Shown: in pieces, positions 1 through 51,691 of the stretch
Position numbering within the stretch: position 1 is the first letter of the stretch
How the letters are laid out: every line of letters begins with the position of its first letter
DNA from: Streptomyces alboflavus
GTDB lineage: Bacteria; Actinomycetota; Actinomycetes; Streptomycetales; Streptomycetaceae
Direction of reading: 5' to 3'
DNA: 51,691 nucleotides
Assembly (NCBI RefSeq): GCF_000716675.1
Contig: NZ_JNXT01000061.1
Coordinates: 1-51,691, forward strand
Translations under genes and position numbers: made by a program
Notes under the pieces: generated by a model
What the model saw: only the letters and a program-made list of their open reading frames with translations
Database searches by the model: none
What the model was told of the DNA's origin: nothing

Positions 1-3
1 ACA

Positions 4-36
4 ACTGCCCCGCAGGGACCGCCCCTGCGGGGCAGT
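4..36. terminator. strong intrinsic-type hairpin
   Basis: A perfect 14-bp stem (ACTGCCCCGCAGGG and its complement) closes a 5-base loop. It probably ends transcription of a gene outside the window, or of the minus-strand gene that stops at 120. Confidence 0.7.
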
Positions 37-119
37 CCGCTTCTCAACCATCGGCACCCTGAATGCCCCACCCGTGAGCATGATCAGTGCCGCCTAACAG
101 GCATGTGCGTCTCTCTGGC

Positions 120-458
120 TCAGGCGGCGAGGGCGAGGCGGGCGGCGGCGGTCTTGTAGGCGGCCTTGCGGGGGCGGTAGATGACGGCGATCGCGGCGAC
201 CTGTGCGGGGGTGTAGCGGGTGCACTGACGGGCGCGGCCGTGGGTGTAGCTGACGGAGGAGGTGCCGGTGACGCCTGCCTTGGTCGCGTTCTTGCGGAGG
301 CTGCTGGCGACGGTGCGGGCCTCCTTGGGGGCGAGTCCGGCGGCGATGCAGTGGGTGGCGAGGGTGCCGTTGCCCTGGCGGCGGATCTTCGCGGCGGCGC
401 GGTTGGTGCGGGTGCGGTCGCGGAGGATGCGGCGGGCGTTGCGGCTGCAGTCGTTCAT
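120..458 (-). CDS. small basic hypothetical protein
   Basis: 112 residues, rich in Arg, Lys and Ala, with no domain I recognise. The start is the ATG at 458, preceded on the minus strand by a purine-rich AGGGGGA site. It is transcribed divergently from the small regulator at 552, and both read away from a dyad-rich spacer. The composition suggests nucleic-acid binding, but this is inference. Confidence 0.65.
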   Translation of the reverse strand: MNDCSRNARRILRDRTRTNRAAAKIRRQGNGTLATHCIAAGLAPKEARTVASSLRKNATKAGVTGTSSVSYTHGRARQCTRYTPAQVAAIAVIYRPRKAAYKTAAARLALAA

Positions 459-551
459 CGGGTCCCCCTACGGTGTTGCGCTTGTCTGTTGCGATACACA
501 CTAGCGCTTCACCCTTATGTAGCGCAAGGGGATTGCGCTACTCTGTATCGC
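459..551. promoter_or_regulatory. divergent promoter/operator region with nested dyads
   Basis: Two nested inverted repeats lie between divergent starts. The outer one is GCGATACA (491-498) with TGTATCGC (544-551). The inner one is TAGCGCAA (520-527) with TTGCGCTA (533-540) around a 5-base centre. A further TAGCGC sits at 502. The outer right arm abuts the ATG at 552, so a repressor bound here would block that gene's start. Related TAGCGCGCTA and GTGCTATACAT sequences occur at 7278-7334. Confidence 0.6.
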
Positions 552-782
552 ATGGATCCGATGACCAAGCTCGACAAGGCAACGGCCAGTTACCGGGAGG
601 CCAAGGCGGTGCACGACGCGGCACAGAAAGCGGCGGCAGCTGCCGTGGTTGAAGCCCTCCGAGCGGGCGAGCGGCCGACCGACGTCACTGCTCGCTCGCC
701 TTTCACAGCCGCCTACGTGAGGCGTATCGCTCGGGACAATGGCATCGAGCCTGCCAAGCCAGGGCCGAAGAAGGGAGCCTGA
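552..782 (+). CDS. small HTH-like regulator
   Basis: 76 residues: an alanine-rich helical N-terminal half, then a C-terminal helix-turn-helix-like segment (about 45-70, containing AAYVRRIARDNG). It is the same kind of protein as the 74-residue product at 18601, which ends in TREHVRRLVRE; both are divergent from a minus-strand gene beside palindromes. The start is chosen at the first ATG after the operator. There is little room for a ribosome site, so the message may be nearly leaderless. The next gene starts 2 bases after its stop. Confidence 0.7.
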   Translation: MDPMTKLDKATASYREAKAVHDAAQKAAAAAVVEALRAGERPTDVTARSPFTAAYVRRIARDNGIEPAKPGPKKGA

Positions 783-784
783 TC

Positions 785-1330
785 GTGGCCAAGCCAGCCA
801 AGCTCTGCTCATGCCGTGACCCCGAGACGAAGAGCCCGCTCGGCAAGCGGTGTCAGCAGTTGGCCAACCCGGATCACGGGAAGTGGTACGCCCGGTACGA
901 GCGGCCTGCCGCGCCGAACGGCATGCGCCGACAGCCGCGCATCGGCCCGTACGACACGGAGCAGGAGTGCCAAGAGGCGTTGGACAACGTCCTGAACGGT
1001 GGCCCGACCGTCAACGAGATCCTGGACGACTACATGGAGTCGCTGACCTGCGTGCAGCGGACGCAGGACAACTACCGCCGCTCGCTGCGCATCGTGCGCG
1101 AGCTGATCGGCGAGTACCGCTCGCAGTACGTTGAGCGCGACGACATCGACTTCATGGTCAGCTACATGGAGAAGCACGGGAAGCGGGACGGCAGCGGCGG
1201 CCTGTCGAAGCGCACGATCGACATGGCCGTGTGCCAGCTGCGGGCCGCATACGAACTGGCCGTCCTTCGCAAGCGGATCAAGCGACGGACCATCCCTGTC
1301 GGACCTGACCCAAGGGTGGTGACCCTGTGA
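785..1330 (+). CDS. truncated tyrosine recombinase: arm-binding and core-binding domains only
   Basis: 181 residues. The N-terminus (SCRDPETKSPLGKRC, then KWYARYERP) matches the arm-type DNA-binding region of Streptomyces tyrosine integrases. Residues about 80-165 look like the SAM-like core-binding domain (TVNEILDDYMESL, TIDMAVCQLRAAYELAV). The whole catalytic domain is missing: the frame ends after PVGPDPRVVTL with no Arg, HxxR or Tyr box. The GTG start has a GGAG site 9-10 bases upstream. Its stop overlaps the next start (GTGA), so it sits in a translated operon rather than in obvious junk. It is either an integrase remnant or a DNA-binding decoy. Confidence 0.75.
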   Translation: MAKPAKLCSCRDPETKSPLGKRCQQLANPDHGKWYARYERPAAPNGMRRQPRIGPYDTEQECQEALDNVLNGGPTVNEILDDYMESLTCVQRTQDNYRRSLRIVRELIGEYRSQYVERDDIDFMVSYMEKHGKRDGSGGLSKRTIDMAVCQLRAAYELAVLRKRIKRRTIPVGPDPRVVTL

Positions 1331-1581
1331 GCCGGTGCACTGCGCTGCTGCAGAAGGGCGGCGGCCGCCGCGTTCAGTGCGAGCGCCCGCAAGGCCACTA
1401 CCAAGCGTTCCTGCGAGACCGGAAGCTTGAGTGGCCGAGTGGCGAGGCCCCTACCCCTGACGGCTGGCACCTGAACAGCGGCGCACTCTGGGGCGACTTC
1501 AGTAGAGGTGCTCTGCCGGACATGCGAGAGCAGGCACCGAGCGCGGGCCCGGTGCGCCCGGACGAGGAGCCCACACCATGA
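1327..1581 (+). CDS. small hypothetical protein
   Basis: 84 residues, starting at a GTG that overlaps the stop of the truncated recombinase by 4 bases. Contains SRCTALLQKGGGRRVQCERP, a short Cys pair pattern followed by a His, common in small Streptomyces element proteins of unknown role. It overlaps the next gene by 4 bases (ATGA). No function is assigned. Confidence 0.65.
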   Translation: MSRCTALLQKGGGRRVQCERPQGHYQAFLRDRKLEWPSGEAPTPDGWHLNSGALWGDFSRGALPDMREQAPSAGPVRPDEEPTP

Positions 1582-1766
1582 GCCTGACCGCACGCCTGCG
1601 CGCCCTGCTCCAGCGCCCGCGCGGTGGCCGTCTACATGCCACCCCGCCCGCGCGCGGGCGGCCCGTGGAACTCAGCCCCGGCCGCGCGATCACAGACCCA
1701 GACGACGCCGAAGCACTCGGCCTGACCGCCGACGCCCGCCGGATGCGAGGCCTCCCCACCGCATGA
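1578..1766 (+). CDS. small hypothetical protein
   Basis: 62 residues, basic N-terminus and acidic C-terminal half. The ATG overlaps the preceding stop (ATGA), making it the last gene of a four-gene plus-strand group from 552. A strong hairpin follows within 10 bases. No recognisable domain. Confidence 0.6.
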   Translation: MSLTARLRALLQRPRGGRLHATPPARGRPVELSPGRAITDPDDAEALGLTADARRMRGLPTA

Positions 1767-1770
1767 CGAA

Positions 1771-1799
1771 GGCCCCGCCCGGACAACCGGAGCGGGGCC
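1771..1799 (+). terminator. intrinsic-type hairpin ending the 552-1766 operon
   Basis: GGCCCCGC at 1771-1778 pairs with GCGGGGCC at 1792-1799 around a 13-base loop. It lies between convergent genes (1766 plus, 1815 minus) and could serve both. Confidence 0.65.
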
Positions 1800-1814
1800 G
1801 CTGCGCACCCGGGC

Positions 1815-2075
1815 TCACCCCGGGTAGTCGTCGCCGAGCACCGCGCGCCGCTCCCGCTCGGCCCGCCGGTTCAGCGCGTTCGTCATCCGCACCGCCGTGA
1901 CGGTGGCCGCGACACCGAGGCCGATGAATACGACCTGCGCGACGAGGCCCCACGGCTTCATTTCCTTGGTGGTGACCATGACGCCGACGCCGACCCAGCC
2001 GCCGCAGAACCAGGCTGCCCAGATGCGGAACTTCTCCACGCGCACGGCCTTCTGCACGTCGCTGTAACTGGCCAC
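1815..2075 (-). CDS. small membrane protein
   Basis: 86 residues with two hydrophobic segments (about 17-36 and 44-64) separated by a short charged turn, and a basic C-terminal tail. The GTG at 2075 is preceded by GGGGGC. It stands alone between two hairpins, downstream of the spread cluster on the same strand. A role in the membrane-associated transfer machinery is possible but unproven. Confidence 0.65.
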   Translation of the reverse strand: MASYSDVQKAVRVEKFRIWAAWFCGGWVGVGVMVTTKEMKPWGLVAQVVFIGLGVAATVTAVRMTNALNRRAERERRAVLGDDYPG

Positions 2076-2145
2076 GGTGCCCCCAGAGGTCGGTGTGGCC
2101 CGGAGCGTAGCGGCGCGCGCACGGTGATCGGGCGGGAACGGCGAA

Positions 2146-2178
2146 GGCCCCGCCGCGACGGAGTAGCGCGGCGGGGCC
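2146..2178 (-). terminator. intrinsic-type hairpin
   Basis: Perfect 12-bp stem: GGCCCCGCCGCG at 2146-2157 and its complement at 2167-2178. It lies downstream of the 41-codon gene on the minus strand. Confidence 0.65.
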
Positions 2179-2222
2179 GGTGCCGGGCGCTACCCGGCGT
2201 GAGATGCCAGTGTGGCGGGCGT

Positions 2223-2348
2223 TCAGCGGTCCTGTGGAGTGCCGGGGACGGGTTTCTCAGCGGTGGGGTACCAGCCGCCGCGGTTGGCTTGGTAGTCGGT
2301 GCCGTAGTGGGGGTCGGGCTCGGCGTCGTCGGGTGCTCGGGTGGGCAT
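2223..2348 (-). CDS. very small hypothetical protein
   Basis: 41 residues from the ATG at 2348: MPTRAPDDAEPDPHYGTDYQ, then a Trp/Tyr/Pro-rich tail ending GTPQDR. The frame is free of stops, uses normal high-GC codons, and is boxed in by two hairpins (2146-2178 and 2405-2445). That argues for a separately transcribed small gene. No function known. Confidence 0.5.
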   Translation of the reverse strand: MPTRAPDDAEPDPHYGTDYQANRGGWYPTAEKPVPGTPQDR

Positions 2349-2404
2349 GTCCTGCGGGAGCGGTGCCACGAGGAGGCTCCTGTCTCGTGTCCGGGATGGG
2401 TGGT

Positions 2405-2445
2405 CCGGGGCGGCCGACTGCTTGGCGGTAGGGCGGCCGCCCCGG
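2405..2445 (-). terminator. intrinsic-type hairpin ending the spd-like cluster
   Basis: CCGGGGCGGCCG at 2405-2416 pairs perfectly with its complement at 2434-2445. It lies 11 bases beyond the stop of the last cluster gene at 2456. Confidence 0.65.
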
Positions 2446-2455
2446 GGCGTGTGGG

Positions 2456-2884
2456 TCAGTCGGTGGGCTGGGTGGGGGTGCCCTCGACGCGGACTGGGTG
2501 GATGATGCAGCCAACCCCTTCTGCGATGAGGTCTACTCGCTCGACGTCGCCCGTCTCATCTGCGATGACGTCGCCGAGAGGGGCCACCCCTCTCGGTGGG
2601 GGAGTGGCGGACGAATCGGACATGTGCCATGCGCCGTAGAGCCACACGACCGGCACGGCGTAGATCAGGTGCGGGGCCCGCAAGAGCAGCAGTCCGTAGA
2701 AGGTGGCGGCGAGAACGGCGAGGACCAGGCGCCTCAGGAGGACTCCGGCGGCGTGGGCGAGGGCGGCGGGCCCGCGCCCGGCGGCGCGCGCGTCGGTGGC
2801 GGTCTGCCAGCGTCCCCACGCGGTGATTCCGAGCCACGTGCCGCGGCACAGTCGGCGGCCCGCGGCGGCCGCGCGCGCCTTCAC
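2456..2884 (-). CDS. membrane protein of the spread cluster
   Basis: 142 residues. A basic, Ala-rich N-terminus (about 1-45) leads into a strongly hydrophobic stretch (about 50-85, LVLAVLAATFYGLLLLRAP then a second segment) that should span the membrane once or twice. A soluble acidic C-terminus follows. The GTG at 2884 overlaps the upstream stop (GTGA), so translation is coupled. It is the last gene of the six-gene cluster starting at 5239. A longer open frame to 3310 exists but overlaps the neighbouring gene almost entirely and was rejected. Confidence 0.7.
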   Translation of the reverse strand: MKARAAAAGRRLCRGTWLGITAWGRWQTATDARAAGRGPAALAHAAGVLLRRLVLAVLAATFYGLLLLRAPHLIYAVPVVWLYGAWHMSDSSATPPPRGVAPLGDVIADETGDVERVDLIAEGVGCIIHPVRVEGTPTQPTD

Positions 2885-3402
2885 AGGAGCCCCGCGACGT
2901 AGTCGCCCGCGGTGGATACGACGGGGGCCGTGATGTAGCCGACGACCCCGGCGATGCTGGAGGCGAGGCCGAGGCTGATTCCGGCGAGGATGCCGCGTAC
3001 GAAGTCCCAGCGCAGGCCGCGGCGGCTCGTCACGGCGGCGACGATGACCGTGACGATGATGACGACGGCGTGTCCGCCCGGGGTGAGGGAGAGGTACGAG
3101 GTGCGCGTGACGTCGGGTGACGTGCCGCCGACGCCGTAGACCAAGGCGAACTCTCCGACCTGGTTGGTGCCCCACAGGGACCAGTCGGCGATGCCGCCGA
3201 TGATGCCGCCGGCGGAGAGGACGAGCAGGGCGCCGTAGAGCATGCAGAGCACGAACGGGGCCAAGGCGCGCAAGGACTTGAGCGCGAGGCGCTTCTTGTG
3301 GCTGGCCCACCAGCGGGTGATGTCCCAGGCGGCGAGGGACAGGCCGACGGTCACGCCGCCGAGGGAGACGGCGGTGTACACGGGAATTCCGAGCGGGGTC
3401 AC
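2881..3402 (-). CDS. multi-spanning membrane protein of the spread cluster
   Basis: 173 residues with hydrophobic segments near 8-27, 47-72, 108-124 and 135-160, so about four membrane spans. The ATG at 3402 follows the preceding small membrane gene by 8 bases. Small polytopic proteins of this type accompany Spd proteins in Streptomyces conjugative plasmids, where they help plasmid DNA cross hyphal septa. That role is inferred from position behind the SpdA-like gene. Confidence 0.75.
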   Translation of the reverse strand: MTPLGIPVYTAVSLGGVTVGLSLAAWDITRWWASHKKRLALKSLRALAPFVLCMLYGALLVLSAGGIIGGIADWSLWGTNQVGEFALVYGVGGTSPDVTRTSYLSLTPGGHAVVIIVTVIVAAVTSRRGLRWDFVRGILAGISLGLASSIAGVVGYITAPVVSTAGDYVAGLL

Positions 3403-3410
3403 GGTGGGTC

Positions 3411-3584
3411 CTATCGGAGGACGGCGACGCCGAGGATGGCGAGGGCGAGGATGGCGAGGGTGGTGGCGCTGATGGGGCTGAGGTAGAGCAGGCGGGCGCG
3501 GCGGGGCGCGAGGGTGCAGAGGCCGAGGAGGCCGATGAGGGCTGCGGTGGGGAACAGGGCGTCGAGGGCGGGTGTGTTGGTCAC
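3411..3584 (-). CDS. 57-residue two-span membrane protein
   Basis: Begins at GTG 3584 and reads VTNTPALDALFPTAALIGLL, then a short Arg-rich turn (PRRARLLY) and a second hydrophobic helix to the end. Its start lies 7 bases after the stop of the gene before it. It is one of three consecutive tiny membrane proteins in this cluster. Confidence 0.65.
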   Translation of the reverse strand: MTNTPALDALFPTAALIGLLGLCTLAPRRARLLYLSPISATTLAILALAILGVAVLR

Positions 3585-3591
3585 GGGTGCC

Positions 3592-3801
3592 TCAGTGGAT
3601 GAGGTGGGCGGCGAGGGCTGCGGTGGCGGTGACGGCGGTGAGGGTGGCGGCGGGGCGCCGGTGGCCGTGGGCTGCGGCGGACAGGGCCAGGAGCAGCGCG
3701 ACGAGCTCGGTGAGGACGGCGCTGGTGGGGCTGGCGAGTCCGGCGAGGACGAACAGGTGCCATGCGTCGGCGACGTCCCGCCAGACGGTGGTGTCGCTCA
3801 T
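3592..3801 (-). CDS. 69-residue membrane protein
   Basis: From ATG 3801: a short amphipathic N-terminus (MSDTTVWRDVADAWHLFVLA) followed by two hydrophobic segments separated by HGHRRPA. The ATG overlaps the stop of the upstream gene (ATGA). It belongs to the coupled spd-like cluster. No family is recognised beyond small integrative-plasmid membrane proteins. Confidence 0.65.
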   Translation of the reverse strand: MSDTTVWRDVADAWHLFVLAGLASPTSAVLTELVALLLALSAAAHGHRRPAATLTAVTATAALAAHLIH

Positions 3802-3971
3802 GGGTTCACCGCGTTCAGGACGCAGGCGGTGAGCAGGCAGGCGATGGCCAGGACGACGGCGGCGGTGCGCACGATGAGGACGGGCCGGTAGCGGGTGGTG
3901 GGGGCTGCGGCGGTGAGGATCGCGGCGGTGGCGAAGGCGGTGAGCCCGGCGGCGTGGACGAGGTAGATCAT
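3798..3971 (-). CDS. 57-residue two-span membrane protein
   Basis: From ATG 3971: MIYLVHAAGLTAFATAAILT, a short turn PTTRYRP, then a second hydrophobic helix ending in AVNP. Both ends overlap their neighbours by 4 bases (ATGA). This ties it to the SpdA-like gene upstream and the 69-residue gene downstream. Confidence 0.65.
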   Translation of the reverse strand: MIYLVHAAGLTAFATAAILTAAAPTTRYRPVLIVRTAAVVLAIACLLTACVLNAVNP

Positions 3972-5239
3972 GCGTAGCCACCCCCGCCCTTGCCGACCCC
4001 GTCCTCCGGCCGCGGGTTCCGGGACAGCACGGTGCGGATGTACGCGGTGTCGACGGCGTGGCCGTTCTGCGCGAGGAGCAGCGCGATATCGGCCGGGCGC
4101 GCGTGCGCATCAGGCTGCAGCATGGATGATGCGTAGAGGATCAGCTCGGTCTTGTTCGAGGTTTGCGGCAGTGCAACCGGGGGCTGCTGCGGCTCGCTGA
4201 CCTGCGGCGCATCAGGGTTCGCATCATCCGCGTCAGGTGATGCGTCGTGCGCATCATCGGGCGTATCAGGTGATGCGTGGGTGTGCTGGTCGATGAAGGA
4301 GGCGAGGTCGCCGGTGTTCTCGAACCAGTCGGTGTCGCCGACGCGGTAGGGGGCGAAGAGGGCGTGCATGCGGCGTTGGATGTCGGGGCCGCCGTGGATG
4401 GCGCAGCGGAGATCGCTGTGGTCGGGGAGGCCACGGGTGGTGGAGATCTTGATGTGGTTGCCGCTGGCGAGGAAGTACACGACCGGGCCGTGCGTGCCGT
4501 GCAGGGTCGAGAGGTCGTCGACCGGTGTGCCCGCTGCGCCCCGGAGTTCGGTGCTCAGCGGTGGCTGGGCGGTGTCGCGGGCTTCTGCCGGTGTGCTGGC
4601 GCGGGGAACCGCTTCGTCTGCTGCTTCGAGGGCCCGTGTTTCGGCGTCGCGGATGGCGCGGGCGCGGTTGACGCGGCGGACGACGGGGATCCTGGCGAGC
4701 TCGGCGCCGGCCTCGCCGAGTTCCTGCTCCAGGAACGCGGCGGTGCGGTTGTCGAGGGGGGCGGACTGGTAGGCGAGGAGGATCGTCCAGGTGCCCTTGG
4801 CGAGTCCGGAGACGACGGCGCCGACGATGCCGGTGGCGGCGTTTCCGGCGAGCCAGCCGTGTGTGCCGACGGCGCCCATGGCGACGACGAGGGCGATGCC
4901 GCCGCCGATCTGTGCCGGGCGGGCGCGCGAGGGGGTGTAGCGGGCCAGCCACTCAATGATCATGAGGGCGATCCAGGCCAGGTCGAACACGGCGGCTGCG
5001 CCGTACGCGGCGGGCTCGGCGACGACTCGGTCGAGGAGGTCGCCGATGGAGACGGTCGACCAGACCACGCACGCGATGACGAGGGTGGTCACGATGACGG
5101 TGACGGTGTTGAGGGCGATCTGGTCCCAGTCGCGGGGTGGCAGGGGGACCTGGGTGATCTCCTCGTCGGGGACCATGCGGGTCTTGCCGTCGAGGGTGTG
5201 TGGGACGAGGCGCTTGCGTTTGATGGTGCGGGTCTTCAC
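3968..5239 (-). CDS. SpdA-like plasmid-spread membrane protein with C-terminal GIY-YIG/T5orf172-like domain
   Basis: 423 residues. A basic N-terminus (1-40) is followed by four hydrophobic spans (about 42-62, 82-99, 110-133, 137-157), as in SpdA/DUF2637-type proteins that spread Streptomyces plasmids within the mycelium. After a charged linker, residues 253-318 resemble the T5orf172/Mug113 branch of GIY-YIG nucleases (VVYFLASGNHIKIST, then MHALFAPYRV and WFENTGDLASFI). An Asp/Pro/Ala-rich stretch and a short winged-helix-like end follow. GTG 5239 is chosen because GGAG lies 7 bases upstream; an open frame continues to 5323 but crosses a hairpin. It heads the coupled cluster down to 2456. Confidence 0.75.
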   Translation of the reverse strand: MKTRTIKRKRLVPHTLDGKTRMVPDEEITQVPLPPRDWDQIALNTVTVIVTTLVIACVVWSTVSIGDLLDRVVAEPAAYGAAAVFDLAWIALMIIEWLARYTPSRARPAQIGGGIALVVAMGAVGTHGWLAGNAATGIVGAVVSGLAKGTWTILLAYQSAPLDNRTAAFLEQELGEAGAELARIPVVRRVNRARAIRDAETRALEAADEAVPRASTPAEARDTAQPPLSTELRGAAGTPVDDLSTLHGTHGPVVYFLASGNHIKISTTRGLPDHSDLRCAIHGGPDIQRRMHALFAPYRVGDTDWFENTGDLASFIDQHTHASPDTPDDAHDASPDADDANPDAPQVSEPQQPPVALPQTSNKTELILYASSMLQPDAHARPADIALLLAQNGHAVDTAYIRTVLSRNPRPEDGVGKGGGGYA

Positions 5240-5259
5240 GGTGTGGCTCCGGGTGGAAG

Positions 5260-5288
5260 GGCCGGGCCCGCGCGGTGAGGGCCCGGCC
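5260..5288 (-). terminator. intrinsic-type hairpin
   Basis: GGCCGGGCCC (5260-5269) and GGGCCCGGCC (5279-5288) form a perfect 10-bp stem with a 9-base loop, 10 bases beyond the stop at 5299. The SpdA-like cluster therefore probably has its own promoter or depends on read-through. Confidence 0.6.
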
Positions 5289-5298
5289 GGTCGGTGCG

Positions 5299-5511
5299 TC
5301 AGGGGCGCGGCAGCGCGCGGCACTTCTCCGCGTGGCCCTGGGCGTGCTCGCGCGCGACCCGCTCGACCCAGCGATGGCCTGCGTAGCCGCAGCCGGTGCA
5401 GCGGTAGTCGGCGTGTTCGCCGCGCCTGGTGAGGTCGACGGTGGCGCCTGCGACGGTGAGGTAGCGGGCGATGACGCCGTCGGGCCAGGGCTCGGCGAAG
5501 GTGGTGGTCAC
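5299..5511 (-). CDS. small zinc-ribbon-like protein
   Basis: 70 residues from GTG 5511. The middle carries YRCTGCGYAGHRWVE and later a His and a Cys (HAEKC), consistent with a treble-clef or C2HC-type zinc site. Its start overlaps the stop of the gene before it. Similar single-knuckle proteins are common in Streptomyces element operons; function unknown. Confidence 0.65.
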   Translation of the reverse strand: MTTTFAEPWPDGVIARYLTVAGATVDLTRRGEHADYRCTGCGYAGHRWVERVAREHAQGHAEKCRALPRP

Positions 5512-5678
5512 CTGGTGCCTCCCGGGGTGGCGGCCTGCTCGGCGCCGTGGGCGCGGGCGAGGGCGAGTTGGTCGCGTGCGGCGGCCTGGGTGGCGGGGTC
5601 GTGCGCGTGGGCGTAGTCCCTGGCGGCTGCCTGCTGGAGGGCGGCGATGCGCTCGACCTCGGTGGGCTGCTGATTCAT
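5508..5678 (-). CDS. small helical hypothetical protein
   Basis: 56 residues from ATG 5678, almost entirely Ala/Gln/Arg-rich helix (IAALQQAAARDYAHAHDPAT). The start overlaps the upstream stop (ATGA) and the stop overlaps the downstream start (GTGA). The in-frame extension upstream is Arg/Pro-rich and lies inside the neighbouring gene, so it was dropped. Confidence 0.6.
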   Translation of the reverse strand: MNQQPTEVERIAALQQAAARDYAHAHDPATQAAARDQLALARAHGAEQAATPGGTR

Positions 5679-5986
5679 CGCAGCCCCCTCGCGGCGCCGC
5701 GGAGGACCTGGGCCTGGACGTGGTGCGTGTTGCCCTCGACGCCTGCGGGGATTGCCTCCCACACACGCTTCACGACCGCGTTGACGACGGCGGTGGGGAG
5801 ACGGTGGAGGCGAGCGGCGACGGCGACCGTCAGGGCTCGGCGCAGCGTGCGCTCGGTGACGCGGCGGTCCTCGCCCATGTCCTCCAGCACGTCGGCCGCG
5901 GTCGTGAGGACCTGCGACGCGTACGAGGGCGTGGGCGGGGCGGGCGGCGGGGCTTCAGGAGGCGCGGTGTGGTGGATACGATCCAT
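5675..5986 (-). CDS. hypothetical protein, first gene of a three-gene operon
   Basis: 103 residues. A Pro/His-rich N-terminus (about 1-22) is followed by helices with conserved-looking Arg/Ala patterns (RRVTERTLRRALTVAVAARL). The ATG at 5986 has a weak AGG upstream. It heads the operon that runs 5986 to 5299 and is divergent from the HTH gene at 6137. No family recognised. Confidence 0.6.
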   Translation of the reverse strand: MDRIHHTAPPEAPPPAPPTPSYASQVLTTAADVLEDMGEDRRVTERTLRRALTVAVAARLHRLPTAVVNAVVKRVWEAIPAGVEGNTHHVQAQVLRGAARGLR

Positions 5987-6025
5987 GGCTAGGACCTGCC
6001 ATTTCGTCGCTGTTTTGGTGGGTCC

Positions 6026-6067
6026 GGCCCCCGGCCCATATGGCGCTCCAACGCCGGGCCGGGGGCC
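6026..6067. other. long GC hairpin between divergent genes
   Basis: A perfect 12-bp stem (GGCCCCCGGCCC and its complement) encloses an 18-base loop. A terminator-like hairpin is unexpected here, upstream of both divergent genes. It may insulate the two transcription units or act within a 5' leader. Confidence 0.5.
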
Positions 6068-6092
6068 TTAACCGTTGCCGAATCGACCGTAG

Positions 6093-6123
6093 CGAGAAGT
6101 GTGGACAATGTCCACACTTCTCG
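6093..6123. promoter_or_regulatory. 31-bp near-perfect palindromic operator
   Basis: Arms of 15 bases (CGAGAAGTGTGGACA and its exact reverse complement) flank a single central base. It lies 13 bases before the ATG at 6137, which fits an operator, possibly autoregulated by that HTH protein. The inner GTGGACA-A-TGTCCAC is the likely core. Confidence 0.7.
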
Positions 6124-6136
6124 TAGAGGATGACCC

Positions 6137-6394
6137 ATGCCTGAATCCCCCGAGCGGCCTCAGCCGGAGAGGGAGACCATGACCATCCCCAAGCTTGCCG
6201 AGCGTGTCGGCAGGAGTCGGACCTTGATCCATCGACTCGCCACGAACCCCGCTGAAGGGTGGCCTGACCCTGTGTTCAAGCCGGGCAGTTCGCGCCCGCA
6301 GTACGACGTGGCCTGGTTCGATACGTACTGGGCGGAGCGCCAGGCTGGGATTCGTCAAGGGCGGCGTACGGACCTTGAGGACCCTGAGGAGTGA
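6137..6394 (+). CDS. small HTH DNA-binding protein (excisionase/MerR-like)
   Basis: 85 residues. Residues about 15-70 form an HTH_17-like winged helix: MTIPKLAERVGRSRTLIHRL, then a wing with FKPGSSRPQYDVAWFDTYW. A second ATG at 6179 with GGGAG upstream could start a 71-residue form that begins exactly at this domain; the longer form has GAGG before the ATG. The gene follows a 31-bp palindrome and overlaps the next gene (GTGA). It could be a repressor or a recombination directionality factor. Confidence 0.7.
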   Translation: MPESPERPQPERETMTIPKLAERVGRSRTLIHRLATNPAEGWPDPVFKPGSSRPQYDVAWFDTYWAERQAGIRQGRRTDLEDPEE

Positions 6395-6762
6395 GCGGCG
6401 TGGATGATCTCGTGCAGTGGCTCGGCGAGCAGCTCGACGAGGACGAGCGGATCCTGAGCGAGGCGAATACGTCGCCCGAGATTGTGACGGGGATCCCCCG
6501 CTCCTACGCGGCGGCCCCCGTGGCGCTCCACATCGCAGCGTTCGCTGACCCGGCACGGGTGCTGCGCGAGATCGACGCCAAGCGGCGGGTGCTCACCGAG
6601 TACGTTGCCGCCGGGGACGCGATGGACCGGGCGGCGCGCGACAACGACACCGCCGGATACAACACGGCCCGTGCGGAGCGGCAGGTGCTGGGACGGGTGA
6701 TCCGCCGTGACGCCGCCGTATACGCGGACCGGCCGGGATTCCGCGAGGAGTGGCGGCTGTAG
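6391..6762 (+). CDS. DUF6221-like protein
   Basis: 123 residues. The layout fits the Streptomyces DUF6221 family: an acidic N-terminus around DDLVQWLGEQLDEDERI, a central HIAAFADPARVLREIDAKRR helix and a C-terminal YADRPGFREEW. The GTG overlaps the stop of the HTH gene, so the two are coupled. A second, more divergent member is encoded at 8018-8548. Biochemical role unknown. Confidence 0.75.
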   Translation: MSGVDDLVQWLGEQLDEDERILSEANTSPEIVTGIPRSYAAAPVALHIAAFADPARVLREIDAKRRVLTEYVAAGDAMDRAARDNDTAGYNTARAERQVLGRVIRRDAAVYADRPGFREEWRL

Positions 6763-6864
6763 CCCCTGTGGGCGTGTGGCTATGCGGCCGTCCAGCGACC
6801 AGCGGGCAGGCCTGACGTGCGCTCGTCGACGGCGGCGTGGAGTAGCTCGCCCGGTGTCGCAGTG

Positions 6865-7248
6865 CTACCGGCGGCCGTCGCGGATCTGGTAGATGCGGGC
6901 GCGCGTCAGCTCGGCAGCGTTCGCGATGGCGGTCACAGGGACCCGTCCGATGGCGGCGCGGATGAGGCTGTCTCGGTGTTCTTCGGCGTTAGTGATGGCG
7001 CGGGCTGCGGTCGCGATGTCGTCGAGGAGGTCCCCCTCGGCGGTGGGGCCGGGGTGGGCGTCGGGGATCTCGCTGTTCACCTGGTCGGCGAGGACTTGCC
7101 ACATGTCTTCGGTGGGGGTGCCGTCGTCGTCGGTGTCGATGTCGAGGCCCTCGAAGTCTTCGAGGGTGACGGGCGGGAGGTCGTCGCCGCGATCGATGGT
7201 GCCGTTGGTGGCCCAGAGGGTCTTGATCTGCTGCGCGGTGACCTTCAT
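6865..7248 (-). CDS. hypothetical protein with C-terminal HTH-like segment
   Basis: 127 residues, acidic through the middle (DIDTDDDGTPTED), with a C-terminal segment (about 95-127, VPVTAIANAAELTRARIYQI) that reads as a helix-turn-helix. ATG 7248 starts just downstream of the dyad-rich spacer it shares with the plus-strand gene at 7387. About 100 bases between 6762 and 6865 hold no gene that I can support. Confidence 0.65.
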   Translation of the reverse strand: MKVTAQQIKTLWATNGTIDRGDDLPPVTLEDFEGLDIDTDDDGTPTEDMWQVLADQVNSEIPDAHPGPTAEGDLLDDIATAARAITNAEEHRDSLIRAAIGRVPVTAIANAAELTRARIYQIRDGRR

Positions 7249-7386
7249 GGTGTGCTCCCTTCCAGCGCCACCCCGTGTAGCGCGCTATGCATACAGTGGC
7301 AGTCACCAGCAGTCATGTCAAGCGTGCTATACATCAGGGGAGTTGGTCGGCGTGCCGGACTGGTCCGTCTGACGCACGCTGGGATC
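7249..7386. promoter_or_regulatory. divergent promoter/operator region
   Basis: Contains the perfect palindrome TAGCGCGCTA at 7278-7287 followed by TGCATACA. It also has an extended -10-like TGCTATACAT at 7325-7334, about 53 bases before the plus-strand ATG. The half-sites resemble TAGCGCAA and GCGATACA in the 491-551 region, which suggests one regulator acts at both places. Confidence 0.5.
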
Positions 7387-7602
7387 ATGGCCTCCAGCAC
7401 GCCCGTAGTGATCTACCCGCCCGACGAGGACGGCGCCCGGCGCGTCCGTGTCGACGGCACGATCCTCGGCCTGGCGTACAGCGTGCGCGATGTCGCCCGG
7501 TTCATGCAGGAGGCCGGGCTCCAGTCCTTCGATGAGATGGACGTGGTCCGTTCCCCGCTGATCGAGTGGCGTGGCGGCGGTCCCGAGGTCTGGACCCGCT
7601 GA
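7387..7602 (+). CDS. small hypothetical protein
   Basis: 71 residues from ATG 7387: VVIYPPDEDGARRVRVDGTI, then VRDVARFMQEAGLQ and a C-terminal IEWRGGGPEVW. It looks like a compact alpha/beta protein of the kind found repeatedly in Streptomyces integrated elements. A GGGA lies just before the ATG. It is a single-gene unit followed by a hairpin at 7655. Confidence 0.6.
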   Translation: MASSTPVVIYPPDEDGARRVRVDGTILGLAYSVRDVARFMQEAGLQSFDEMDVVRSPLIEWRGGGPEVWTR

Positions 7603-7654
7603 CGGGGCGGGCGTACGGTCGTGTCGCGTCACCGTGAGGGGGGCACTCACACCT

Positions 7655-7687
7655 CGGCCCGCTGTTCCCGTTGGGAGCGGCGGGCCG
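7655..7687. terminator. hairpin between convergent genes
   Basis: CGGCCCGC (7655-7662) pairs with GCGGGCCG (7680-7687). It lies between the plus-strand stop at 7602 and the minus-strand stop at 7707, so it could serve both. Confidence 0.5.
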
Positions 7688-7706
7688 CGTGCTGTCCGGA
7701 TCGCGG

Positions 7707-8021
7707 CTACCGCGGGGAGTCCGGTACGGCGTACACGGGCCAGATCTCCGGCGGCTCCACGACGAGCGGCACGATGCGCTCCTCCACGGCCGGATGCTCC
7801 CCGCAAGAGCACGCGTACTTCGCGCCGTCGGCGTTGCGGAGCTGCTCGTGGTAGCGGATGACGCGGCCGTCGGCGCCGTCCTCGACGATCAGGTCGTGGT
7901 CGACGGAGATCACGTCGGGGTCGAGGCTGTTGGCGCGTGCCCAGTCGGCGATCTCGTGGGTGCGCCCTTGGGCCTGGTGGAGGCCCCAGAGGGTCTTGCT
8001 GGAGATGAGGCGAGCGTTCAC
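7707..8021 (-). CDS. hypothetical protein
   Basis: 104 residues from GTG 8021. Contains LWGLHQAQGRTHEIADWARA, an acidic strand DVISVDHDLIVEDG, and a Cys pair KYACSCGEHP. It is coupled to the upstream DUF6221-like gene by a GTGA overlap and is the last gene of this minus-strand run. Not assigned to a family. Confidence 0.65.
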   Translation of the reverse strand: MNARLISSKTLWGLHQAQGRTHEIADWARANSLDPDVISVDHDLIVEDGADGRVIRYHEQLRNADGAKYACSCGEHPAVEERIVPLVVEPPEIWPVYAVPDSPR

Positions 8022-8548
8022 GGGATCTCCTTGGGCATGGGCACGTAGCCGCTGATCTTCTTCAGGTCGGGCTCCAGGATCTCCAGCGCCTTCTCCTCCG
8101 GGCTCGGCCCGGCGGGCTGGAAGCCGATGAAGTTCGCGAGGAGCCGCCTGGCTATGGCCTCGGCGAGCGGTTCGGGGATCAGGGACGGCCCGGTCGGCGT
8201 GGGCCGCTCGAGCTCGGGCCGGTCCAGTTGCGCGCGCTGTTCGTCGGTGAGGCCGTAGCCCTCGGCGAGCGCGAGCAGCGTGGGGCAGTCGTTGATGTGC
8301 CTGGTGATCGGTTCGGGGCAGTACCCGCCGTCGTAGCCGCAGCCCTCGCAGGCGTAGTGGGACGGCCAGCCGCCGCCTTGGGGTCGGTGCTCTTCGAGGA
8401 TCTTCCGGTCGGCCGTGCACCGGCGCAGCACCGTGGCAGCCACGCTGTCCTCGCCGAGCGCGATCTGCCACAGGCTGCTCGTCGTCTCGCGGGCGAGGTG
8501 CTCGTGAGCGTTGATCTGCTGGGTGATCCAGCCGTGCAGGTCAGGCAC
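8018..8548 (-). CDS. DUF6221-like protein with zinc-knuckle motif
   Basis: 176 residues from GTG 8548, chosen because GAGAGG lies upstream and the start falls 13 bases after the preceding stop. The signature VLRRCTADRKILEEH and a CEGCGYDGGYCPEP cysteine cluster fit DUF6221-type proteins. The C-terminal half carries PEPLAEAIARRLLANF. The protein at 6391 is a shorter relative. Function unknown. Confidence 0.7.
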   Translation of the reverse strand: MPDLHGWITQQINAHEHLARETTSSLWQIALGEDSVAATVLRRCTADRKILEEHRPQGGGWPSHYACEGCGYDGGYCPEPITRHINDCPTLLALAEGYGLTDEQRAQLDRPELERPTPTGPSLIPEPLAEAIARRLLANFIGFQPAGPSPEEKALEILEPDLKKISGYVPMPKEIP

Positions 8549-8561
8549 GAACGTGCCCCTC

Positions 8562-8939
8562 TCAGGAGAAGTGCCGGTCACAGAAGTCGAAGCCCTCGCA
8601 CTCGAAATCCGAGGCGCGCAGGCTGTCGTACAGGGCCGCGCCGTGGACGCGGCGGGCTTCGGGGTCGTACGCGGTGTGGCTGCGCCCGCCCTGCTTCGCC
8701 TCGACCAGTGCAAGGAGTTCGTCGAGGGTGACGGTCCGGCCGTACTCGTCGTTGATCACTCCGGACTTGGCGCGCTCCACCCACAGGCTGTACGCCTTCT
8801 CGCGAGGCCAGTCCTGGCCGGCCTGGAAGAGGAACCGCCAGCCCGCGGAGGACTTCCCGAGGTGGAGTTCCTCGCTGGCAGAGCAGTGTGCGCACGCGTC
8901 AGCGCAGGGCGGGGTGCGGACGAAGTAGTTGGTTCCCAT
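8562..8939 (-). CDS. phage-type conserved protein (MGTNYF family)
   Basis: 125 residues. The N-terminus MGTNYFVRTPP, a CAHC pair, and ELHLGKSSAGWRFLFQ are hallmarks of a widespread phage protein family of unknown function. The C-terminal half contains VINDEYGRTVTLDELLALVE and a Cys/His end (CEGFDFCDRHFS). ATG 8939 is clear from the family N-terminus. Confidence 0.75.
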   Translation of the reverse strand: MGTNYFVRTPPCADACAHCSASEELHLGKSSAGWRFLFQAGQDWPREKAYSLWVERAKSGVINDEYGRTVTLDELLALVEAKQGGRSHTAYDPEARRVHGAALYDSLRASDFECEGFDFCDRHFS

Positions 8940-9036
8940 GTCGTGCTCCTGTGCGTGCAGTGGGGCGTACGGTGAGTCCACCGGGGAGGGGCGTGCCTGG
9001 CCTGGGGAGGTCTGTGGGCGCGCCCCTTCGTCGCGC

Positions 9037-9678
9037 TCAGGTCTCCGGCTCCTCCTCGTGGACCATCGGCCGTGTCGCGTGCGCCTGGCCACTGCCGTAC
9101 CGGCGCCGCCACGCGGCCTCGAACTTCTTGATCTCGTCCTCGCCGAGCCGCCGGTCGAACGTGACGGCGACGGGCCGCCGCCAGTCCTCCACCAACCCCA
9201 GGAGCAGGCACGCTGACTCTGCGTCGTAGCCGACGACTTGGTACAGCACCTGATCGGCGATGTTGATCTGATCGGTGCCGACCATGCTCAGGCCCCACCC
9301 GTGGTCGGCGAGTGCTGTGAGCGTCATGCGGGTGTGCTGCGGCGCGGAGTTGACGATGAGGCCGTGGCCGCGTTGGCGAGTGATGGTGATGTCCTGGACG
9401 GGCGCCGAGCCTGTGGGCTGCGCGTGCTCGTGGCGGTGGTGGGCGTTGGTGCAGAGCTCGCCGGTGAACTTGTGGTTGATCCGGCAGCGGGCGTACAGGC
9501 GGTCGCGCCACATGGTGAGCTCGGCGGCCTGCCCGGGGTGCTGGCGGATTGCGTCGTCGAGGAGCCGCGCGGTCTGGCAGGCCGTGGATTCGTAGGGCTC
9601 GGGGGTGATGAGGTCGAGGAGGTGGGTGGGGAGTTGTTCGCGGGTGTCGCCGGGTGGGGGCGGGGTCCAGTCGGTCAT
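9037..9678 (-). CDS. hypothetical protein
   Basis: 213 residues from ATG 9678. The N-terminal half contains PTHLLDLITPEPYESTACQT and an LYARCRINHKFTGELC Cys pair. The C-terminal half reads like an alpha/beta domain (ADHGWGLSMVGTDQINIADQ, then VAVTFDRRLGEDEI). It is coupled by overlap to the gene upstream. About 97 bases separate it from the next gene. No family recognised. Confidence 0.65.
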   Translation of the reverse strand: MTDWTPPPPGDTREQLPTHLLDLITPEPYESTACQTARLLDDAIRQHPGQAAELTMWRDRLYARCRINHKFTGELCTNAHHRHEHAQPTGSAPVQDITITRQRGHGLIVNSAPQHTRMTLTALADHGWGLSMVGTDQINIADQVLYQVVGYDAESACLLLGLVEDWRRPVAVTFDRRLGEDEIKKFEAAWRRRYGSGQAHATRPMVHEEEPET

Positions 9679-10403
9679 CGGTCGCCGCCCATCTCGACGT
9701 CGTGGTTCCGGTCGGCGTCGGCGCATTCGCGGACGCTCGGGCCCTCGTCGTGGGCGGGCCGGGGCGGCGCGACGATCGTGACGGGTTCACCGACAGCCAT
9801 GGCGTGGTCGATGGCGGCCTCGGTCATGTCCGTGTCGCCGGGCTCGTCATCGGAGCGGCGCCGGATCTCGGCTTCCATGTCGGTGGCCCATTCGGCGGGG
9901 GCGTGGATGGGTATGTTGTCGCTGCGGCAGGGCTCGGCGGTGAGGTGGCCGCCGCCGCGCCAGCAGTACCAGCCGACTTGGGGCAGAGGGTCGGTCGTTG
10001 GGGTCGTTGCCGAGCCGGGGCCGTCGAGGGCCGTGCGCAGGATGCGAGCCCAGTGCCGAGCTCCGGTGATCCGCTCCATCTCGTCGACGACGTCGCGGAT
10101 CCGGGCGACGATCACCCACGCCTTGCGGTCATCCGTGAGGCGCGTGTCGTGGTCCGCGAGGAAGCAGTTGGAGCCGAGCTGTGCTGCTCGCCGCATGTCG
10201 TCGATGATCTGGAGGCGGCGAGCGGGGTCAAATCTGTTGAAGCTGTACAGCCATTGGCCGTTGCTCAGCTCGACGCGCGGGTCCTCGTAGGGTTCCTCGC
10301 CCTCGCGGAGGCGGTCGAGCTCGGCCTCGGCCCGCTCGGCGCGTGCGTACAGGGCATCGAGGGCGTCGTCGGTGATCGTGTCGACGGTGTAGCGATCGTT
10401 CAC
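9675..10403 (-). CDS. hypothetical protein
   Basis: 242 residues from GTG 10403. An N-terminal coiled segment (LDALYARAERAEAELDRLRE) is followed by a middle domain with NGQWLYSFNRFDPARR and a Cys-containing GWYCWRGGGHLTAEPC. The acidic C-terminus ends NHDVEMGGDR. Both ends overlap neighbours by 4 bases. Function unknown. Confidence 0.65.
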   Translation of the reverse strand: MNDRYTVDTITDDALDALYARAERAEAELDRLREGEEPYEDPRVELSNGQWLYSFNRFDPARRLQIIDDMRRAAQLGSNCFLADHDTRLTDDRKAWVIVARIRDVVDEMERITGARHWARILRTALDGPGSATTPTTDPLPQVGWYCWRGGGHLTAEPCRSDNIPIHAPAEWATDMEAEIRRRSDDEPGDTDMTEAAIDHAMAVGEPVTIVAPPRPAHDEGPSVRECADADRNHDVEMGGDR

Positions 10404-10615
10404 GGCTGCTCCAGGACGTAGCCGGTACGGCGGGGCTTGCCGTCCCAGGTGAGCGGGCTGTCGTGCAGCTGGCCGACGAGGATCCACCGGGGTCGCTTGC
10501 CGGTGGTGGCGTCGGCGACGCGGGCGTGTGCGTCGCCGGGCCGGTAGGACTCGATGCGGAGGCGGGTGGTCTCGCGGGGGTTGCAGGAGCGGTAGGTCTG
10601 GCCGGGCGTGATCAT
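10400..10615 (-). CDS. small beta-rich hypothetical protein
   Basis: 71 residues from ATG 10615: MITPGQTYRSCNPRETTRLR, then PRWILVGQLHDSPLTWDGKP and TGYVLEQP. Short strands and a Pro-Gly start suggest a small SH3-like barrel of the kind found near phage replication genes. Coupled at both ends by 4-base overlaps. Confidence 0.65.
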   Translation of the reverse strand: MITPGQTYRSCNPRETTRLRIESYRPGDAHARVADATTGKRPRWILVGQLHDSPLTWDGKPRRTGYVLEQP

Positions 10616-11010
10616 GCGGCGGTCCCGTGGTCGTAGTGGGCTTCGATGTCGGCGATGACGGCACGTTCGTGAGCGTCGAGCGGCGCCCCGTCCTGGGGTG
10701 TGCGGGCGGCGGTCGGCCGCGGGCAGTCGGGTGCGTGGACTTCGCCGTCGGAGTGCTGCCAGAACGAGCAGCACGGGGCGGGCGGGGGCGGAGACGCGGG
10801 CCGGGCGGCGCGCTCGGCGCGCTGCATCAGGGCCCGCACGCGGCGGTCAGCGGCGGCGTCGCACCGCCCGCACCAGAGCAGGGTCAGCACGCCGTAGACG
10901 AGCCCGACGGTGGGGACGACGTGGCCGTGGTGGCCGGTGTACGCGGCGGCGGTGGCGAGGAGGGCGGCGCCGGTGTAGCAGGCGATCGCGGTGCGGCGGC
11001 GACTCGTCAT
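10612..11010 (-). CDS. small membrane-anchored protein
   Basis: 132 residues. Two hydrophobic segments near the N-terminus (about 8-25 and 31-47) are followed by a cytosolic-type tail with LMQRAERAARPASPPPP, Cys residues (CCSFWQHS) and an acidic end. ATG 11010 overlaps the upstream stop. Unknown function. Confidence 0.65.
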   Translation of the reverse strand: MTSRRRTAIACYTGAALLATAAAYTGHHGHVVPTVGLVYGVLTLLWCGRCDAAADRRVRALMQRAERAARPASPPPPAPCCSFWQHSDGEVHAPDCPRPTAARTPQDGAPLDAHERAVIADIEAHYDHGTAA

Positions 11011-11471
11011 GGCTTCGCCTCCGGCCGGACGCGCCACGCGGCAGGGTCGTGCTTGTGCTCGCGGTCGGGCATGACGATCTGGTCGCCGTGTATCCCGTAG
11101 CCGATGACGGTGCCGGGCTTGAGGTGGTGGTTGCCCTTGGACGGGCCGCCGCAGGAACCGCATTCGTCGCCCTGGTGGCGGCCGTGCATGCACCGGTCCA
11201 GGTCGGTGAGGACCTTGAGGAGGTCGGTGGTTTCTCGGGGCAGGAGCGGCGTGGCTGTCACGGTGGCCTGCGTGCGGTTGAGGGCGTGTTCGATGCCCGC
11301 GATGGCGGCGGTGACCTTGGCGTGGAGCGGGGAGAAGAAGACCTCGGTGGCGCAGTGGAGGGCGGCGTTCATGTGGGCATGGGCGGACAGGTGGGATTGG
11401 GCATCGACGAGGGCCAGGCGGGCTTTCTCCAGCTCGCGGCGGAGGTCGGTGATGGTGGGGTCGGTCGTCAT
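11007..11471 (-). CDS. hypothetical protein with coiled N-terminus and zinc-knuckle
   Basis: 154 residues from ATG 11471. Residues about 5-65 are helical (DLRRELEKARLALVDAQSHL). The middle carries CMHGRHQGDECGSCGG, a likely zinc site, and the end is basic and polar (YGIHGDQIVMPDREHKHDP). Overlaps both neighbours by 4 bases. No family recognised. Confidence 0.65.
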   Translation of the reverse strand: MTTDPTITDLRRELEKARLALVDAQSHLSAHAHMNAALHCATEVFFSPLHAKVTAAIAGIEHALNRTQATVTATPLLPRETTDLLKVLTDLDRCMHGRHQGDECGSCGGPSKGNHHLKPGTVIGYGIHGDQIVMPDREHKHDPAAWRVRPEAKP

Positions 11472-11668
11472 GGGGTGACCTCGATCTCTGAGAGCGGTAC
11501 GCGGGCGGCGAGTTGGGCGTGGAGCTGGCGGACGCGGGTGGTGGCTTGGGCGTCGCAGCGGGTGAGGGCGGCCTGGGTGGCGATGGGGAGGGCGAACCAG
11601 CAGTGGCTGCACAGGAGTCCGCTGCGGCGGGTGTTGTGGCAGGTGGGGTTGGGGCAGGGCGTGGTCAC
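11468..11668 (-). CDS. small zinc-ribbon protein
   Basis: 66 residues from GTG 11668. Two Cys pairs at the N-terminus (CPNPTCHN then LLCSHCW) give a zinc-ribbon, followed by a helical Arg-rich half. Coupled to both neighbours (GTGA and ATGA). Confidence 0.65.
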   Translation of the reverse strand: MTTPCPNPTCHNTRRSGLLCSHCWFALPIATQAALTRCDAQATTRVRQLHAQLAARVPLSEIEVTP

Positions 11669-11898
11669 GGCTGCTCGCTTCCGCTGGTCGGTGGTTCCAT
11701 GCCGAGCTGGACGGCGGCGAGGTTGACGGCCTCGCGGATGGAGAGGCCGTCCTCGGACGCGACGCGTAGGGCGAGCGCTCGGGTGTGGAGGTCGTCTGCG
11801 AGGGCGAGTTGCTCGGGGGTGAGGGCGCGGGTTCGGCCACGTGGTCGGCGGGTGGGCCCCCAGTGGTCGTCGGGGTTGGCGGGTTCGGTGTCGGTCAT
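11665..11898 (-). CDS. small hypothetical protein
   Basis: 77 residues. An Arg/Pro-rich start is followed by a helical region (ALTPEQLALADDLHTRALAL) and SIREAVNLAAVQLGM, which could be a small HTH. ATG 11898 begins the coupled run 11898-9037. Confidence 0.6.
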   Translation of the reverse strand: MTDTEPANPDDHWGPTRRPRGRTRALTPEQLALADDLHTRALALRVASEDGLSIREAVNLAAVQLGMEPPTSGSEQP

Positions 11899-11935
11899 TG
11901 AGGTCTCTTCTCGGGGCTGTAGCAGGGCTGTGGGG

Positions 11936-11970
11936 GCCGGTCCCCGGCCTGGTGGCGTTCGGGGACCGGC
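11936..11970 (-). terminator. intrinsic-type hairpin
   Basis: GCCGGTCCCCG (11936-11946) and CGGGGACCGGC (11960-11970) form a perfect 11-bp stem with a 13-base loop. It follows the stop at 11987, so it ends the multi-LuxR transcript. Confidence 0.65.
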
Positions 11971-11986
11971 GGGGTGGTTGGAGGGC

Positions 11987-12274
11987 TCAGGCGGGCGTGT
12001 GGGGCTTCGGGGCTGTCGGGGTGCGATGCGGGCGGAGCGCCCTGCAGGGCCCTGAGAGCCGTTCTGCGGGCCGCAGTTCGCGAGGGACGCTCGCGCGGCG
12101 TTCGGCCGGGAGACGGGCGCTCAGGGCTCTTCTCGCGGCCCGTACGCCTCGACTGAACCGCCACGCGAGCGTCTGGCGTGCGCGGCGGGGCATCGGGGGC
12201 AGGTGCGCCCAGTGCGCCAGCGGAAGACCGGCCGCCGCGACGACGAGGACGACGAACGCCACCACGAAGATCAC
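11987..12274 (-). CDS. small membrane-anchored basic protein
   Basis: 95 residues from GTG 12274. One N-terminal hydrophobic helix (VIFVVAFVVLVVAAAGLPLA) is followed by a long Arg/Pro-rich tail. The start overlaps the stop of the four-HTH protein, so the two are co-translated. It could hold a partner at the membrane; this is inference. Confidence 0.6.
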   Translation of the reverse strand: MIFVVAFVVLVVAAAGLPLAHWAHLPPMPRRARQTLAWRFSRGVRAARRALSARLPAERRASVPRELRPAERLSGPCRALRPHRTPTAPKPHTPA

Positions 12275-13191
12275 GCGGCATCCCGCCCCTCCACCACACC
12301 CGGGCCGAGCAGTCCCGCCTGCCAGCCCAGCGCCACCGCATGCGCCCGCGTCCGCGCACCGAGCGCCCGCAGGAGGCGCCGCACGTGGGTGCGCACCGTC
12401 GGGACCGACACCCCCAGCTCGGCGGCGATCTGGCAGTCCGGCAGGCCCCGCCGCACACCGTCGAGGACCTGGACCAGCCGCCGCGGCAGAGGCTGCACAT
12501 CGCGTGGCTCCGGCGCGAGCCTGGCGAGGGCCCCGGTCTGGTAGCCGTACTCGACGAGGCGCTGGTGGTACGGGCTGCTGAGCCGCGCTACTGCGGCGGC
12601 GCCACGGATGTGGGCGCGGACGGTGTGAGGGCTGAGGAACAGGGCGCGCGCGATCTGTTCCTCGGCGTGGCCGCGTGCGAGTCCGGCGACGACGCGGCGC
12701 TGCTGCGCGGTGAACCGACTGGTGTCGGGCGGCGGGGCCGGCGGTTCGGGCGCCGGGGCGGGCGGTACGGCGGTGAAGATGCCCTGCTGCCAGGCGATCG
12801 CGATGGCGTGGGCCTGGTTGCAGGCGCCGAGGCGCCGGTAGAGGTGGCGCCGGTAGTCGCGGGCGATGCCGGGGGTGACGCCCAGTTCGGCGGCGGTCTC
12901 AGGTACGGACAGTCCGCGGGTGATGGCGTCGAGGGTGTGGGCGAGGAGCGGCGGTAGGTCGGTGGGGGGCTGGTGTGTGGGGGGTGGGGTGAGGTGGCCG
13001 TGGAGGTAGGCGTGGTGGACGAGGCGGGCATGGCGGGAGCGGTGGATGCCGGTGCGGGTGGCGGCGCGGTGGATGCGGGAGCGGATGGCGTCGGTGGGGA
13101 GGTGGAGGGTGGTGGCGATGTGGTGGGTGTTGTGGCCGTGGGCGAGTTCGGTGATGACTGCGAGTTGTCGGCGGGTGAAGGTGGCGGTCAT
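12271..13191 (-). CDS. DNA-binding protein with four tandem LuxR/GerE-type HTH units
   Basis: 306 residues made almost only of four repeats of a LuxR-like HTH, at about 5-65, 84-139, 160-222 and 238-295. Each has the pattern 'T-x-R/A ... G ... I/EIA-x-x-L-x-(V/L)-(S/T)-x-x-(A/T)(I/V)R-x-(H/Y)-(I/R)', for example AAELGVTPGIARDYRRHLYR and AAELGVSVPTVRTHVRRLLR. Pro-rich linkers separate units 1-2 and 2-3. There is no receiver, autoinducer or ATPase domain. Ordinary LuxR proteins have one such HTH, so this could bind arrays of sites. ATG 13191 overlaps the upstream stop; GTGA couples it to the small membrane protein. Confidence 0.75.
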   Translation of the reverse strand: MTATFTRRQLAVITELAHGHNTHHIATTLHLPTDAIRSRIHRAATRTGIHRSRHARLVHHAYLHGHLTPPPTHQPPTDLPPLLAHTLDAITRGLSVPETAAELGVTPGIARDYRRHLYRRLGACNQAHAIAIAWQQGIFTAVPPAPAPEPPAPPPDTSRFTAQQRRVVAGLARGHAEEQIARALFLSPHTVRAHIRGAAAVARLSSPYHQRLVEYGYQTGALARLAPEPRDVQPLPRRLVQVLDGVRRGLPDCQIAAELGVSVPTVRTHVRRLLRALGARTRAHAVALGWQAGLLGPGVVEGRDAA

Positions 13192-14102
13192 GACGGCCCC
13201 GGGGCGGGCTCGGTGACGCCCGGGCAGGTCGTGGGTGCCTCGCTGCTGATCCGGTCCGTGAGCGGCAGCTCGAAGGGCGGCCGTCCGCAGCAGGGGGTGA
13301 GGCCGGAGCCGTCGGGAGGGCAGCCGTGCACGACGTCGGGTCGCTGCGTACCGCCCTGCGGGATGAGCACGTCGACCCCGCACTCGTCGCAGATCCCGCC
13401 GTCGGGCAGGTCGTCGGACTCCAGCGGGGTCAGGCCGGGTGTCCCGTCGCCGTGCTGGCGGCACAGGTAGGCGCGGGGGCGGGTGGGGTGCTCGTAGGCG
13501 ACGACCTCCGGGCTGAACACCTCCGGCTCGGCGGCCTGCTGCGCCTCGTCGGCCATGCGGCGCAGCTTCGCGAGGGCGGCATCGTCGGCGTCGGTGAACC
13601 CGTCGTCGGACACCATGCGGTCGAAAGCCAGGTCCAGGGCGAAGGTGAGGAACTGCCGCTCCTCGGCGGACAGTACGGCGGCCCGGGCGGTGGGCGCGGG
13701 GAGGACGGCCAGCACCGCGTCGGCGCGGCTGTAGGCGTTCTTCGTGACGGTGGCCGAGCGCCGGTACGCGGCGTACTTCGGGTCGTTGTTGCCTTCGGCC
13801 CACTGCATCAGGGCTTCGGCGATGCGGTCGCGGAGGCCGGCGTCGGCGGGCGCAGACAGCGCGGCCGCGGGCTGCTGCTCGGCGTCGAACGACATGACCG
13901 AGTCGAGCAGCTCGCGGACTGCGGGCGTCTCCTCGTCGGCGGTGAGCTCGTCGGCGTGGGAGTCCAGGGTGCTGGCGGCGAGCCAGGCCCCGGGGCCGTC
14001 AGCGGTACGCCAGCGGGCGGCGATGACATCGGCGTGGTGGGCGAGGAGCGCGGCGAGCTCGCCGCGGCTGAGGGTGAGGCGGTCGGGCGGCGGTGTGTGC
14101 AT
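13188..14102 (-). CDS. hypothetical protein with C-terminal Cys cluster
   Basis: 304 residues from the second of two ATGs (14102), which has GGAG at 6-base spacing; the ATG at 14108 has none. The N-terminal half is helical (LSRGELAALLAHHADVIAAR). A second helical block follows (AVLSAEERQFLTFALDLAFD). The C-terminus carries LCRQHGDG, ICDECGVDVLIP and TPCCGRPPFELP, consistent with zinc binding. It lies upstream of and coupled to the four-HTH gene. Confidence 0.65.
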   Translation of the reverse strand: MHTPPPDRLTLSRGELAALLAHHADVIAARWRTADGPGAWLAASTLDSHADELTADEETPAVRELLDSVMSFDAEQQPAAALSAPADAGLRDRIAEALMQWAEGNNDPKYAAYRRSATVTKNAYSRADAVLAVLPAPTARAAVLSAEERQFLTFALDLAFDRMVSDDGFTDADDAALAKLRRMADEAQQAAEPEVFSPEVVAYEHPTRPRAYLCRQHGDGTPGLTPLESDDLPDGGICDECGVDVLIPQGGTQRPDVVHGCPPDGSGLTPCCGRPPFELPLTDRISSEAPTTCPGVTEPAPGPS

Positions 14103-14138
14103 GGTCATCTCCGGTGGGTTCGTGGTGTGCTGGGGGTG

Positions 14139-14169
14139 CGGCCCGCCCCGGTAGCCACGGGGCGGGCCG
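14139..14169 (-). terminator. intrinsic-type hairpin
   Basis: CGGCCCGCCCCG (14139-14150) pairs with its complement (14158-14169) around 7 bases, directly after the stop at 14175. Confidence 0.65.
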
Positions 14170-14174
14170 TCCTG

Positions 14175-14795
14175 TCAGACATGGCGGAACGTGATCTCCG
14201 CGAGCTCGGCGCGCGCCTCGGCGATCGTGGTGCGGCCGTTCGCGAGGTCGTAGATCAGGCCGACGGCGTGGTACTCGCCGCTGTCGGTGGCGTCGCGCAG
14301 CCGTGAGGCGATCTCGGAGATCAGGTCGAAGACGTCGCCGTCGGAGTCGCCTTCGCGCTCGACTCCCGCCTCGTTGATGGCGTCGCCGATGCCTTCGACG
14401 AGGCCAGTGCGCATGTCCTCCGGCATGTCCGGCTCGAACGCGAAGTGGATGCGGGCGAGCGGACGCCCTGCGTTGAGCGTGATCTCGTGCTCGGTGGACG
14501 GGACCAGGCCGTCGGCGCCGAGATTGATGGCCCACTCGGACGTGTCGGCCGCGCCGGTCAGCAGGTCGTCGATACTGCGCTGCGCCGCGTCGAAGTCGTC
14601 GCGAGCGAGCATGTCCCAGGTGCGGCCTCCGGCCACGGTGGTGACGGGCGCGCCGGGGTCGGTGACGGTCGACTCGATGCGCGAGCCGTCCATCTGCTCG
14701 CCGATGCCCATGAAGTCGGGGTCGTCGAGGGAGGCGCGGTGCTGGCGGGCGGCTTCGTGGCGGAGATCGTCGTCGGTGTACGGGCGGTCGGGCAT
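14175..14795 (-). CDS. hypothetical acidic protein
   Basis: 206 residues from ATG 14795, preceded by AGGAGG. Strongly acidic throughout (YTDDDLRHEA, FEPDMPEDMRTG, REGDSDGDVFDLI). It ends in a helical stretch with IAEARAELAEITF. Single-gene unit closed by a strong hairpin. Family not recognised. Confidence 0.65.
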   Translation of the reverse strand: MPDRPYTDDDLRHEAARQHRASLDDPDFMGIGEQMDGSRIESTVTDPGAPVTTVAGGRTWDMLARDDFDAAQRSIDDLLTGAADTSEWAINLGADGLVPSTEHEITLNAGRPLARIHFAFEPDMPEDMRTGLVEGIGDAINEAGVEREGDSDGDVFDLISEIASRLRDATDSGEYHAVGLIYDLANGRTTIAEARAELAEITFRHV

Positions 14796-14830
14796 GTGGT
14801 CCTCCTGGTGGTGTCGGGTCGGGTTGGTGG

Positions 14831-15427
14831 TCAGAGGCAGACGGCGCAGGCGTGGGCGAAGTCGGTGGACTCGTGGCAGCGGTCCACGCAGCGGCGGCAG
14901 TAGTCGGTCAGGCCGTGTCGGGCGTGGCCGTCGTGGCGGGTGTCGGCCGGGGCGAACGGCGTCCCGCACTTCCCGCACGCGGCGGCCTCCCGCCCCTCAC
15001 GCATGTGCGGCGGGTCGCAGTCCTGAGCGCCCGCGAGACGCGCCGTCGGGCACGGGAAGGGCACGAGGCCGTCGCCGCCCGCCGCCGCGGCGTCAGCGTC
15101 GATGCACAGCGGGCAGGGGCCCATCGGCGAGTCCTTGTGCAGGTGCCGGATCTCCTCCAGGGCGGCGTGGAGCCGGCGGACTTCGGTGAGGAGCGCGGGC
15201 ACGTCCGTCCGGGCCGCGGCCACGAACGCGGCGTCTGCGCGGTCCTGCTCCGGGCTGCTCGTGCCGCGACAGGTCTCGCCGATCCAGAGGGAGATACCGG
15301 GCTGGTACTCGGTGCCCTGGTAGATCTCCCAGGCGTCGGTGCACCAGGGGCCGGGGGTGGCGGCGTTGGCGCGGGCTTCGATCTGGTCGAGCTGCTCGGC
15401 GGTGAGCGGGTCGGGCTGGCTGGTCAT
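14831..15427 (-). CDS. phage/element conserved protein with zinc-ribbon C-terminus
   Basis: 198 residues from ATG 15427 (AAGGAG upstream). The N-terminus has EQLDQIEARANAATPGPW and a WEIYQGTEYQPG strand pair, followed by DRADAAFVAAARTDVPALL. This arrangement recurs in Streptomyces phages and elements. The C-terminal third has CGKCGTPF, CRRCVDRCH and a final CAVC, a double zinc-knuckle. Function unknown. Confidence 0.75.
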   Translation of the reverse strand: MTSQPDPLTAEQLDQIEARANAATPGPWCTDAWEIYQGTEYQPGISLWIGETCRGTSSPEQDRADAAFVAAARTDVPALLTEVRRLHAALEEIRHLHKDSPMGPCPLCIDADAAAAGGDGLVPFPCPTARLAGAQDCDPPHMREGREAAACGKCGTPFAPADTRHDGHARHGLTDYCRRCVDRCHESTDFAHACAVCL

Positions 15428-15455
15428 GGGCTGCTCCTTCGAATCGGGTTGGGGT

Positions 15456-15926
15456 TCACTCGCTGGTCTCGTCCGCGGCCCAGGCCTCGCACGCTGCGGC
15501 CGTGGAAGTCGCACACACCCACTCGCCGATGCGCTGGCGTGGCGTGGCGCCGGTGTTGATGAGTTCCGCGAGCGACCAGGCGACCTGCACCGGATTCGCG
15601 AACCCCGGCACGAGCAGCGGGACGGGGTCGGTGTTGGAGCCGTCAGGCAGCCGCTTCGCCCACAGCCACACCGGTCCCTTCTCGGCCTCACCCTCCTCGA
15701 CGCCGGGGTGCCACTCCCAGAGCAGCTGCAGACCGTCCGGCCAGCGCCCGGGGTCGACTCCGTAGGTGTCCTCTGGGGTGAAGTGGAGGCCGGCGCGCAG
15801 GTATCGGTACGTACCGCGGGTGTCGCAGTCGTCGGCCCAGGTGTCCGCGGGGTCGAGTCCGACCTCGGCGAGGGTGTCGGTGACGGCGGTGATGTAGGCG
15901 TCGTGGGGCAGGTCGGCGGTGGTCAT
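15456..15926 (-). CDS. hypothetical protein
   Basis: 156 residues from ATG 15926 (AGGAG upstream). Contains AYITAVTDTLAEVGLDPADT, a beta-rich centre with DGLQLLWEWHPG and GPVWLWAKRLPDG, and a C-terminal helix. Common style in actinophage early regions; not assignable to a function. Confidence 0.65.
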   Translation of the reverse strand: MTTADLPHDAYITAVTDTLAEVGLDPADTWADDCDTRGTYRYLRAGLHFTPEDTYGVDPGRWPDGLQLLWEWHPGVEEGEAEKGPVWLWAKRLPDGSNTDPVPLLVPGFANPVQVAWSLAELINTGATPRQRIGEWVCATSTAAACEAWAADETSE

Positions 15927-15994
15927 GTGCTGCTCCTGGTGGGGTGTTGGGGTGACGGGCGGATGGGGTGCGGGTTGTGTCCGGCGGTGCGCGG

Positions 15995-16186
15995 TCAGGC
16001 GGCTGCGGTCTGGTGGACTGGTTCGGGTGGGGCTGGTCCGAGGTGGTCGAGGGCGGTCTCCAGGTCGCGGGCGATGCGGCGCCATTCGGTGGCTTGGGGG
16101 GTGCCTTCGCGGGCGCCGGCGGCGACGTGGAGGGCTTCGATGAGGCGGTCGGTGGTGGGGATGTCGGGGAGGTCGAGGCGGATCAC
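15995..16186 (-). CDS. small hypothetical protein
   Basis: 63 residues from GTG 16186, which overlaps the nuclease stop (GTGA). Reads VIRLDLPDIPTTDRLIEALH, then TEWRRIARDLETALDHL. It may assist the nuclease encoded just upstream, judged only from coupling. Confidence 0.6.
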   Translation of the reverse strand: MIRLDLPDIPTTDRLIEALHVAAGAREGTPQATEWRRIARDLETALDHLGPAPPEPVHQTAAA

Positions 16187-16812
16187 TGGGTGGCTCCGGT
16201 GTCGTCGGTGAAAGGGCTGCCGAGGTCCGGCATCGTGAAGGCGCTGCCGAGTCCGGAGGTGGCCTCGGCAAAGCGGAGTTGCCTGTCGACGGCTCGGTAC
16301 ACGGGCTGCTTTTCGAGGCCGTTGCGGCACGCGCGGCAGCGCCACGGGCGACGCAGGGTGATCCACTGGACGCGGCGGCAGGCGGGGCACGTCACGGAGT
16401 AGGCGGACGGCCCGTACGGGGTTTCCCAGTTGGCGTATCCGCAGGTCGGCCGGTGACCGCGCGCGCCGGGGAGTGGGCCGAGGGAGGTGCGGCCGAGGAT
16501 GACGAGTTCACCGCCGGGCCAGCGGCAGGTGCATTCTCGCGCGCAGTGGCAGGCGCGGGTCTGGGCGAGTTCGGCGGTCTTCTCGGCGCGGGGGATGCCG
16601 GGGCCCTTGACCTCGATCCAGGTGCCGAGTTCGGGCAGCCAGAAGTCGGGGATGTACACGGTGCCGGAGGGCAGGGTGATGGTCTCGGGCTCGTATTGCC
16701 AGGTGGTGCCGTTGGTGCTCAGGGTGTGGGCCCAGTCGGCTTCGAGGCGGGAGCGGAAGAGGGTGCCCGCGTACTGGGTGGGGACGGCGTGGATGGTGGG
16801 TTCGTCGGTCAC
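16183..16812 (-). CDS. PD-(D/E)XK nuclease with zinc-ribbon tail
   Basis: 209 residues. Residues 18-70 carry a PD-(D/E)XK core: FRSRLEADWA (Glu24), YEPETITL, PDFWLPE (Asp56) and WIEVKG (Glu67, Lys69). Cys-rich segments follow (CHCARECTCRW, TCPACRRV, CRACRNG), which probably bind zinc and DNA. GTG 16812 overlaps the stop of the helicase-loader gene. In phages such enzymes process replication or recombination intermediates; here it sits in the replication module. Confidence 0.8.
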   Translation of the reverse strand: MTDEPTIHAVPTQYAGTLFRSRLEADWAHTLSTNGTTWQYEPETITLPSGTVYIPDFWLPELGTWIEVKGPGIPRAEKTAELAQTRACHCARECTCRWPGGELVILGRTSLGPLPGARGHRPTCGYANWETPYGPSAYSVTCPACRRVQWITLRRPWRCRACRNGLEKQPVYRAVDRQLRFAEATSGLGSAFTMPDLGSPFTDDTGATQ

Positions 16813-17543
16813 GAGACGCTCCGGAGTCCGCGCCTGCGGTCGGGGCCGTCGAAGCCGACGATGGTCGCGGTCTGCGCGAGGCGGGAAGCAAGCCGGTCGC
16901 CGAGACGGGTCACCAGGTCGGGTGTGGGTGCGCCGGTCTGGATGGGAAGGTTGGTGGTGATCAGCAGTGGAAGTGACTCGTTGTAGCGGTAGTTGACGAT
17001 GCGGGTGGTGGTCTCCTCGGTGAACTCGGAGAGCTTCTCGGTGCCGAGGTCGTCGAGGAGGAGCAGTGGGATCTGGCGCAGCCGCTTCAGCTCGTGCTCG
17101 CTGCCCTTGTCGGATCCGCCGGGGCGGAGCAGGCCGTAGAGGTCGGGGGCGGTGGTTGCGATCATCTCGAAGCGCTTCGGCCCGGCTTCCGCGATCCGGC
17201 GGAGCGCCCCGTACGCCTGGTGGGTTTTGCCGGTGCCGATGTTCCCGTGCAGGACGAGGATCCCGGCGTCACGAATGTCTGCGGCGGCGCGGTCGGCCCA
17301 TGCTCGGATGACGGGGTGCTCGGCGGTCGCCTGCCGGTAGCGGTAGGGGACGGCGTTCTGCCAGCGGGCGAGGGCGAACTCGGCGCGCTGACGACGGTGG
17401 TACTCCGGGTGGCCGGGCTCGTCCGGGGTCGGGGCGTCGTCGATGGGGCCAGCCGTCACGCGGGGTGCGTGTTCGGCGATTCCGGCCATGAGCCGGGCGA
17501 GCATCGTGGGTCGGTTCTCGGCGAGGCTTTCGGGGTCGTTCAT
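16809..17543 (-). CDS. DnaC/IstB-like AAA+ helicase loader
   Basis: 244 residues. Walker A GNIGTGKT at 100-107 and Walker B LLLLDDLG at 160-167 are intact. A later TTNLP motif (sensor I-like) and a C-terminal RLASRL arginine region match the DnaC/IstB family. The protein should load the host DnaB helicase at the element's origin. ATG 17543 has AGGAG upstream and lies 9 bases after the initiator-like gene. Initiator followed by loader recalls the lambda O-P order. Confidence 0.85.
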   Translation of the reverse strand: MNDPESLAENRPTMLARLMAGIAEHAPRVTAGPIDDAPTPDEPGHPEYHRRQRAEFALARWQNAVPYRYRQATAEHPVIRAWADRAAADIRDAGILVLHGNIGTGKTHQAYGALRRIAEAGPKRFEMIATTAPDLYGLLRPGGSDKGSEHELKRLRQIPLLLLDDLGTEKLSEFTEETTTRIVNYRYNESLPLLITTNLPIQTGAPTPDLVTRLGDRLASRLAQTATIVGFDGPDRRRGLRSVS

Positions 17544-17552
17544 GCGGGGCTC

Positions 17553-18440
17553 CTAGAAGTGGCCGAGGTCGGAGGCGCGGTCTTCGGGGGTCGGCTCGCG
17601 GTACGGCTGGTAGCCGCCGGACACGGCACGCAGTGGTGGGCGTTCGGTGTCGGGGGCGGGCATGGGCGGGAGTTCGCTCCAGCCGCGCAGGAAGTACTTG
17701 GCGGAGTCGACGGGTTCGGGGGCTCGTCCGGCGGCCTTGATGGCGTGGGCGACGAGGGCGGGGACGCCGGTCTTCTCGATGAGGGCGAGGAGGGGGAACC
17801 ACTGGTTGCCCTTGAAGGGCCAGCGGACGATGACGCCTGCGGCGGTGAGGCTGTCGATGAGGGGGCGTGCGGCTTCGGGGATGCCGTAGTCGAGCGGCGC
17901 GGGGGGCTGGCTCTCCTGCTTGCTAGCTGAGGGGGTAGTTACTGAGGGGACTGAGGGGAAGGGGTCCGGGGTTTCCGGACCCTTTCCATGTGGTTCCCGG
18001 ACCCTTTCGGGGTCGTTCCCGGACCCTTTCTCGCTCATTGGGTCCGAGGTTTCCGGACCCTTTTCCTCGGATTGGGTCCGGGGTTCCTGGACGCTTTGTC
18101 CGGGGTTCCCGGACCCTTTCTCGTCGATAGGGTCCGGAGAACCTGGACCCTTTGCGGACCTGAGGGCGGGGATTCGGTAGACCGCGCGGCGCCCGCGATG
18201 CCCCGCCGAGACACCTTCGAGGGCGCCCTTCTTCCGCAGCGCCTTGATCACTTCGTACCGGCTGGAGCGTCCGGGCAGGCGCATCCTGTGGGCGATCGCC
18301 GGGTCGTCCTCGATGCCGGGCCAGCACTCGCGGGTGGAGTCGTTGGCGTTCTCGGCGAGGACGGCCAGGGCGTATCGCTCGCGCCAGGTCAGCGTCTCGG
18401 GCGCGTGATCGAGCACCTCGACGAACAGGCGGATTCCCAC
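17553..18440 (-). CDS. replication-initiator-like winged-helix protein with iterons inside its gene
   Basis: 295 residues from GTG 18440. Residues 1-90 form a winged-helix domain (LTWRERYALAVLAENAND, RYEVIKALRKKGALEGVSAG, RRAVYRI). Residues about 95-160 are a low-complexity linker written by seven DNA repeats. Residues 185-270 form a second helical domain (PLIDSLTAAGVIVRWPF, FPLLALIEKTGVPALVAHAI) like a primosomal domain. The DnaC-like gene lies immediately downstream. Domain order and position resemble the phage O-protein type of initiator; homology to a specific family is not proved. The gene is divergent from the regulator at 18601. Confidence 0.75.
   Translation of the reverse strand: MGIRLFVEVLDHAPETLTWRERYALAVLAENANDSTRECWPGIEDDPAIAHRMRLPGRSSRYEVIKALRKKGALEGVSAGHRGRRAVYRIPALRSAKGPGSPDPIDEKGSGNPGQSVQEPRTQSEEKGPETSDPMSEKGSGNDPERVREPHGKGPETPDPFPSVPSVTTPSASKQESQPPAPLDYGIPEAARPLIDSLTAAGVIVRWPFKGNQWFPLLALIEKTGVPALVAHAIKAAGRAPEPVDSAKYFLRGWSELPPMPAPDTERPPLRAVSGGYQPYREPTPEDRASDLGHF
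17962..18154. repeat. seven iteron-like repeats, candidate replication origin
   Basis: A 15-bp unit (consensus TTCCCGGACCCTTTC) starts at 17972, 17994, 18016, 18050, 18084, 18106 and 18140. The spacing is exactly 22, 22, 34, 34, 22 and 34 bases. Four units (17972, 18050, 18084, 18140) are preceded by an inverted GGGTCCG, giving dyads such as GGGTCCG-7 bases-CGGACCC at 17962-17982 and 18040-18060. Spacings are not multiples of 3, so the units are read in all three frames (KGSGN, KGPET, ERVREP). The conservation is therefore at DNA level. Confidence 0.8.
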
Positions 18441-18477
18441 GGGCGGTCTTCTCTCGTTCGTGCTGGTCAAGGCATGG

Positions 18478-18589
18478 GTGAACTCCGCGAGTTCACGGAT
18501 CCCTGCCGCACACCCATGATGCCACATTCATGTGGCCACTGTGATGTTGCGTGGTGCGGTGGACTTTGATGAGGCCACATCGGTGTGGG
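18478..18589. promoter_or_regulatory. divergent operator region between initiator-like gene and HTH regulator
   Basis: Three dyads lie in 112 bases: GTGAACTC-CGC-GAGTTCAC at 18478-18496 (perfect), GCCACAT-TC-ATGTGGC at 18521-18536 (perfect), and an imperfect second copy GCCACAT-CG-GTGTGGG at 18574-18589. They sit between the starts at 18440 and 18601. A plausible reading is that the HTH protein controls replication genes through the GCCACAT sites. Confidence 0.6.
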
Positions 18590-18600
18590 AACATGCCGAC

Positions 18601-18825
18601 ATGCCCGCCCCCGAAGAGACCGTCGCCGCCCTGCGCAAGGCGGTACGGGCCAAGAACGCCGCCGAGAAGCGCGCCGACGATGCGCGCGCCGTGCTCGCGA
18701 TCGCCATGGCCAGGGCCATCCACGGGGGCATGAAGCAGAGCGAAGTCGTCGCGGAGACCGGGTACACGCGCGAGCACGTGCGGCGCCTCGTCCGCGAAGT
18801 CGAAGAGCAGGCATCTGCCTCCTGA
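18601..18825 (+). CDS. small HTH regulator
   Basis: 74 residues from ATG 18601, chosen because the operator dyads lie directly upstream; an in-frame GTG at 18532 falls inside them. A long Ala/Arg-rich helix (VRAKNAAEKRADDARAVLA) is followed by an HTH (MKQSEVVAETGYTREHVRRL). It is the paralog of the 76-residue protein at 552. It is divergent from the initiator-like gene, so control of replication is likely. A strong hairpin follows. Confidence 0.75.
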   Translation: MPAPEETVAALRKAVRAKNAAEKRADDARAVLAIAMARAIHGGMKQSEVVAETGYTREHVRRLVREVEEQASAS

Positions 18826-18850
18826 CACCGCCTTCTCCTCTCTCCTCCGG

Positions 18851-18875
18851 GCCCCGCACCGTGCTGGTGCGGGGC
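18851..18875. terminator. strong bidirectional hairpin
   Basis: GCCCCGCACC (18851-18860) and GGTGCGGGGC (18866-18875) form a 10-bp stem with a 5-base loop, followed by TTCGT. It lies between convergent stops (18825 plus, 18888 minus). Confidence 0.75.
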
Positions 18876-18887
18876 TTCGTGCTGCGG

Positions 18888-20090
18888 TCAGGCCTCGTCG
18901 TCCTGCACGTACGGCACGGCCGCCTCGGGCCGGACCGCCCGCCACAGATGCAGGCCCGTCGACCGCCCGTCGAGCATCAGGAACATGCAGGCGCGCACCG
19001 CGCGGTCCTCGATCTGCTGAGCAGCACGCGCGAACGCCCCCCGGTCCGGGCCAAGGTGGGCGATCGCCTCGTACGCTTCGACGACCTGCTTGCCGCGCTC
19101 ACGGGCCTGGGTTTCCAGGCGGGTGGCGACCGACCTCACCCACTGGTCGAACTCGTCGGGGACGGCGTCCAGGAGCGCGTCGAGCGGAGCAGGACCGGTA
19201 CCGAGGGCGGTGATCTCGGCGACCGCGCAGCCAAGGGCTTTGGCCACGAGCTTGGGCGGCTGGTCGGCGTACTTCTGCATGCCGAGCATCCGCCAGATGT
19301 CCCGCTCGGTGATGCCGGTGAGGACCTTGTGGAGGCGGACGTACTCGGCCAGCTTGGCCTTGGCGCGGAGCCCGTTGGCGTAGCGGATGACGTAGCCCTC
19401 GGTGGAGATGCCGCTCGTGGGGGTGCCGTCGGGGCGGGTGTTGGCCTCGGTGAGCTTCAGCAGCTCGGGCAGCGGCGGGGCGGGCCAGGAGCGGACGACC
19501 GAGCCGAGCCCCTGCCACTCGTCGGACGCGGCGTCGAGCGGGACCTCGGTGCCGTCCCTGTCGAACGCTCCGAGGAGGACGAGGTCTTCGCGCTGCCCGT
19601 AGTCGACGACGATCCGGTTGGCCGGGTACAGGATCTCGGCGAGGTACGTGGTGTCTGGCCACAGCGCGCCGGTGTCGCGGCTGTCGAGCCGCCTCTGCGC
19701 CCACTGGGCCTGCTCGCTGGTGAACGAGCCCTTCGATGCGGCGTGCCAGCGGCCGGAGTACCAGAAGACGATGCCGAGGGAGCCGTCGACCTTGTCGAAC
19801 ACCTCGAACGGTTCGTCGGGGAGCGGTGGCGCGTACGTGTAGCCCTGCTGGTGCTCGGCGACGTTGAAGAACTTCGGGAACGGCCAGGCGATGATCTCGT
19901 CGGTGATGTTGTTGGCGATGAGGCCGCGGCATTGGAGCGTGGCGGTCGTCCAGGCGCGTTCGTACTGGGCTGTGCGCGTGTAGGTGTAGATCGACAGGGG
20001 TAGCTCAGGGTGTTCCTTGCGGCTGATGTGCCCGGCGTCGAGGGCGGCATGGAGTTCGTCGGCGGGGATGAGGTCGGTGAGGTAGGGCAT
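18888..20090 (-). CDS. T4 Rnl1-type RNA ligase
   Basis: 400 residues from ATG 20090. The nucleotidyltransferase motif I KVDGS puts the AMP-accepting lysine at residue 100. Other ligase signatures follow in order: CRGLI upstream, a motif III region near WHAASKGSF, motif IV EGYVIRY and motif V KAKLAEYVRLHK. The C-terminal ~100 residues are helical, as in Rnl1. Such ligases seal RNA, classically tRNA cut by host anti-phage nucleases. No polynucleotide kinase/phosphatase partner is visible in the window. Its ATG overlaps the stop of the HTH gene before it (TGATG). Confidence 0.85.
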   Translation of the reverse strand: MPYLTDLIPADELHAALDAGHISRKEHPELPLSIYTYTRTAQYERAWTTATLQCRGLIANNITDEIIAWPFPKFFNVAEHQQGYTYAPPLPDEPFEVFDKVDGSLGIVFWYSGRWHAASKGSFTSEQAQWAQRRLDSRDTGALWPDTTYLAEILYPANRIVVDYGQREDLVLLGAFDRDGTEVPLDAASDEWQGLGSVVRSWPAPPLPELLKLTEANTRPDGTPTSGISTEGYVIRYANGLRAKAKLAEYVRLHKVLTGITERDIWRMLGMQKYADQPPKLVAKALGCAVAEITALGTGPAPLDALLDAVPDEFDQWVRSVATRLETQARERGKQVVEAYEAIAHLGPDRGAFARAAQQIEDRAVRACMFLMLDGRSTGLHLWRAVRPEAAVPYVQDDEA

Positions 20091-20296
20091 CAGGCGGCCG
20101 CCTTCCGGATGCCGCCGCCGCGGGGCCGGAGGGTGACGCCGGCCTCCAGCAGCAGCGCCCGAGTCCCGCCGTACGACCGGCCGAGCTGCCGAGCGACGGA
20201 CGCGATCGTGCAGCCCTGCGCGTACAGTCCGGCCGCGCGGCGGGCCATCTCTTCGCGGTCGGTGCCCTTCAGGTAGGGGCGCCGGGTGGTGGTCAT
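20090..20296 (-). CDS. small HTH protein
   Basis: 68 residues from ATG 20296. The core RRAAGLYAQGCTIASVARQL followed by GRSYGGTRALLLEAGV is a homeodomain-like helix-turn-helix; similar proteins are frequent in Streptomyces. The basic C-terminal tail (RPRGGGIRK) may touch the minor groove. It is translated just before the RNA ligase. Confidence 0.75.
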   Translation of the reverse strand: MTTTRRPYLKGTDREEMARRAAGLYAQGCTIASVARQLGRSYGGTRALLLEAGVTLRPRGGGIRKAAA

Positions 20297-20324
20297 GTGT
20301 GGTGCCTTTCTGGGTGGTTGGGGT

Positions 20325-20364
20325 CCGGGCCCGCCCGCCCGGGGGGACGTACGAGCGGGCCCGG
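20325..20364 (-). terminator. hairpin after the 21-gene block
   Basis: CCGGGCCCGC (20325-20334) pairs with GCGGGCCCGG (20355-20364) in the only sizeable gap between the long overlapping block and the HTH/RNA-ligase pair. It probably reduces read-through into the ligase. Confidence 0.55.
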
Positions 20365-20413
20365 GTGGCGGCCGCGGGGCGTGGAGTAGGGGCACGGCCG
20401 CCGGTCTCGGTGG

Positions 20414-20548
20414 TCAGTCGCAGTCGTCGACGTCGACGCGCGGGGCCTTCGCCTTCGGCTTGGGCTTCGGCTTGGCCAGCAGGCCAAGCACGAGGACGGT
20501 GCCGACGGCCGCGGCGGCGGCACGGCGGGCGGGGTGGCGGGTCATCAT
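20414..20548 (-). CDS. 44-residue single-span protein
   Basis: From ATG 20548: MMTRHPARRAAAAAVGTVLV forms a positive N-terminus and a hydrophobic helix, then a (Lys-Pro)-rich turn and an acidic, Cys-containing end (RVDVDDCD). The first ATG overlaps the stop of the upstream gene (ATGA). It is the last member of the 21-gene block. Confidence 0.6.
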   Translation of the reverse strand: MMTRHPARRAAAAAVGTVLVLGLLAKPKPKPKAKAPRVDVDDCD

Positions 20549-20781
20549 GGGTTTCCGATCTCGTAGGCGTCGGCCGCTTCAGCGGCCTGGTCGGCAAGTG
20601 CCTGCTCGGCGCAGACCTTGTCCGCGGGTTTGCCGCGGGAGTCGCGCAGGTGGGTCGGTGATCCGCAGTAACGGCAGGGCAGCTGCTCCCACGACCAGTG
20701 CGAGGAGTCGCGCCAGTCGAGGAGCGTCCCGGGCACGTACTCCCGCTCCGGCGGCGCGCGACGACGCTGACGGCCGGTCAC
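20545..20781 (-). CDS. small zinc-knuckle protein
   Basis: 78 residues from GTG 20781. Contains LPCRYCGSPTHLRDSRGKPA and a later single Cys, a small treble-clef-like site, followed by an Ala-rich helix. Coupled to the WhiB-like gene upstream by a GTGA overlap. Confidence 0.65.
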   Translation of the reverse strand: MTGRQRRRAPPEREYVPGTLLDWRDSSHWSWEQLPCRYCGSPTHLRDSRGKPADKVCAEQALADQAAEAADAYEIGNP

Positions 20782-21059
20782 GGCGTCGACCCCGCGGCCT
20801 TGCGGCGCATCGCCGCGAGCCGCTGACGTCTCCTCCAGCCGAGACCGCCGCGCACGCCGTGCTTCACATCGCCGGTCCGCAGCGCGTCATCGAGGCACGC
20901 CATCCGTACCGGGCACGACCGGCAGATCTGCTTGGCGTACGTGACGCCCGCTGGGGTCTCGTCGTCCATGGCGGACCACTGGCCGACACACGCGGCCTGG
21001 TGGATCCACTGGCCACGGCCGGGCAGGGTGTCGGGGGCGTAGCGGGACGGCCTGCTCAT
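20778..21059 (-). CDS. WhiB-like [4Fe-4S] regulator
   Basis: 93 residues. Four cysteines at 24, 46, 49 and 55 (C-x21-C-x2-C-x5-C) plus the GVRGGLGW turn define a Wbl protein. The Lys/Arg-rich C-terminus (RRRQRLAAMRRK) is the expected DNA-contact tail. Wbl proteins bind the primary sigma factor and redirect transcription; phage-borne members can interfere with host WhiB and cause septation defects and superinfection exclusion (known for mycobacteriophage TM4). A second Wbl is encoded directly upstream with a 4-base overlap. Confidence 0.9.
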   Translation of the reverse strand: MSRPSRYAPDTLPGRGQWIHQAACVGQWSAMDDETPAGVTYAKQICRSCPVRMACLDDALRTGDVKHGVRGGLGWRRRQRLAAMRRKAAGSTP

Positions 21060-21631
21060 ACCGCCTCCCGCGTACGAGGCCGGGCCGCGACCCGCATAGG
21101 CCCGTCACGCAGACAGTCAGCAGCCACACATGCCTCGCGGTCACACGTCCTGACCACGGACCCGACAGGCGCACGGCCATGAACGGCTCGGAACGCCAGC
21201 TGGTGGACCGTGTACGAGGTGCCCCGCACGCTGATGAGACGGCGCCGGTCGACCCACGCCACGTGCCCGTCGCCGGGCCGGGTGTGCTGCTCGTAGATGT
21301 GCCGCAGCAGGAGGAACGTGTCGCCGGTGGCGTCGGCCACAGCGCGGGCCGCGACACCGCCCGCGTCGCGGAGCAGGTTCGAGCGCTGCCGCGGGGTGTA
21401 GCCGCCGCGGATGCCCCATTCCTCAGGCTCGTCGTACGCGGCGGTCAGGCACACGGCGCGGACCGGGCACCTGTCGCACACGCGGCGGGCCTGTTCGATC
21501 TGGGCTGCGTCGCGGATGGCGTCGTTGACGTAGAAGATCTCTGGGTCGACGGCGGTGTCGGCGCAGGCGGCCTGGTCGCGCCAGTCGGCGGGGCGGTGGG
21601 CGCCGAGCCCGTAAGCGGATCGTCGGCTCAT
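21056..21631 (-). CDS. WhiB-like regulator fused to a degenerate HNH-like zinc domain
   Basis: 191 residues, about twice the usual Wbl length. The Wbl domain has Cys 23, 52, 55 and 61 and a WGIRGG turn. Residues about 125-175 look like an HNH/treble-clef unit: VHQLAFRAVHGRAPVGSVVR then Cys 163, 168 and 173 in a TCDREACVAADC context. The position that is His in active HNH_3 enzymes (R-H-x-C) is Thr here, so a zinc-stabilised DNA-binding role is more likely than cleavage. ATG 21631 overlaps the neighbouring stop. The pair of Wbl genes sits in the early recombination block. Confidence 0.8.
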   Translation of the reverse strand: MSRRSAYGLGAHRPADWRDQAACADTAVDPEIFYVNDAIRDAAQIEQARRVCDRCPVRAVCLTAAYDEPEEWGIRGGYTPRQRSNLLRDAGGVAARAVADATGDTFLLLRHIYEQHTRPGDGHVAWVDRRRLISVRGTSYTVHQLAFRAVHGRAPVGSVVRTCDREACVAADCLRDGPMRVAARPRTREAV

Positions 21632-21801
21632 GCTCCCTCCCTGCTCGCCGCGGGCCGTCGGCCGGGCTTGGCCTTGGGCAGTCCGAGTGCTCGGCGGGTA
21701 GGCGCGACGGTCTTGGTGGCGTCGACGCCGAGGCGACGGGCGATGGCCCGGTCGGAGAGTCCGGCGTGGAGGAGCTCGACGACATCCGGGCGGATCTTCA
21801 T
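21628..21801 (-). CDS. small HTH protein
   Basis: 57 residues from ATG 21801, which overlaps the RuvC-like stop; an in-frame start ten codons earlier is possible but lies inside that gene. The segment VELLHAGLSDRAIARRLGVD is a homeodomain-like HTH followed by a basic tail (KAKPGRRPAASREGA). Confidence 0.65.
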   Translation of the reverse strand: MKIRPDVVELLHAGLSDRAIARRLGVDATKTVAPTRRALGLPKAKPGRRPAASREGA

Positions 21802-22403
21802 GAGCGGGTCACCGCCTCGCGGTCGGGCCACTGCACCCCGCCGAGCGCCGCCCGGTGCCCGTCCGGCACCTCAGCGAGGGGCTGGCCGAGCCAGTGCAGG
21901 CCCATCGCCCGCAGCACGAGCGAATCCGCCTCGTTGTCGTTCGGGAGGATCGCCCCGTACCGGCGCTGGGCTGCGTCGAGGACGGCCGCCTTGCGGCTGT
22001 TGCCCTTGCCCGTCGCGTACTTCGCCCGGGACATCGGCGGCACGACGGCCACGGGGATCTCGCGGTCGACCAGGGCGCCGACGATGCACCACCACAGCCC
22101 GGACAGGTCGTGGTGCCCGGCCTGCCCCATGGAGGCGTGGGAGGGTCCTTCGACGCAGGCGAGGTCGACGGTGCCGACCTCGTCGAGGGCGCGGCCGACG
22201 ATGTACTTCTGGCGGGCCCGGCGGTTGGGGATGGAGTCGGCGCGGCGGCCCTTGGTGCGGATGCAGGTGGTGCCGCCGAGGGTGGCGATGCCTGTGCCGG
22301 TGAGGCTGATGTCGAGCCCGGCGACGCGGTAGAGGCGGGGCCGGGGCCCGGCCGCCGCGGGTGCGGCCGGGTCGCCGACGGGGAGCAGAGTGCATTCAGA
22401 CAC
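21798..22403 (-). CDS. RuvC-like Holliday-junction resolvase
   Basis: 201 residues. RNase H-fold acidic residues are in place: Asp31 in GLDISLTGTGIA, Glu85 in CVEGPSHA, and the C-terminal NDNEADSLVLRAMG with Glu158/Asp160. The conserved KYATGKGNSRKAAVL helix fits phage-type RuvC enzymes. It should cut four-way junctions during element replication or recombination. GTG 22403 overlaps the preceding stop by 8 bases. Confidence 0.85.
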   Translation of the reverse strand: MSECTLLPVGDPAAPAAAGPRPRLYRVAGLDISLTGTGIATLGGTTCIRTKGRRADSIPNRRARQKYIVGRALDEVGTVDLACVEGPSHASMGQAGHHDLSGLWWCIVGALVDREIPVAVVPPMSRAKYATGKGNSRKAAVLDAAQRRYGAILPNDNEADSLVLRAMGLHWLGQPLAEVPDGHRAALGGVQWPDREAVTRS

Positions 22404-22581
22404 GGGGCGCCTCCTCGCGGGGCGGGTTGTTGAGACCGATCGCGTTGCACAGCGCCCGCAGATCAGCCAGGGACCGGGCATGCCGGAGCACGAACCGGGA
22501 CGCCGCCACCCGCTGCTCGCGGGTGGCCTCGCCCGGGGCGAGGGCGGCGACGGTGTCGATGTCGAGCTGGCCGGTGCTCAC
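22396..22581 (-). CDS. small helical hypothetical protein
   Basis: 61 residues from GTG 22581: TVAALAPGEATREQRVAASR then FVLRHARSLADLRALCNAIG. Likely a small all-helical protein. Coupled to the resolvase gene by the longest overlap in the block (8 bases). Confidence 0.6.
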   Translation of the reverse strand: MSTGQLDIDTVAALAPGEATREQRVAASRFVLRHARSLADLRALCNAIGLNNPPREEAPRV

Positions 22582-22862
22582 GAGTCACCTGCCGTCGTCG
22601 ACGAGCACGTCCAGCAGGTGCGGGTGCCGTTGCGGTTCATCGCGTGCGCCGTCTCGCTCTCGCACTCCGCGCAGTGCGCCACCTCCGTGCCCACGACCTT
22701 TTCGGAGCGCAGGAGCAGGGCGAGGGTGTCCTCGTCAGTGACTCCGCACGCGACGGGGCCGGCGGGCGGATCGATCGGGACGTCGGGCAGGAGGAGGGGC
22801 CGGGGCCGGTGGCGTCCGGTCGGCGCGACGATCTGCCGGAGGACTCTGAAAGGGCTGGTCAC
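22578..22862 (-). CDS. small protein with C-terminal zinc-ribbon
   Basis: 94 residues from GTG 22862. Basic, Pro-rich N-terminus; C-terminal Cys pairs HCAECESETAH and CWTC form a zinc-ribbon. Overlaps both neighbours by 4 bases. Confidence 0.65.
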   Translation of the reverse strand: MTSPFRVLRQIVAPTGRHRPRPLLLPDVPIDPPAGPVACGVTDEDTLALLLRSEKVVGTEVAHCAECESETAHAMNRNGTRTCWTCSSTTAGDS

Positions 22863-23287
22863 GGCGCGTCCATCTCCTTCATGACGTCGGGGCGGGGCGC
22901 TCGGCGCCAGGCGAGGACGGCGGGTGCCGTCACCCCGCAGGCGTCGTCGAGCCGGGCCTGAAGCAGCGCGTTGTCGCGTGCGGCGCGGGCGAGGTCGGCC
23001 CGGTAGCGGGCACACGCCCGGACGAGGCGGTCGATACGGTCGGCCTGGCCTTCGATGTCCGCGTCGTGCGCGCCCTCGGCCGCGAGCAGTCGCTCAATCC
23101 GCTCGGCCAGGGCCGTGTTGCGGCCCGCGGTACGGACGGCGGCGGCGCGCTGCGCGGCAGCCTCCGCACGGGCAGCATCGCGCTCAGCGCAGGCCGCATC
23201 CCGCCCGGCCTCAGCGCACTTGGCCCGCACCTCCAGCGTGAAGACGCGCCAGTACCGGCGGTGGAGGACTCGCTTCAGACCCCACAT
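22859..23287 (-). CDS. coiled-coil protein
   Basis: 142 residues from ATG 23287, which overlaps the exonuclease stop by one base (TGATG). After a basic aromatic N-terminus (MWGLKRVLHRRYWRVF), residues about 20-120 are a continuous Ala/Arg/Glu-rich coiled coil. A short C-terminal tail follows. No enzymatic motif. It may be a structural partner in the recombination block. Confidence 0.65.
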   Translation of the reverse strand: MWGLKRVLHRRYWRVFTLEVRAKCAEAGRDAACAERDAARAEAAAQRAAAVRTAGRNTALAERIERLLAAEGAHDADIEGQADRIDRLVRACARYRADLARAARDNALLQARLDDACGVTAPAVLAWRRAPRPDVMKEMDAP

Positions 23288-24012
23288 CAGCGACCACCGC
23301 CCTGACGTGGCGCGGGCACGAGTGGCCATTCGACACGGACGCCGTCGGCCTGGTGCTCCTTGCCGGGCGTACGCCGGAAGTACGACGCCAAGCTCTCGGC
23401 CTGACGCTTCGCCCACGCCACCTGAAGCTCATGCAGCTCGGCGAGCGGCAGCCGCCCCAGGTCCGGCAGCGTGCTGCCCAGCCGCCACACGACCCGGCAC
23501 GCCGCGATCGCGTCCGCGTCCGCACTGTGCGCGCCGTCGAGCGGCACCTCGTAGTGGCGGCACAGGTCCACGAGCTTCCGTCCGCCGCGCCGGTACGGAT
23601 CGATGTGCTTGTCCAGCACCCGCGGGTCCAGCACGAGCGGAACGGCCCGCGCCCACAGGGACTTGACGCCGTGCCGCTCACGCTCACGATCGAGCAGCGT
23701 GAAGTCGAAGGCGGCGTTCATCACCACGATCGGCACCCCGGCTTCGGCCGCCTCGACGAGCGCGTCGGTGACCTCGGCGACGACCTCGGCCGCCGGGCGT
23801 CCCTCTGCGCGCGCCTTCTCGGTGGTGATGCCGTGGATGGCGGCGGCCTCTGCCGGGATCTCCACGCCGGGGTCGGCGAGCCACGTGGCGGACTCGGTCG
23901 GCGCGCCGCCACCGCAGGCGACGACGCACGCTGTGACGATGCGGGCGCTCTCGACATCGACGCCCGTCGATTCAAGATCGAAACCGGCCATGCGGTTGGT
24001 GGGCCAGCTCAT
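23287..24012 (-). CDS. DnaQ-like DEDDh 3'-5' exonuclease
   Basis: 241 residues. All five active-site residues can be seen: Asp12 and Glu14 in FDLESTG, Asp103 in NAAFDFTLL, His162 and Asp167 in HSADADAIA. Length and motif spacing fit the DnaQ/ExoX group. It may proofread or trim DNA during element replication. ATG 24012 overlaps the ERF-like stop, and downstream genes are coupled. Confidence 0.88.
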   Translation of the reverse strand: MSWPTNRMAGFDLESTGVDVESARIVTACVVACGGGAPTESATWLADPGVEIPAEAAAIHGITTEKARAEGRPAAEVVAEVTDALVEAAEAGVPIVVMNAAFDFTLLDRERERHGVKSLWARAVPLVLDPRVLDKHIDPYRRGGRKLVDLCRHYEVPLDGAHSADADAIAACRVVWRLGSTLPDLGRLPLAELHELQVAWAKRQAESLASYFRRTPGKEHQADGVRVEWPLVPAPRQGGGR

Positions 24013-24773
24013 GAGCCACCGCCCGTGCGCTCCATGTACATCCGGCCGCCGATCGAGTCGAGCGTCTCCAGCTCGCCCGTCTCGTTCTGCACGCGGGAGT
24101 TGAGCATCCGCAGGCTGTCGAGCTCGTCGCGGATGATGCTCAGGCGCTGCGGGCTCGTCTTCGGGTCGAGGATCTCGTCGCGGTACTCCTCGGCCGACCG
24201 GATCCGGGCCTCGCCGCGGTCGATGTACACCGAGTCGGGGTCCGGGTCGCCGGTGGGGACCATGCCCGCGGTCAGGAGCAGCACGCGCAGTGCGACGCTC
24301 TGCGCCTTCGCGGTGCCCTTGTCGGCGGAGTCGAGGGCTTCACCGGCGGACTGCGCGGTGAAGTGGTCGCCCTTCGGCCCGTAGATCGTCCAGGTGACGA
24401 TGACGGTGCACTCGCGCTGGATCTTCTTGTTGCTGTTGGTGAAGTCCCGGTACGAGGCCTGCACATCGGAGGGGATGACGAGGACTCCGTGGCGGCGCAG
24501 CACCGGGGCGAAGGCGTTCACGGTCCGGTCGACGCCGCGGAAGTTGTACCGCGTGCCCGCGGCGTTGTACTGCTCCCTCTTGCTGATGCCGCGGATGTCG
24601 TCCATCACGCGGGACCAGGCGACGACGGCCGACACCTGCTCGGGTCCCTCGGGCCCGGGCCCTTCGATGTCGATGTCGGGCAGCGGCTCGGCCGCCAGCG
24701 TCGGCGGGGTGTACGGCGCCTCGGGCTCCGTACCGGTGGCGGCCTGCTCGGCTCGCTCGGTCAGGGACGTCAT
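24009..24773 (-). CDS. ERF-family single-strand annealing protein
   Basis: 254 residues. The N-terminal 45 residues are disordered and acidic; residues about 50-185 carry the ERF core (SRVMDDIRGISKREQYN, NFRGVDRTVNAFAPVLRRHG, GEALDSADKGTAKAQSVALR). A variable tail ends the protein. ERF proteins anneal complementary single strands made by a partner exonuclease, here the YqaJ-type enzyme directly upstream with a 4-base overlap. Confidence 0.9.
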   Translation of the reverse strand: MTSLTERAEQAATGTEPEAPYTPPTLAAEPLPDIDIEGPGPEGPEQVSAVVAWSRVMDDIRGISKREQYNAAGTRYNFRGVDRTVNAFAPVLRRHGVLVIPSDVQASYRDFTNSNKKIQRECTVIVTWTIYGPKGDHFTAQSAGEALDSADKGTAKAQSVALRVLLLTAGMVPTGDPDPDSVYIDRGEARIRSAEEYRDEILDPKTSPQRLSIIRDELDSLRMLNSRVQNETGELETLDSIGGRMYMERTGGGS

Positions 24774-25828
24774 GCGGCGTACTCCTCACGCACGTACTTA
24801 GGGATGGCGATGCGGTCGTGGGCCTTGTCGGCGACGCACGCGCGGTAGGCCTCGGGGTACTCCTCAGCGAGGCGGGCCAGGTCGGGTGTCTTCTTCGAGG
24901 ACTGCTCGATGGAGAAGAAGGGCCGATCCTGGACGTGTGCGGCCTGCGCCCCGCCGAGTGCTGCGAGGAGCGCGGCGTACTTGGCCTTCCGCTTCTTCTC
25001 CGCGGCGCTCTTCTCCGCGACCGCTTCGAGGTATTCCGTCATCGCGTCGAGCGCGTCGACGTCGCGGTCCAGGACGGCGATGCCCTCACGGTCGGGGTGC
25101 AGCCGGTCGTACAGCTCGATCAACGCGTCCGGCGGCTCCTGCCCGGACACTTCCGGGGCCCGGCCGGGCACGATGTGCTCGTGCCACAGCCGTCCGGCCT
25201 CGGCGTTGAGGAACGCGACGAGCCGCACGTGCTCTTCGCGGCGCACGGTGTACTGCCGGTAGTCCTGGCCCCCGATCAGGCACACCACGTGGATGTGGTC
25301 CAGGCCCGTGACGAGGATCTGCCACAGCACCTGCGCGAGGACGTCGTCGGGTGGCCCCTGGCGCCAGAGGTTCGCGACGAACGCGTTGCGCGTCTTCACT
25401 TCGAGGGCGCACAGCGACCGGACGGACCGGTCGAGAGGGCACTCGGCGCACAGCCGGTCCAGGGTGCACATCTGCCACGGCTCGTCGACGTTCGCGATCA
25501 GGCCGACGGGCTCGACGACGGTGCGGTTGCGGCGTGCCCAGTCGCGGGCGAGCGGGTCCTCGAAGAGCACACCGAAGTGCGCGGCCTCGCTGAACTCATC
25601 GTCGTGCGGGAGGCGTCCGCGCTTGTCGTGGAAGACGTGCAGCGGGGTCTTGAAGCCGGAGAGGTTCATGACGGCGGGGAGGTCGCTGCTGCCGATGCCT
25701 TGTCGGCGGGCGTCGAGCCACTCTTCGCGTGGGGTGTCGTGGTGGAGGATGAGGCGGCCGGTCGGGGTGACCCGGCGGCCGGCGGCCGGGGCCGTGGTGG
25801 CCCCGGCGCGCACAGTCGTTTCACTCAC
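24770..25828 (-). CDS. YqaJ-type viral recombinase/alkaline exonuclease
   Basis: 352 residues from GTG 25828. The lambda-exonuclease fold is indicated by EEWLDARRQGIGSSDLPAVM, FGVLFEDPLARDWARR (helix with Glu), and the catalytic CALEVKT strand (Glu-x-Lys). A C-terminal coiled, Lys-rich segment (EKSAAEKKRKAKYAALL) follows. It degrades double-stranded ends so that the ERF protein can load. The two form a Red-like recombination pair. Confidence 0.88.
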   Translation of the reverse strand: MSETTVRAGATTAPAAGRRVTPTGRLILHHDTPREEWLDARRQGIGSSDLPAVMNLSGFKTPLHVFHDKRGRLPHDDEFSEAAHFGVLFEDPLARDWARRNRTVVEPVGLIANVDEPWQMCTLDRLCAECPLDRSVRSLCALEVKTRNAFVANLWRQGPPDDVLAQVLWQILVTGLDHIHVVCLIGGQDYRQYTVRREEHVRLVAFLNAEAGRLWHEHIVPGRAPEVSGQEPPDALIELYDRLHPDREGIAVLDRDVDALDAMTEYLEAVAEKSAAEKKRKAKYAALLAALGGAQAAHVQDRPFFSIEQSSKKTPDLARLAEEYPEAYRACVADKAHDRIAIPKYVREEYAA

Positions 25829-26061
25829 GCGGCACCTCGCAGGGGCTGGCACGAGCAGCCCGTCGACACACTCGGGTCGCAGTGCTCCTCGTGCCGCAGC
25901 GGCACGGGCGCGGGCGGGCGTAGGGCGGTGGTCGGCCAGACCTCCTGGCCGTACGCGGCCTCATGGCGGGCGGCGATCGCCCGGGCCCCGGCACGCCCGG
26001 CCAGGACTTCACCGCGCCGGATCTGCGCCAGGACGCGCTCAGTGTCGGACTGCCGGATCAT
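25825..26061 (-). CDS. small hypothetical protein
   Basis: 78 residues from ATG 26061: a basic helix (SDTERVLAQIRRGEVLAGRA), a linker, then HEEHCDPSVSTGCSCQP with three Cys and two His near the end. Both ends overlap neighbours (GTGA, ATGA). Function unknown. Confidence 0.65.
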   Translation of the reverse strand: MIRQSDTERVLAQIRRGEVLAGRAGARAIAARHEAAYGQEVWPTTALRPPAPVPLRHEEHCDPSVSTGCSCQPLRGAA

Positions 26062-26510
26062 GCGCCCGCCTCCGCGTCGTACTCGGTGGCGACCATGACG
26101 CGAGACACCATGTAGTCGGTGGTCTCCTCGGCGCCGTCCTGGCCGACGACCAGCTCGTGCGGGACGTCCGGGTCGGAGTCGTCGGCGATCCAGCCGAAGA
26201 CCCAGCCCTCGTACTCCGGGGAGTGCTTGAGCGCGTCGGCCGCGCAGTGCTCGCGGGCGGCCGCCAGGGTCGTGTACATCCCGAGCGCGTGCCTGCCCCA
26301 CGCGGCCCGGTAGACGTACGCGACGCCGGAGGCCGTCTCCAGCTGCGCGGGGGCAGGGGCCTGTGCGGCGAGAGCGAGCGTCGCGTACACCTGTGCCTCG
26401 GCGATGGTGCGGTCCGCCTCAGGGTTGTGCCCCTCGAAGGTGGTGTCCTTACTTTCGCGAGCGAGGGCGAGCAGGCGCAGAGCTTCACGGGCGTGGTGCT
26501 CGGCGGTCAT
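26058..26510 (-). CDS. hypothetical two-part protein related to both neighbours
   Basis: 150 residues from ATG 26510. The N-terminal half (AREALRLLALARES ... AEAQVYATLALAA) is related to the 84-residue protein at 26746. The C-terminal half (YVYRAAWGRHALGMYTTLAA, AREHC, then WIADDSDP and a VMVATEYDAEA end) is related to the C-terminal part of the 308-residue protein at 27903. It thus looks like a fusion of two modules that also occur separately in this operon. Confidence 0.7.
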   Translation of the reverse strand: MTAEHHAREALRLLALARESKDTTFEGHNPEADRTIAEAQVYATLALAAQAPAPAQLETASGVAYVYRAAWGRHALGMYTTLAAAREHCAADALKHSPEYEGWVFGWIADDSDPDVPHELVVGQDGAEETTDYMVSRVMVATEYDAEAGA

Positions 26511-26749
26511 GAGCGGCCGTCCTTCCTGGTGGCGAGGAGGTAGTAATGGCCGTCCGCGGGCCCGTGCTGGGTGAGGTGGCCGCGCCGGTGCAGCTCGGCC
26601 AGATCCCGCCGGGCAGTACCGCGCTGCGGCGCGCCCCACCCGGGGCTGCGGTACAGGGCGTGGACGCGGGCGGTGGTCCAGCGGCCGCCGCTGCTGCCGA
26701 TGTGGTTGAGGAGCCGCGCGAGTCGGGCTTCCTGCCCGCGGGCACTCAT
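26507..26749 (-). CDS. small winged-helix protein
   Basis: 80 residues: ARLLNHIGSSGGRWTTARVH, then RGTARRDLAELHRRGHLTQH and a short hairpin YYLLATRK. This is a classic winged-helix layout. ATG 26749 overlaps the upstream stop. Confidence 0.7.
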   Translation of the reverse strand: MSARGQEARLARLLNHIGSSGGRWTTARVHALYRSPGWGAPQRGTARRDLAELHRRGHLTQHGPADGHYYLLATRKDGRS

Positions 26750-27000
26750 GCGGCACCGCCCTTCGGCGTCTCAACGCCCGCAGCCTCGCGCCACGCGCAG
26801 GTGTCGGCGTTGATGTGTGCCACGGCGGACCCGCGGTCAGGGTTCGAGAGGGCGGTCGCGGCGGCGAGAGCGAGCGTCGCGTGCACCTGCGCGGCAGCGA
26901 TCACCTCGGCAGTGCCGTCCTCCACGAGGATGGCGCCGTGCTCGGTCGTGATGGCGGAGAGGATCTTCTGGGCCTTGCGGTAGTGCTCGGGGCCGGTCAT
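26746..27000 (-). CDS. small hypothetical protein (module shared with 26058-26510)
   Basis: 84 residues: YRKAQKILSAITTEHGAILV followed by AEVIAAAQVHATLALAAATA. The last part is nearly identical in pattern to the N-terminal half of the protein two genes downstream. An extra C-terminal segment contains CAWREAAGVE. Function unknown. Confidence 0.65.
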   Translation of the reverse strand: MTGPEHYRKAQKILSAITTEHGAILVEDGTAEVIAAAQVHATLALAAATALSNPDRGSAVAHINADTCAWREAAGVETPKGGAA

Positions 27001-27455
27001 GCGGCACCGCCGATCCCGCGCTGCTCGGGCAGCGGGGTCTCCGCGAGGTGCGCGCGGGTACGGGCGTGCGACGGGTGCTTGATCAGCGACGCGCCCTTCG
27101 ACGGACGCTCGGCCCGCGCCGGGTTGAACCGGGACAACGCCGTGATCGCCTCGTCCAGCTCATCCCGCAGCCGCAGAGCCGCCGCCAGATCCACCTCGAC
27201 CTGCGCGTCATCCATCGCCGCCGCGTCCTCGACCTGCTCCACGAGCGCGTCCAGCTCGCCCTCACGCGGCGAGGCCACGGCCTCGGCGAGCGCATCAAGC
27301 TGCGCGATCACGTCGTCCCGCGCCTCGTCGTCCGACGCCCACGTCGCGACGAGGGAGACGAGGGTGTCGTGCCGGATCTGGTCCACGCGGAGGATCGCGG
27401 CGAGCGCGTCGGCGCGGAGGGAGAAGGACAGCTGCGGATTCGTCGACTCGTTCAT
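26997..27455 (-). CDS. helical hypothetical protein
   Basis: 152 residues from ATG 27455. A short polar N-terminus (NPQLSFSLRADALAAILRVD) is followed by long acidic helices (DDVIAQLDALAEAVASPREG, VDLAAALRLRDELDEAITAL). A basic tail ends the protein. No family recognised; overlaps both neighbours by 4 bases. Confidence 0.65.
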   Translation of the reverse strand: MNESTNPQLSFSLRADALAAILRVDQIRHDTLVSLVATWASDDEARDDVIAQLDALAEAVASPREGELDALVEQVEDAAAMDDAQVEVDLAAALRLRDELDEAITALSRFNPARAERPSKGASLIKHPSHARTRAHLAETPLPEQRGIGGAA

Positions 27456-27685
27456 CGGTCGCCCTCCGCGTGGATCTCGGGCTGACCGGAATCGTCGCGG
27501 AACACGTTCCACTCGCCGTCGATGTTCAGCGACTGGTTGTGCTTCAACGAAGCGCACTGCCAGCAGAGCGTCGGGGTCTCCGCTTCGAGGGCCGCTTCTT
27601 CGAGCTGCTCGACAGTCGCGCCCTCGGGCGCCTCGAACTCGACGACGCAGGAGGCGGCTTGCGTCAGGATCGCGCGGTACTTCAT
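27452..27685 (-). CDS. small beta-rich hypothetical protein
   Basis: 77 residues: MKYRAILTQAASCVVEFEAP, then VEQLEEAALEA and a CWQCASLKHNQSLNIDGEWN strand pair. Resembles small phage proteins with a single CxxC. Coupled at both ends. Confidence 0.65.
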   Translation of the reverse strand: MKYRAILTQAASCVVEFEAPEGATVEQLEEAALEAETPTLCWQCASLKHNQSLNIDGEWNVFRDDSGQPEIHAEGDR

Positions 27686-27906
27686 CGGACGGCACCCTTC
27701 GGGGCTGTGAGGATCAGGAGGAGAGCGGCAGCCGACAGGGCGGCGCGGGCGTACGCCTCACGCGCAGCGGCCGGGGTGGCACGCAGCCACGCAGGGACCA
27801 GACACTCGGCGTTGACCAGCAGCAACCACGGCACCAGCGACGCCGCGAACACGCTGACCGCGAGGCAGATAGCGGCGGCGATCTCAGACGGGGACTCGTC
27901 GATCAC
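27682..27906 (-). CDS. two-span membrane protein
   Basis: 74 residues from GTG 27906. Two hydrophobic helices (about 8-30 and 52-68) flank a loop with LVPAWLRATPAAAREAYAR. The only predicted integral membrane protein in the first part of the long block. Confidence 0.65.
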   Translation of the reverse strand: MIDESPSEIAAAICLAVSVFAASLVPWLLLVNAECLVPAWLRATPAAAREAYARAALSAAALLLILTAPKGAVR

Positions 27907-28829
27907 TCGTCGGCCTCCTCGTCGTACGCGGAGGCGATCTCCAGAGGCGTCACGACGTAGCCCGTGCACGTCTGGACAGGCACGTCGTTGCCGTCGCAGT
28001 ACTCGACGTCGAAGTACGTCAGCTCTTCGGGGCTGAACGCGTCGTCGTCGGTGTCGGGCACCCACGAAACGAGGCCGGTCGCACCCTCGCGCGTGGCGAG
28101 CGCCTCGCAGTGCGCGACGGCCGCCTCACGGTTGGAGTACGTGCCGAGGACGATCCCGGAGTCCGGGTGCTCCGCGCGGTACACGATCACCGGGGGCTCG
28201 TCGGCGGGCTTGTCCTCGCGGAGGGCCTGCGTCGGCGCGAGCAGCCGCGTCAACTTGTCCGCCGACTCCTGCACCGACGGACCCCGCCCGGCCTCCAGCT
28301 CAGCAACCCGAGCCAGCAGCCCGTCCCGCTCCGCCTCGACATCCATCAGACGCCGCAGCAACGGACCCGCCCGCTCGCCCATCCAGCCGCGAAGGTTTCC
28401 GCAGAAGATGTCCTCGTACGCCGGGTGCTCGTGCTCCTGGCAGTCCCGCAGCGTCTCCGCCATCGCGACCACCAACCCGGCCGTGGCCGGGGCCGTGTCG
28501 GCGAGCAGCACGGCGATCCGGTCCCGCTCCTCCGGATACAGCTCCGACGCCCGCTCCGGCGCCTCCTCCCGCAGACGATCCAGCGCGGCACGCAGCACCT
28601 CGGCGAACGGCGACCCCGGGCCCACCGGCACCGGCAGCACATCCGCCGAACCCGCGATCCCGCGCTCCGCCAAATCCGCCAGCGTCGCCAGCACGAACTC
28701 CGGGGCACCCAACACGGCGCCGTCCATCGCGTACAGAGCACGCCCATCCACCGTCACCGCACGCCGCAACCACACGACGCCGTCTCGGGTGTTGACCACG
28801 ATCGGGTCATGCGACGTCGGGGCGCTCAT
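27903..28829 (-). CDS. hypothetical modular protein
   Basis: 308 residues from ATG 28829. The N-terminal ~130 residues contain DGVVWLRRAVTVDGRALYAM and VLATLADLAERGIAG. A helical middle ends in a coiled coil (LMDVEAERDGLLARVAELEA). The C-terminal ~95 residues (VIVYRAEHPDSGIVLGTYSN, HCEAL, a WVPDTDDD strand and an end TPLEIASAYDEEADE) are shared with the protein at 26058. No known domain could be named. Confidence 0.7.
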   Translation of the reverse strand: MSAPTSHDPIVVNTRDGVVWLRRAVTVDGRALYAMDGAVLGAPEFVLATLADLAERGIAGSADVLPVPVGPGSPFAEVLRAALDRLREEAPERASELYPEERDRIAVLLADTAPATAGLVVAMAETLRDCQEHEHPAYEDIFCGNLRGWMGERAGPLLRRLMDVEAERDGLLARVAELEAGRGPSVQESADKLTRLLAPTQALREDKPADEPPVIVYRAEHPDSGIVLGTYSNREAAVAHCEALATREGATGLVSWVPDTDDDAFSPEELTYFDVEYCDGNDVPVQTCTGYVVTPLEIASAYDEEADE

Positions 28830-29176
28830 GCGGCCACCGCCGCGCGGATGTACGCCATGACCGACTCGCCCATCGGCACCGGCACCGACACCCGCACCGG
28901 CACCGACGACCCATCCGCGCGCGTCGGCGTTGTGGTGAGGAGCGTCCACAGCTCCAGACCGTCACCGGCCGAGCTCACGTGGACGATCCCGCCCCGGGCC
29001 CGCAGCCACTCGCCGAGGTCGTCCAGGTCGGCGACCGTGACGAACACGGCGTCGGCCCGCGAGATCAGAGTGGGCGCAGGCAGGGTGTGGAAGTCGAGCA
29101 TCGCCTCCACGGCGACGCGGTTGTCACTGATCAGCCCGAACTCGCTGAGCGGTCGGACGATAGGCTCCGCTTTCAC
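28826..29176 (-). CDS. hypothetical protein, first gene of the 21-gene block
   Basis: 116 residues from GTG 29176, with GAGG at 6-base spacing. Reads RPLSEFGLISDNRVAVEAML, a DAVFVTVADLDDLGEWLRARGG alpha/beta unit in two parts, and a Val-rich end (VPVRVSVPVPMGES). It opens the overlapping run; no promoter motif could be singled out upstream. Confidence 0.65.
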   Translation of the reverse strand: MKAEPIVRPLSEFGLISDNRVAVEAMLDFHTLPAPTLISRADAVFVTVADLDDLGEWLRARGGIVHVSSAGDGLELWTLLTTTPTRADGSSVPVRVSVPVPMGESVMAYIRAAVAA

Positions 29177-29266
29177 GGTGACCTCATTTCTTCTGGTGGT
29201 GAGGCGCCGAGTCGTGGGGGTCCGCCGGGCCTGGCAGTCGGGCGGCCCCTGCGGCGCGTGAAGGGG

Positions 29267-29587
29267 TCAGTCAGTGGCGGCCGGGCGCCGGCGGCTTCGC
29301 CGCGGTCGGCTGCGGCCGTCGACCTTGTTGCGCTGCATGGCGGCGATCTCCGCAAGATCGGCGTCGCTGAACATCAGCTGTCCGGCCATCCGGTGGCAGG
29401 GGAACTTCGGCCCGTCCGCGGGCTTCCGGTTCACGCCGCGGCGCAGCCAGTCGATGCCGCGTGTGTCCTCGGGGTCGGCCGGGTCGTTGAGGCCGAGGCG
29501 CTCAGCGGCCTGCTTGAGGTTGTAGAAGTTCTCCAGGACGGGCTCAGAGGCCTTCTTCTTGCTGGGGGGAGCCTTCGCGGCGGGCAT
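29267..29587 (-). CDS. excisionase-like/HTH DNA-binding protein
   Basis: 106 residues from ATG 29587 (GAGAGG upstream). A Lys-rich start is followed by LENFYNLKQAAERLGLN, an HTH_17-like motif, then DTRGIDWLRRGVNRK, a wing and SDADLAEIAAMQRNK, with a basic tail. Its place next to the repressor switch and one operon away from the integrase fits a recombination directionality factor (Xis), but this is inference. The first 44 bases overlap the XRE gene. Confidence 0.65.
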   Translation of the reverse strand: MPAAKAPPSKKKASEPVLENFYNLKQAAERLGLNDPADPEDTRGIDWLRRGVNRKPADGPKFPCHRMAGQLMFSDADLAEIAAMQRNKVDGRSRPRRSRRRPAATD

Positions 29588-29840
29588 GCGTTTCCTCTCG
29601 CGCCGCCGCCGTCGCCGGGGCGAGGAGGCGGTCGTCGTCGTCGGGCACGTCAAGGACGGTGCGCAGGCGCAGGTACGTGGGGGGCCGCACGCTGTCGCGG
29701 TGACCGGTTTCGAGCTGGCTCAGATACGGCCTGCTGATCGCCGCGCGGGCCGCGCAGTCGTCCTGAGTCATGCCGAGAGCCATGCGACGGGTGCGGATAG
29801 CCGTCCCGTCCACCTGGAAGGTGGCTGGGGGTCTGTGCAT
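29544..29840 (-). CDS. XRE-family HTH repressor (Cro/CI type)
   Basis: 98 residues. Residues about 12-68 are a classic XRE helix-turn-helix: IRTRRMALGMTQDDCAARAA, ISRPYLSQLETGHRD and YLRLRTVLDV. The acidic tail overlaps the Xis-like gene by 44 bases in another frame. It is divergent from a second XRE gene at 30003 across an operator-rich spacer, the layout of a phage-type genetic switch. Confidence 0.82.
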   Translation of the reverse strand: MHRPPATFQVDGTAIRTRRMALGMTQDDCAARAAISRPYLSQLETGHRDSVRPPTYLRLRTVLDVPDDDDRLLAPATAAAREETHARREGSPQQEEGL

Positions 29841-30002
29841 GTGATGAAGCTAGCGGCTACCTCTAGAGATTTCTAGAGAAACTCGCCAGTAATCTCTAGT
29901 AATCTCTAAATCTCTCTACCTTGGGGGGCGGATTCTGGCTGGCCGGCGCCAAGATTGGGTCATCGCTCCGGGTGCTTCTGGCGGTAGCTAGAGGTAGCTG
30001 CG
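29841..30002. promoter_or_regulatory. divergent switch region with operators spaced one helical turn apart
   Basis: TCTAGAGA occurs at 29862-29869 and 29872-29879, AATCTCTA at 29891-29898 and 29901-29908, and AATCTCTC at 29909-29916; the first two pairs are exactly 10 bases apart. An 11-bp inverted repeat (GCTACCTCTAG at 29856-29866, CTAGAGGTAGC at 29988-29998) brackets the region, its right arm just before the ATG at 30003. The spacer is much more A+T-rich than its surroundings. Confidence 0.7.
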
Positions 30003-30470
30003 ATGATTGGCGGCATGGCGCCCCCCAGCGATCACACCGACCGCCACCTGCAGAAACTCGCCGCGCTCATCACGCAGCGGCGTGTCGCACTGGGCCTGAC
30101 GAACAAGGAAGCGGGCGCGGCTCGATGCGGCCTCTCGCCGATGACGTACCGGAAGATCGAGGGTGGCGAGCGCGTGACCGACACGTCGTACGCCAAGCTG
30201 GAGATCGGCTACGGCTTTCGCCCGGGCGCGTGCAGGGAGGTTCTCGACGGGGCCGACTCGATCACCCTGGAGGACGGCACCGAGTTGATCGAAGGCGGCC
30301 AGATCCGGGACCACGTGGATCCGGCCCGGCTCGCCGAGGTGACGCCGGGTGCCCTAACGAAATCTGCGAGCCTGCATGCGCCAGAGCTAACACTCGGTCA
30401 GATTGAATCGATCGCCGGGGGGTTCATGGAGGAGCTGCGAAGACTCGGCGTCGTACCGAAAGAGGACTGA
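30003..30470 (+). CDS. XRE-family HTH regulator
   Basis: 155 residues. Residues about 17-75 form an XRE domain (LAALITQRRVALGLTNKEAG, AARCGLSPMTYRKIEGGERV, YAKLEIGYGFRPGA). The C-terminal half (DGADSITLEDGTELIEGGQI and a final helix) may mediate dimerisation. ATG 30003 or 30015 could be the start; neither has a clear ribosome site, and the message may be leaderless. It forms the other half of the switch with the gene at 29840 and lies upstream of the integrase on the same strand. Confidence 0.8.
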   Translation: MIGGMAPPSDHTDRHLQKLAALITQRRVALGLTNKEAGAARCGLSPMTYRKIEGGERVTDTSYAKLEIGYGFRPGACREVLDGADSITLEDGTELIEGGQIRDHVDPARLAEVTPGALTKSASLHAPELTLGQIESIAGGFMEELRRLGVVPKED

Positions 30471-30621
30471 TCTGCACTCCTTGGCGTACAACCATTCGTG
30501 CGTAATCGAATCGTGACTCTATGGAGCTGATGAAACCTCAACATCCCCCTCCCGCCCGGCCGTTCCGCATGCAACTCTGACGGTCCACCTGGGGGGTTCT
30601 CCGAGTAGTGGAGGGGGACCT

Positions 30622-30816
30622 ATGGCGACGGTCATAATCTACGATCGGCCCGGCTTCACGGCCCACGTGCTGGTCATCAAAGGACAGATCGTCTGTGGAC
30701 TGGCCCCAGCAGCCGCCACCGACGCGGGAATTCAGGCTCGCGTCAGACGGCTGATGAAGGGCCAGGGGATCGACTGCAGAGAGTGCGGCGGCTGCCCAGT
30801 CGGCCGGACGCGCTAG
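30622..30816 (+). CDS. small Cys-containing protein
   Basis: 64 residues from ATG 30622, with GGAGGGGG upstream. Begins ATVIIYDRPGFTAHVLVIKG and ends with CRECGGCPVGRTR, a Cys triplet. Lies between the XRE regulator and the integrase; about 150 bases upstream hold a small dyad (ATTCG...CGAAT near 30493-30510) but no other gene. Confidence 0.6.
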   Translation: MATVIIYDRPGFTAHVLVIKGQIVCGLAPAAATDAGIQARVRRLMKGQGIDCRECGGCPVGRTR

Positions 30817-30896
30817 GCGCAGTCAGTACGCGGAAGCCGGTGGTAGGGGTGCCTGCCGGCACATCCGCCCAAGCCCGTTTCTTTCCGGGGGGGCGC

Positions 30897-32276
30897 ATGC
30901 CTTACGTGGAGGTGCGCGGAAACTCGATCCGCGTGAAGTGGTGGGCTGGCGAGTACAAGCTCGACGGAGACGGCCGCCCCACGAAGACGAAGAAGTACGA
31001 GTCCGCCAGCGGGCCCGAGCCGGGCATCCCGTTCGAGGATGAAGACAAGGCCTACAACTTCGGGCTGGACCGCGAATACGACGTCCGGCACGGCAAGCAC
31101 ATCCCGCGGGCCGACTCCCAGACGCTCATGGAGACGTACGTCTGGCTCTGGTTCGAAGCGGCATCCCTGAGGCCGAACTCGCGCAAGACCTACAAGTCGA
31201 TGCTCAACTCCGTGATCGTGCCGCACTGGGGGCAACGCCCTGTCGGAGCCATCTCGGCACTCGAATACGACCTCTGGAAGGCGCAGATCGAGAAGAGGTA
31301 CTCGGAGAACTACGCCGACGGGCTGCGAGGCCTGTTCCGCATGCTGATGGAAGACGCGGTCCTCAAGTACAAGCTGCGTACCGACTCCCCGATCATCGAG
31401 CAGCGCCGCCGCGGCAAGTACACGAAGAAGAAGACCCGCCGCGAGAAGTCGGACCTGCCCATCGGCGCCATCCACAAGGCGGCCGTGAACGCCTACCACG
31501 TGTGGGGCTTCACGGGGTGGACCTACATCTGGACCATAGCTTTCACGGCCATGCGCCCGCCCGGCGAGATGTACGGGCTGCAGCGCGGCTACTCCTCGCC
31601 CCACTGGCCGGCCTCTGACTCCGACCGGAAGCGGCGGGAAGAAGGCCTGAAGAGGTACACCAAGAACGGCTTGCACGCCATCCGGGTGCAGCACCAGCTG
31701 TACAAGGTGGAGGGCAAGCCCACGCTCGCCGGGCCGAAGTACGAGTCGTACCGGACGCTGGTGATCCCTCCCTGCCTCCACGAGATGCAGTGCGCGCTGC
31801 TGGCGTCGCACGATCAGCCGTTCACGTTCCTGTCGCTGATGGGCAAGCCGCTGCTCGGGGTGCGGTTCGACCGGGACTACTGGCACCCGATCCGGGACGG
31901 GGCGGACGAGCGGAAGTCGCGCAAGGGGTACGAGCGTTTCACCCGGCCGAAGCTGCTTGCGGTGGAGGATCTGGCGGGGGAGGACATCTACCGACTGCGG
32001 CACTGGCACCGGGAACTGCTGGACGAGCCGGGCGCGGACATCGCGCGGGTGGCGAAGGAGGCTCGGCTGGGGCACGAGCTGCCGGGCGTCGAGGGCGTGT
32101 ACAGCAACGTGACGCTGGCGATGGAGATGCGTATCGTCGAGTACCTGCAGGGAGTCTGGGAGACGTTCCTCGCGACGGGGCCGTGGTTGCCGCCGTTTCC
32201 CATGCCTCTCCCAGATGATCACCGATCTGGGGTTCCTTCCCTGTTCAGTGACTTTCCCATCCTTGAGGGCGACTGA
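30897..32276 (+). CDS. int: tyrosine recombinase (integrase)
   Basis: 459 residues from ATG 30897, preceded by a G-rich site. The N-terminus (MPYVEVRGNSIRVKWWAGEY) is the arm-binding domain, and residues about 75-160 are the core-binding domain. The catalytic domain is complete: Arg220 in TAMRPPGEMYGL, Lys281 in the beta-hairpin, His369-x-x-Arg372 in RHWHRELL, His393 in LGHELPG, and the nucleophile Tyr402 in GVYSNV. It should drive site-specific integration and excision of the element. Its gene reads outwards towards the chromosome at the right edge, the usual place for int next to attP-derived sequence. Confidence 0.9.
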   Translation: MPYVEVRGNSIRVKWWAGEYKLDGDGRPTKTKKYESASGPEPGIPFEDEDKAYNFGLDREYDVRHGKHIPRADSQTLMETYVWLWFEAASLRPNSRKTYKSMLNSVIVPHWGQRPVGAISALEYDLWKAQIEKRYSENYADGLRGLFRMLMEDAVLKYKLRTDSPIIEQRRRGKYTKKKTRREKSDLPIGAIHKAAVNAYHVWGFTGWTYIWTIAFTAMRPPGEMYGLQRGYSSPHWPASDSDRKRREEGLKRYTKNGLHAIRVQHQLYKVEGKPTLAGPKYESYRTLVIPPCLHEMQCALLASHDQPFTFLSLMGKPLLGVRFDRDYWHPIRDGADERKSRKGYERFTRPKLLAVEDLAGEDIYRLRHWHRELLDEPGADIARVAKEARLGHELPGVEGVYSNVTLAMEMRIVEYLQGVWETFLATGPWLPPFPMPLPDDHRSGVPSLFSDFPILEGD

Positions 32277-32464
32277 TGAAGTCCATGAACCGGCACATGG
32301 GGAAGGTCGACTTCAAGGAGGCACCTGGCCCCTCGGCCTCCCCGGACGGCTCTGGCCCCTCGGCCTCGTCGGACTCCTCGGGTGGCTCCGAGGGGGCTGA
32401 GCCTGCGGCCTCCGGCGCGGCGGGCGCCTCCGGCGCGGGGAGCGAGGGCGGCAAGGGAGCCTGA
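32276..32464 (+). CDS. small low-complexity protein, doubtful
   Basis: 62 residues. The ATG overlaps the integrase stop (TGATG). The N-terminal 17 residues (MKSMNRHMGKVDFKEAP) look like a genuine polar peptide; the rest is Gly/Ser/Ala/Glu low complexity. It could be a coupled small gene, or the remains of a host gene at the attachment site. An internal GGAGG near 32320 gives no later start. Confidence 0.4.
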   Translation: MKSMNRHMGKVDFKEAPGPSASPDGSGPSASSDSSGGSEGAEPAASGAAGASGAGSEGGKGA

Positions 32465-32510
32465 GGCTTCTGGTGGGGCGCACGGGGCAGGTCGTCCGGC
32501 GCGCCCCTCT

Positions 32511-32612
32511 CGGGGGCTCCGCCCCCGGACCCCCGTATCGGCGCTCCGCGCCTCGTCCTCAATCTCCCCCAAGCTCTTAAGGAGCAGGGGGGACCCCCAC
32601 GACGGGCTGAAA
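32511..32612. repeat. Streptomyces dispersed repeat with a second repeat nested in it
   Basis: Order of parts: GGGGGCTCCGCCCCC hairpin, GGACCCCCG, ATCGGCGCTCCGCGCCTCG, TCCTCAATC, then an inserted hairpin unit (TCCCCCAAGCTC ... GAGCAGGGGGGA), then ACGGGCTGAAA. In the copy at 51.6 kb the parts TCCTCAATC and ACGGGCTAAAA are separated only by GCCGG, so here a second repeat has split the first. Confidence 0.75.
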
Positions 32613-32615
32613 GAC

Positions 32616-33647
32616 TCACCGCGAGTGGTCCGCCAGTGACAGCAGCAGGTGTGCCGACTCCGGGCGCAGGTGGTCGGAGTGGGCGCCTGCGGGGCCGCGG
32701 CCGTGGGTGAAGACCTCGCTTGCGTCGACGTTGACGAAGTGGTGGTCGAGGGTGGTGTGCGGGTACGGCTCGGTGGTGTCCCGCATCCGGATGCCCGAGA
32801 CGGGTGCGGGAGCCGTTCCGATGCCCGCGTAGCCGATGCCCGCCCGTTTCTCGGCGCGCAGGTGCCAGAAGCCCGTGGCGCGGTCGTGCTGGGAGTACGT
32901 GGCCACGACCGGCCCGTGCAAGGGCGCCCCCGCGAGCGCGGTGAACGTGGCCGCGAAGGCGTCACGCGCCGCCGCCATCTGCAACAGCAGCATCGAGTCG
33001 ACGGTGAACGGCCGCCCCGGCGGCGCGGGCATGCTCCACCCCAGCGTCCCGCCCGGCGGCGCCGCCGCCCACTGCACCGCCTCGCACAGCAGCCGGCAGC
33101 CGAACGAATGCCCCACGAGGTGCAGGTACTGGCCGCCGCGGTTGGCGAGGACGGGCGCGGCGTACGGGTCGCCCCTGTGGGTGTCCAGGTATCCCAGGAG
33201 CTGTGCGATCACGCGGGCCGCGTGCCCCTCGGTGCCCATGGCATGGGCGCGGTCGCGGATGCGGCGGTAGCCGCCGAGGGAGGGCAGCGAGCGCGACGGC
33301 CAGCGGACCAGGACCGGCCACGGGGCGAAGCCACGGTGTGCGGGGGTGGCGCGCCGGAGCTGCGGATACAGCTCCGCCTGTTCGTCCCGCTGCCGCTCCA
33401 CCAGGTCCATCAGCGTCCGCAGCGCCCCCAGCGCCGACGCCTGCGAGGTCTGCCACCCGTGGACGTAGACGACGATGTCCGTCGCCCAGGGCGGGGGCGT
33501 CAGGCGTTGTGCGAGGTACGCGTCCAGGCCTGGCGGCGGCACGGGGCGCGGACCGTCGCGGGTGGGCCGCAGGGGCCAGCCGGTCGCGTCCAGGTCGACG
33601 ACGGCGACACGGCCGTCCCCGTACTGCTCTGTGGAGTCCTCGTTCAC
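32616..33647 (-). CDS. alpha/beta hydrolase of a CHAT/STAND operon
   Basis: 343 residues from GTG 33647. DIVVYVHGWQTSQ supplies the oxyanion-hole strand, LVGHSFGCR the nucleophile Ser181, TYSQHDRATG an Asp (255), and GAHSDHLRPE a His (323 or 326). The catalytic triad of an esterase/lipase therefore appears complete. There is no signal peptide. The GTG overlaps the CHAT protease stop by 4 bases (GTGA), so the two are made together. In a conflict-system reading it would be the effector acting on lipids or other esters; the substrate is unknown. Confidence 0.8.
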   Translation of the reverse strand: MNEDSTEQYGDGRVAVVDLDATGWPLRPTRDGPRPVPPPGLDAYLAQRLTPPPWATDIVVYVHGWQTSQASALGALRTLMDLVERQRDEQAELYPQLRRATPAHRGFAPWPVLVRWPSRSLPSLGGYRRIRDRAHAMGTEGHAARVIAQLLGYLDTHRGDPYAAPVLANRGGQYLHLVGHSFGCRLLCEAVQWAAAPPGGTLGWSMPAPPGRPFTVDSMLLLQMAAARDAFAATFTALAGAPLHGPVVATYSQHDRATGFWHLRAEKRAGIGYAGIGTAPAPVSGIRMRDTTEPYPHTTLDHHFVNVDASEVFTHGRGPAGAHSDHLRPESAHLLLSLADHSR

Positions 33648-34942
33648 GCTGTGCGCTCCAAGCGGCTGTCCATGCCGCTGTGCAGGGCGTACGCGAAGCC
33701 CAGCGGGTTGTGGCAGGTGTCGGCGAAGTGGCGGGACAGGGCGTGGGCGATGTCGCCCGCCGTCTCCCGTCCGGTCAGGTAGCGGGTGACGAAGGCGAGC
33801 GCGTACTCGGCGGCGAAGCGCTGGGGCATCTCGATCTGGGGGCCGAGGATGCCGCTCGCGCCCGCGTCGAACAGGGCCCTGCCGAGGTAGGCCAGGTCGG
33901 CGTTGCCGGGGAGCCCCGCGTAGCAGGCGTTGAGCAGGACGAAGGGGCGGAACGGCACGCAGGAGTGCGGGGGCGGGCGGTGGGCGCGCAGGCTGTGCGC
34001 GTCGATGGCCCGCTGGTCGGTCAACTTCAGGACGAGGTAAGGGGGTTCGTCGCCGGACGTGGTGAAGTGGCCGTGGCACCAGAAGTACATCAGCTGCTCG
34101 TCGAGGAGGGTGTCGCCGAGGGCGCGTTCCAGCTGGTCGCGGGTGGTGCGCTCGACGAGGTCGCCGCCGTCGGCGAGGGCGGTGGCGACGTCGGCGGCCC
34201 GGGTCAGGCCCTGTGCGTCGACGCCCGTGTCGTGGTTGAGGCTGACCGTGGGGGCGGAGCGGGGCGGCGGGTCGCGGTCGTCGGCGACGCGGGCGTAGGC
34301 GTTGCCGCCGGTGTGTTCGAGCTGGTGGCGGTAGCCGAGGAAGCGGTCGAAGAGGCTCTCGGGGCCCGGCCCCGGGTCCTCGTCCGGCGTGGCGGGCAGA
34401 CACAGCATCGGCCACGGCAGGTACAGGTCCGAGTGGAAGCGGATCCGCAGCGGCCGGTCGCTGCCGAGGACGTCCGTCAGGAAGCCGCGGAAGAGCTTCA
34501 GCTCCTCGGACTCGCCGCCGAGGAGGACGTCGTAGAGCAACTGGGTGCCGTCCAGGGCCAGCCGGGCGAGCGCGGCCCGCAGTTCGGCCGATGGCCGGTC
34601 GGTCAGGTCGATGAGGGAGGCGTACGGGAGCGGGGTGGTCCCGGGGGCCGGGCGGCCCGTCGCGTCCAGCGGCTGGAGCGCCACGAACTCGTCCTTCCAC
34701 ACCTGCCGCAGCCGCGCCGCCACCGAACGGACCTCGCGGGGGCGGACGTTGAGCGTCACCGTGTGCTCGGAGCCGCTGAGGGAAGGGACCTCCGGTCCGT
34801 ACATCCGGGCCTGCACGGGCTCGTCCTCGCGGCGCGCGTCGAGGCCGACGACGACGTCCGGGTGGCGGATGACATGCCGGGGGAGCCGGGTGAAGCCGAG
34901 GCTGGGGTCGTGTGTGACGCGCGTCGGGAGTTCGTGGGCCAT
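33644..34942 (-). CDS. CHAT-domain cysteine protease
   Basis: 432 residues from ATG 34942. The C-terminal half (about 230-425) is a CHAT (caspase HetF-associated with TPR) domain: His290 in YFWCHGHFTT and Cys340 in VLLNACYAGLPG form the dyad, followed by GASGILGPQIEMP and FAAEYALAFVTRYL. The N-terminal ~200 residues are a less recognisable domain with LLYDVLLGGESEELKLFRGF. CHAT proteases act in several bacterial immunity systems by cleaving a partner after activation by a sensor. The gene is 5 bases after the TPR protein stop and overlaps the hydrolase start. Confidence 0.88.
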   Translation of the reverse strand: MAHELPTRVTHDPSLGFTRLPRHVIRHPDVVVGLDARREDEPVQARMYGPEVPSLSGSEHTVTLNVRPREVRSVAARLRQVWKDEFVALQPLDATGRPAPGTTPLPYASLIDLTDRPSAELRAALARLALDGTQLLYDVLLGGESEELKLFRGFLTDVLGSDRPLRIRFHSDLYLPWPMLCLPATPDEDPGPGPESLFDRFLGYRHQLEHTGGNAYARVADDRDPPPRSAPTVSLNHDTGVDAQGLTRAADVATALADGGDLVERTTRDQLERALGDTLLDEQLMYFWCHGHFTTSGDEPPYLVLKLTDQRAIDAHSLRAHRPPPHSCVPFRPFVLLNACYAGLPGNADLAYLGRALFDAGASGILGPQIEMPQRFAAEYALAFVTRYLTGRETAGDIAHALSRHFADTCHNPLGFAYALHSGMDSRLERTA

Positions 34943-34947
34943 GGGTC

Positions 34948-37410
34948 CTAGGCCCTCCGCAGCGCTTCGGGCGAGAGCGCGTCCCGCGGGCCGCCCGGGT
35001 CGTCGGTGACGTCGATGTACGTCTCGACCTGCTGCAGGACGGTGGCCGTCGCGGAGTCCTCCACCGTGAAGAGGAGTCGGTGGCGGCCCGCCCTGCGCGG
35101 CGTGAACAGGAACTCGGCGCCGTCCGGGTCTTGGGAGGAGGGCTTGAGCGTCAGGGCGTGCGCGGGTTCGACGTCGGCGGCCGTGAGGGGGGTCGCGCGG
35201 GCGGTCAGCCAGGGGAGGTCGGGGGTGGGGGCGGACCAGGGGTGCCGCGGGCCGGGGTCGACGTGGAGGGTGATGCGGGACGCGGTGCCGGGGGTGGAGT
35301 CGTCGTCGAGGAGGGTGAGGCGGATGTGGGAGAGGGGGGTGGGGAAGGGGGTGAGGTTGTCGGCGCGGGTGCCCGGTTCGGGGATGAGGTGGCGGGCGGT
35401 GAGGGGGATGCCTTGCGGACGGCTGCCGGGGCGGACGGCGCTCCAGCGCAGCGACATGGCCCACTCCTCACCGCAGGGGTCACCGATGGCCTCGAACTGG
35501 CGTTGGGCGTTCCGGTACAACCCGGCCGCGGCCGACTCCCAGATCAGCCCGTCCCCCAGCCACATGTTCGCCAGCTCCAGGGTGTTCCAGGCCTGGCCGT
35601 GGCGGCAGCCGGACTGTTGGAAGCGATCCATCGCCGCTTGGAGCTGGGCCTCCTTCGTCCGTGGTGGCGCAAGACCGGCGAACGGCAGGAGCGCGCGACA
35701 GTGCTGTGCCCAGGCGTGGCCCAGCTGGTCGGGGACGTCAGACAGTTCCTGTTCCGCCATGCGGGCCAGCGGGGCGGCCCCCTCCCGGTCGCCGGACGCG
35801 TCGTGGGCCAGGGCGAGATGCAGGTGCGTCCACCCCTTCCCGCGCGCGTCGCCGTTCGACAGGTGCAGGCCGAGTGCCGTGCGCAACTGGTGGAGTGCCT
35901 CCGTATGGTTCCCGAACAGCACTTGGTTCCGGCCGAGTTCGGTCTCGGTCCAGGCCTGGCCCTGACGGTCGCCCAGCTCCATGAACATGTGCCGGGCGAC
36001 CTCCAGGCGCTTCTGTGCCTCCTCCAGGTCGCCGCGCACCATCCGCAGCCGCCCGTAGTGGTGGATGGCCCAGGCCTCGCCCCGTGCGTCGCCCCGGACC
36101 TGGTGGGCTTCCACGGCGCTGCGCAACAGCCTTTCGGCTCCCTGTAGTTCACCCATGTCGCACTGGACGGCCGCGCGGGTGTGCAGGGCCCAGCCGTCCG
36201 GCGGTACGGAGTCGGGGATGGCGTCGAGCGTGGCCACGGCCTCGCGCAAGTGGCCCGCGTGGCGGAGGGTGATCGCCTTGTGGACGGTGGCCCGCGGGGA
36301 GTCGAGGGTGGCCAGGGCCTCCAGGGCGGGAAGGGGACTGCCGGTCTCCCTGGCCGAGACGGCCGCCGTGAGCTTCAGCGGTTCCCAGTCCCCGGTGGCA
36401 TGCCAGAAGGACTGCTTGAGCCGCAGCAGTCTGAACAGGCCGTGCCGTCCGACGAGTTGAGCTTCCAGCCGATCGGGCAGTGCGGCAGCCACCTCGTCCG
36501 CCCCGGCGCGGGAGAAGCGCGCCATGAGGTCGACGTACGCGTCCGTGCCGTCGCGTGGGTCGGTGAAGCCGTCGAGCACTGCCGTGGCGAGGTCGATGTA
36601 CAAGCGAGTGCGGGCGTCCGTGCGTGGGGCCGGGCGTAGCCGGTACCGCTCTTGCCGCGTCTCCTGGAGCCGCCCGCTCGCGTACAGCTCCCGAAGTGCC
36701 CTCCGGACCCCGCTGGGGGGCCGCCGTGTCGTCCTCAGGAGCGTGGTCGCCACTTCCGCGTTGACCTCGTAGCCCTGCCAGCGTTCGAGCGACTTCAGCA
36801 GGGTCTGGGCCAGTGGGCTGGTGTCGGTTGTCCGGCTTTCCGGGGCATCCGTCACCTCGTAGGCGACCAACGGCACCTTGGGCGCTTCGTGCACGGCCTC
36901 GGAGACGGCGAGGACCCGGGAGTCCGTGCCTTGGACGAGCCGGTGGGCGAGCCGCAGCAGATCGGCTCCGGCCGCCCCGGAGGGCAGCCCGTCGAGCACC
37001 ACCAGATGCCGCCGTTGCAGCAGCACGTCACGGCACGGCCAGATCAGCGCCTCCTCCAGCGCGGCGGGCTCGGCCAGCACCAGTCGGTACAGGGACTGCG
37101 GAGGGCGGCCGTCGAGCAACTGCTCAAGGAGCGGCAGCAGCACGAGGTCGGGCGTGGCGCCCGCAGCGCCGAGCGGCACCCAGCAGGGCGTGAACCGCGC
37201 CGTTTCCTCCCCCGCGTCCCGCGCCAGATGCGCAAGCCGGACCGCCTGCTGGTACGTTCCGGCGCCTGGTGCCCCGTACAGCTCCAGGATCGGGAGACTC
37301 TCACCGCCGGGCCGCAGGAACACATGCAGCGCGTCCGGCAGCTCCCCCACCTCCCGAGGCCCGTCGAACGGCGCCAGATCCTCCGGAAGCCACCCCTCCA
37401 CGTACCCCAC
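34948..37410 (-). CDS. degenerate STAND-like ATPase with TPR repeats and C-terminal beta-sandwich-like domain
   Basis: 820 residues. A short N-terminus leads to a P-loop-like LELYGAPGAGTYQQ (46-53), where Lys-Ser/Thr is lost, and a Walker B-like HLVVLDGLPSG, so ATP binding is doubtful. A winged-helix region follows (RRPPSGVRRALRELYASGRL). Residues about 350-640 are TPR-like repeats with a recurrent R-G-[DE]-x-x-G-[QEK]-[AG]-W signature. The last ~150 residues are beta-rich (IRLTLLDDDSTPG, HRLLFTVEDSATATVLQQVE). It lies between the NB-ARC protein and the CHAT protease and may scaffold the two. Confidence 0.75.
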   Translation of the reverse strand: MGYVEGWLPEDLAPFDGPREVGELPDALHVFLRPGGESLPILELYGAPGAGTYQQAVRLAHLARDAGEETARFTPCWVPLGAAGATPDLVLLPLLEQLLDGRPPQSLYRLVLAEPAALEEALIWPCRDVLLQRRHLVVLDGLPSGAAGADLLRLAHRLVQGTDSRVLAVSEAVHEAPKVPLVAYEVTDAPESRTTDTSPLAQTLLKSLERWQGYEVNAEVATTLLRTTRRPPSGVRRALRELYASGRLQETRQERYRLRPAPRTDARTRLYIDLATAVLDGFTDPRDGTDAYVDLMARFSRAGADEVAAALPDRLEAQLVGRHGLFRLLRLKQSFWHATGDWEPLKLTAAVSARETGSPLPALEALATLDSPRATVHKAITLRHAGHLREAVATLDAIPDSVPPDGWALHTRAAVQCDMGELQGAERLLRSAVEAHQVRGDARGEAWAIHHYGRLRMVRGDLEEAQKRLEVARHMFMELGDRQGQAWTETELGRNQVLFGNHTEALHQLRTALGLHLSNGDARGKGWTHLHLALAHDASGDREGAAPLARMAEQELSDVPDQLGHAWAQHCRALLPFAGLAPPRTKEAQLQAAMDRFQQSGCRHGQAWNTLELANMWLGDGLIWESAAAGLYRNAQRQFEAIGDPCGEEWAMSLRWSAVRPGSRPQGIPLTARHLIPEPGTRADNLTPFPTPLSHIRLTLLDDDSTPGTASRITLHVDPGPRHPWSAPTPDLPWLTARATPLTAADVEPAHALTLKPSSQDPDGAEFLFTPRRAGRHRLLFTVEDSATATVLQQVETYIDVTDDPGGPRDALSPEALRRA

Positions 37411-37454
37411 CCCCCGGACCGCCGCTCCCTCAACTCCCCACTATGGCCCGCCGC

Positions 37455-40400
37455 TCAAGGCGTCGGCACCGGAACTCCCATGATCTCCCTGGCATGCCGG
37501 TCCGGCGTCATCCCCAACCGCCACGCCTGCCACCCCGCGTCCAGCTCGGCCCCGCGCTCCAGGAGCAGCAGATACGCCTCGACGTACTGGTCGAGCTTGC
37601 CGTCCCGCAACGGGTGGACGGCGCGGGCGAGTTGGACCAGCTCCTCCTGGGCGACCGCCGTGCCGATCTCCCAGCCGCCGGGGGAGGCGTAGGGCAGGAG
37701 CGTGGCGCGCAGGAAGTGGGCCCAGTCCTCGCCGCGGCGGTCGCCGTAGGAGGCGAAGAGGGCGATGGCCTCGTCGCAGAGGGAGAGCGCGGCCTGTGTG
37801 CGGGCGTTCCCCGCGTCGACGACGGCCAGCTCCAGGCACGTCCACCCCTCGCCGTGGGCGACGCCGATGCGCTGGAAGTCGGCGCGGGCGTCCATGAGGA
37901 GCTGGCGGGCGAAGCCGGAGTTGCGCAGGGATCCTGTCTGGGCGGCGCGCTGGTCGCGGGTGACGCGGGCGGAGTGGTGGCGGGCGCAGGCGAGGCCGTA
38001 GACGTCGCGCATGCGGGAGAACATGGTGCGGGCCCGCTCCAGGTCGCGGACGGCCTGTTCGAGGTTGCCGGTCTCCTCCAGGGCCTGGCCGAGGTAGTAC
38101 AGGGACCAGGCCTCGCCGCGGGCGTCCTCGTTGTCGCGGTGCCGGGAGACGGCCTGGCGCAGGCCGTCGACGGCGGGCGCCGGGTCGCCCGCGACCAGCC
38201 GGGCGCGGGAGAGCTGGGTGAGGGCCCAGGCCTCGCCGCGCGCGTCACGGGTGCTGCCGTACAGGTCGAGGGCGCGCCGCAGCTCCTCCTCCGCGCGCGG
38301 CACATCGCCCTTGCGCAGGCACACCTGGCCGAGCTGGAAGTGGGCCCAGGCCTCGCCGTGCACGGACTCGCTCTCGCGGTGCAGGACCAGGGCGGTGCGC
38401 AGCATGTCCTCGGCCTCGCCGAGGCGGGACCGGTCGCGTTCGACGGCGGCCAGGGCGTGCAGGGTCCAGGCGCGGTCGCCCGCGAGCTGCTCGGACACCT
38501 GGAGGTCCAGGGCCTCGCGCAGGCGGGCGGCGGCCTCGGACAGATTGCCCTGGTGGTGCAGGGTGATGCCGAGGGAGCCGAGCGCGCGGGCCGCGCCCGC
38601 GTCCTGGTGGGCCTCGAAGTACAGGTCGACGACGGACGACAGGGTGGAGCGTGCCTGGTCGAGGTCGCCGATCTGGCGGGCCGCGATGCCGGTGCGCCAC
38701 TGCACGCTGCGCTCCATCCGGCCCCGCCCCGCCGCGCCCCCGGCGGCCGTCCCGCCCTGCTCCAGCTTCTCCAGGGACTGCGCGAACTCGCTGATCTCGC
38801 CGAGGCGGTAGAGGTCGCCGCGCAGCAGGCAGTAGTCGCACAGGGCGCCGAGCAGATTGAGGACGGCCTGCGGGTCGACGCCCTCGGCGTGCCGCAGCGC
38901 CGCCGTGATGAAGCTGGACTCGTCGTCGAGCCAGCGCAGCGCGGAGTCCAAGGACGTGAAGCCGTGCTGCCCGAAGTGGTCGGCGCGGGTGGAGGTCTTG
39001 CCGTCGACGAGGCGGATCACGGAGTCGGCCAGCTCGCCGTAGCTGACGATGAGACGTTCCTGCGCGGCGGTGCGCTCGCCCGGCTCCTCCTCGTCCGCGA
39101 GCCTGGCCTGGGCGAAGGAGCGCACGAGGTCGTGCAGGCGGTAGCGGTCGCCGCGGACGTGGTCGACGAGGCCGGCGCGGGACAGGGCGGTGAGCTGGCG
39201 GCCCGCCTCGGCCTCGTCGGTGGCGAGCAGCGCGGCGGCCGCGGCCGCGCCGAGCGAGGCACGGCCCGCGAGCGCGAGGCGTCGCAGGAGGCGGCGCGCG
39301 GGCTCCGCCTGGTCGGCGTAGCGCAGCGAGAGGGCGCGCTCGACGGGGGCGAGGGGCCCGTACGCGGAGAGGTCGTTGACCAGCTCCAGCGGGGTGCGCG
39401 GCCCGAGCGAGGACCCGGCGGCGCGCAGCGCCAGCGGAAGCCCGCCGCACAGGTCCCGCACGGTCTCCAGGGACGCCGCGTCGTAGGGCCCGGTCAGCTC
39501 CTCCGCCGAGGTGCGCAGCAACTGCTCGGCGCCCGCCGCGTCCAGCTCCGCCACGGGCAGCTGGTGCACCCAGGCGGGCATGTCCTCGGGCAGGTCGAGG
39601 GGCTTGCGGGCGGTGACGAGGACGAGGCTGTCGGAGCGCTCGGGGATGAGGGTGCGCACCTGCTCCGGGTCGCAGGCGTCGTCGAGGACGACGACCACCT
39701 CAAGGCCCGTCAGATACTGGTGGTAGATCTCGCTGAGCCGTCTGACCTGCTGTTCCTGCGTGGAGCGCTCACGGAACAGGAGCTGTTCGCGGGGCGCGCC
39801 GAGGCGGTTGAGGAGGTGCAGGAGCGCGTCGCGGGTCGACAGGGGCGGGGTGTCGGGGCTCTCGCCGCGCAGATCCACCAGGCAGGCCCCGCGGAACTGG
39901 TCCTTCACGTCGTGTGCGGCCCGCACGGCGAGCGAGGAGCGGCCCGCGCCGGGCGCCCCGTGCAGCACGACCACCGTCGGCTTGGTCTGGGTGCTGGCGC
40001 GCGCCGCGTGCACCCACTGCGCGATCCGCCCCAGCTCGGCCCGCCGCCCCGCGAACGTGCCGCCCGGCTGCGGCAGTTGCGCGAAGGACTGCTCCAGGAC
40101 GGTACGCCGCCGGGCCGCCGCGCTCTTGTCGGTGCGGCGCAGCTGCGGCGCCGGCTTCTTCGGCCCGCCGCTGCCGCCGGTCACCCCGGCGCCGCTCGCG
40201 GCGTTGAAGACCCGCTGCTGGTCGAGGAACGGCCGGATCCCGCGCACCTCGAGGGCCGTCAGCCACTGGAGCCGCAACTGCTCGGGCCCGCCCGGCTGGC
40301 TCACCGCGCCCGCGTGCCGCTGCGCGGCGGGGACGTGCGACGCGGTCACCTTCACCACCGTCGCGGCGGCGCCCGCCACCGCGACCGCCGCGCCCGCGCC

Positions 40401-40721
40401 GAGGGCCGTGCCGCCGCCCGTGCCGAGCGCGAGGTCGGCGGCCGTGGCCGCGACGGCGGCGACGGCCACGACGAGCAGCGGCGTGCCCGCGCCCTCCTTC
40501 GCGTACCGCTGGCCGAAGGTGAGCTGTCCCGCCGCCGCCTCGTCCAGGGCCCGCGTGTACGCCTCGTACTCCTCCGCCGCCGTCTGCGCCATGGTGTCGA
40601 GCGCGCCGCGCGCCCGCGACAGGAGCACCCCGCCGTCCGTGCGCCCACCGGTGCGCCGCACCTCCTCCTCGACCGCCCGTGCCAACAGCCGCTCGGCTTC
40701 GGCCCGATGGCTGTCCCGCAT
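37455..40721 (-). CDS. membrane-anchored NB-ARC/STAND NTPase with TPR repeats
   Basis: 1088 residues from ATG 40721, chosen because GGAGGGGGAC lies just upstream. Two hydrophobic segments (about 80-98 and 104-124) should anchor the N-terminus. The NB-ARC domain has Walker A HGAPGAGRSS (255-263, with Arg261 where Lys is usual), Walker B VVVVLDDA (342-349), CGGLPLALR and RYRLHDLVRSFAQ (MHD-like). From about residue 560 to 1000 are TPR repeats carrying R-G-[ED]-[AD]-W signatures, partly shared with the downstream protein. There is no SARP or HTH domain as in AfsR. It fits an NLR-like sensor and is the first gene of the operon. Confidence 0.85.
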   Translation of the reverse strand: MRDSHRAEAERLLARAVEEEVRRTGGRTDGGVLLSRARGALDTMAQTAAEEYEAYTRALDEAAAGQLTFGQRYAKEGAGTPLLVVAVAAVAATAADLALGTGGGTALGAGAAVAVAGAAATVVKVTASHVPAAQRHAGAVSQPGGPEQLRLQWLTALEVRGIRPFLDQQRVFNAASGAGVTGGSGGPKKPAPQLRRTDKSAAARRRTVLEQSFAQLPQPGGTFAGRRAELGRIAQWVHAARASTQTKPTVVVLHGAPGAGRSSLAVRAAHDVKDQFRGACLVDLRGESPDTPPLSTRDALLHLLNRLGAPREQLLFRERSTQEQQVRRLSEIYHQYLTGLEVVVVLDDACDPEQVRTLIPERSDSLVLVTARKPLDLPEDMPAWVHQLPVAELDAAGAEQLLRTSAEELTGPYDAASLETVRDLCGGLPLALRAAGSSLGPRTPLELVNDLSAYGPLAPVERALSLRYADQAEPARRLLRRLALAGRASLGAAAAAALLATDEAEAGRQLTALSRAGLVDHVRGDRYRLHDLVRSFAQARLADEEEPGERTAAQERLIVSYGELADSVIRLVDGKTSTRADHFGQHGFTSLDSALRWLDDESSFITAALRHAEGVDPQAVLNLLGALCDYCLLRGDLYRLGEISEFAQSLEKLEQGGTAAGGAAGRGRMERSVQWRTGIAARQIGDLDQARSTLSSVVDLYFEAHQDAGAARALGSLGITLHHQGNLSEAAARLREALDLQVSEQLAGDRAWTLHALAAVERDRSRLGEAEDMLRTALVLHRESESVHGEAWAHFQLGQVCLRKGDVPRAEEELRRALDLYGSTRDARGEAWALTQLSRARLVAGDPAPAVDGLRQAVSRHRDNEDARGEAWSLYYLGQALEETGNLEQAVRDLERARTMFSRMRDVYGLACARHHSARVTRDQRAAQTGSLRNSGFARQLLMDARADFQRIGVAHGEGWTCLELAVVDAGNARTQAALSLCDEAIALFASYGDRRGEDWAHFLRATLLPYASPGGWEIGTAVAQEELVQLARAVHPLRDGKLDQYVEAYLLLLERGAELDAGWQAWRLGMTPDRHAREIMGVPVPTP

Positions 40722-40891
40722 GTGGTCCCCCTCCGAGAGCGGCACGTGCCGTCGACACGTGTCCGTGCGTGTGCCCCATGTAGGGATACGTCTGCCCCGT
40801 ACCTCTACATGTACGTGTCAGTGTCCTGCGTACGGGGCGTCGGCGCGAGGGAGTCGGCGGATCAGGGGCCGGTGTGCGCGAGGATGGGGCC
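40722..40891. promoter_or_regulatory. divergent promoter region with CACGTG palindromes
   Basis: Two perfect 10-bp palindromes, GGCACGTGCC (40741-40750) and GACACGTGTC (40754-40763), have centres 13 bases apart. A 12-of-14 inverted repeat (CATGTAGGGATACG at 40777-40790, CGTACCTCTACATG at 40798-40811) follows. They lie between the NB-ARC operon and the DUF255 gene. Confidence 0.55.
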
Positions 40892-42919
<2,028 letters not shown>

Positions 42920-43029
42920 CGGCCCGGGCCGCCCTGGGTTGTGGGCGCTGACCGCCCTGGGCTGGGCGTGCCTGCTGACCGCTGTGGCTCCCGGCGGCCT
43001 CCTGACCGCAGCGGCTCCCGGGCGCGGGG
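42920..43029. other. short intergenic region with imperfect tandem repeats
   Basis: Between convergent genes, three imperfect units of roughly 30 bases repeat CTGACCGC followed by CCTGGGCTG/TGTGGCTCCCG/AGCGGCTCCCG. No clear terminator hairpin or gene is seen. Confidence 0.4.
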
Positions 43030-43794
43030 TCAGCCCGGCGGCAGGGCGACCGTGCCCTCCGACGCGGCGACGGCCTGCCGGACGATGGACTGGAGGCGTT
43101 CGTGGTGGGCGCCCCGCCAGTACACGCGGGCGCAGTCACCGCACTCCGCGAACACGTCGTACGTCCCCCGCGTGCCGCCTTCGAGCCGCTCCGCCACGTC
43201 CTCCTTGGTGGCGGCCCGCAGCGTCCCGTTGCAGGCCGTGCAGCGCGTCCACGGCCTGAGCGGCGGCGCGAACCGCTCCAGGACGTCGCTGAGCTGGTCC
43301 TCGGGCCGGTCGCTGTAGACGTACGCGCCCGCCCACAGCTCCCGGCGGCGCAGCAGCCCCCGGTCCCGGCTCAGGAGCACGCGGCGCTCGGCGGCGGACC
43401 GGGTGGCGAGCGCGGGGTCGCCGATGTCCGTGCTCTCGTACGCGGTGTCGACGCCGAGCAGCCGCAGGCGCCGGGCGAGGGTGCCGAGGTGTACGTCGAG
43501 GAGGAAGCGCAGGGGCTCCTCGGGGGGCTGCTCGTCGGGGCGCACCCGCTGCGGCCGCGGTACGCACCGCACCTCGACGCGCTGGCCCGCGGCGGGCACG
43601 TGCCCGACGGGGACCTCGTGGCCGTCCACGACGAGCGCGCCGACCTCGGTGAGGGGGACGCCGAGCGACTCCACGACGTGCCCCAGGGAGGACGCGCCGT
43701 CGGTGACGGCGGTGGTGGTGCGGCCGCGCCGGTCGTGCGGGACGAACAGGGCCAGGTCTGGGGCGAAGTCGATGAGGATCTCCGGACCGTTCAT
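43030..43794 (-). CDS. Mut7-C RNase-domain protein with ubiquitin-like N-terminus
   Basis: 254 residues from ATG 43794. Residues about 1-80 form the beta-grasp Mut7-C ubiquitin-like domain (VPLTEVGALVVDGHEVPVGH). Residues 95-160 hold the PIN-like Mut7-C core: FLLDVHLGTLARRLRLLGVD and RRVLLSRDRGLLRRREL with conserved acids. A C-terminal zinc-ribbon follows (CTACNGTL, CGDCARVYWRGAHHERL). Predicted RNase or RNA-binding protein; target unknown. Confidence 0.88.
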   Translation of the reverse strand: MNGPEILIDFAPDLALFVPHDRRGRTTTAVTDGASSLGHVVESLGVPLTEVGALVVDGHEVPVGHVPAAGQRVEVRCVPRPQRVRPDEQPPEEPLRFLLDVHLGTLARRLRLLGVDTAYESTDIGDPALATRSAAERRVLLSRDRGLLRRRELWAGAYVYSDRPEDQLSDVLERFAPPLRPWTRCTACNGTLRAATKEDVAERLEGGTRGTYDVFAECGDCARVYWRGAHHERLQSIVRQAVAASEGTVALPPG

Positions 43795-43854
43795 TGGGCC
43801 AGCATGGCAGGTTCTGGCGGGGCGCCCTTGGGTTTATGGCTTGCCGCACTCGGC

Positions 43855-43921
43855 TGGGGCTTCGCCCCTTTCCCCCTTGTCGGCGCTTCGCGCCTCGTCC
43901 TCAAGCGCCGGACGGGCTGGT
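43855..43921. repeat. Streptomyces dispersed repeat
   Basis: GGGGCTTCGCCCC-type hairpin, then GTCGGCGCTTCGCGCCTCG, TCCTCAAGCGCCGGACGGGC. It shares its parts and their order with the copies at 32.5 kb and 51.6 kb. Confidence 0.75.
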
Positions 43922-44035
43922 TCTCCCTGCGGACGGTTCTGACCTGCGGGTCGGAGCAGCCCCGGGGCACCCCTGACCTGCCCGGGCAGCCCGGATCTGC
44001 CCGGGCATCTCTGACCTACTGGTCACGCCTGCTGG

Positions 44036-44767
44036 TCACCCGTGCTGGTAGGCAACCAGCGAGATCCCCACGTAGTGCACCGCGAACGCCGCCAGCGTGA
44101 ACGAGTGGAAGACCTCGTGGAAGCCGAACCAGCGGGGGGAGGGGTTGGGGCGTTTGAAGCCGTAGACCACGCCGCCGACGCTGTAGAGGAGGCCGCCGAC
44201 GATCACGAGGACCAGGACGGCGATGCCGCCCGTGCGCAGGAAGTCGGGGAGGAAGAAGACGGCTGCCCAGCCCATGGCCAGGTAGCAGGGGGTGTAGAGC
44301 CAGCGTGGGGCGCCGACCCAGAAGACGCGGAAGACGATGCCCGCGGCGGCGGCCGCCCAGATGCCCCACATCAGCCACTGGCCCTTGGCGTCGGGCAGGA
44401 GCAGGAGGGTCAGGGGGGTGTACGTGCCCGCGATGATCAGGAAGATGTTGGCGTGGTCGAGCCTGCGCAGGACGCCGTCCGCGCGCGGGGACCAGTTGCC
44501 GCGGTGGTAGAGCGCGCTGACGCCGAACAGCAGGCACGCCGTGAGGACGTAGATCCCGCACGCTATGCGGCCGCGGGTGGAGTCGGCGAGCGCGGTCAGG
44601 AACAGACCGGAGACCAGGACCGCGGGGAACATTCCGGCGTGCAGCCAGCCGCGCAGCTTGGGCTTCACCGGGTGGACCGGCGCGGACGTCTCGGCCGCTG
44701 CCTGGTCGGCGCCGCCGGCGGGGGAGTTCACGAGCGCGTCGGGGACGGGTGAAGTCATGGGCGGCAT
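44036..44767 (-). CDS. hemolysin III/TrhA-family membrane protein
   Basis: 243 residues with about seven hydrophobic spans after a cytoplasmic N-terminus. Family motifs are present: SALYHRGNWSP in the second span region, RLDHANIFLIIAGTYTPL, and the C-terminal FHEVFHSFTLAAFAVHY. These Ser/His positions form the presumed metal site of the HlyIII/PAQR superfamily. ATG 44767 or 44758 could be the start. In bacteria TrhA is linked to membrane energetics and unsaturated fatty-acid homeostasis; the name hemolysin is historical. Confidence 0.9.
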   Translation of the reverse strand: MPPMTSPVPDALVNSPAGGADQAAAETSAPVHPVKPKLRGWLHAGMFPAVLVSGLFLTALADSTRGRIACGIYVLTACLLFGVSALYHRGNWSPRADGVLRRLDHANIFLIIAGTYTPLTLLLLPDAKGQWLMWGIWAAAAAGIVFRVFWVGAPRWLYTPCYLAMGWAAVFFLPDFLRTGGIAVLVLVIVGGLLYSVGGVVYGFKRPNPSPRWFGFHEVFHSFTLAAFAVHYVGISLVAYQHG

Positions 44768-45052
44768 CGTACCTACGGAACCGTAAGTTAGGTGTCAAAG
44801 GCGACGTGGGCAGAGCTTACTAGTGGTGAGGCTCACGGTCACGGGGTGCGTGCGTGCCCGGATGGGGGACCTGGGGAGTGGCAATGCTCACGCCGCTCAG
44901 TTGTGAGGCACTCTGGACAGATGCGCATATGCGTCGGATGATCAAATGAGTGCGGTCGGCACCGGATGAGCGCCAGGAAGATCGAAGCAGTGAAGCATCC
45001 GGGTCGCAGCCCCCACGGGGCCCCAACCACAAACCCTCGTATAGGAGCAATC
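44768..45052. promoter_or_regulatory. divergent intergenic region upstream of pckG
   Basis: 285 bases with no supportable gene. Dyads: TACGG-AA-CCGTA at 44774-44785 near the TrhA start, GTGAG-G-CTCAC at 44826-44836, and the perfect palindrome CGCATATGCG at 44924-44933. Good ribosome-site spacing (AGGAGCAATC then GTG) fixes the pckG start. Confidence 0.5.
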
Positions 45053-46903
45053 GTGGCGCGCGATATCGCGGCTCCCCCGTCAGTGACGTCCCCGGGCACC
45101 GTCCCCACCGACCACCAGGCACTCGTGTCCTGGGTGAACGAGATCGCCGAACTGACCCAGCCGGACAGGGTGGTCTGGTGCGACGGCTCCGAGGCCGAGT
45201 ACGAGCGCCTGTGCGAGGAGCTCGTGGCCAAGGGCACCTTCAAGAAGCTGGACCCGATCAAGCGGCCCAACTCCTACTACGCGGCCTCCGACCCGACCGA
45301 CGTCGCCCGCGTCGAGGACCGCACGTACATCTGCTCCGAGAAGGAGGCGGACGCCGGGCCCACCAACCACTGGAAGGCCCCCGCCGAGATGCGGGAGGTC
45401 TTCGCCGGCACGGGCGGCGAGGGCGGCATCTTCCGGGGCTCCATGCGCGGCCGCACGATGTACGTCGTGCCGTTCTGCATGGGCCCGCTCGGCTCGCCGC
45501 TGTCCGCGATCGGCGTCGAGATCACCGACTCCGCGTACGTCGCCGTCTCCATGCGCACCATGACCCGCATGGGGCAGCCGGTCCTCGACGAGCTCGGCTC
45601 CGACGGCTTCTTCGTGAAGGCCGTGCACACTCTCGGCGCCCCGCTGGAGCCGGGCCAGGCCGACGTGCCGTGGCCCTGCAACTCCACGAAGTACATCTCG
45701 CACTTCCCCGAGGACCGCGAGATCTGGTCCTACGGCTCCGGCTACGGCGGCAACGCCCTGCTCGGCAAGAAGTGCTACGCCCTGCGCATCGCGTCCGTCA
45801 TGGCGCGCGACGAGGGCTGGCTGGCCGAGCACATGCTGATCCTGAAGCTGACGCCGCCGACCGGCGAGTCCAAGTACGTCGCCGCCGCCTTCCCGTCCGC
45901 CTGCGGCAAGACCAACCTGGCCATGCTGGAGCCCACGATCTCCGGCTGGACCGTGGAGACCATCGGCGACGACATCGCCTGGATGCGGTTCGGCGAGGAC
46001 GGCCGCCTCTACGCGATCAACCCCGAGGCCGGCTTCTTCGGCGTCGCGCCCGGCACCGGCGAGCACACCAACGCCAACGCGATGAAGACCCTGTGGGGCA
46101 ACTCCGTCTTCACCAACGTCGCGCTGACGGACGACGGCGACGTCTGGTGGGAGGGCATGACGGAGGAGACCCCGAAGCACCTCACCGACTGGAAGGGCAA
46201 CGACTGGACGCCGGACTCGGGCGTCCCGGCCGCGCACCCCAACGCCCGCTTCACCACCCCGGCCGCGCAGTGCCCGATCATCGCGCCCGAGTGGGAGGAC
46301 CCCAAGGGCGTGCCGATCTCGGCGATCCTCTTCGGCGGCCGCCGCGCCTCCGCGGTGCCGCTGGTCACCGAGTCCCTCAGCTGGAACCACGGTGTCTTCC
46401 TGGGTGCGAACGTCGCCTCCGAGAAGACCGCCGCGGCCGAGGGCAAGGTCGGCGAGCTGCGCCGCGACCCGTTCGCGATGCTGCCGTTCTGCGGCTACAA
46501 CATGGGCGACTACATGGCCCACTGGGTGGACGTGGCCAAGGACAAGGACCAGTCCAAGCTGCCGAAGATCTACTACGTGAACTGGTTCCGCAAGAACGCG
46601 GACGGCAAGTTCGTGTGGCCCGGATTCGGTGAGAACTCCCGCGTCCTGAAGTGGATCGTCGACCGTCTCGACGGGCGCGCCGAGGGCGTGGAGACCCCCA
46701 TCGGCGTCCTGCCGACGCCCGCGTCCCTGGACACGAAGGGCCTCGAACTGCCCGCCGCCGACCTGGAGTTCCTGCTCACGGTCGACAAGGAGGTCTGGCG
46801 CGAGGAGGCCGCGCTCGTGCCCGAGCACCTGAACACGTTCGGGGAGCACACCCCGAAGGAGCTGTGGGACGAGTACCGCGCGCTGGTCGCCCGTCTGGGC
46901 TGA
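45053..46903 (+). CDS. pckG: phosphoenolpyruvate carboxykinase (GTP)
   Basis: 616 residues from GTG 45053, which has AGGAG 5 bases upstream; an open frame begins earlier at 44966 but lacks a ribosome site. It converts oxaloacetate and GTP to PEP, CO2 and GDP in gluconeogenesis. Diagnostic pieces are the PEPCK P-loop [23 protein letters not shown] near the N-terminus, [20 protein letters not shown] in two parts, [13 protein letters not shown], and [11 protein letters not shown]. The length matches actinobacterial enzymes. It is a single-gene unit closed by a strong hairpin. Confidence 0.96.
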
Positions 46904-46921
46904 CCCGAGCGGAGTGTGACA

Positions 46922-46956
46922 CCCGGGCCGGGCGCCTCCGAGGCGCCCGGCCCGGG
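46922..46956 (+). terminator. strong hairpin after pckG
   Basis: A nearly perfect 16-bp stem (CCCGGGCCGGGCGCCT and complement) lies 19 bases after the stop. It separates convergent genes and can end both. Confidence 0.75.
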
Positions 46957-46961
46957 GTCGC

Positions 46962-47372
46962 TTAGGCGGCGCCCACGAGGTGGGCGGCGGCCGCGTGCGC
47001 GTCCATGCGCTCGGCGGCCAGGATCGCCGCGCCGGTGTCGGCGCGGGAGGCGGCCACCACCAGGGCGCGGCCCGCGAGGGCGTGCGCGCGCTGGTGCAGG
47101 CCGGACACATGCGGCTCGTGGATGGCGGCGACCACGCCCGCGCGGACCGGCGGGAGGCCGCCGCGCAGCCGGGCCACCTGGGCGGCCAGCTGGTCGGCGG
47201 CCGCGTCGAGGTCCGGCGAGGGGGTGAGCCCGCGCAGTTCGTCGGTCACGGCGAGCAGCGCGGCGAGGTGCCCTGCGAGCTGGATGTCCAGCTCCTCCTC
47301 GCGGGAGCGGTGCGGGAAGTCGCCCGGGTCGGCCATGGCGTGGACCGACTTGGTGCGGATCGGCTCGTACAT
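46962..47372 (-). CDS. helical hypothetical protein
   Basis: 136 residues. N-terminus MYEPIRTKSVHAMADPGDFP, then helices with ELDIQLAGHLAALLAVTDEL and a C-terminal AHALAGRALVVAASRADTGA. Looks like a chromosomal Streptomyces protein of unknown function. A palindromic TTAGA site lies about 37 bases upstream of its ATG. Confidence 0.7.
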   Translation of the reverse strand: MYEPIRTKSVHAMADPGDFPHRSREEELDIQLAGHLAALLAVTDELRGLTPSPDLDAAADQLAAQVARLRGGLPPVRAGVVAAIHEPHVSGLHQRAHALAGRALVVAASRADTGAAILAAERMDAHAAAAHLVGAA

Positions 47373-47407
47373 GAGAGGCCTCCAGGCGGTTGCTTGAAAG
47401 CCATCCT

Positions 47408-47428
47408 AGCTTAGATTCTGTCTAAAGT
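47408..47428 (-). promoter_or_regulatory. A+T-rich palindromic site
   Basis: TTAGA-TTCTG-TCTAA, unusually A+T-rich for this genome, lies upstream of the gene starting at 47372. Its place fits a -10/operator region. The pattern is loosely like Fur/PerR-type boxes, but no assignment is made. Confidence 0.4.
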
Positions 47429-47450
47429 TGAGTCGGTCCTGGAAAGCGGG

Positions 47451-47493
47451 GCCGGGGCAGGCCCCGGCAGCGGTCGCCCCCGCTGTGGGGGCG
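47451..47493 (-). terminator. two tandem hairpins after the aminotransferase gene
   Basis: CGCCCCC-GCTGT-GGGGGCG (47475-47493) lies directly after the stop at 47496 on the minus strand. GCCGGGGC-AG-GCCCCGGC (47451-47468) follows. Confidence 0.65.
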
Positions 47494-47495
47494 GG

Positions 47496-48707
47496 TCAGG
47501 GCTGGCTGTAGCCGTCCAGGAAGCTGCCGATGCGGGTCACCGCGTCCGCCAGGTCCGGCGCCGTCGGCAGGGTCACCACGCGGAAGTGGTCGGGCTCGGG
47601 CCAGTTGAAGCCGGTGCCGTGGACCACCATGATCTTCTCGGCGCGAAGCAGGTCGAGGACCAGTCGGCGGTCGTCCTTGATCTTGAAGACCTTCGGGTCG
47701 AGCCGCGGGAAGAGGTAGAGGGAGCCCTTCGGCTTCACGCAGGTCACGCCGGGGATCTGGGTCAGTAGGTCGTACGCCGTGTCGCGCTGTTCGAGCAGGC
47801 GCCCGCCCGGGAGCACCAGGTCGTTGATCGTCTGCCGGCCGCTGAGCGCGGCGACCACGCCGTGCTGGCCCGGCATGTTCGCGCACAGGCGCATGTTCGC
47901 CAGGATCGTCAGGCCCTCGATGTACGAGGCGGCGTGGGCCTTCGGCCCGGAGACCGACATCCAGCCGACGCGGTACCCGGCCACGCGGTACGCCTTCGAC
48001 ATGCCGTTGAACGTGAGCGTGAGCAGGTCCGGGGCGACGGCGGCGGTCGGCGTGTGCGTGGCGCCGTCGTAGAGGATCTTGTCGTAGATCTCGTCCGAGC
48101 AGACCAGGAGGTTGTGGCGGCGCGCGATGTCGGTGAGGGCGCGGACCATCGCCTCGTCGTAGACCGCCCCGGTCGGGTTGTTCGGGTTGATGATCACCAT
48201 CGCCTTGGTGCGGTCGGTGATCTTGCGCTCGATGTCGGCGAGGTCGGGCATCCAGTCCGCCTGCTCGTCGCAGCGGTAGTGCACGGCGGTGCCGCCGGAG
48301 AGGGAGACCGCGGCGGTCCACAGGGGGTAGTCGGGCGCCGGGACCAGGACCTCGTCGCCGTCGTCGAGCAGGCCCTGCATGGCCATCACGATCAGCTCGG
48401 AGACGCCGTTGCCGATGAAGACGTGCTCGACGTCGGTCTCGATGCCGAGGGTCTGGTTGTGCATCACCACGGCGCGGCGCGCCGCGAGCAGGCCCTTCGC
48501 GTCGCCGTACCCATGGGCTTCGCCGACGTTGCGGAGGATGTCCTCCAGGATCTCCGGGGGGCACTCGAAGCCGAAGGCCGCGGGGTTGCCGGTGTTGAGC
48601 TTGAGGATGCGGTGGCCCGCGGCTTCCAGGCGCATCGCCTCCTCGAGGACGGGGCCCCGGATCTCGTAGCAGACGTTGGCGAGCTTCGTGGACTGGATCA
48701 CCTGCAT
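47496..48707 (-). CDS. PLP-dependent aminotransferase (alanine type)
   Basis: 403 residues from ATG 48707 (GGGGG just upstream). Fold-type I signatures: LKLNTGNPAAFGF, HGYGDAKGLLAARRAV, VPAPDYPLWTAAV, NPNNPTGAVYDE and CSDEIYDKILYDG. The PLP lysine is in FNGMSKAYRVAGYRVGW. Sequence style matches AlaA-like glutamate-pyruvate aminotransferases that make alanine. It is monocistronic and ended by tandem hairpins. Confidence 0.93.
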   Translation of the reverse strand: MQVIQSTKLANVCYEIRGPVLEEAMRLEAAGHRILKLNTGNPAAFGFECPPEILEDILRNVGEAHGYGDAKGLLAARRAVVMHNQTLGIETDVEHVFIGNGVSELIVMAMQGLLDDGDEVLVPAPDYPLWTAAVSLSGGTAVHYRCDEQADWMPDLADIERKITDRTKAMVIINPNNPTGAVYDEAMVRALTDIARRHNLLVCSDEIYDKILYDGATHTPTAAVAPDLLTLTFNGMSKAYRVAGYRVGWMSVSGPKAHAASYIEGLTILANMRLCANMPGQHGVVAALSGRQTINDLVLPGGRLLEQRDTAYDLLTQIPGVTCVKPKGSLYLFPRLDPKVFKIKDDRRLVLDLLRAEKIMVVHGTGFNWPEPDHFRVVTLPTAPDLADAVTRIGSFLDGYSQP

Positions 48708-48785
48708 CCCCCGAGGGTATCGGGCGGGGGCGCCTTGGGTGGGGAGAGCTCGGTCACCTCTGGCCGGCGGCGGGTGCGGGTTCGT

Positions 48786-48823
48786 CGTGGTTGCTCGCGC
48801 AGTTCCCCGCGCCCCTTTGGGGC
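48786..48823. repeat. Streptomyces dispersed repeat (GCGCAGTTCCCCGCGCCCC type)
   Basis: GTGGTTGCTCGCGCAGTTCC then CCGCGCCCCTTTGGGGC, ending in a small GCCCC-TTT-GGGGC hairpin. This unit is widespread in Streptomyces intergenic regions. The rest of 48708-48958 holds no gene. Confidence 0.6.
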
Positions 48824-48914
48824 ACCTTCCTCGGGTGGGTGGCTCGTGGCCCTGTTCTTGGCTGTACGCGGTCTTGTGGTGGGGGCCGGTGACCCCAACA
48901 ATGCGCATGACAAA

Positions 48915-48931
48915 ACCGAAGGACCTTCGGT
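48915..48931. promoter_or_regulatory. palindrome upstream of secreted protease
   Basis: ACCGAAGG-A-CCTTCGGT, perfect 8-bp arms, ends 27 bases before the protease ATG. It could be an operator overlapping the start of transcription or a leader hairpin. Confidence 0.5.
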
Positions 48932-48958
48932 CACAGAGTCATCAGAGGGGACCCCCAC

Positions 48959-49828
48959 ATGAACAAGCCTCTCGTCGGAACCGCGCTCGCTGCCGTGCTT
49001 CTCGGTGCCGCGAGCGTGCCCGCGGCGGCCGTCAGCAATGACGCGCCGTCGTCCGACAAGCGGACGGCGGCCGCCGTCAAGGCACCGGCCGCCAAGGCCG
49101 TGAGCTTCGCCGGCACCGTGGCGCTCAGCAACTGTTCCGGCTCCGTCGTCCGCGTACCGTCGTCGCAGCCGACCGACCCCGCGCTCGTGATGTCCAACGG
49201 GCACTGCCTGGAGACCGGCTTCCCGGCCCCAGGACAGGTCATCGTCGACCGCGCCTCGTCCCGCAGCTTCACGCTCCTGAACGCGAGCGGCGGCAACGCG
49301 GGCACCGTGCGCGCCAGCAAGATCGCCTACGGCACGATGACCGACAACGACGTCTCGCTGTACCAGCTCACCAGCACCTACAAGGACATCGAGAGCCGGT
49401 ACGGCATCAAGGCGCTCGAACTGGACTCCGCGCGTCCGACGCAGGGCAAGGCCATCACGGTCGTGTCCGGCTACTGGAAGCGGATGTACAAGTGCAACGT
49501 CGACGGCTTCGCGTACCAGCTCAAGGAGGGGCGCTGGACCTGGAAGGACTCGGTCCGCTACACCTCCGCGTGCCAGACGATCGGCGGCACGTCGGGCTCG
49601 CCGGTGGTCGACGACGCGACCGGCAAGGTCGTCGCCGTCAACAACACCGGCAATGAGAACGGCGAGCGGTGCACGGACAACAACCCGTGCGAGGTCGACC
49701 AGAACGGCAAGGTGACCGTCCGCCAGGGCATCAACTACGGCCAGCAGACGTACACCATCGTCCCCTGCGTCGGGGCCGGCAACAAGATCGACCTGAACCG
49801 TCCGGGCTGCACGCTGCCCAAGCCCTGA
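48959..49828 (+). CDS. secreted trypsin-like serine protease
   Basis: 289 residues. Residues 1-24 are a signal peptide (NKPLVGTALAAVLLGAASVP then AAA) and a short propeptide-like region follows. The chymotrypsin-fold triad is visible: His82 in VMSNGHCLE, Asp131 in MTDNDVSLYQL and Ser212 in GGTSGSPVV. Two Cys pairs probably form disulfides. The protein should act outside the cell. GAGGGG precedes ATG 48959. Confidence 0.88.
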   Translation: MNKPLVGTALAAVLLGAASVPAAAVSNDAPSSDKRTAAAVKAPAAKAVSFAGTVALSNCSGSVVRVPSSQPTDPALVMSNGHCLETGFPAPGQVIVDRASSRSFTLLNASGGNAGTVRASKIAYGTMTDNDVSLYQLTSTYKDIESRYGIKALELDSARPTQGKAITVVSGYWKRMYKCNVDGFAYQLKEGRWTWKDSVRYTSACQTIGGTSGSPVVDDATGKVVAVNNTGNENGERCTDNNPCEVDQNGKVTVRQGINYGQQTYTIVPCVGAGNKIDLNRPGCTLPKP

Positions 49829-49840
49829 CCCTTCTGGGGA

Positions 49841-51463
49841 TCAGCTTTCGGTCCGGCGCACGGCACGTCCCGCGAGGACGTCCGTGCGCCGGCCGTCCTC
49901 GATCACGAACTCGCCGTCGATGAGGACGTGCGGGATGCCCACCGGCAGGGTGCGCGGCGCCTCGAACGTCGAGCCCGCCGCGACCGTGTCCGGGTCGAAG
50001 AGGACCAGGTCGGCGCGGTAGCCCTCGCGGACGATGCCCCGGTCGGGGAGCCGGAGGCGGGCCGCGGGACGCGAGGTGAGGTGCGCGACGCACTCCTCCA
50101 GGGACAGCACCCCCAACTCCCGCACGTACTGGCCCAGATACTGCGGGAATGTGCCGTACGCCCGCGGGTGCGGCTTGAAGCCCTGCAGGATGCCGTCGCT
50201 GCCGCCCGTGTGCACGGGGTGGCGCATGATCGCCCGGACGTTCTCCTCGTGGCCCACGTGCTGGAGGATCGTCGAGCCGAGCCGGTCGTTGATCAGCAGC
50301 CGCCGTGCCGTCACCCACGGCTCCTCGCCGCGCATGTCGGCCGACTGCTGGATCGTCTTCCCCACGCAGGACGCGAGGCCCGGGTCGGAGACGCCGGAGA
50401 TCTCGATCGTGTCCCACTCGATGGGCACGCCGTGGCAGCCGTCCGCGCCGATGACCTCCATGTGGTGGCGGATCCGCGCCGCCGTCTCGTCGTCCTGGAG
50501 GCGGGCGAGGATCGCGTCCGGGCCGCCCTCGCTCGCCCAGCTCGGCAGCATCGCCACGAGGGTCGTGCAGCCGGGCGTGTACGGGTACGTGTCCAGGGTG
50601 ATGTCGGCCCCCGCGGCCAGGGCCCCGTCCAGGAGCGCCAGGAGGTCCGGGGCCTTGCCCTTGTTCACGCCGAAGTTCATGGTGGCGTGGGCGAGGTGGA
50701 GGGGGCAGTCCGCGGAGCGCGTCAGCTCCACCATCTCCTCGTACGCCTCCAGGGCGCCCGCGCCGTAACTGCGGTGGTGCGGGCAGTAGTAGCCGCCGTG
50801 CGCCGCCACCACGCGGCACAGTTCGGTGAGTTCGGCGTCCTTCGCGTACATGCCCGGGGTGTACGTCAGGCCCGACGACATGCCGACCGCGCCCTCCCGC
50901 ATGCCCTGCGCGACCAGCTCCTTCATCCGCTCCAGCTCGGCGGGGGTGGCCTCGCGGTCCTCCCAGCCCATCGCGTACATCCGGACCGTGCCCTGCGGGA
51001 TCAGGTACGCGGCGTTCACCGCGATGCCGCGGCCGCCGTGTGCCCGGTCCAGGCGGTCCAGGTACTCGCCGACGGTGCGCCAGTCGAAGTCGATGTCGCT
51101 CCCGTCGCCGTTCCAGCCCGTGATGGCCTGGCGGACCTGGGCGAGGGTGGCGTCGTCCACCGGCGCGTACGACAGGCCGTCCTGGCCGATGACCTCCAGG
51201 GTGACGCCCTGGGCCGCCTTCGCGCTGTGGTCCGGGTCGCGGAGGAGGGCCAGGTCGCTGTGCGCGTGCATGTCGATGAAGCCGGGGGCCAGGGCGAGGC
51301 CGTCCGCCTCCACGGTCCTTGCCCCCGCCGTGGCTGTCGGGCGGGGGCCCGTGCCCTCTCGGCGGATCTCGGTGATGCGGCCCTCTGTTATGGCCACGTC
51401 GGCTGTGTACGAGGCGGTGCCCGTGCCGTCGATGAGGCGGGCTCCGCGGATGACCAGGTCCAT
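49841..51463 (-). CDS. N-acyl-D-amino-acid deacylase (D-aminoacylase family amidohydrolase)
   Basis: 540 residues from ATG 51463. It removes the acyl group from N-acyl-D-amino acids. Amidohydrolase metal ligands are seen in PGFIDMHAHSD, YYCPHHRSYGAG, PLHLAHATMNFG and HTGGSDGIL. The zinc-ligand Cys of classical D-aminoacylases (GNCG) is Asp here (GQDGLSYAP). N- and C-terminal beta-strands (DLVIRGARLIDGTG, GYRADLVLFDPDTV) form the composite sandwich. Its last codons overlap a long hairpin that could end the convergent protease transcript. Confidence 0.9.
   Translation of the reverse strand: MDLVIRGARLIDGTGTASYTADVAITEGRITEIRREGTGPRPTATAGARTVEADGLALAPGFIDMHAHSDLALLRDPDHSAKAAQGVTLEVIGQDGLSYAPVDDATLAQVRQAITGWNGDGSDIDFDWRTVGEYLDRLDRAHGGRGIAVNAAYLIPQGTVRMYAMGWEDREATPAELERMKELVAQGMREGAVGMSSGLTYTPGMYAKDAELTELCRVVAAHGGYYCPHHRSYGAGALEAYEEMVELTRSADCPLHLAHATMNFGVNKGKAPDLLALLDGALAAGADITLDTYPYTPGCTTLVAMLPSWASEGGPDAILARLQDDETAARIRHHMEVIGADGCHGVPIEWDTIEISGVSDPGLASCVGKTIQQSADMRGEEPWVTARRLLINDRLGSTILQHVGHEENVRAIMRHPVHTGGSDGILQGFKPHPRAYGTFPQYLGQYVRELGVLSLEECVAHLTSRPAARLRLPDRGIVREGYRADLVLFDPDTVAAGSTFEAPRTLPVGIPHVLIDGEFVIEDGRRTDVLAGRAVRRTES
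49853..49892 (+). terminator. long hairpin inside the 3' end of the deacylase gene
   Basis: CCGGCGCACGG pairs with CCGTGCGCCGG, and inside it ACGTCC pairs with GGACGT, giving about 17 bp with a single bulge. It lies 25 bases after the protease stop but within the coding part of the convergent deacylase gene. Confidence 0.55.
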
Positions 51464-51533
51464 GGTGGGTGCCTTTCTGGTGCGGGTGGTTGTGGCCTCG
51501 CGGCGCGCCCCAGTCCCGCCCCTTCTCCGAAAC

Positions 51534-51643
51534 CGGGGCTCTGCCCCTGGACCCCGGGGGTGGGTGTCCCGTGTCGGGTGGGACAGTCCTCCCCCGAATC
51601 GGCGCTCCGCGCCTCGTCCTCAATCGCCGGACGGGCTAAAAGA
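51534..51643. repeat. Streptomyces dispersed repeat
   Basis: GGGGCTCTGCCCC hairpin and GGACCCCGG, then after a short gap ATCGGCGCTCCGCGCCTCG, TCCTCAATCGCCGGACGGGC. Undisrupted version of the 32.5-kb copy. The remaining bases to 51691 hold no gene I can support. Confidence 0.75.
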
Positions 51644-51691
51644 TTTCGCCGAGGCAGGCCGGAAGGTTCGCCCGGGGGCGGGCTGAGGGGC

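Follow-up and report, generated by a model that had tools for sequence, protein, structure and literature searches.

The window, that is, the whole 51,691-bp stretch of DNA that was analyzed, is one whole contig of a draft genome and has a GC content of 71.7%. Its left part contains early-phage genes (RecE-like, Erf-like, RuvC-like, and WhiB-like genes and genes for a polymerase exonuclease subunit and an RNA ligase) together with a partial integrase match at 785-1330, and beyond ~32.6 kb it contains CHAT, NB-ARC/TPR, and aminotransferase genes. The ends of the contig were compared and did not overlap, and so there is no sign of a circular element. A search for phrog_2, which we take to be the terminase large subunit, found no match in this contig. 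The strongest hit to phrog_2 in the genome (L184, G000:C54:1898-3364) lies close to the beginning of contig C54, contains two TGA stops in the matched stretch, and could come from the part of this prophage that is missing here or from a different one. The region most likely represents the early part of a prophage that is truncated at the end of the contig. Genes at 33644-34942 and 37455-40745, one with a CHAT domain and the other of the NB-ARC/TPR type, lie beside the prophage-like region, and the RNA-ligase gene (18888-20090; PF09511; phrog_562, 2.8e-55), which matches a family annotated as "RNA ligase and tail fiber protein attachment catalyst," is located ~0.4 kb upstream of the initiator gene described below.

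On the minus strand, a gene for a predicted replication initiator is followed by one for a helicase loader, and an array of dyads lies inside the coding sequence of the former:

17553..18440, minus strand: predicted replication initiator, 295 amino acids, GTG start at 18440
16809..17543, minus strand: DnaC/IstB-type helicase loader, 244 amino acids, next gene of the operon (PF01695, 2.7e-9)
17962..18153, minus strand: dyad array, seven units, predicted initiator-binding part of the origin
18130..18153, minus strand: dyad 1, first on the gene strand, gene position 288
18096..18119, minus strand: dyad 2, second arm decayed past CCGGAC, gene position 322
18074..18097, minus strand: dyad 3, 2 mismatches in the first arm, gene position 344
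18040..18063, minus strand: dyad 4, gene position 378
18006..18029, minus strand: dyad 5, weak second arm, gene position 412
17984..18007, minus strand: dyad 6, second arm unrecognizable, gene position 434
17962..17985, minus strand: dyad 7, gene position 456
17917..17961, minus strand: CCCCTCA-repeat tract directly 3' of the array, possible unwinding region

The predicted initiator, the loader, and the array

The reading frame of the initiator is open upstream of the GTG to an ATG at 18527. The protein matched phrog_391 ("replication initiation O-like," 1.7e-6), phrog_270 (7.9e-7), and phrog_30000 (1.4e-21), and its residues 38-88 matched a MarR-like helix-turn-helix among PDB sequences; a PDB fold search gave no match at an E value of ≤0.001, and a search against Pfam gave 0 families at an E value of ≤0.1. 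Among 39 relatives, 34 matched phrog_6643, 24 matched phrog_391, and 13 matched phrog_345, a family that is also matched by the N terminus of lambda O. On the basis of these family matches, the 295-residue protein is predicted to be a replication initiator belonging to phage replication-initiation families. An AlphaFold2 model divides it into a winged helix (approximately residues 1-90), a disordered linker, and a helical C-terminal domain (residues 189-258), and the stretch predicted to be disordered covers the dyad array. Because the linker is predicted to be disordered, its codons would be free to hold binding sites.

The sequence-only reading had placed a DnaC/IstB loader next to the initiator, and both the Pfam match and a match to phrog_50 ("DnaC-like helicase loader," 1.2e-30) support this assignment. 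The same loader family was found downstream of the initiator in 26 of 111 relatives. In ten relatives whose downstream proteins were chosen by hand rather than at random, the gene after the initiator encoded a DnaB-like helicase in two and matched phrog_8924, a family of unknown function, in the other eight (e.g., L009:4373-5104 and L014:4372-5061). Judged by its position, phrog_8924 is a candidate loader of a different family.

The array consists of seven 24-bp dyads, with the gene-strand sequence AAAGGGTCCGGNNNNNCCGGACCC and a second arm that is decayed in some of the units. The unit ends (17985, 18007, 18029, 18063, 18097, 18119, and 18153) reproduce exactly the steps of 22, 22, 34, 34, 22, and 34 bp that had been read from the letters. 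The same reading had given four of the units an inverted GGGTCCG partner; on the gene strand, three of these are perfect CCGGACCC arms and the other has a mismatch, and a fifth unit carries a degenerate partner, TTGTCCGG. Since partners are present in four units and in degenerate form in a fifth, the unit is best described as a dyad. The 16-mer unit GGTTYCCGGACCCTTT, allowing up to 3 mismatches, had 7 matches in the whole window (six plus-strand units and one minus-strand arm) whereas 100 shuffled sequences averaged 0.49 matches and gave at most 4; the seventh plus-strand unit has 4 mismatches. Eight copies of CGGACCCTTT are present in the 9.7-Mb genome, five of them within the array. The repeats are confirmed as real and beyond chance.

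The sequence directly 3' of the array was searched for an unwinding element. The codons of the CCCCTCA tract are constrained, with the same codon in 132 of 150 pairs among seven close relatives. No strong A+T-rich element was found in the window; next to the array, the 30-bp block that is richest in A+T (gene positions 491-520) reaches 43%, and so an element like that of lambda is not established here. Across 131 relatives, the mean A+T content at ~10-30 bp past the last dyad was 47%, compared with 33% in the surrounding 500 bp. The motif AGCAAGC, found at 17918-17924 (minus strand), is present no more than 90 bp beyond the array in 25 of the 131 relatives, which come from 9 of the 21 winged-helix clusters (codon-resampling mean, 5.8; maximum, 14; n = 500) and is often preceded by rare codons (TCAGCT). 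It is possible that AGCAAGC is a second, shared origin element. A search for DnaA-box-like sites gave 2 matches against a chance mean of 4, i.e., fewer than expected by chance.

Constraint on the repeats as DNA

The units of the array fall in frames 2, 0, 1, 2, 0, 1, and 2, so that all three reading frames are occupied, and the three peptides that had been predicted from this arrangement (KGSGN, KGPET, and ERVREP) are all present in the protein. The repeats were compared with those in synonymous-codon shuffles, in which codons were permuted among positions encoding the same amino acid, leaving protein and codon usage unchanged (n = 5000). The initiator gene contained 53 out-of-frame pairs of repeated 9-mers (shuffles: mean, 2.2; maximum, 16), 18 inverted pairs (mean, 3.5; maximum, 17), and 23 in-frame pairs (mean, 4.2; maximum, 24).

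Relatives were collected from phage records, genomes, and viral contigs, and 166 genes were collapsed at 95% identity and 90% coverage into 138 distinct genes, including that of the window. Four loci in which the gene is cut by a contig end (L048, L057, L077, and L121) and one with no tblastn match (L030) were left out, and one set of relatives comprised the best 80 of 169 loci. All 17 relatives from named genomes were from Streptomyces; among 150 relatives, 15 genomes were matched, one of which belongs to another genus of the same order. With 300 shuffles for each of the 138 genes, repeats exceeded the shuffles at a P value of ≤0.01 in 97 genes for the out-of-frame class, 110 for the in-frame class, 104 for the inverted class, and 132 for any class, and they were located at 30-60% of the gene length. 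Neighboring genes served as controls. The longest downstream open reading frames showed an out-of-frame excess in 5 cases and an excess of any class in 13 (n = 110), and the longest upstream ones did so in 2 and 6 cases (n = 83). Only 24 of 109 of the downstream frames contain a Walker A motif, which indicates that many are not true genes, and a second control was therefore made from 27 true loader genes; these gave an out-of-frame excess in 2 and an excess of any class in 3, compared with 22 and 27 for the 27 initiators from the same loci. The repeats thus persist in most relatives while the unit sequence and the linker protein change. The converse pattern, a conserved linker protein lacking DNA repeats, which the sequence-only reading had named as evidence against itself, is not what was found.

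Codon usage among seven close relatives, including the window, points in the same direction. Pairwise amino acid identity was higher in the winged-helix codons (0.807) than in the dyad codons (0.685), whereas identity at third positions was lower (0.640 versus 0.851). Identical residues were encoded by the same codon in 705 of 761 comparisons for the dyads, against 975 of 1525 for the winged-helix codons (column test, P ~ 1e-8); the contrast between dyad codons and the few inter-dyad codons was weaker (P = 0.03, 11 columns). Selection on the dyad codons as DNA is visible in these comparisons. It had been proposed that selection acts on DNA and not on protein, and the first half of that proposal stands. 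The second does not, as the linker protein is itself partly conserved in close relatives, and so selection on the DNA acts in addition to selection on the protein and not instead of it.

These data also bear on whether a linker protein that is itself repetitive and rich in Gly and Pro could have produced the DNA repeats. The excess of in-frame repeats in the relatives would be expected from such an origin, as would the steps of some relatives that are multiples of three (e.g., 36, 33, 36, and 33), but the units of the window occupy all three frames, shuffles that preserve the protein fail to yield the repeats, and synonymous sites are better conserved in the dyads than elsewhere. We regard a protein-level origin as extremely improbable and reject it, as it is contradicted for the window by both the frame use and the synonymous shuffles.

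Dyad types and spacing

The dyads differ widely in sequence among relatives, from GGGTCCGG..CCGGACCC in the window to TCAGTGTCC types, GGTCCGGAATCCGGACC, CCGGGCCGGAATCCGGCCC, TGTGCCCCGGATTCCGGGGCACA, GAGGGTCAGAATCTGACCCTC, and others elsewhere. The unit finder always outputs its best set, so that the recovery of at least four units in 131 of 138 genes is a description and not a test. Five of these 131 genes (L010, L172, L175, L177, and L180) were removed manually, as their units resembled low-complexity matches, leaving 126. Among the 126 genes, dyad similarity correlated with similarity of the winged helix (r = 0.82; after controlling for the C-terminal domain, partial r = 0.80; Mantel P = 0.001) but not with that of the C-terminal domain (partial r = -0.09). 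The mean dyad similarity was 0.81 for pairs that share a winged helix and differ in the C-terminal domain (472 pairs), compared with 0.39 for pairs with the same C-terminal domain and different winged helices (151 pairs) and 0.36 for pairs unlike in both domains (3546 pairs). This correlation fits recognition of the dyads by the winged helix. The dyads adjoin the winged-helix codons, however, and so linkage could contribute to their co-inheritance or could alone explain it. Varied dyads, each tied to its own winged helix, would be natural material from which to read initiator-origin specificity.

The spacing of the units follows a ladder. Of 555 adjacent steps of up to 50 bp in the 131 genes, 484 fell in bands of 20-25, 31-38, and 42-48 bp, and when each distinct step was counted a single time within any one winged-helix cluster (100 steps from 21 clusters), the bands had means of 22.4, 34.2, and 45.1. 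The best period across the 21 clusters was 11.3 bp, with a score of 0.68, compared with a score of 0.19 at 10.5 bp and a 99.9% null level of 0.37. The bootstrap range was 11.2-11.4 bp with steps of up to 80 bp, some of the longer of which are sums over an undetected unit. With four clusters the best period was 11.35 bp at a score of 0.44, under the 99.9% null level of 0.48, and with three clusters it was again 11.35 bp, at a score of 0.33 under a null level of 0.55. The ladder does not accommodate steps of 17 bp, seen 35 times, or of 30 bp, seen 22 times, nor does it fit the 12-bp steps of the P1312 array. The final step of the array was 22 or 23 bp in 93 of 131 genes. A step of 11.3 rather than 10.5 bp suggests that the DNA may be underwound or wrapped in a right-handed sense in the complex; the ladder amounts to a geometric claim on how initiators strain DNA.

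A proposed in-gene replication origin, its alternatives, and known systems

We consider it likely that the seven repeats are dyad sites within a gene for a predicted lambda-O-type initiator, that they would be bound by dimers of the protein that the gene encodes, and that the gene is its own replication origin. Most relatives keep their arrays despite changes in the letters of the sites, which makes it likely that the gene is also where copying of the phage DNA begins. In such an origin, each dyad would bind one initiator dimer through the winged helix, and the phased dimers would assemble into one nucleoprotein complex that could strain and open the adjoining 3' tract. The C-terminal domain of the initiator might then recruit the loader encoded by the next gene, which would load the replicative helicase of the host onto the opened strand.

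The lambda-type origin proposed from the sequence is supported computationally by the initiator family, by the adjoining loader, and by an array position like that in lambda O. In gene O with ori-lambda (NC_001416), the dyad iterons likewise lie in the middle of the gene and the helicase-loader gene is next; the array occupies 32-54% of the gene in the window and 39-48% in lambda. As a positive control, lambda O gave a repeat statistic of P = 0.001, and lambda P was negative. Lambda O is described as having two domains with a flexible linker and as binding with one dimer per iteron (PMC6022878, PMC7466680). Several features differ. Lambda has four iterons with steps of 20, 24, and 23 bp, whereas the window has seven with steps of 22 and 34 bp; the dyad sequences are unrelated; the lambda loader is P-like (phrog_109) and that of the window is DnaC-like; and the strong AT-rich element of lambda has no strong counterpart here. 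The shared family phrog_391 is matched by the N-terminal half of the window initiator but by the C-terminal half of lambda O, and a comparison with hhalign of family profile A4 with lambda O gave a probability of 0.3%; lambda O entered this comparison as one sequence, which makes a weak probe.

Two other roles for the array have to be weighed against that of an origin. It could be an operator or roadblock at which the winged-helix protein binds its own gene and controls transcription of the replication operon, with replication starting elsewhere. The fold is common to many repressors (matches to MarR, Fur, and LexA), and a homolog in Arthrobacter phage Laroye is annotated as a "transcriptional repressor." Five to eight phased dyads deep in a coding region, far from the gene start, would be an unusual operator, and the protein family is one of replication initiation, with adjoining loader or helicase genes and the same layout in lambda O. 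We find an operator with no origin function quite improbable; the two roles are not mutually exclusive.

The array could also be a partition or incompatibility site, resembling parS or plasmid iterons, that is separate from the replication start. Repeats beside repA serve as extra parS sites in some mycobacteriophages (PMC7157519), and the open reading frame at 12271-13803 has a weak ParB-like match (phrog_1033, 4.2e-5). That frame matches sigma-factor families better (phrog_3282, 4.7e-19), no partition ATPase was found among the scanned proteins, which represent part of the open reading frames, and the dyad type tracks the winged helix of the initiator itself. A partition role is, in our judgment, highly improbable.

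Taking the in-gene origin as the preferred reading, the nearest counterparts are in Streptomyces phages. SV1, Picard, SoJo, ToastyFinz, and Eklok encode homologous initiators with dyad arrays in the linker DNA, and in some records of this group the initiator is annotated as a "replication initiation protein" or "RepA-like replication initiator." Comparison of the window-type profile (A1) with that of the SV1/Picard-type initiators (A2) gave a probability of 99.2% (E value, 9e-20) over 250 columns, and a tblastn match to the SV1/Picard type extended over the C-terminal domain. These phages have other dyad sequences and steps (37, 30, 35, 46, and 23 bp in Eklok), the out-of-frame repeats of SV1, Picard, and SoJo do not significantly exceed the shuffles, and the gene after the initiator in SV1 and SoJo is phrog_8924. 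Among plasmids, the origin of the staphylococcal plasmid pSK41 is reported to be centrally located in rep (PMC5703833). pSK41 is not a phage; its type is defined by a RepA_N Pfam domain, to which the window initiator gave no match, and in the fold comparison with the solved N-terminal domains of plasmid initiators, the VIA list contains ties with unrelated winged helices. In Rep_3 iteron plasmids, the iterons lie outside rep, whereas the array here is inside the gene and the initiator gave no match to a Rep_3 domain. By description, the extrachromosomal mycobacteriophage RepA prophages (Miko, Rachaly, and Jeeves) are also similar, with an actinophage initiator that has an N-terminal helix-turn-helix; the report on them suggests an origin just upstream of or within repA and found no repeated motif in the regions that it examined (PMC7157519).

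The kind of origin is thus already known from lambda. Three features look new: a set that spans the actinophages, dyad types that change together with the winged helix, and the ladder of 11.3 bp. The titles listed in literature searches, which covered a minority of subscription journals, gave no account of dyad arrays or origins inside Streptomyces phage initiator genes, and the best reading of the array is as one member of an apparently undescribed, actinophage-wide set of lambda-type, self-encoded phage origins. A more far-reaching proposal, which we consider rather unlikely, is that the self-encoded origins of actinophages form a large, undescribed set, with initiator dimers assembling on an 11.3-bp ladder, that this non-B-DNA step means that the array DNA is underwound or wrapped in a right-handed sense (approximately one turn over the 168 bp from first to last unit here), that stored strain replaces the AT-rich unwinding element in these GC-rich genomes, and that the winged helix and its array form one cassette moving between different C-terminal helicase-recruiting domains. 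A rule that could be tried elsewhere is to seek phased dyads in the linker codons of initiators.

Some relatives depart from the phased array. The Raleigh-type initiators (L010:3398-4348, L011:3401-4351, and L023:1108-2064) have the common C-terminal domain, another N terminus, and no phased array within the gene or directly upstream of it, and those of Raleigh and Darolandstone are annotated as "mucin-2." Raleigh gp39 showed no out-of-frame (P = 0.46) or inverted (P = 0.07) excess, with an in-frame P value of 0.012. A search of the upstream DNA in Raleigh and Darolandstone, and of the whole surroundings of the gene in L023, yielded no array above the shuffles. In L026, L027, L028, and L029, palindromes stand in place of the phased array in the initiator linker: a TAATACTCCC(N4 or so)GGGAGTATTA palindrome is present in all four and AGCAAGCTAGCTTGCT in three.

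Beyond Streptomyces, four homologs from Arthrobacter and Thermobifida phages, chosen by hand rather than at random, all showed an out-of-frame excess (P ≤ 0.006), and none of three neighboring genes used as controls reached 0.01 in any class. Laroye gp88 ("transcriptional repressor"), P1312_087, and Ottawa 56 ("hypothetical protein"), corresponding to L187:2018-2965, L188:1439-2848, and the L190:2081-2986 entry, match replication-initiation families, carry in-gene repeat arrays, and are probably initiators under other names. Genes labeled "transcriptional repressor" or "hypothetical protein" can match initiation families and carry such repeats.
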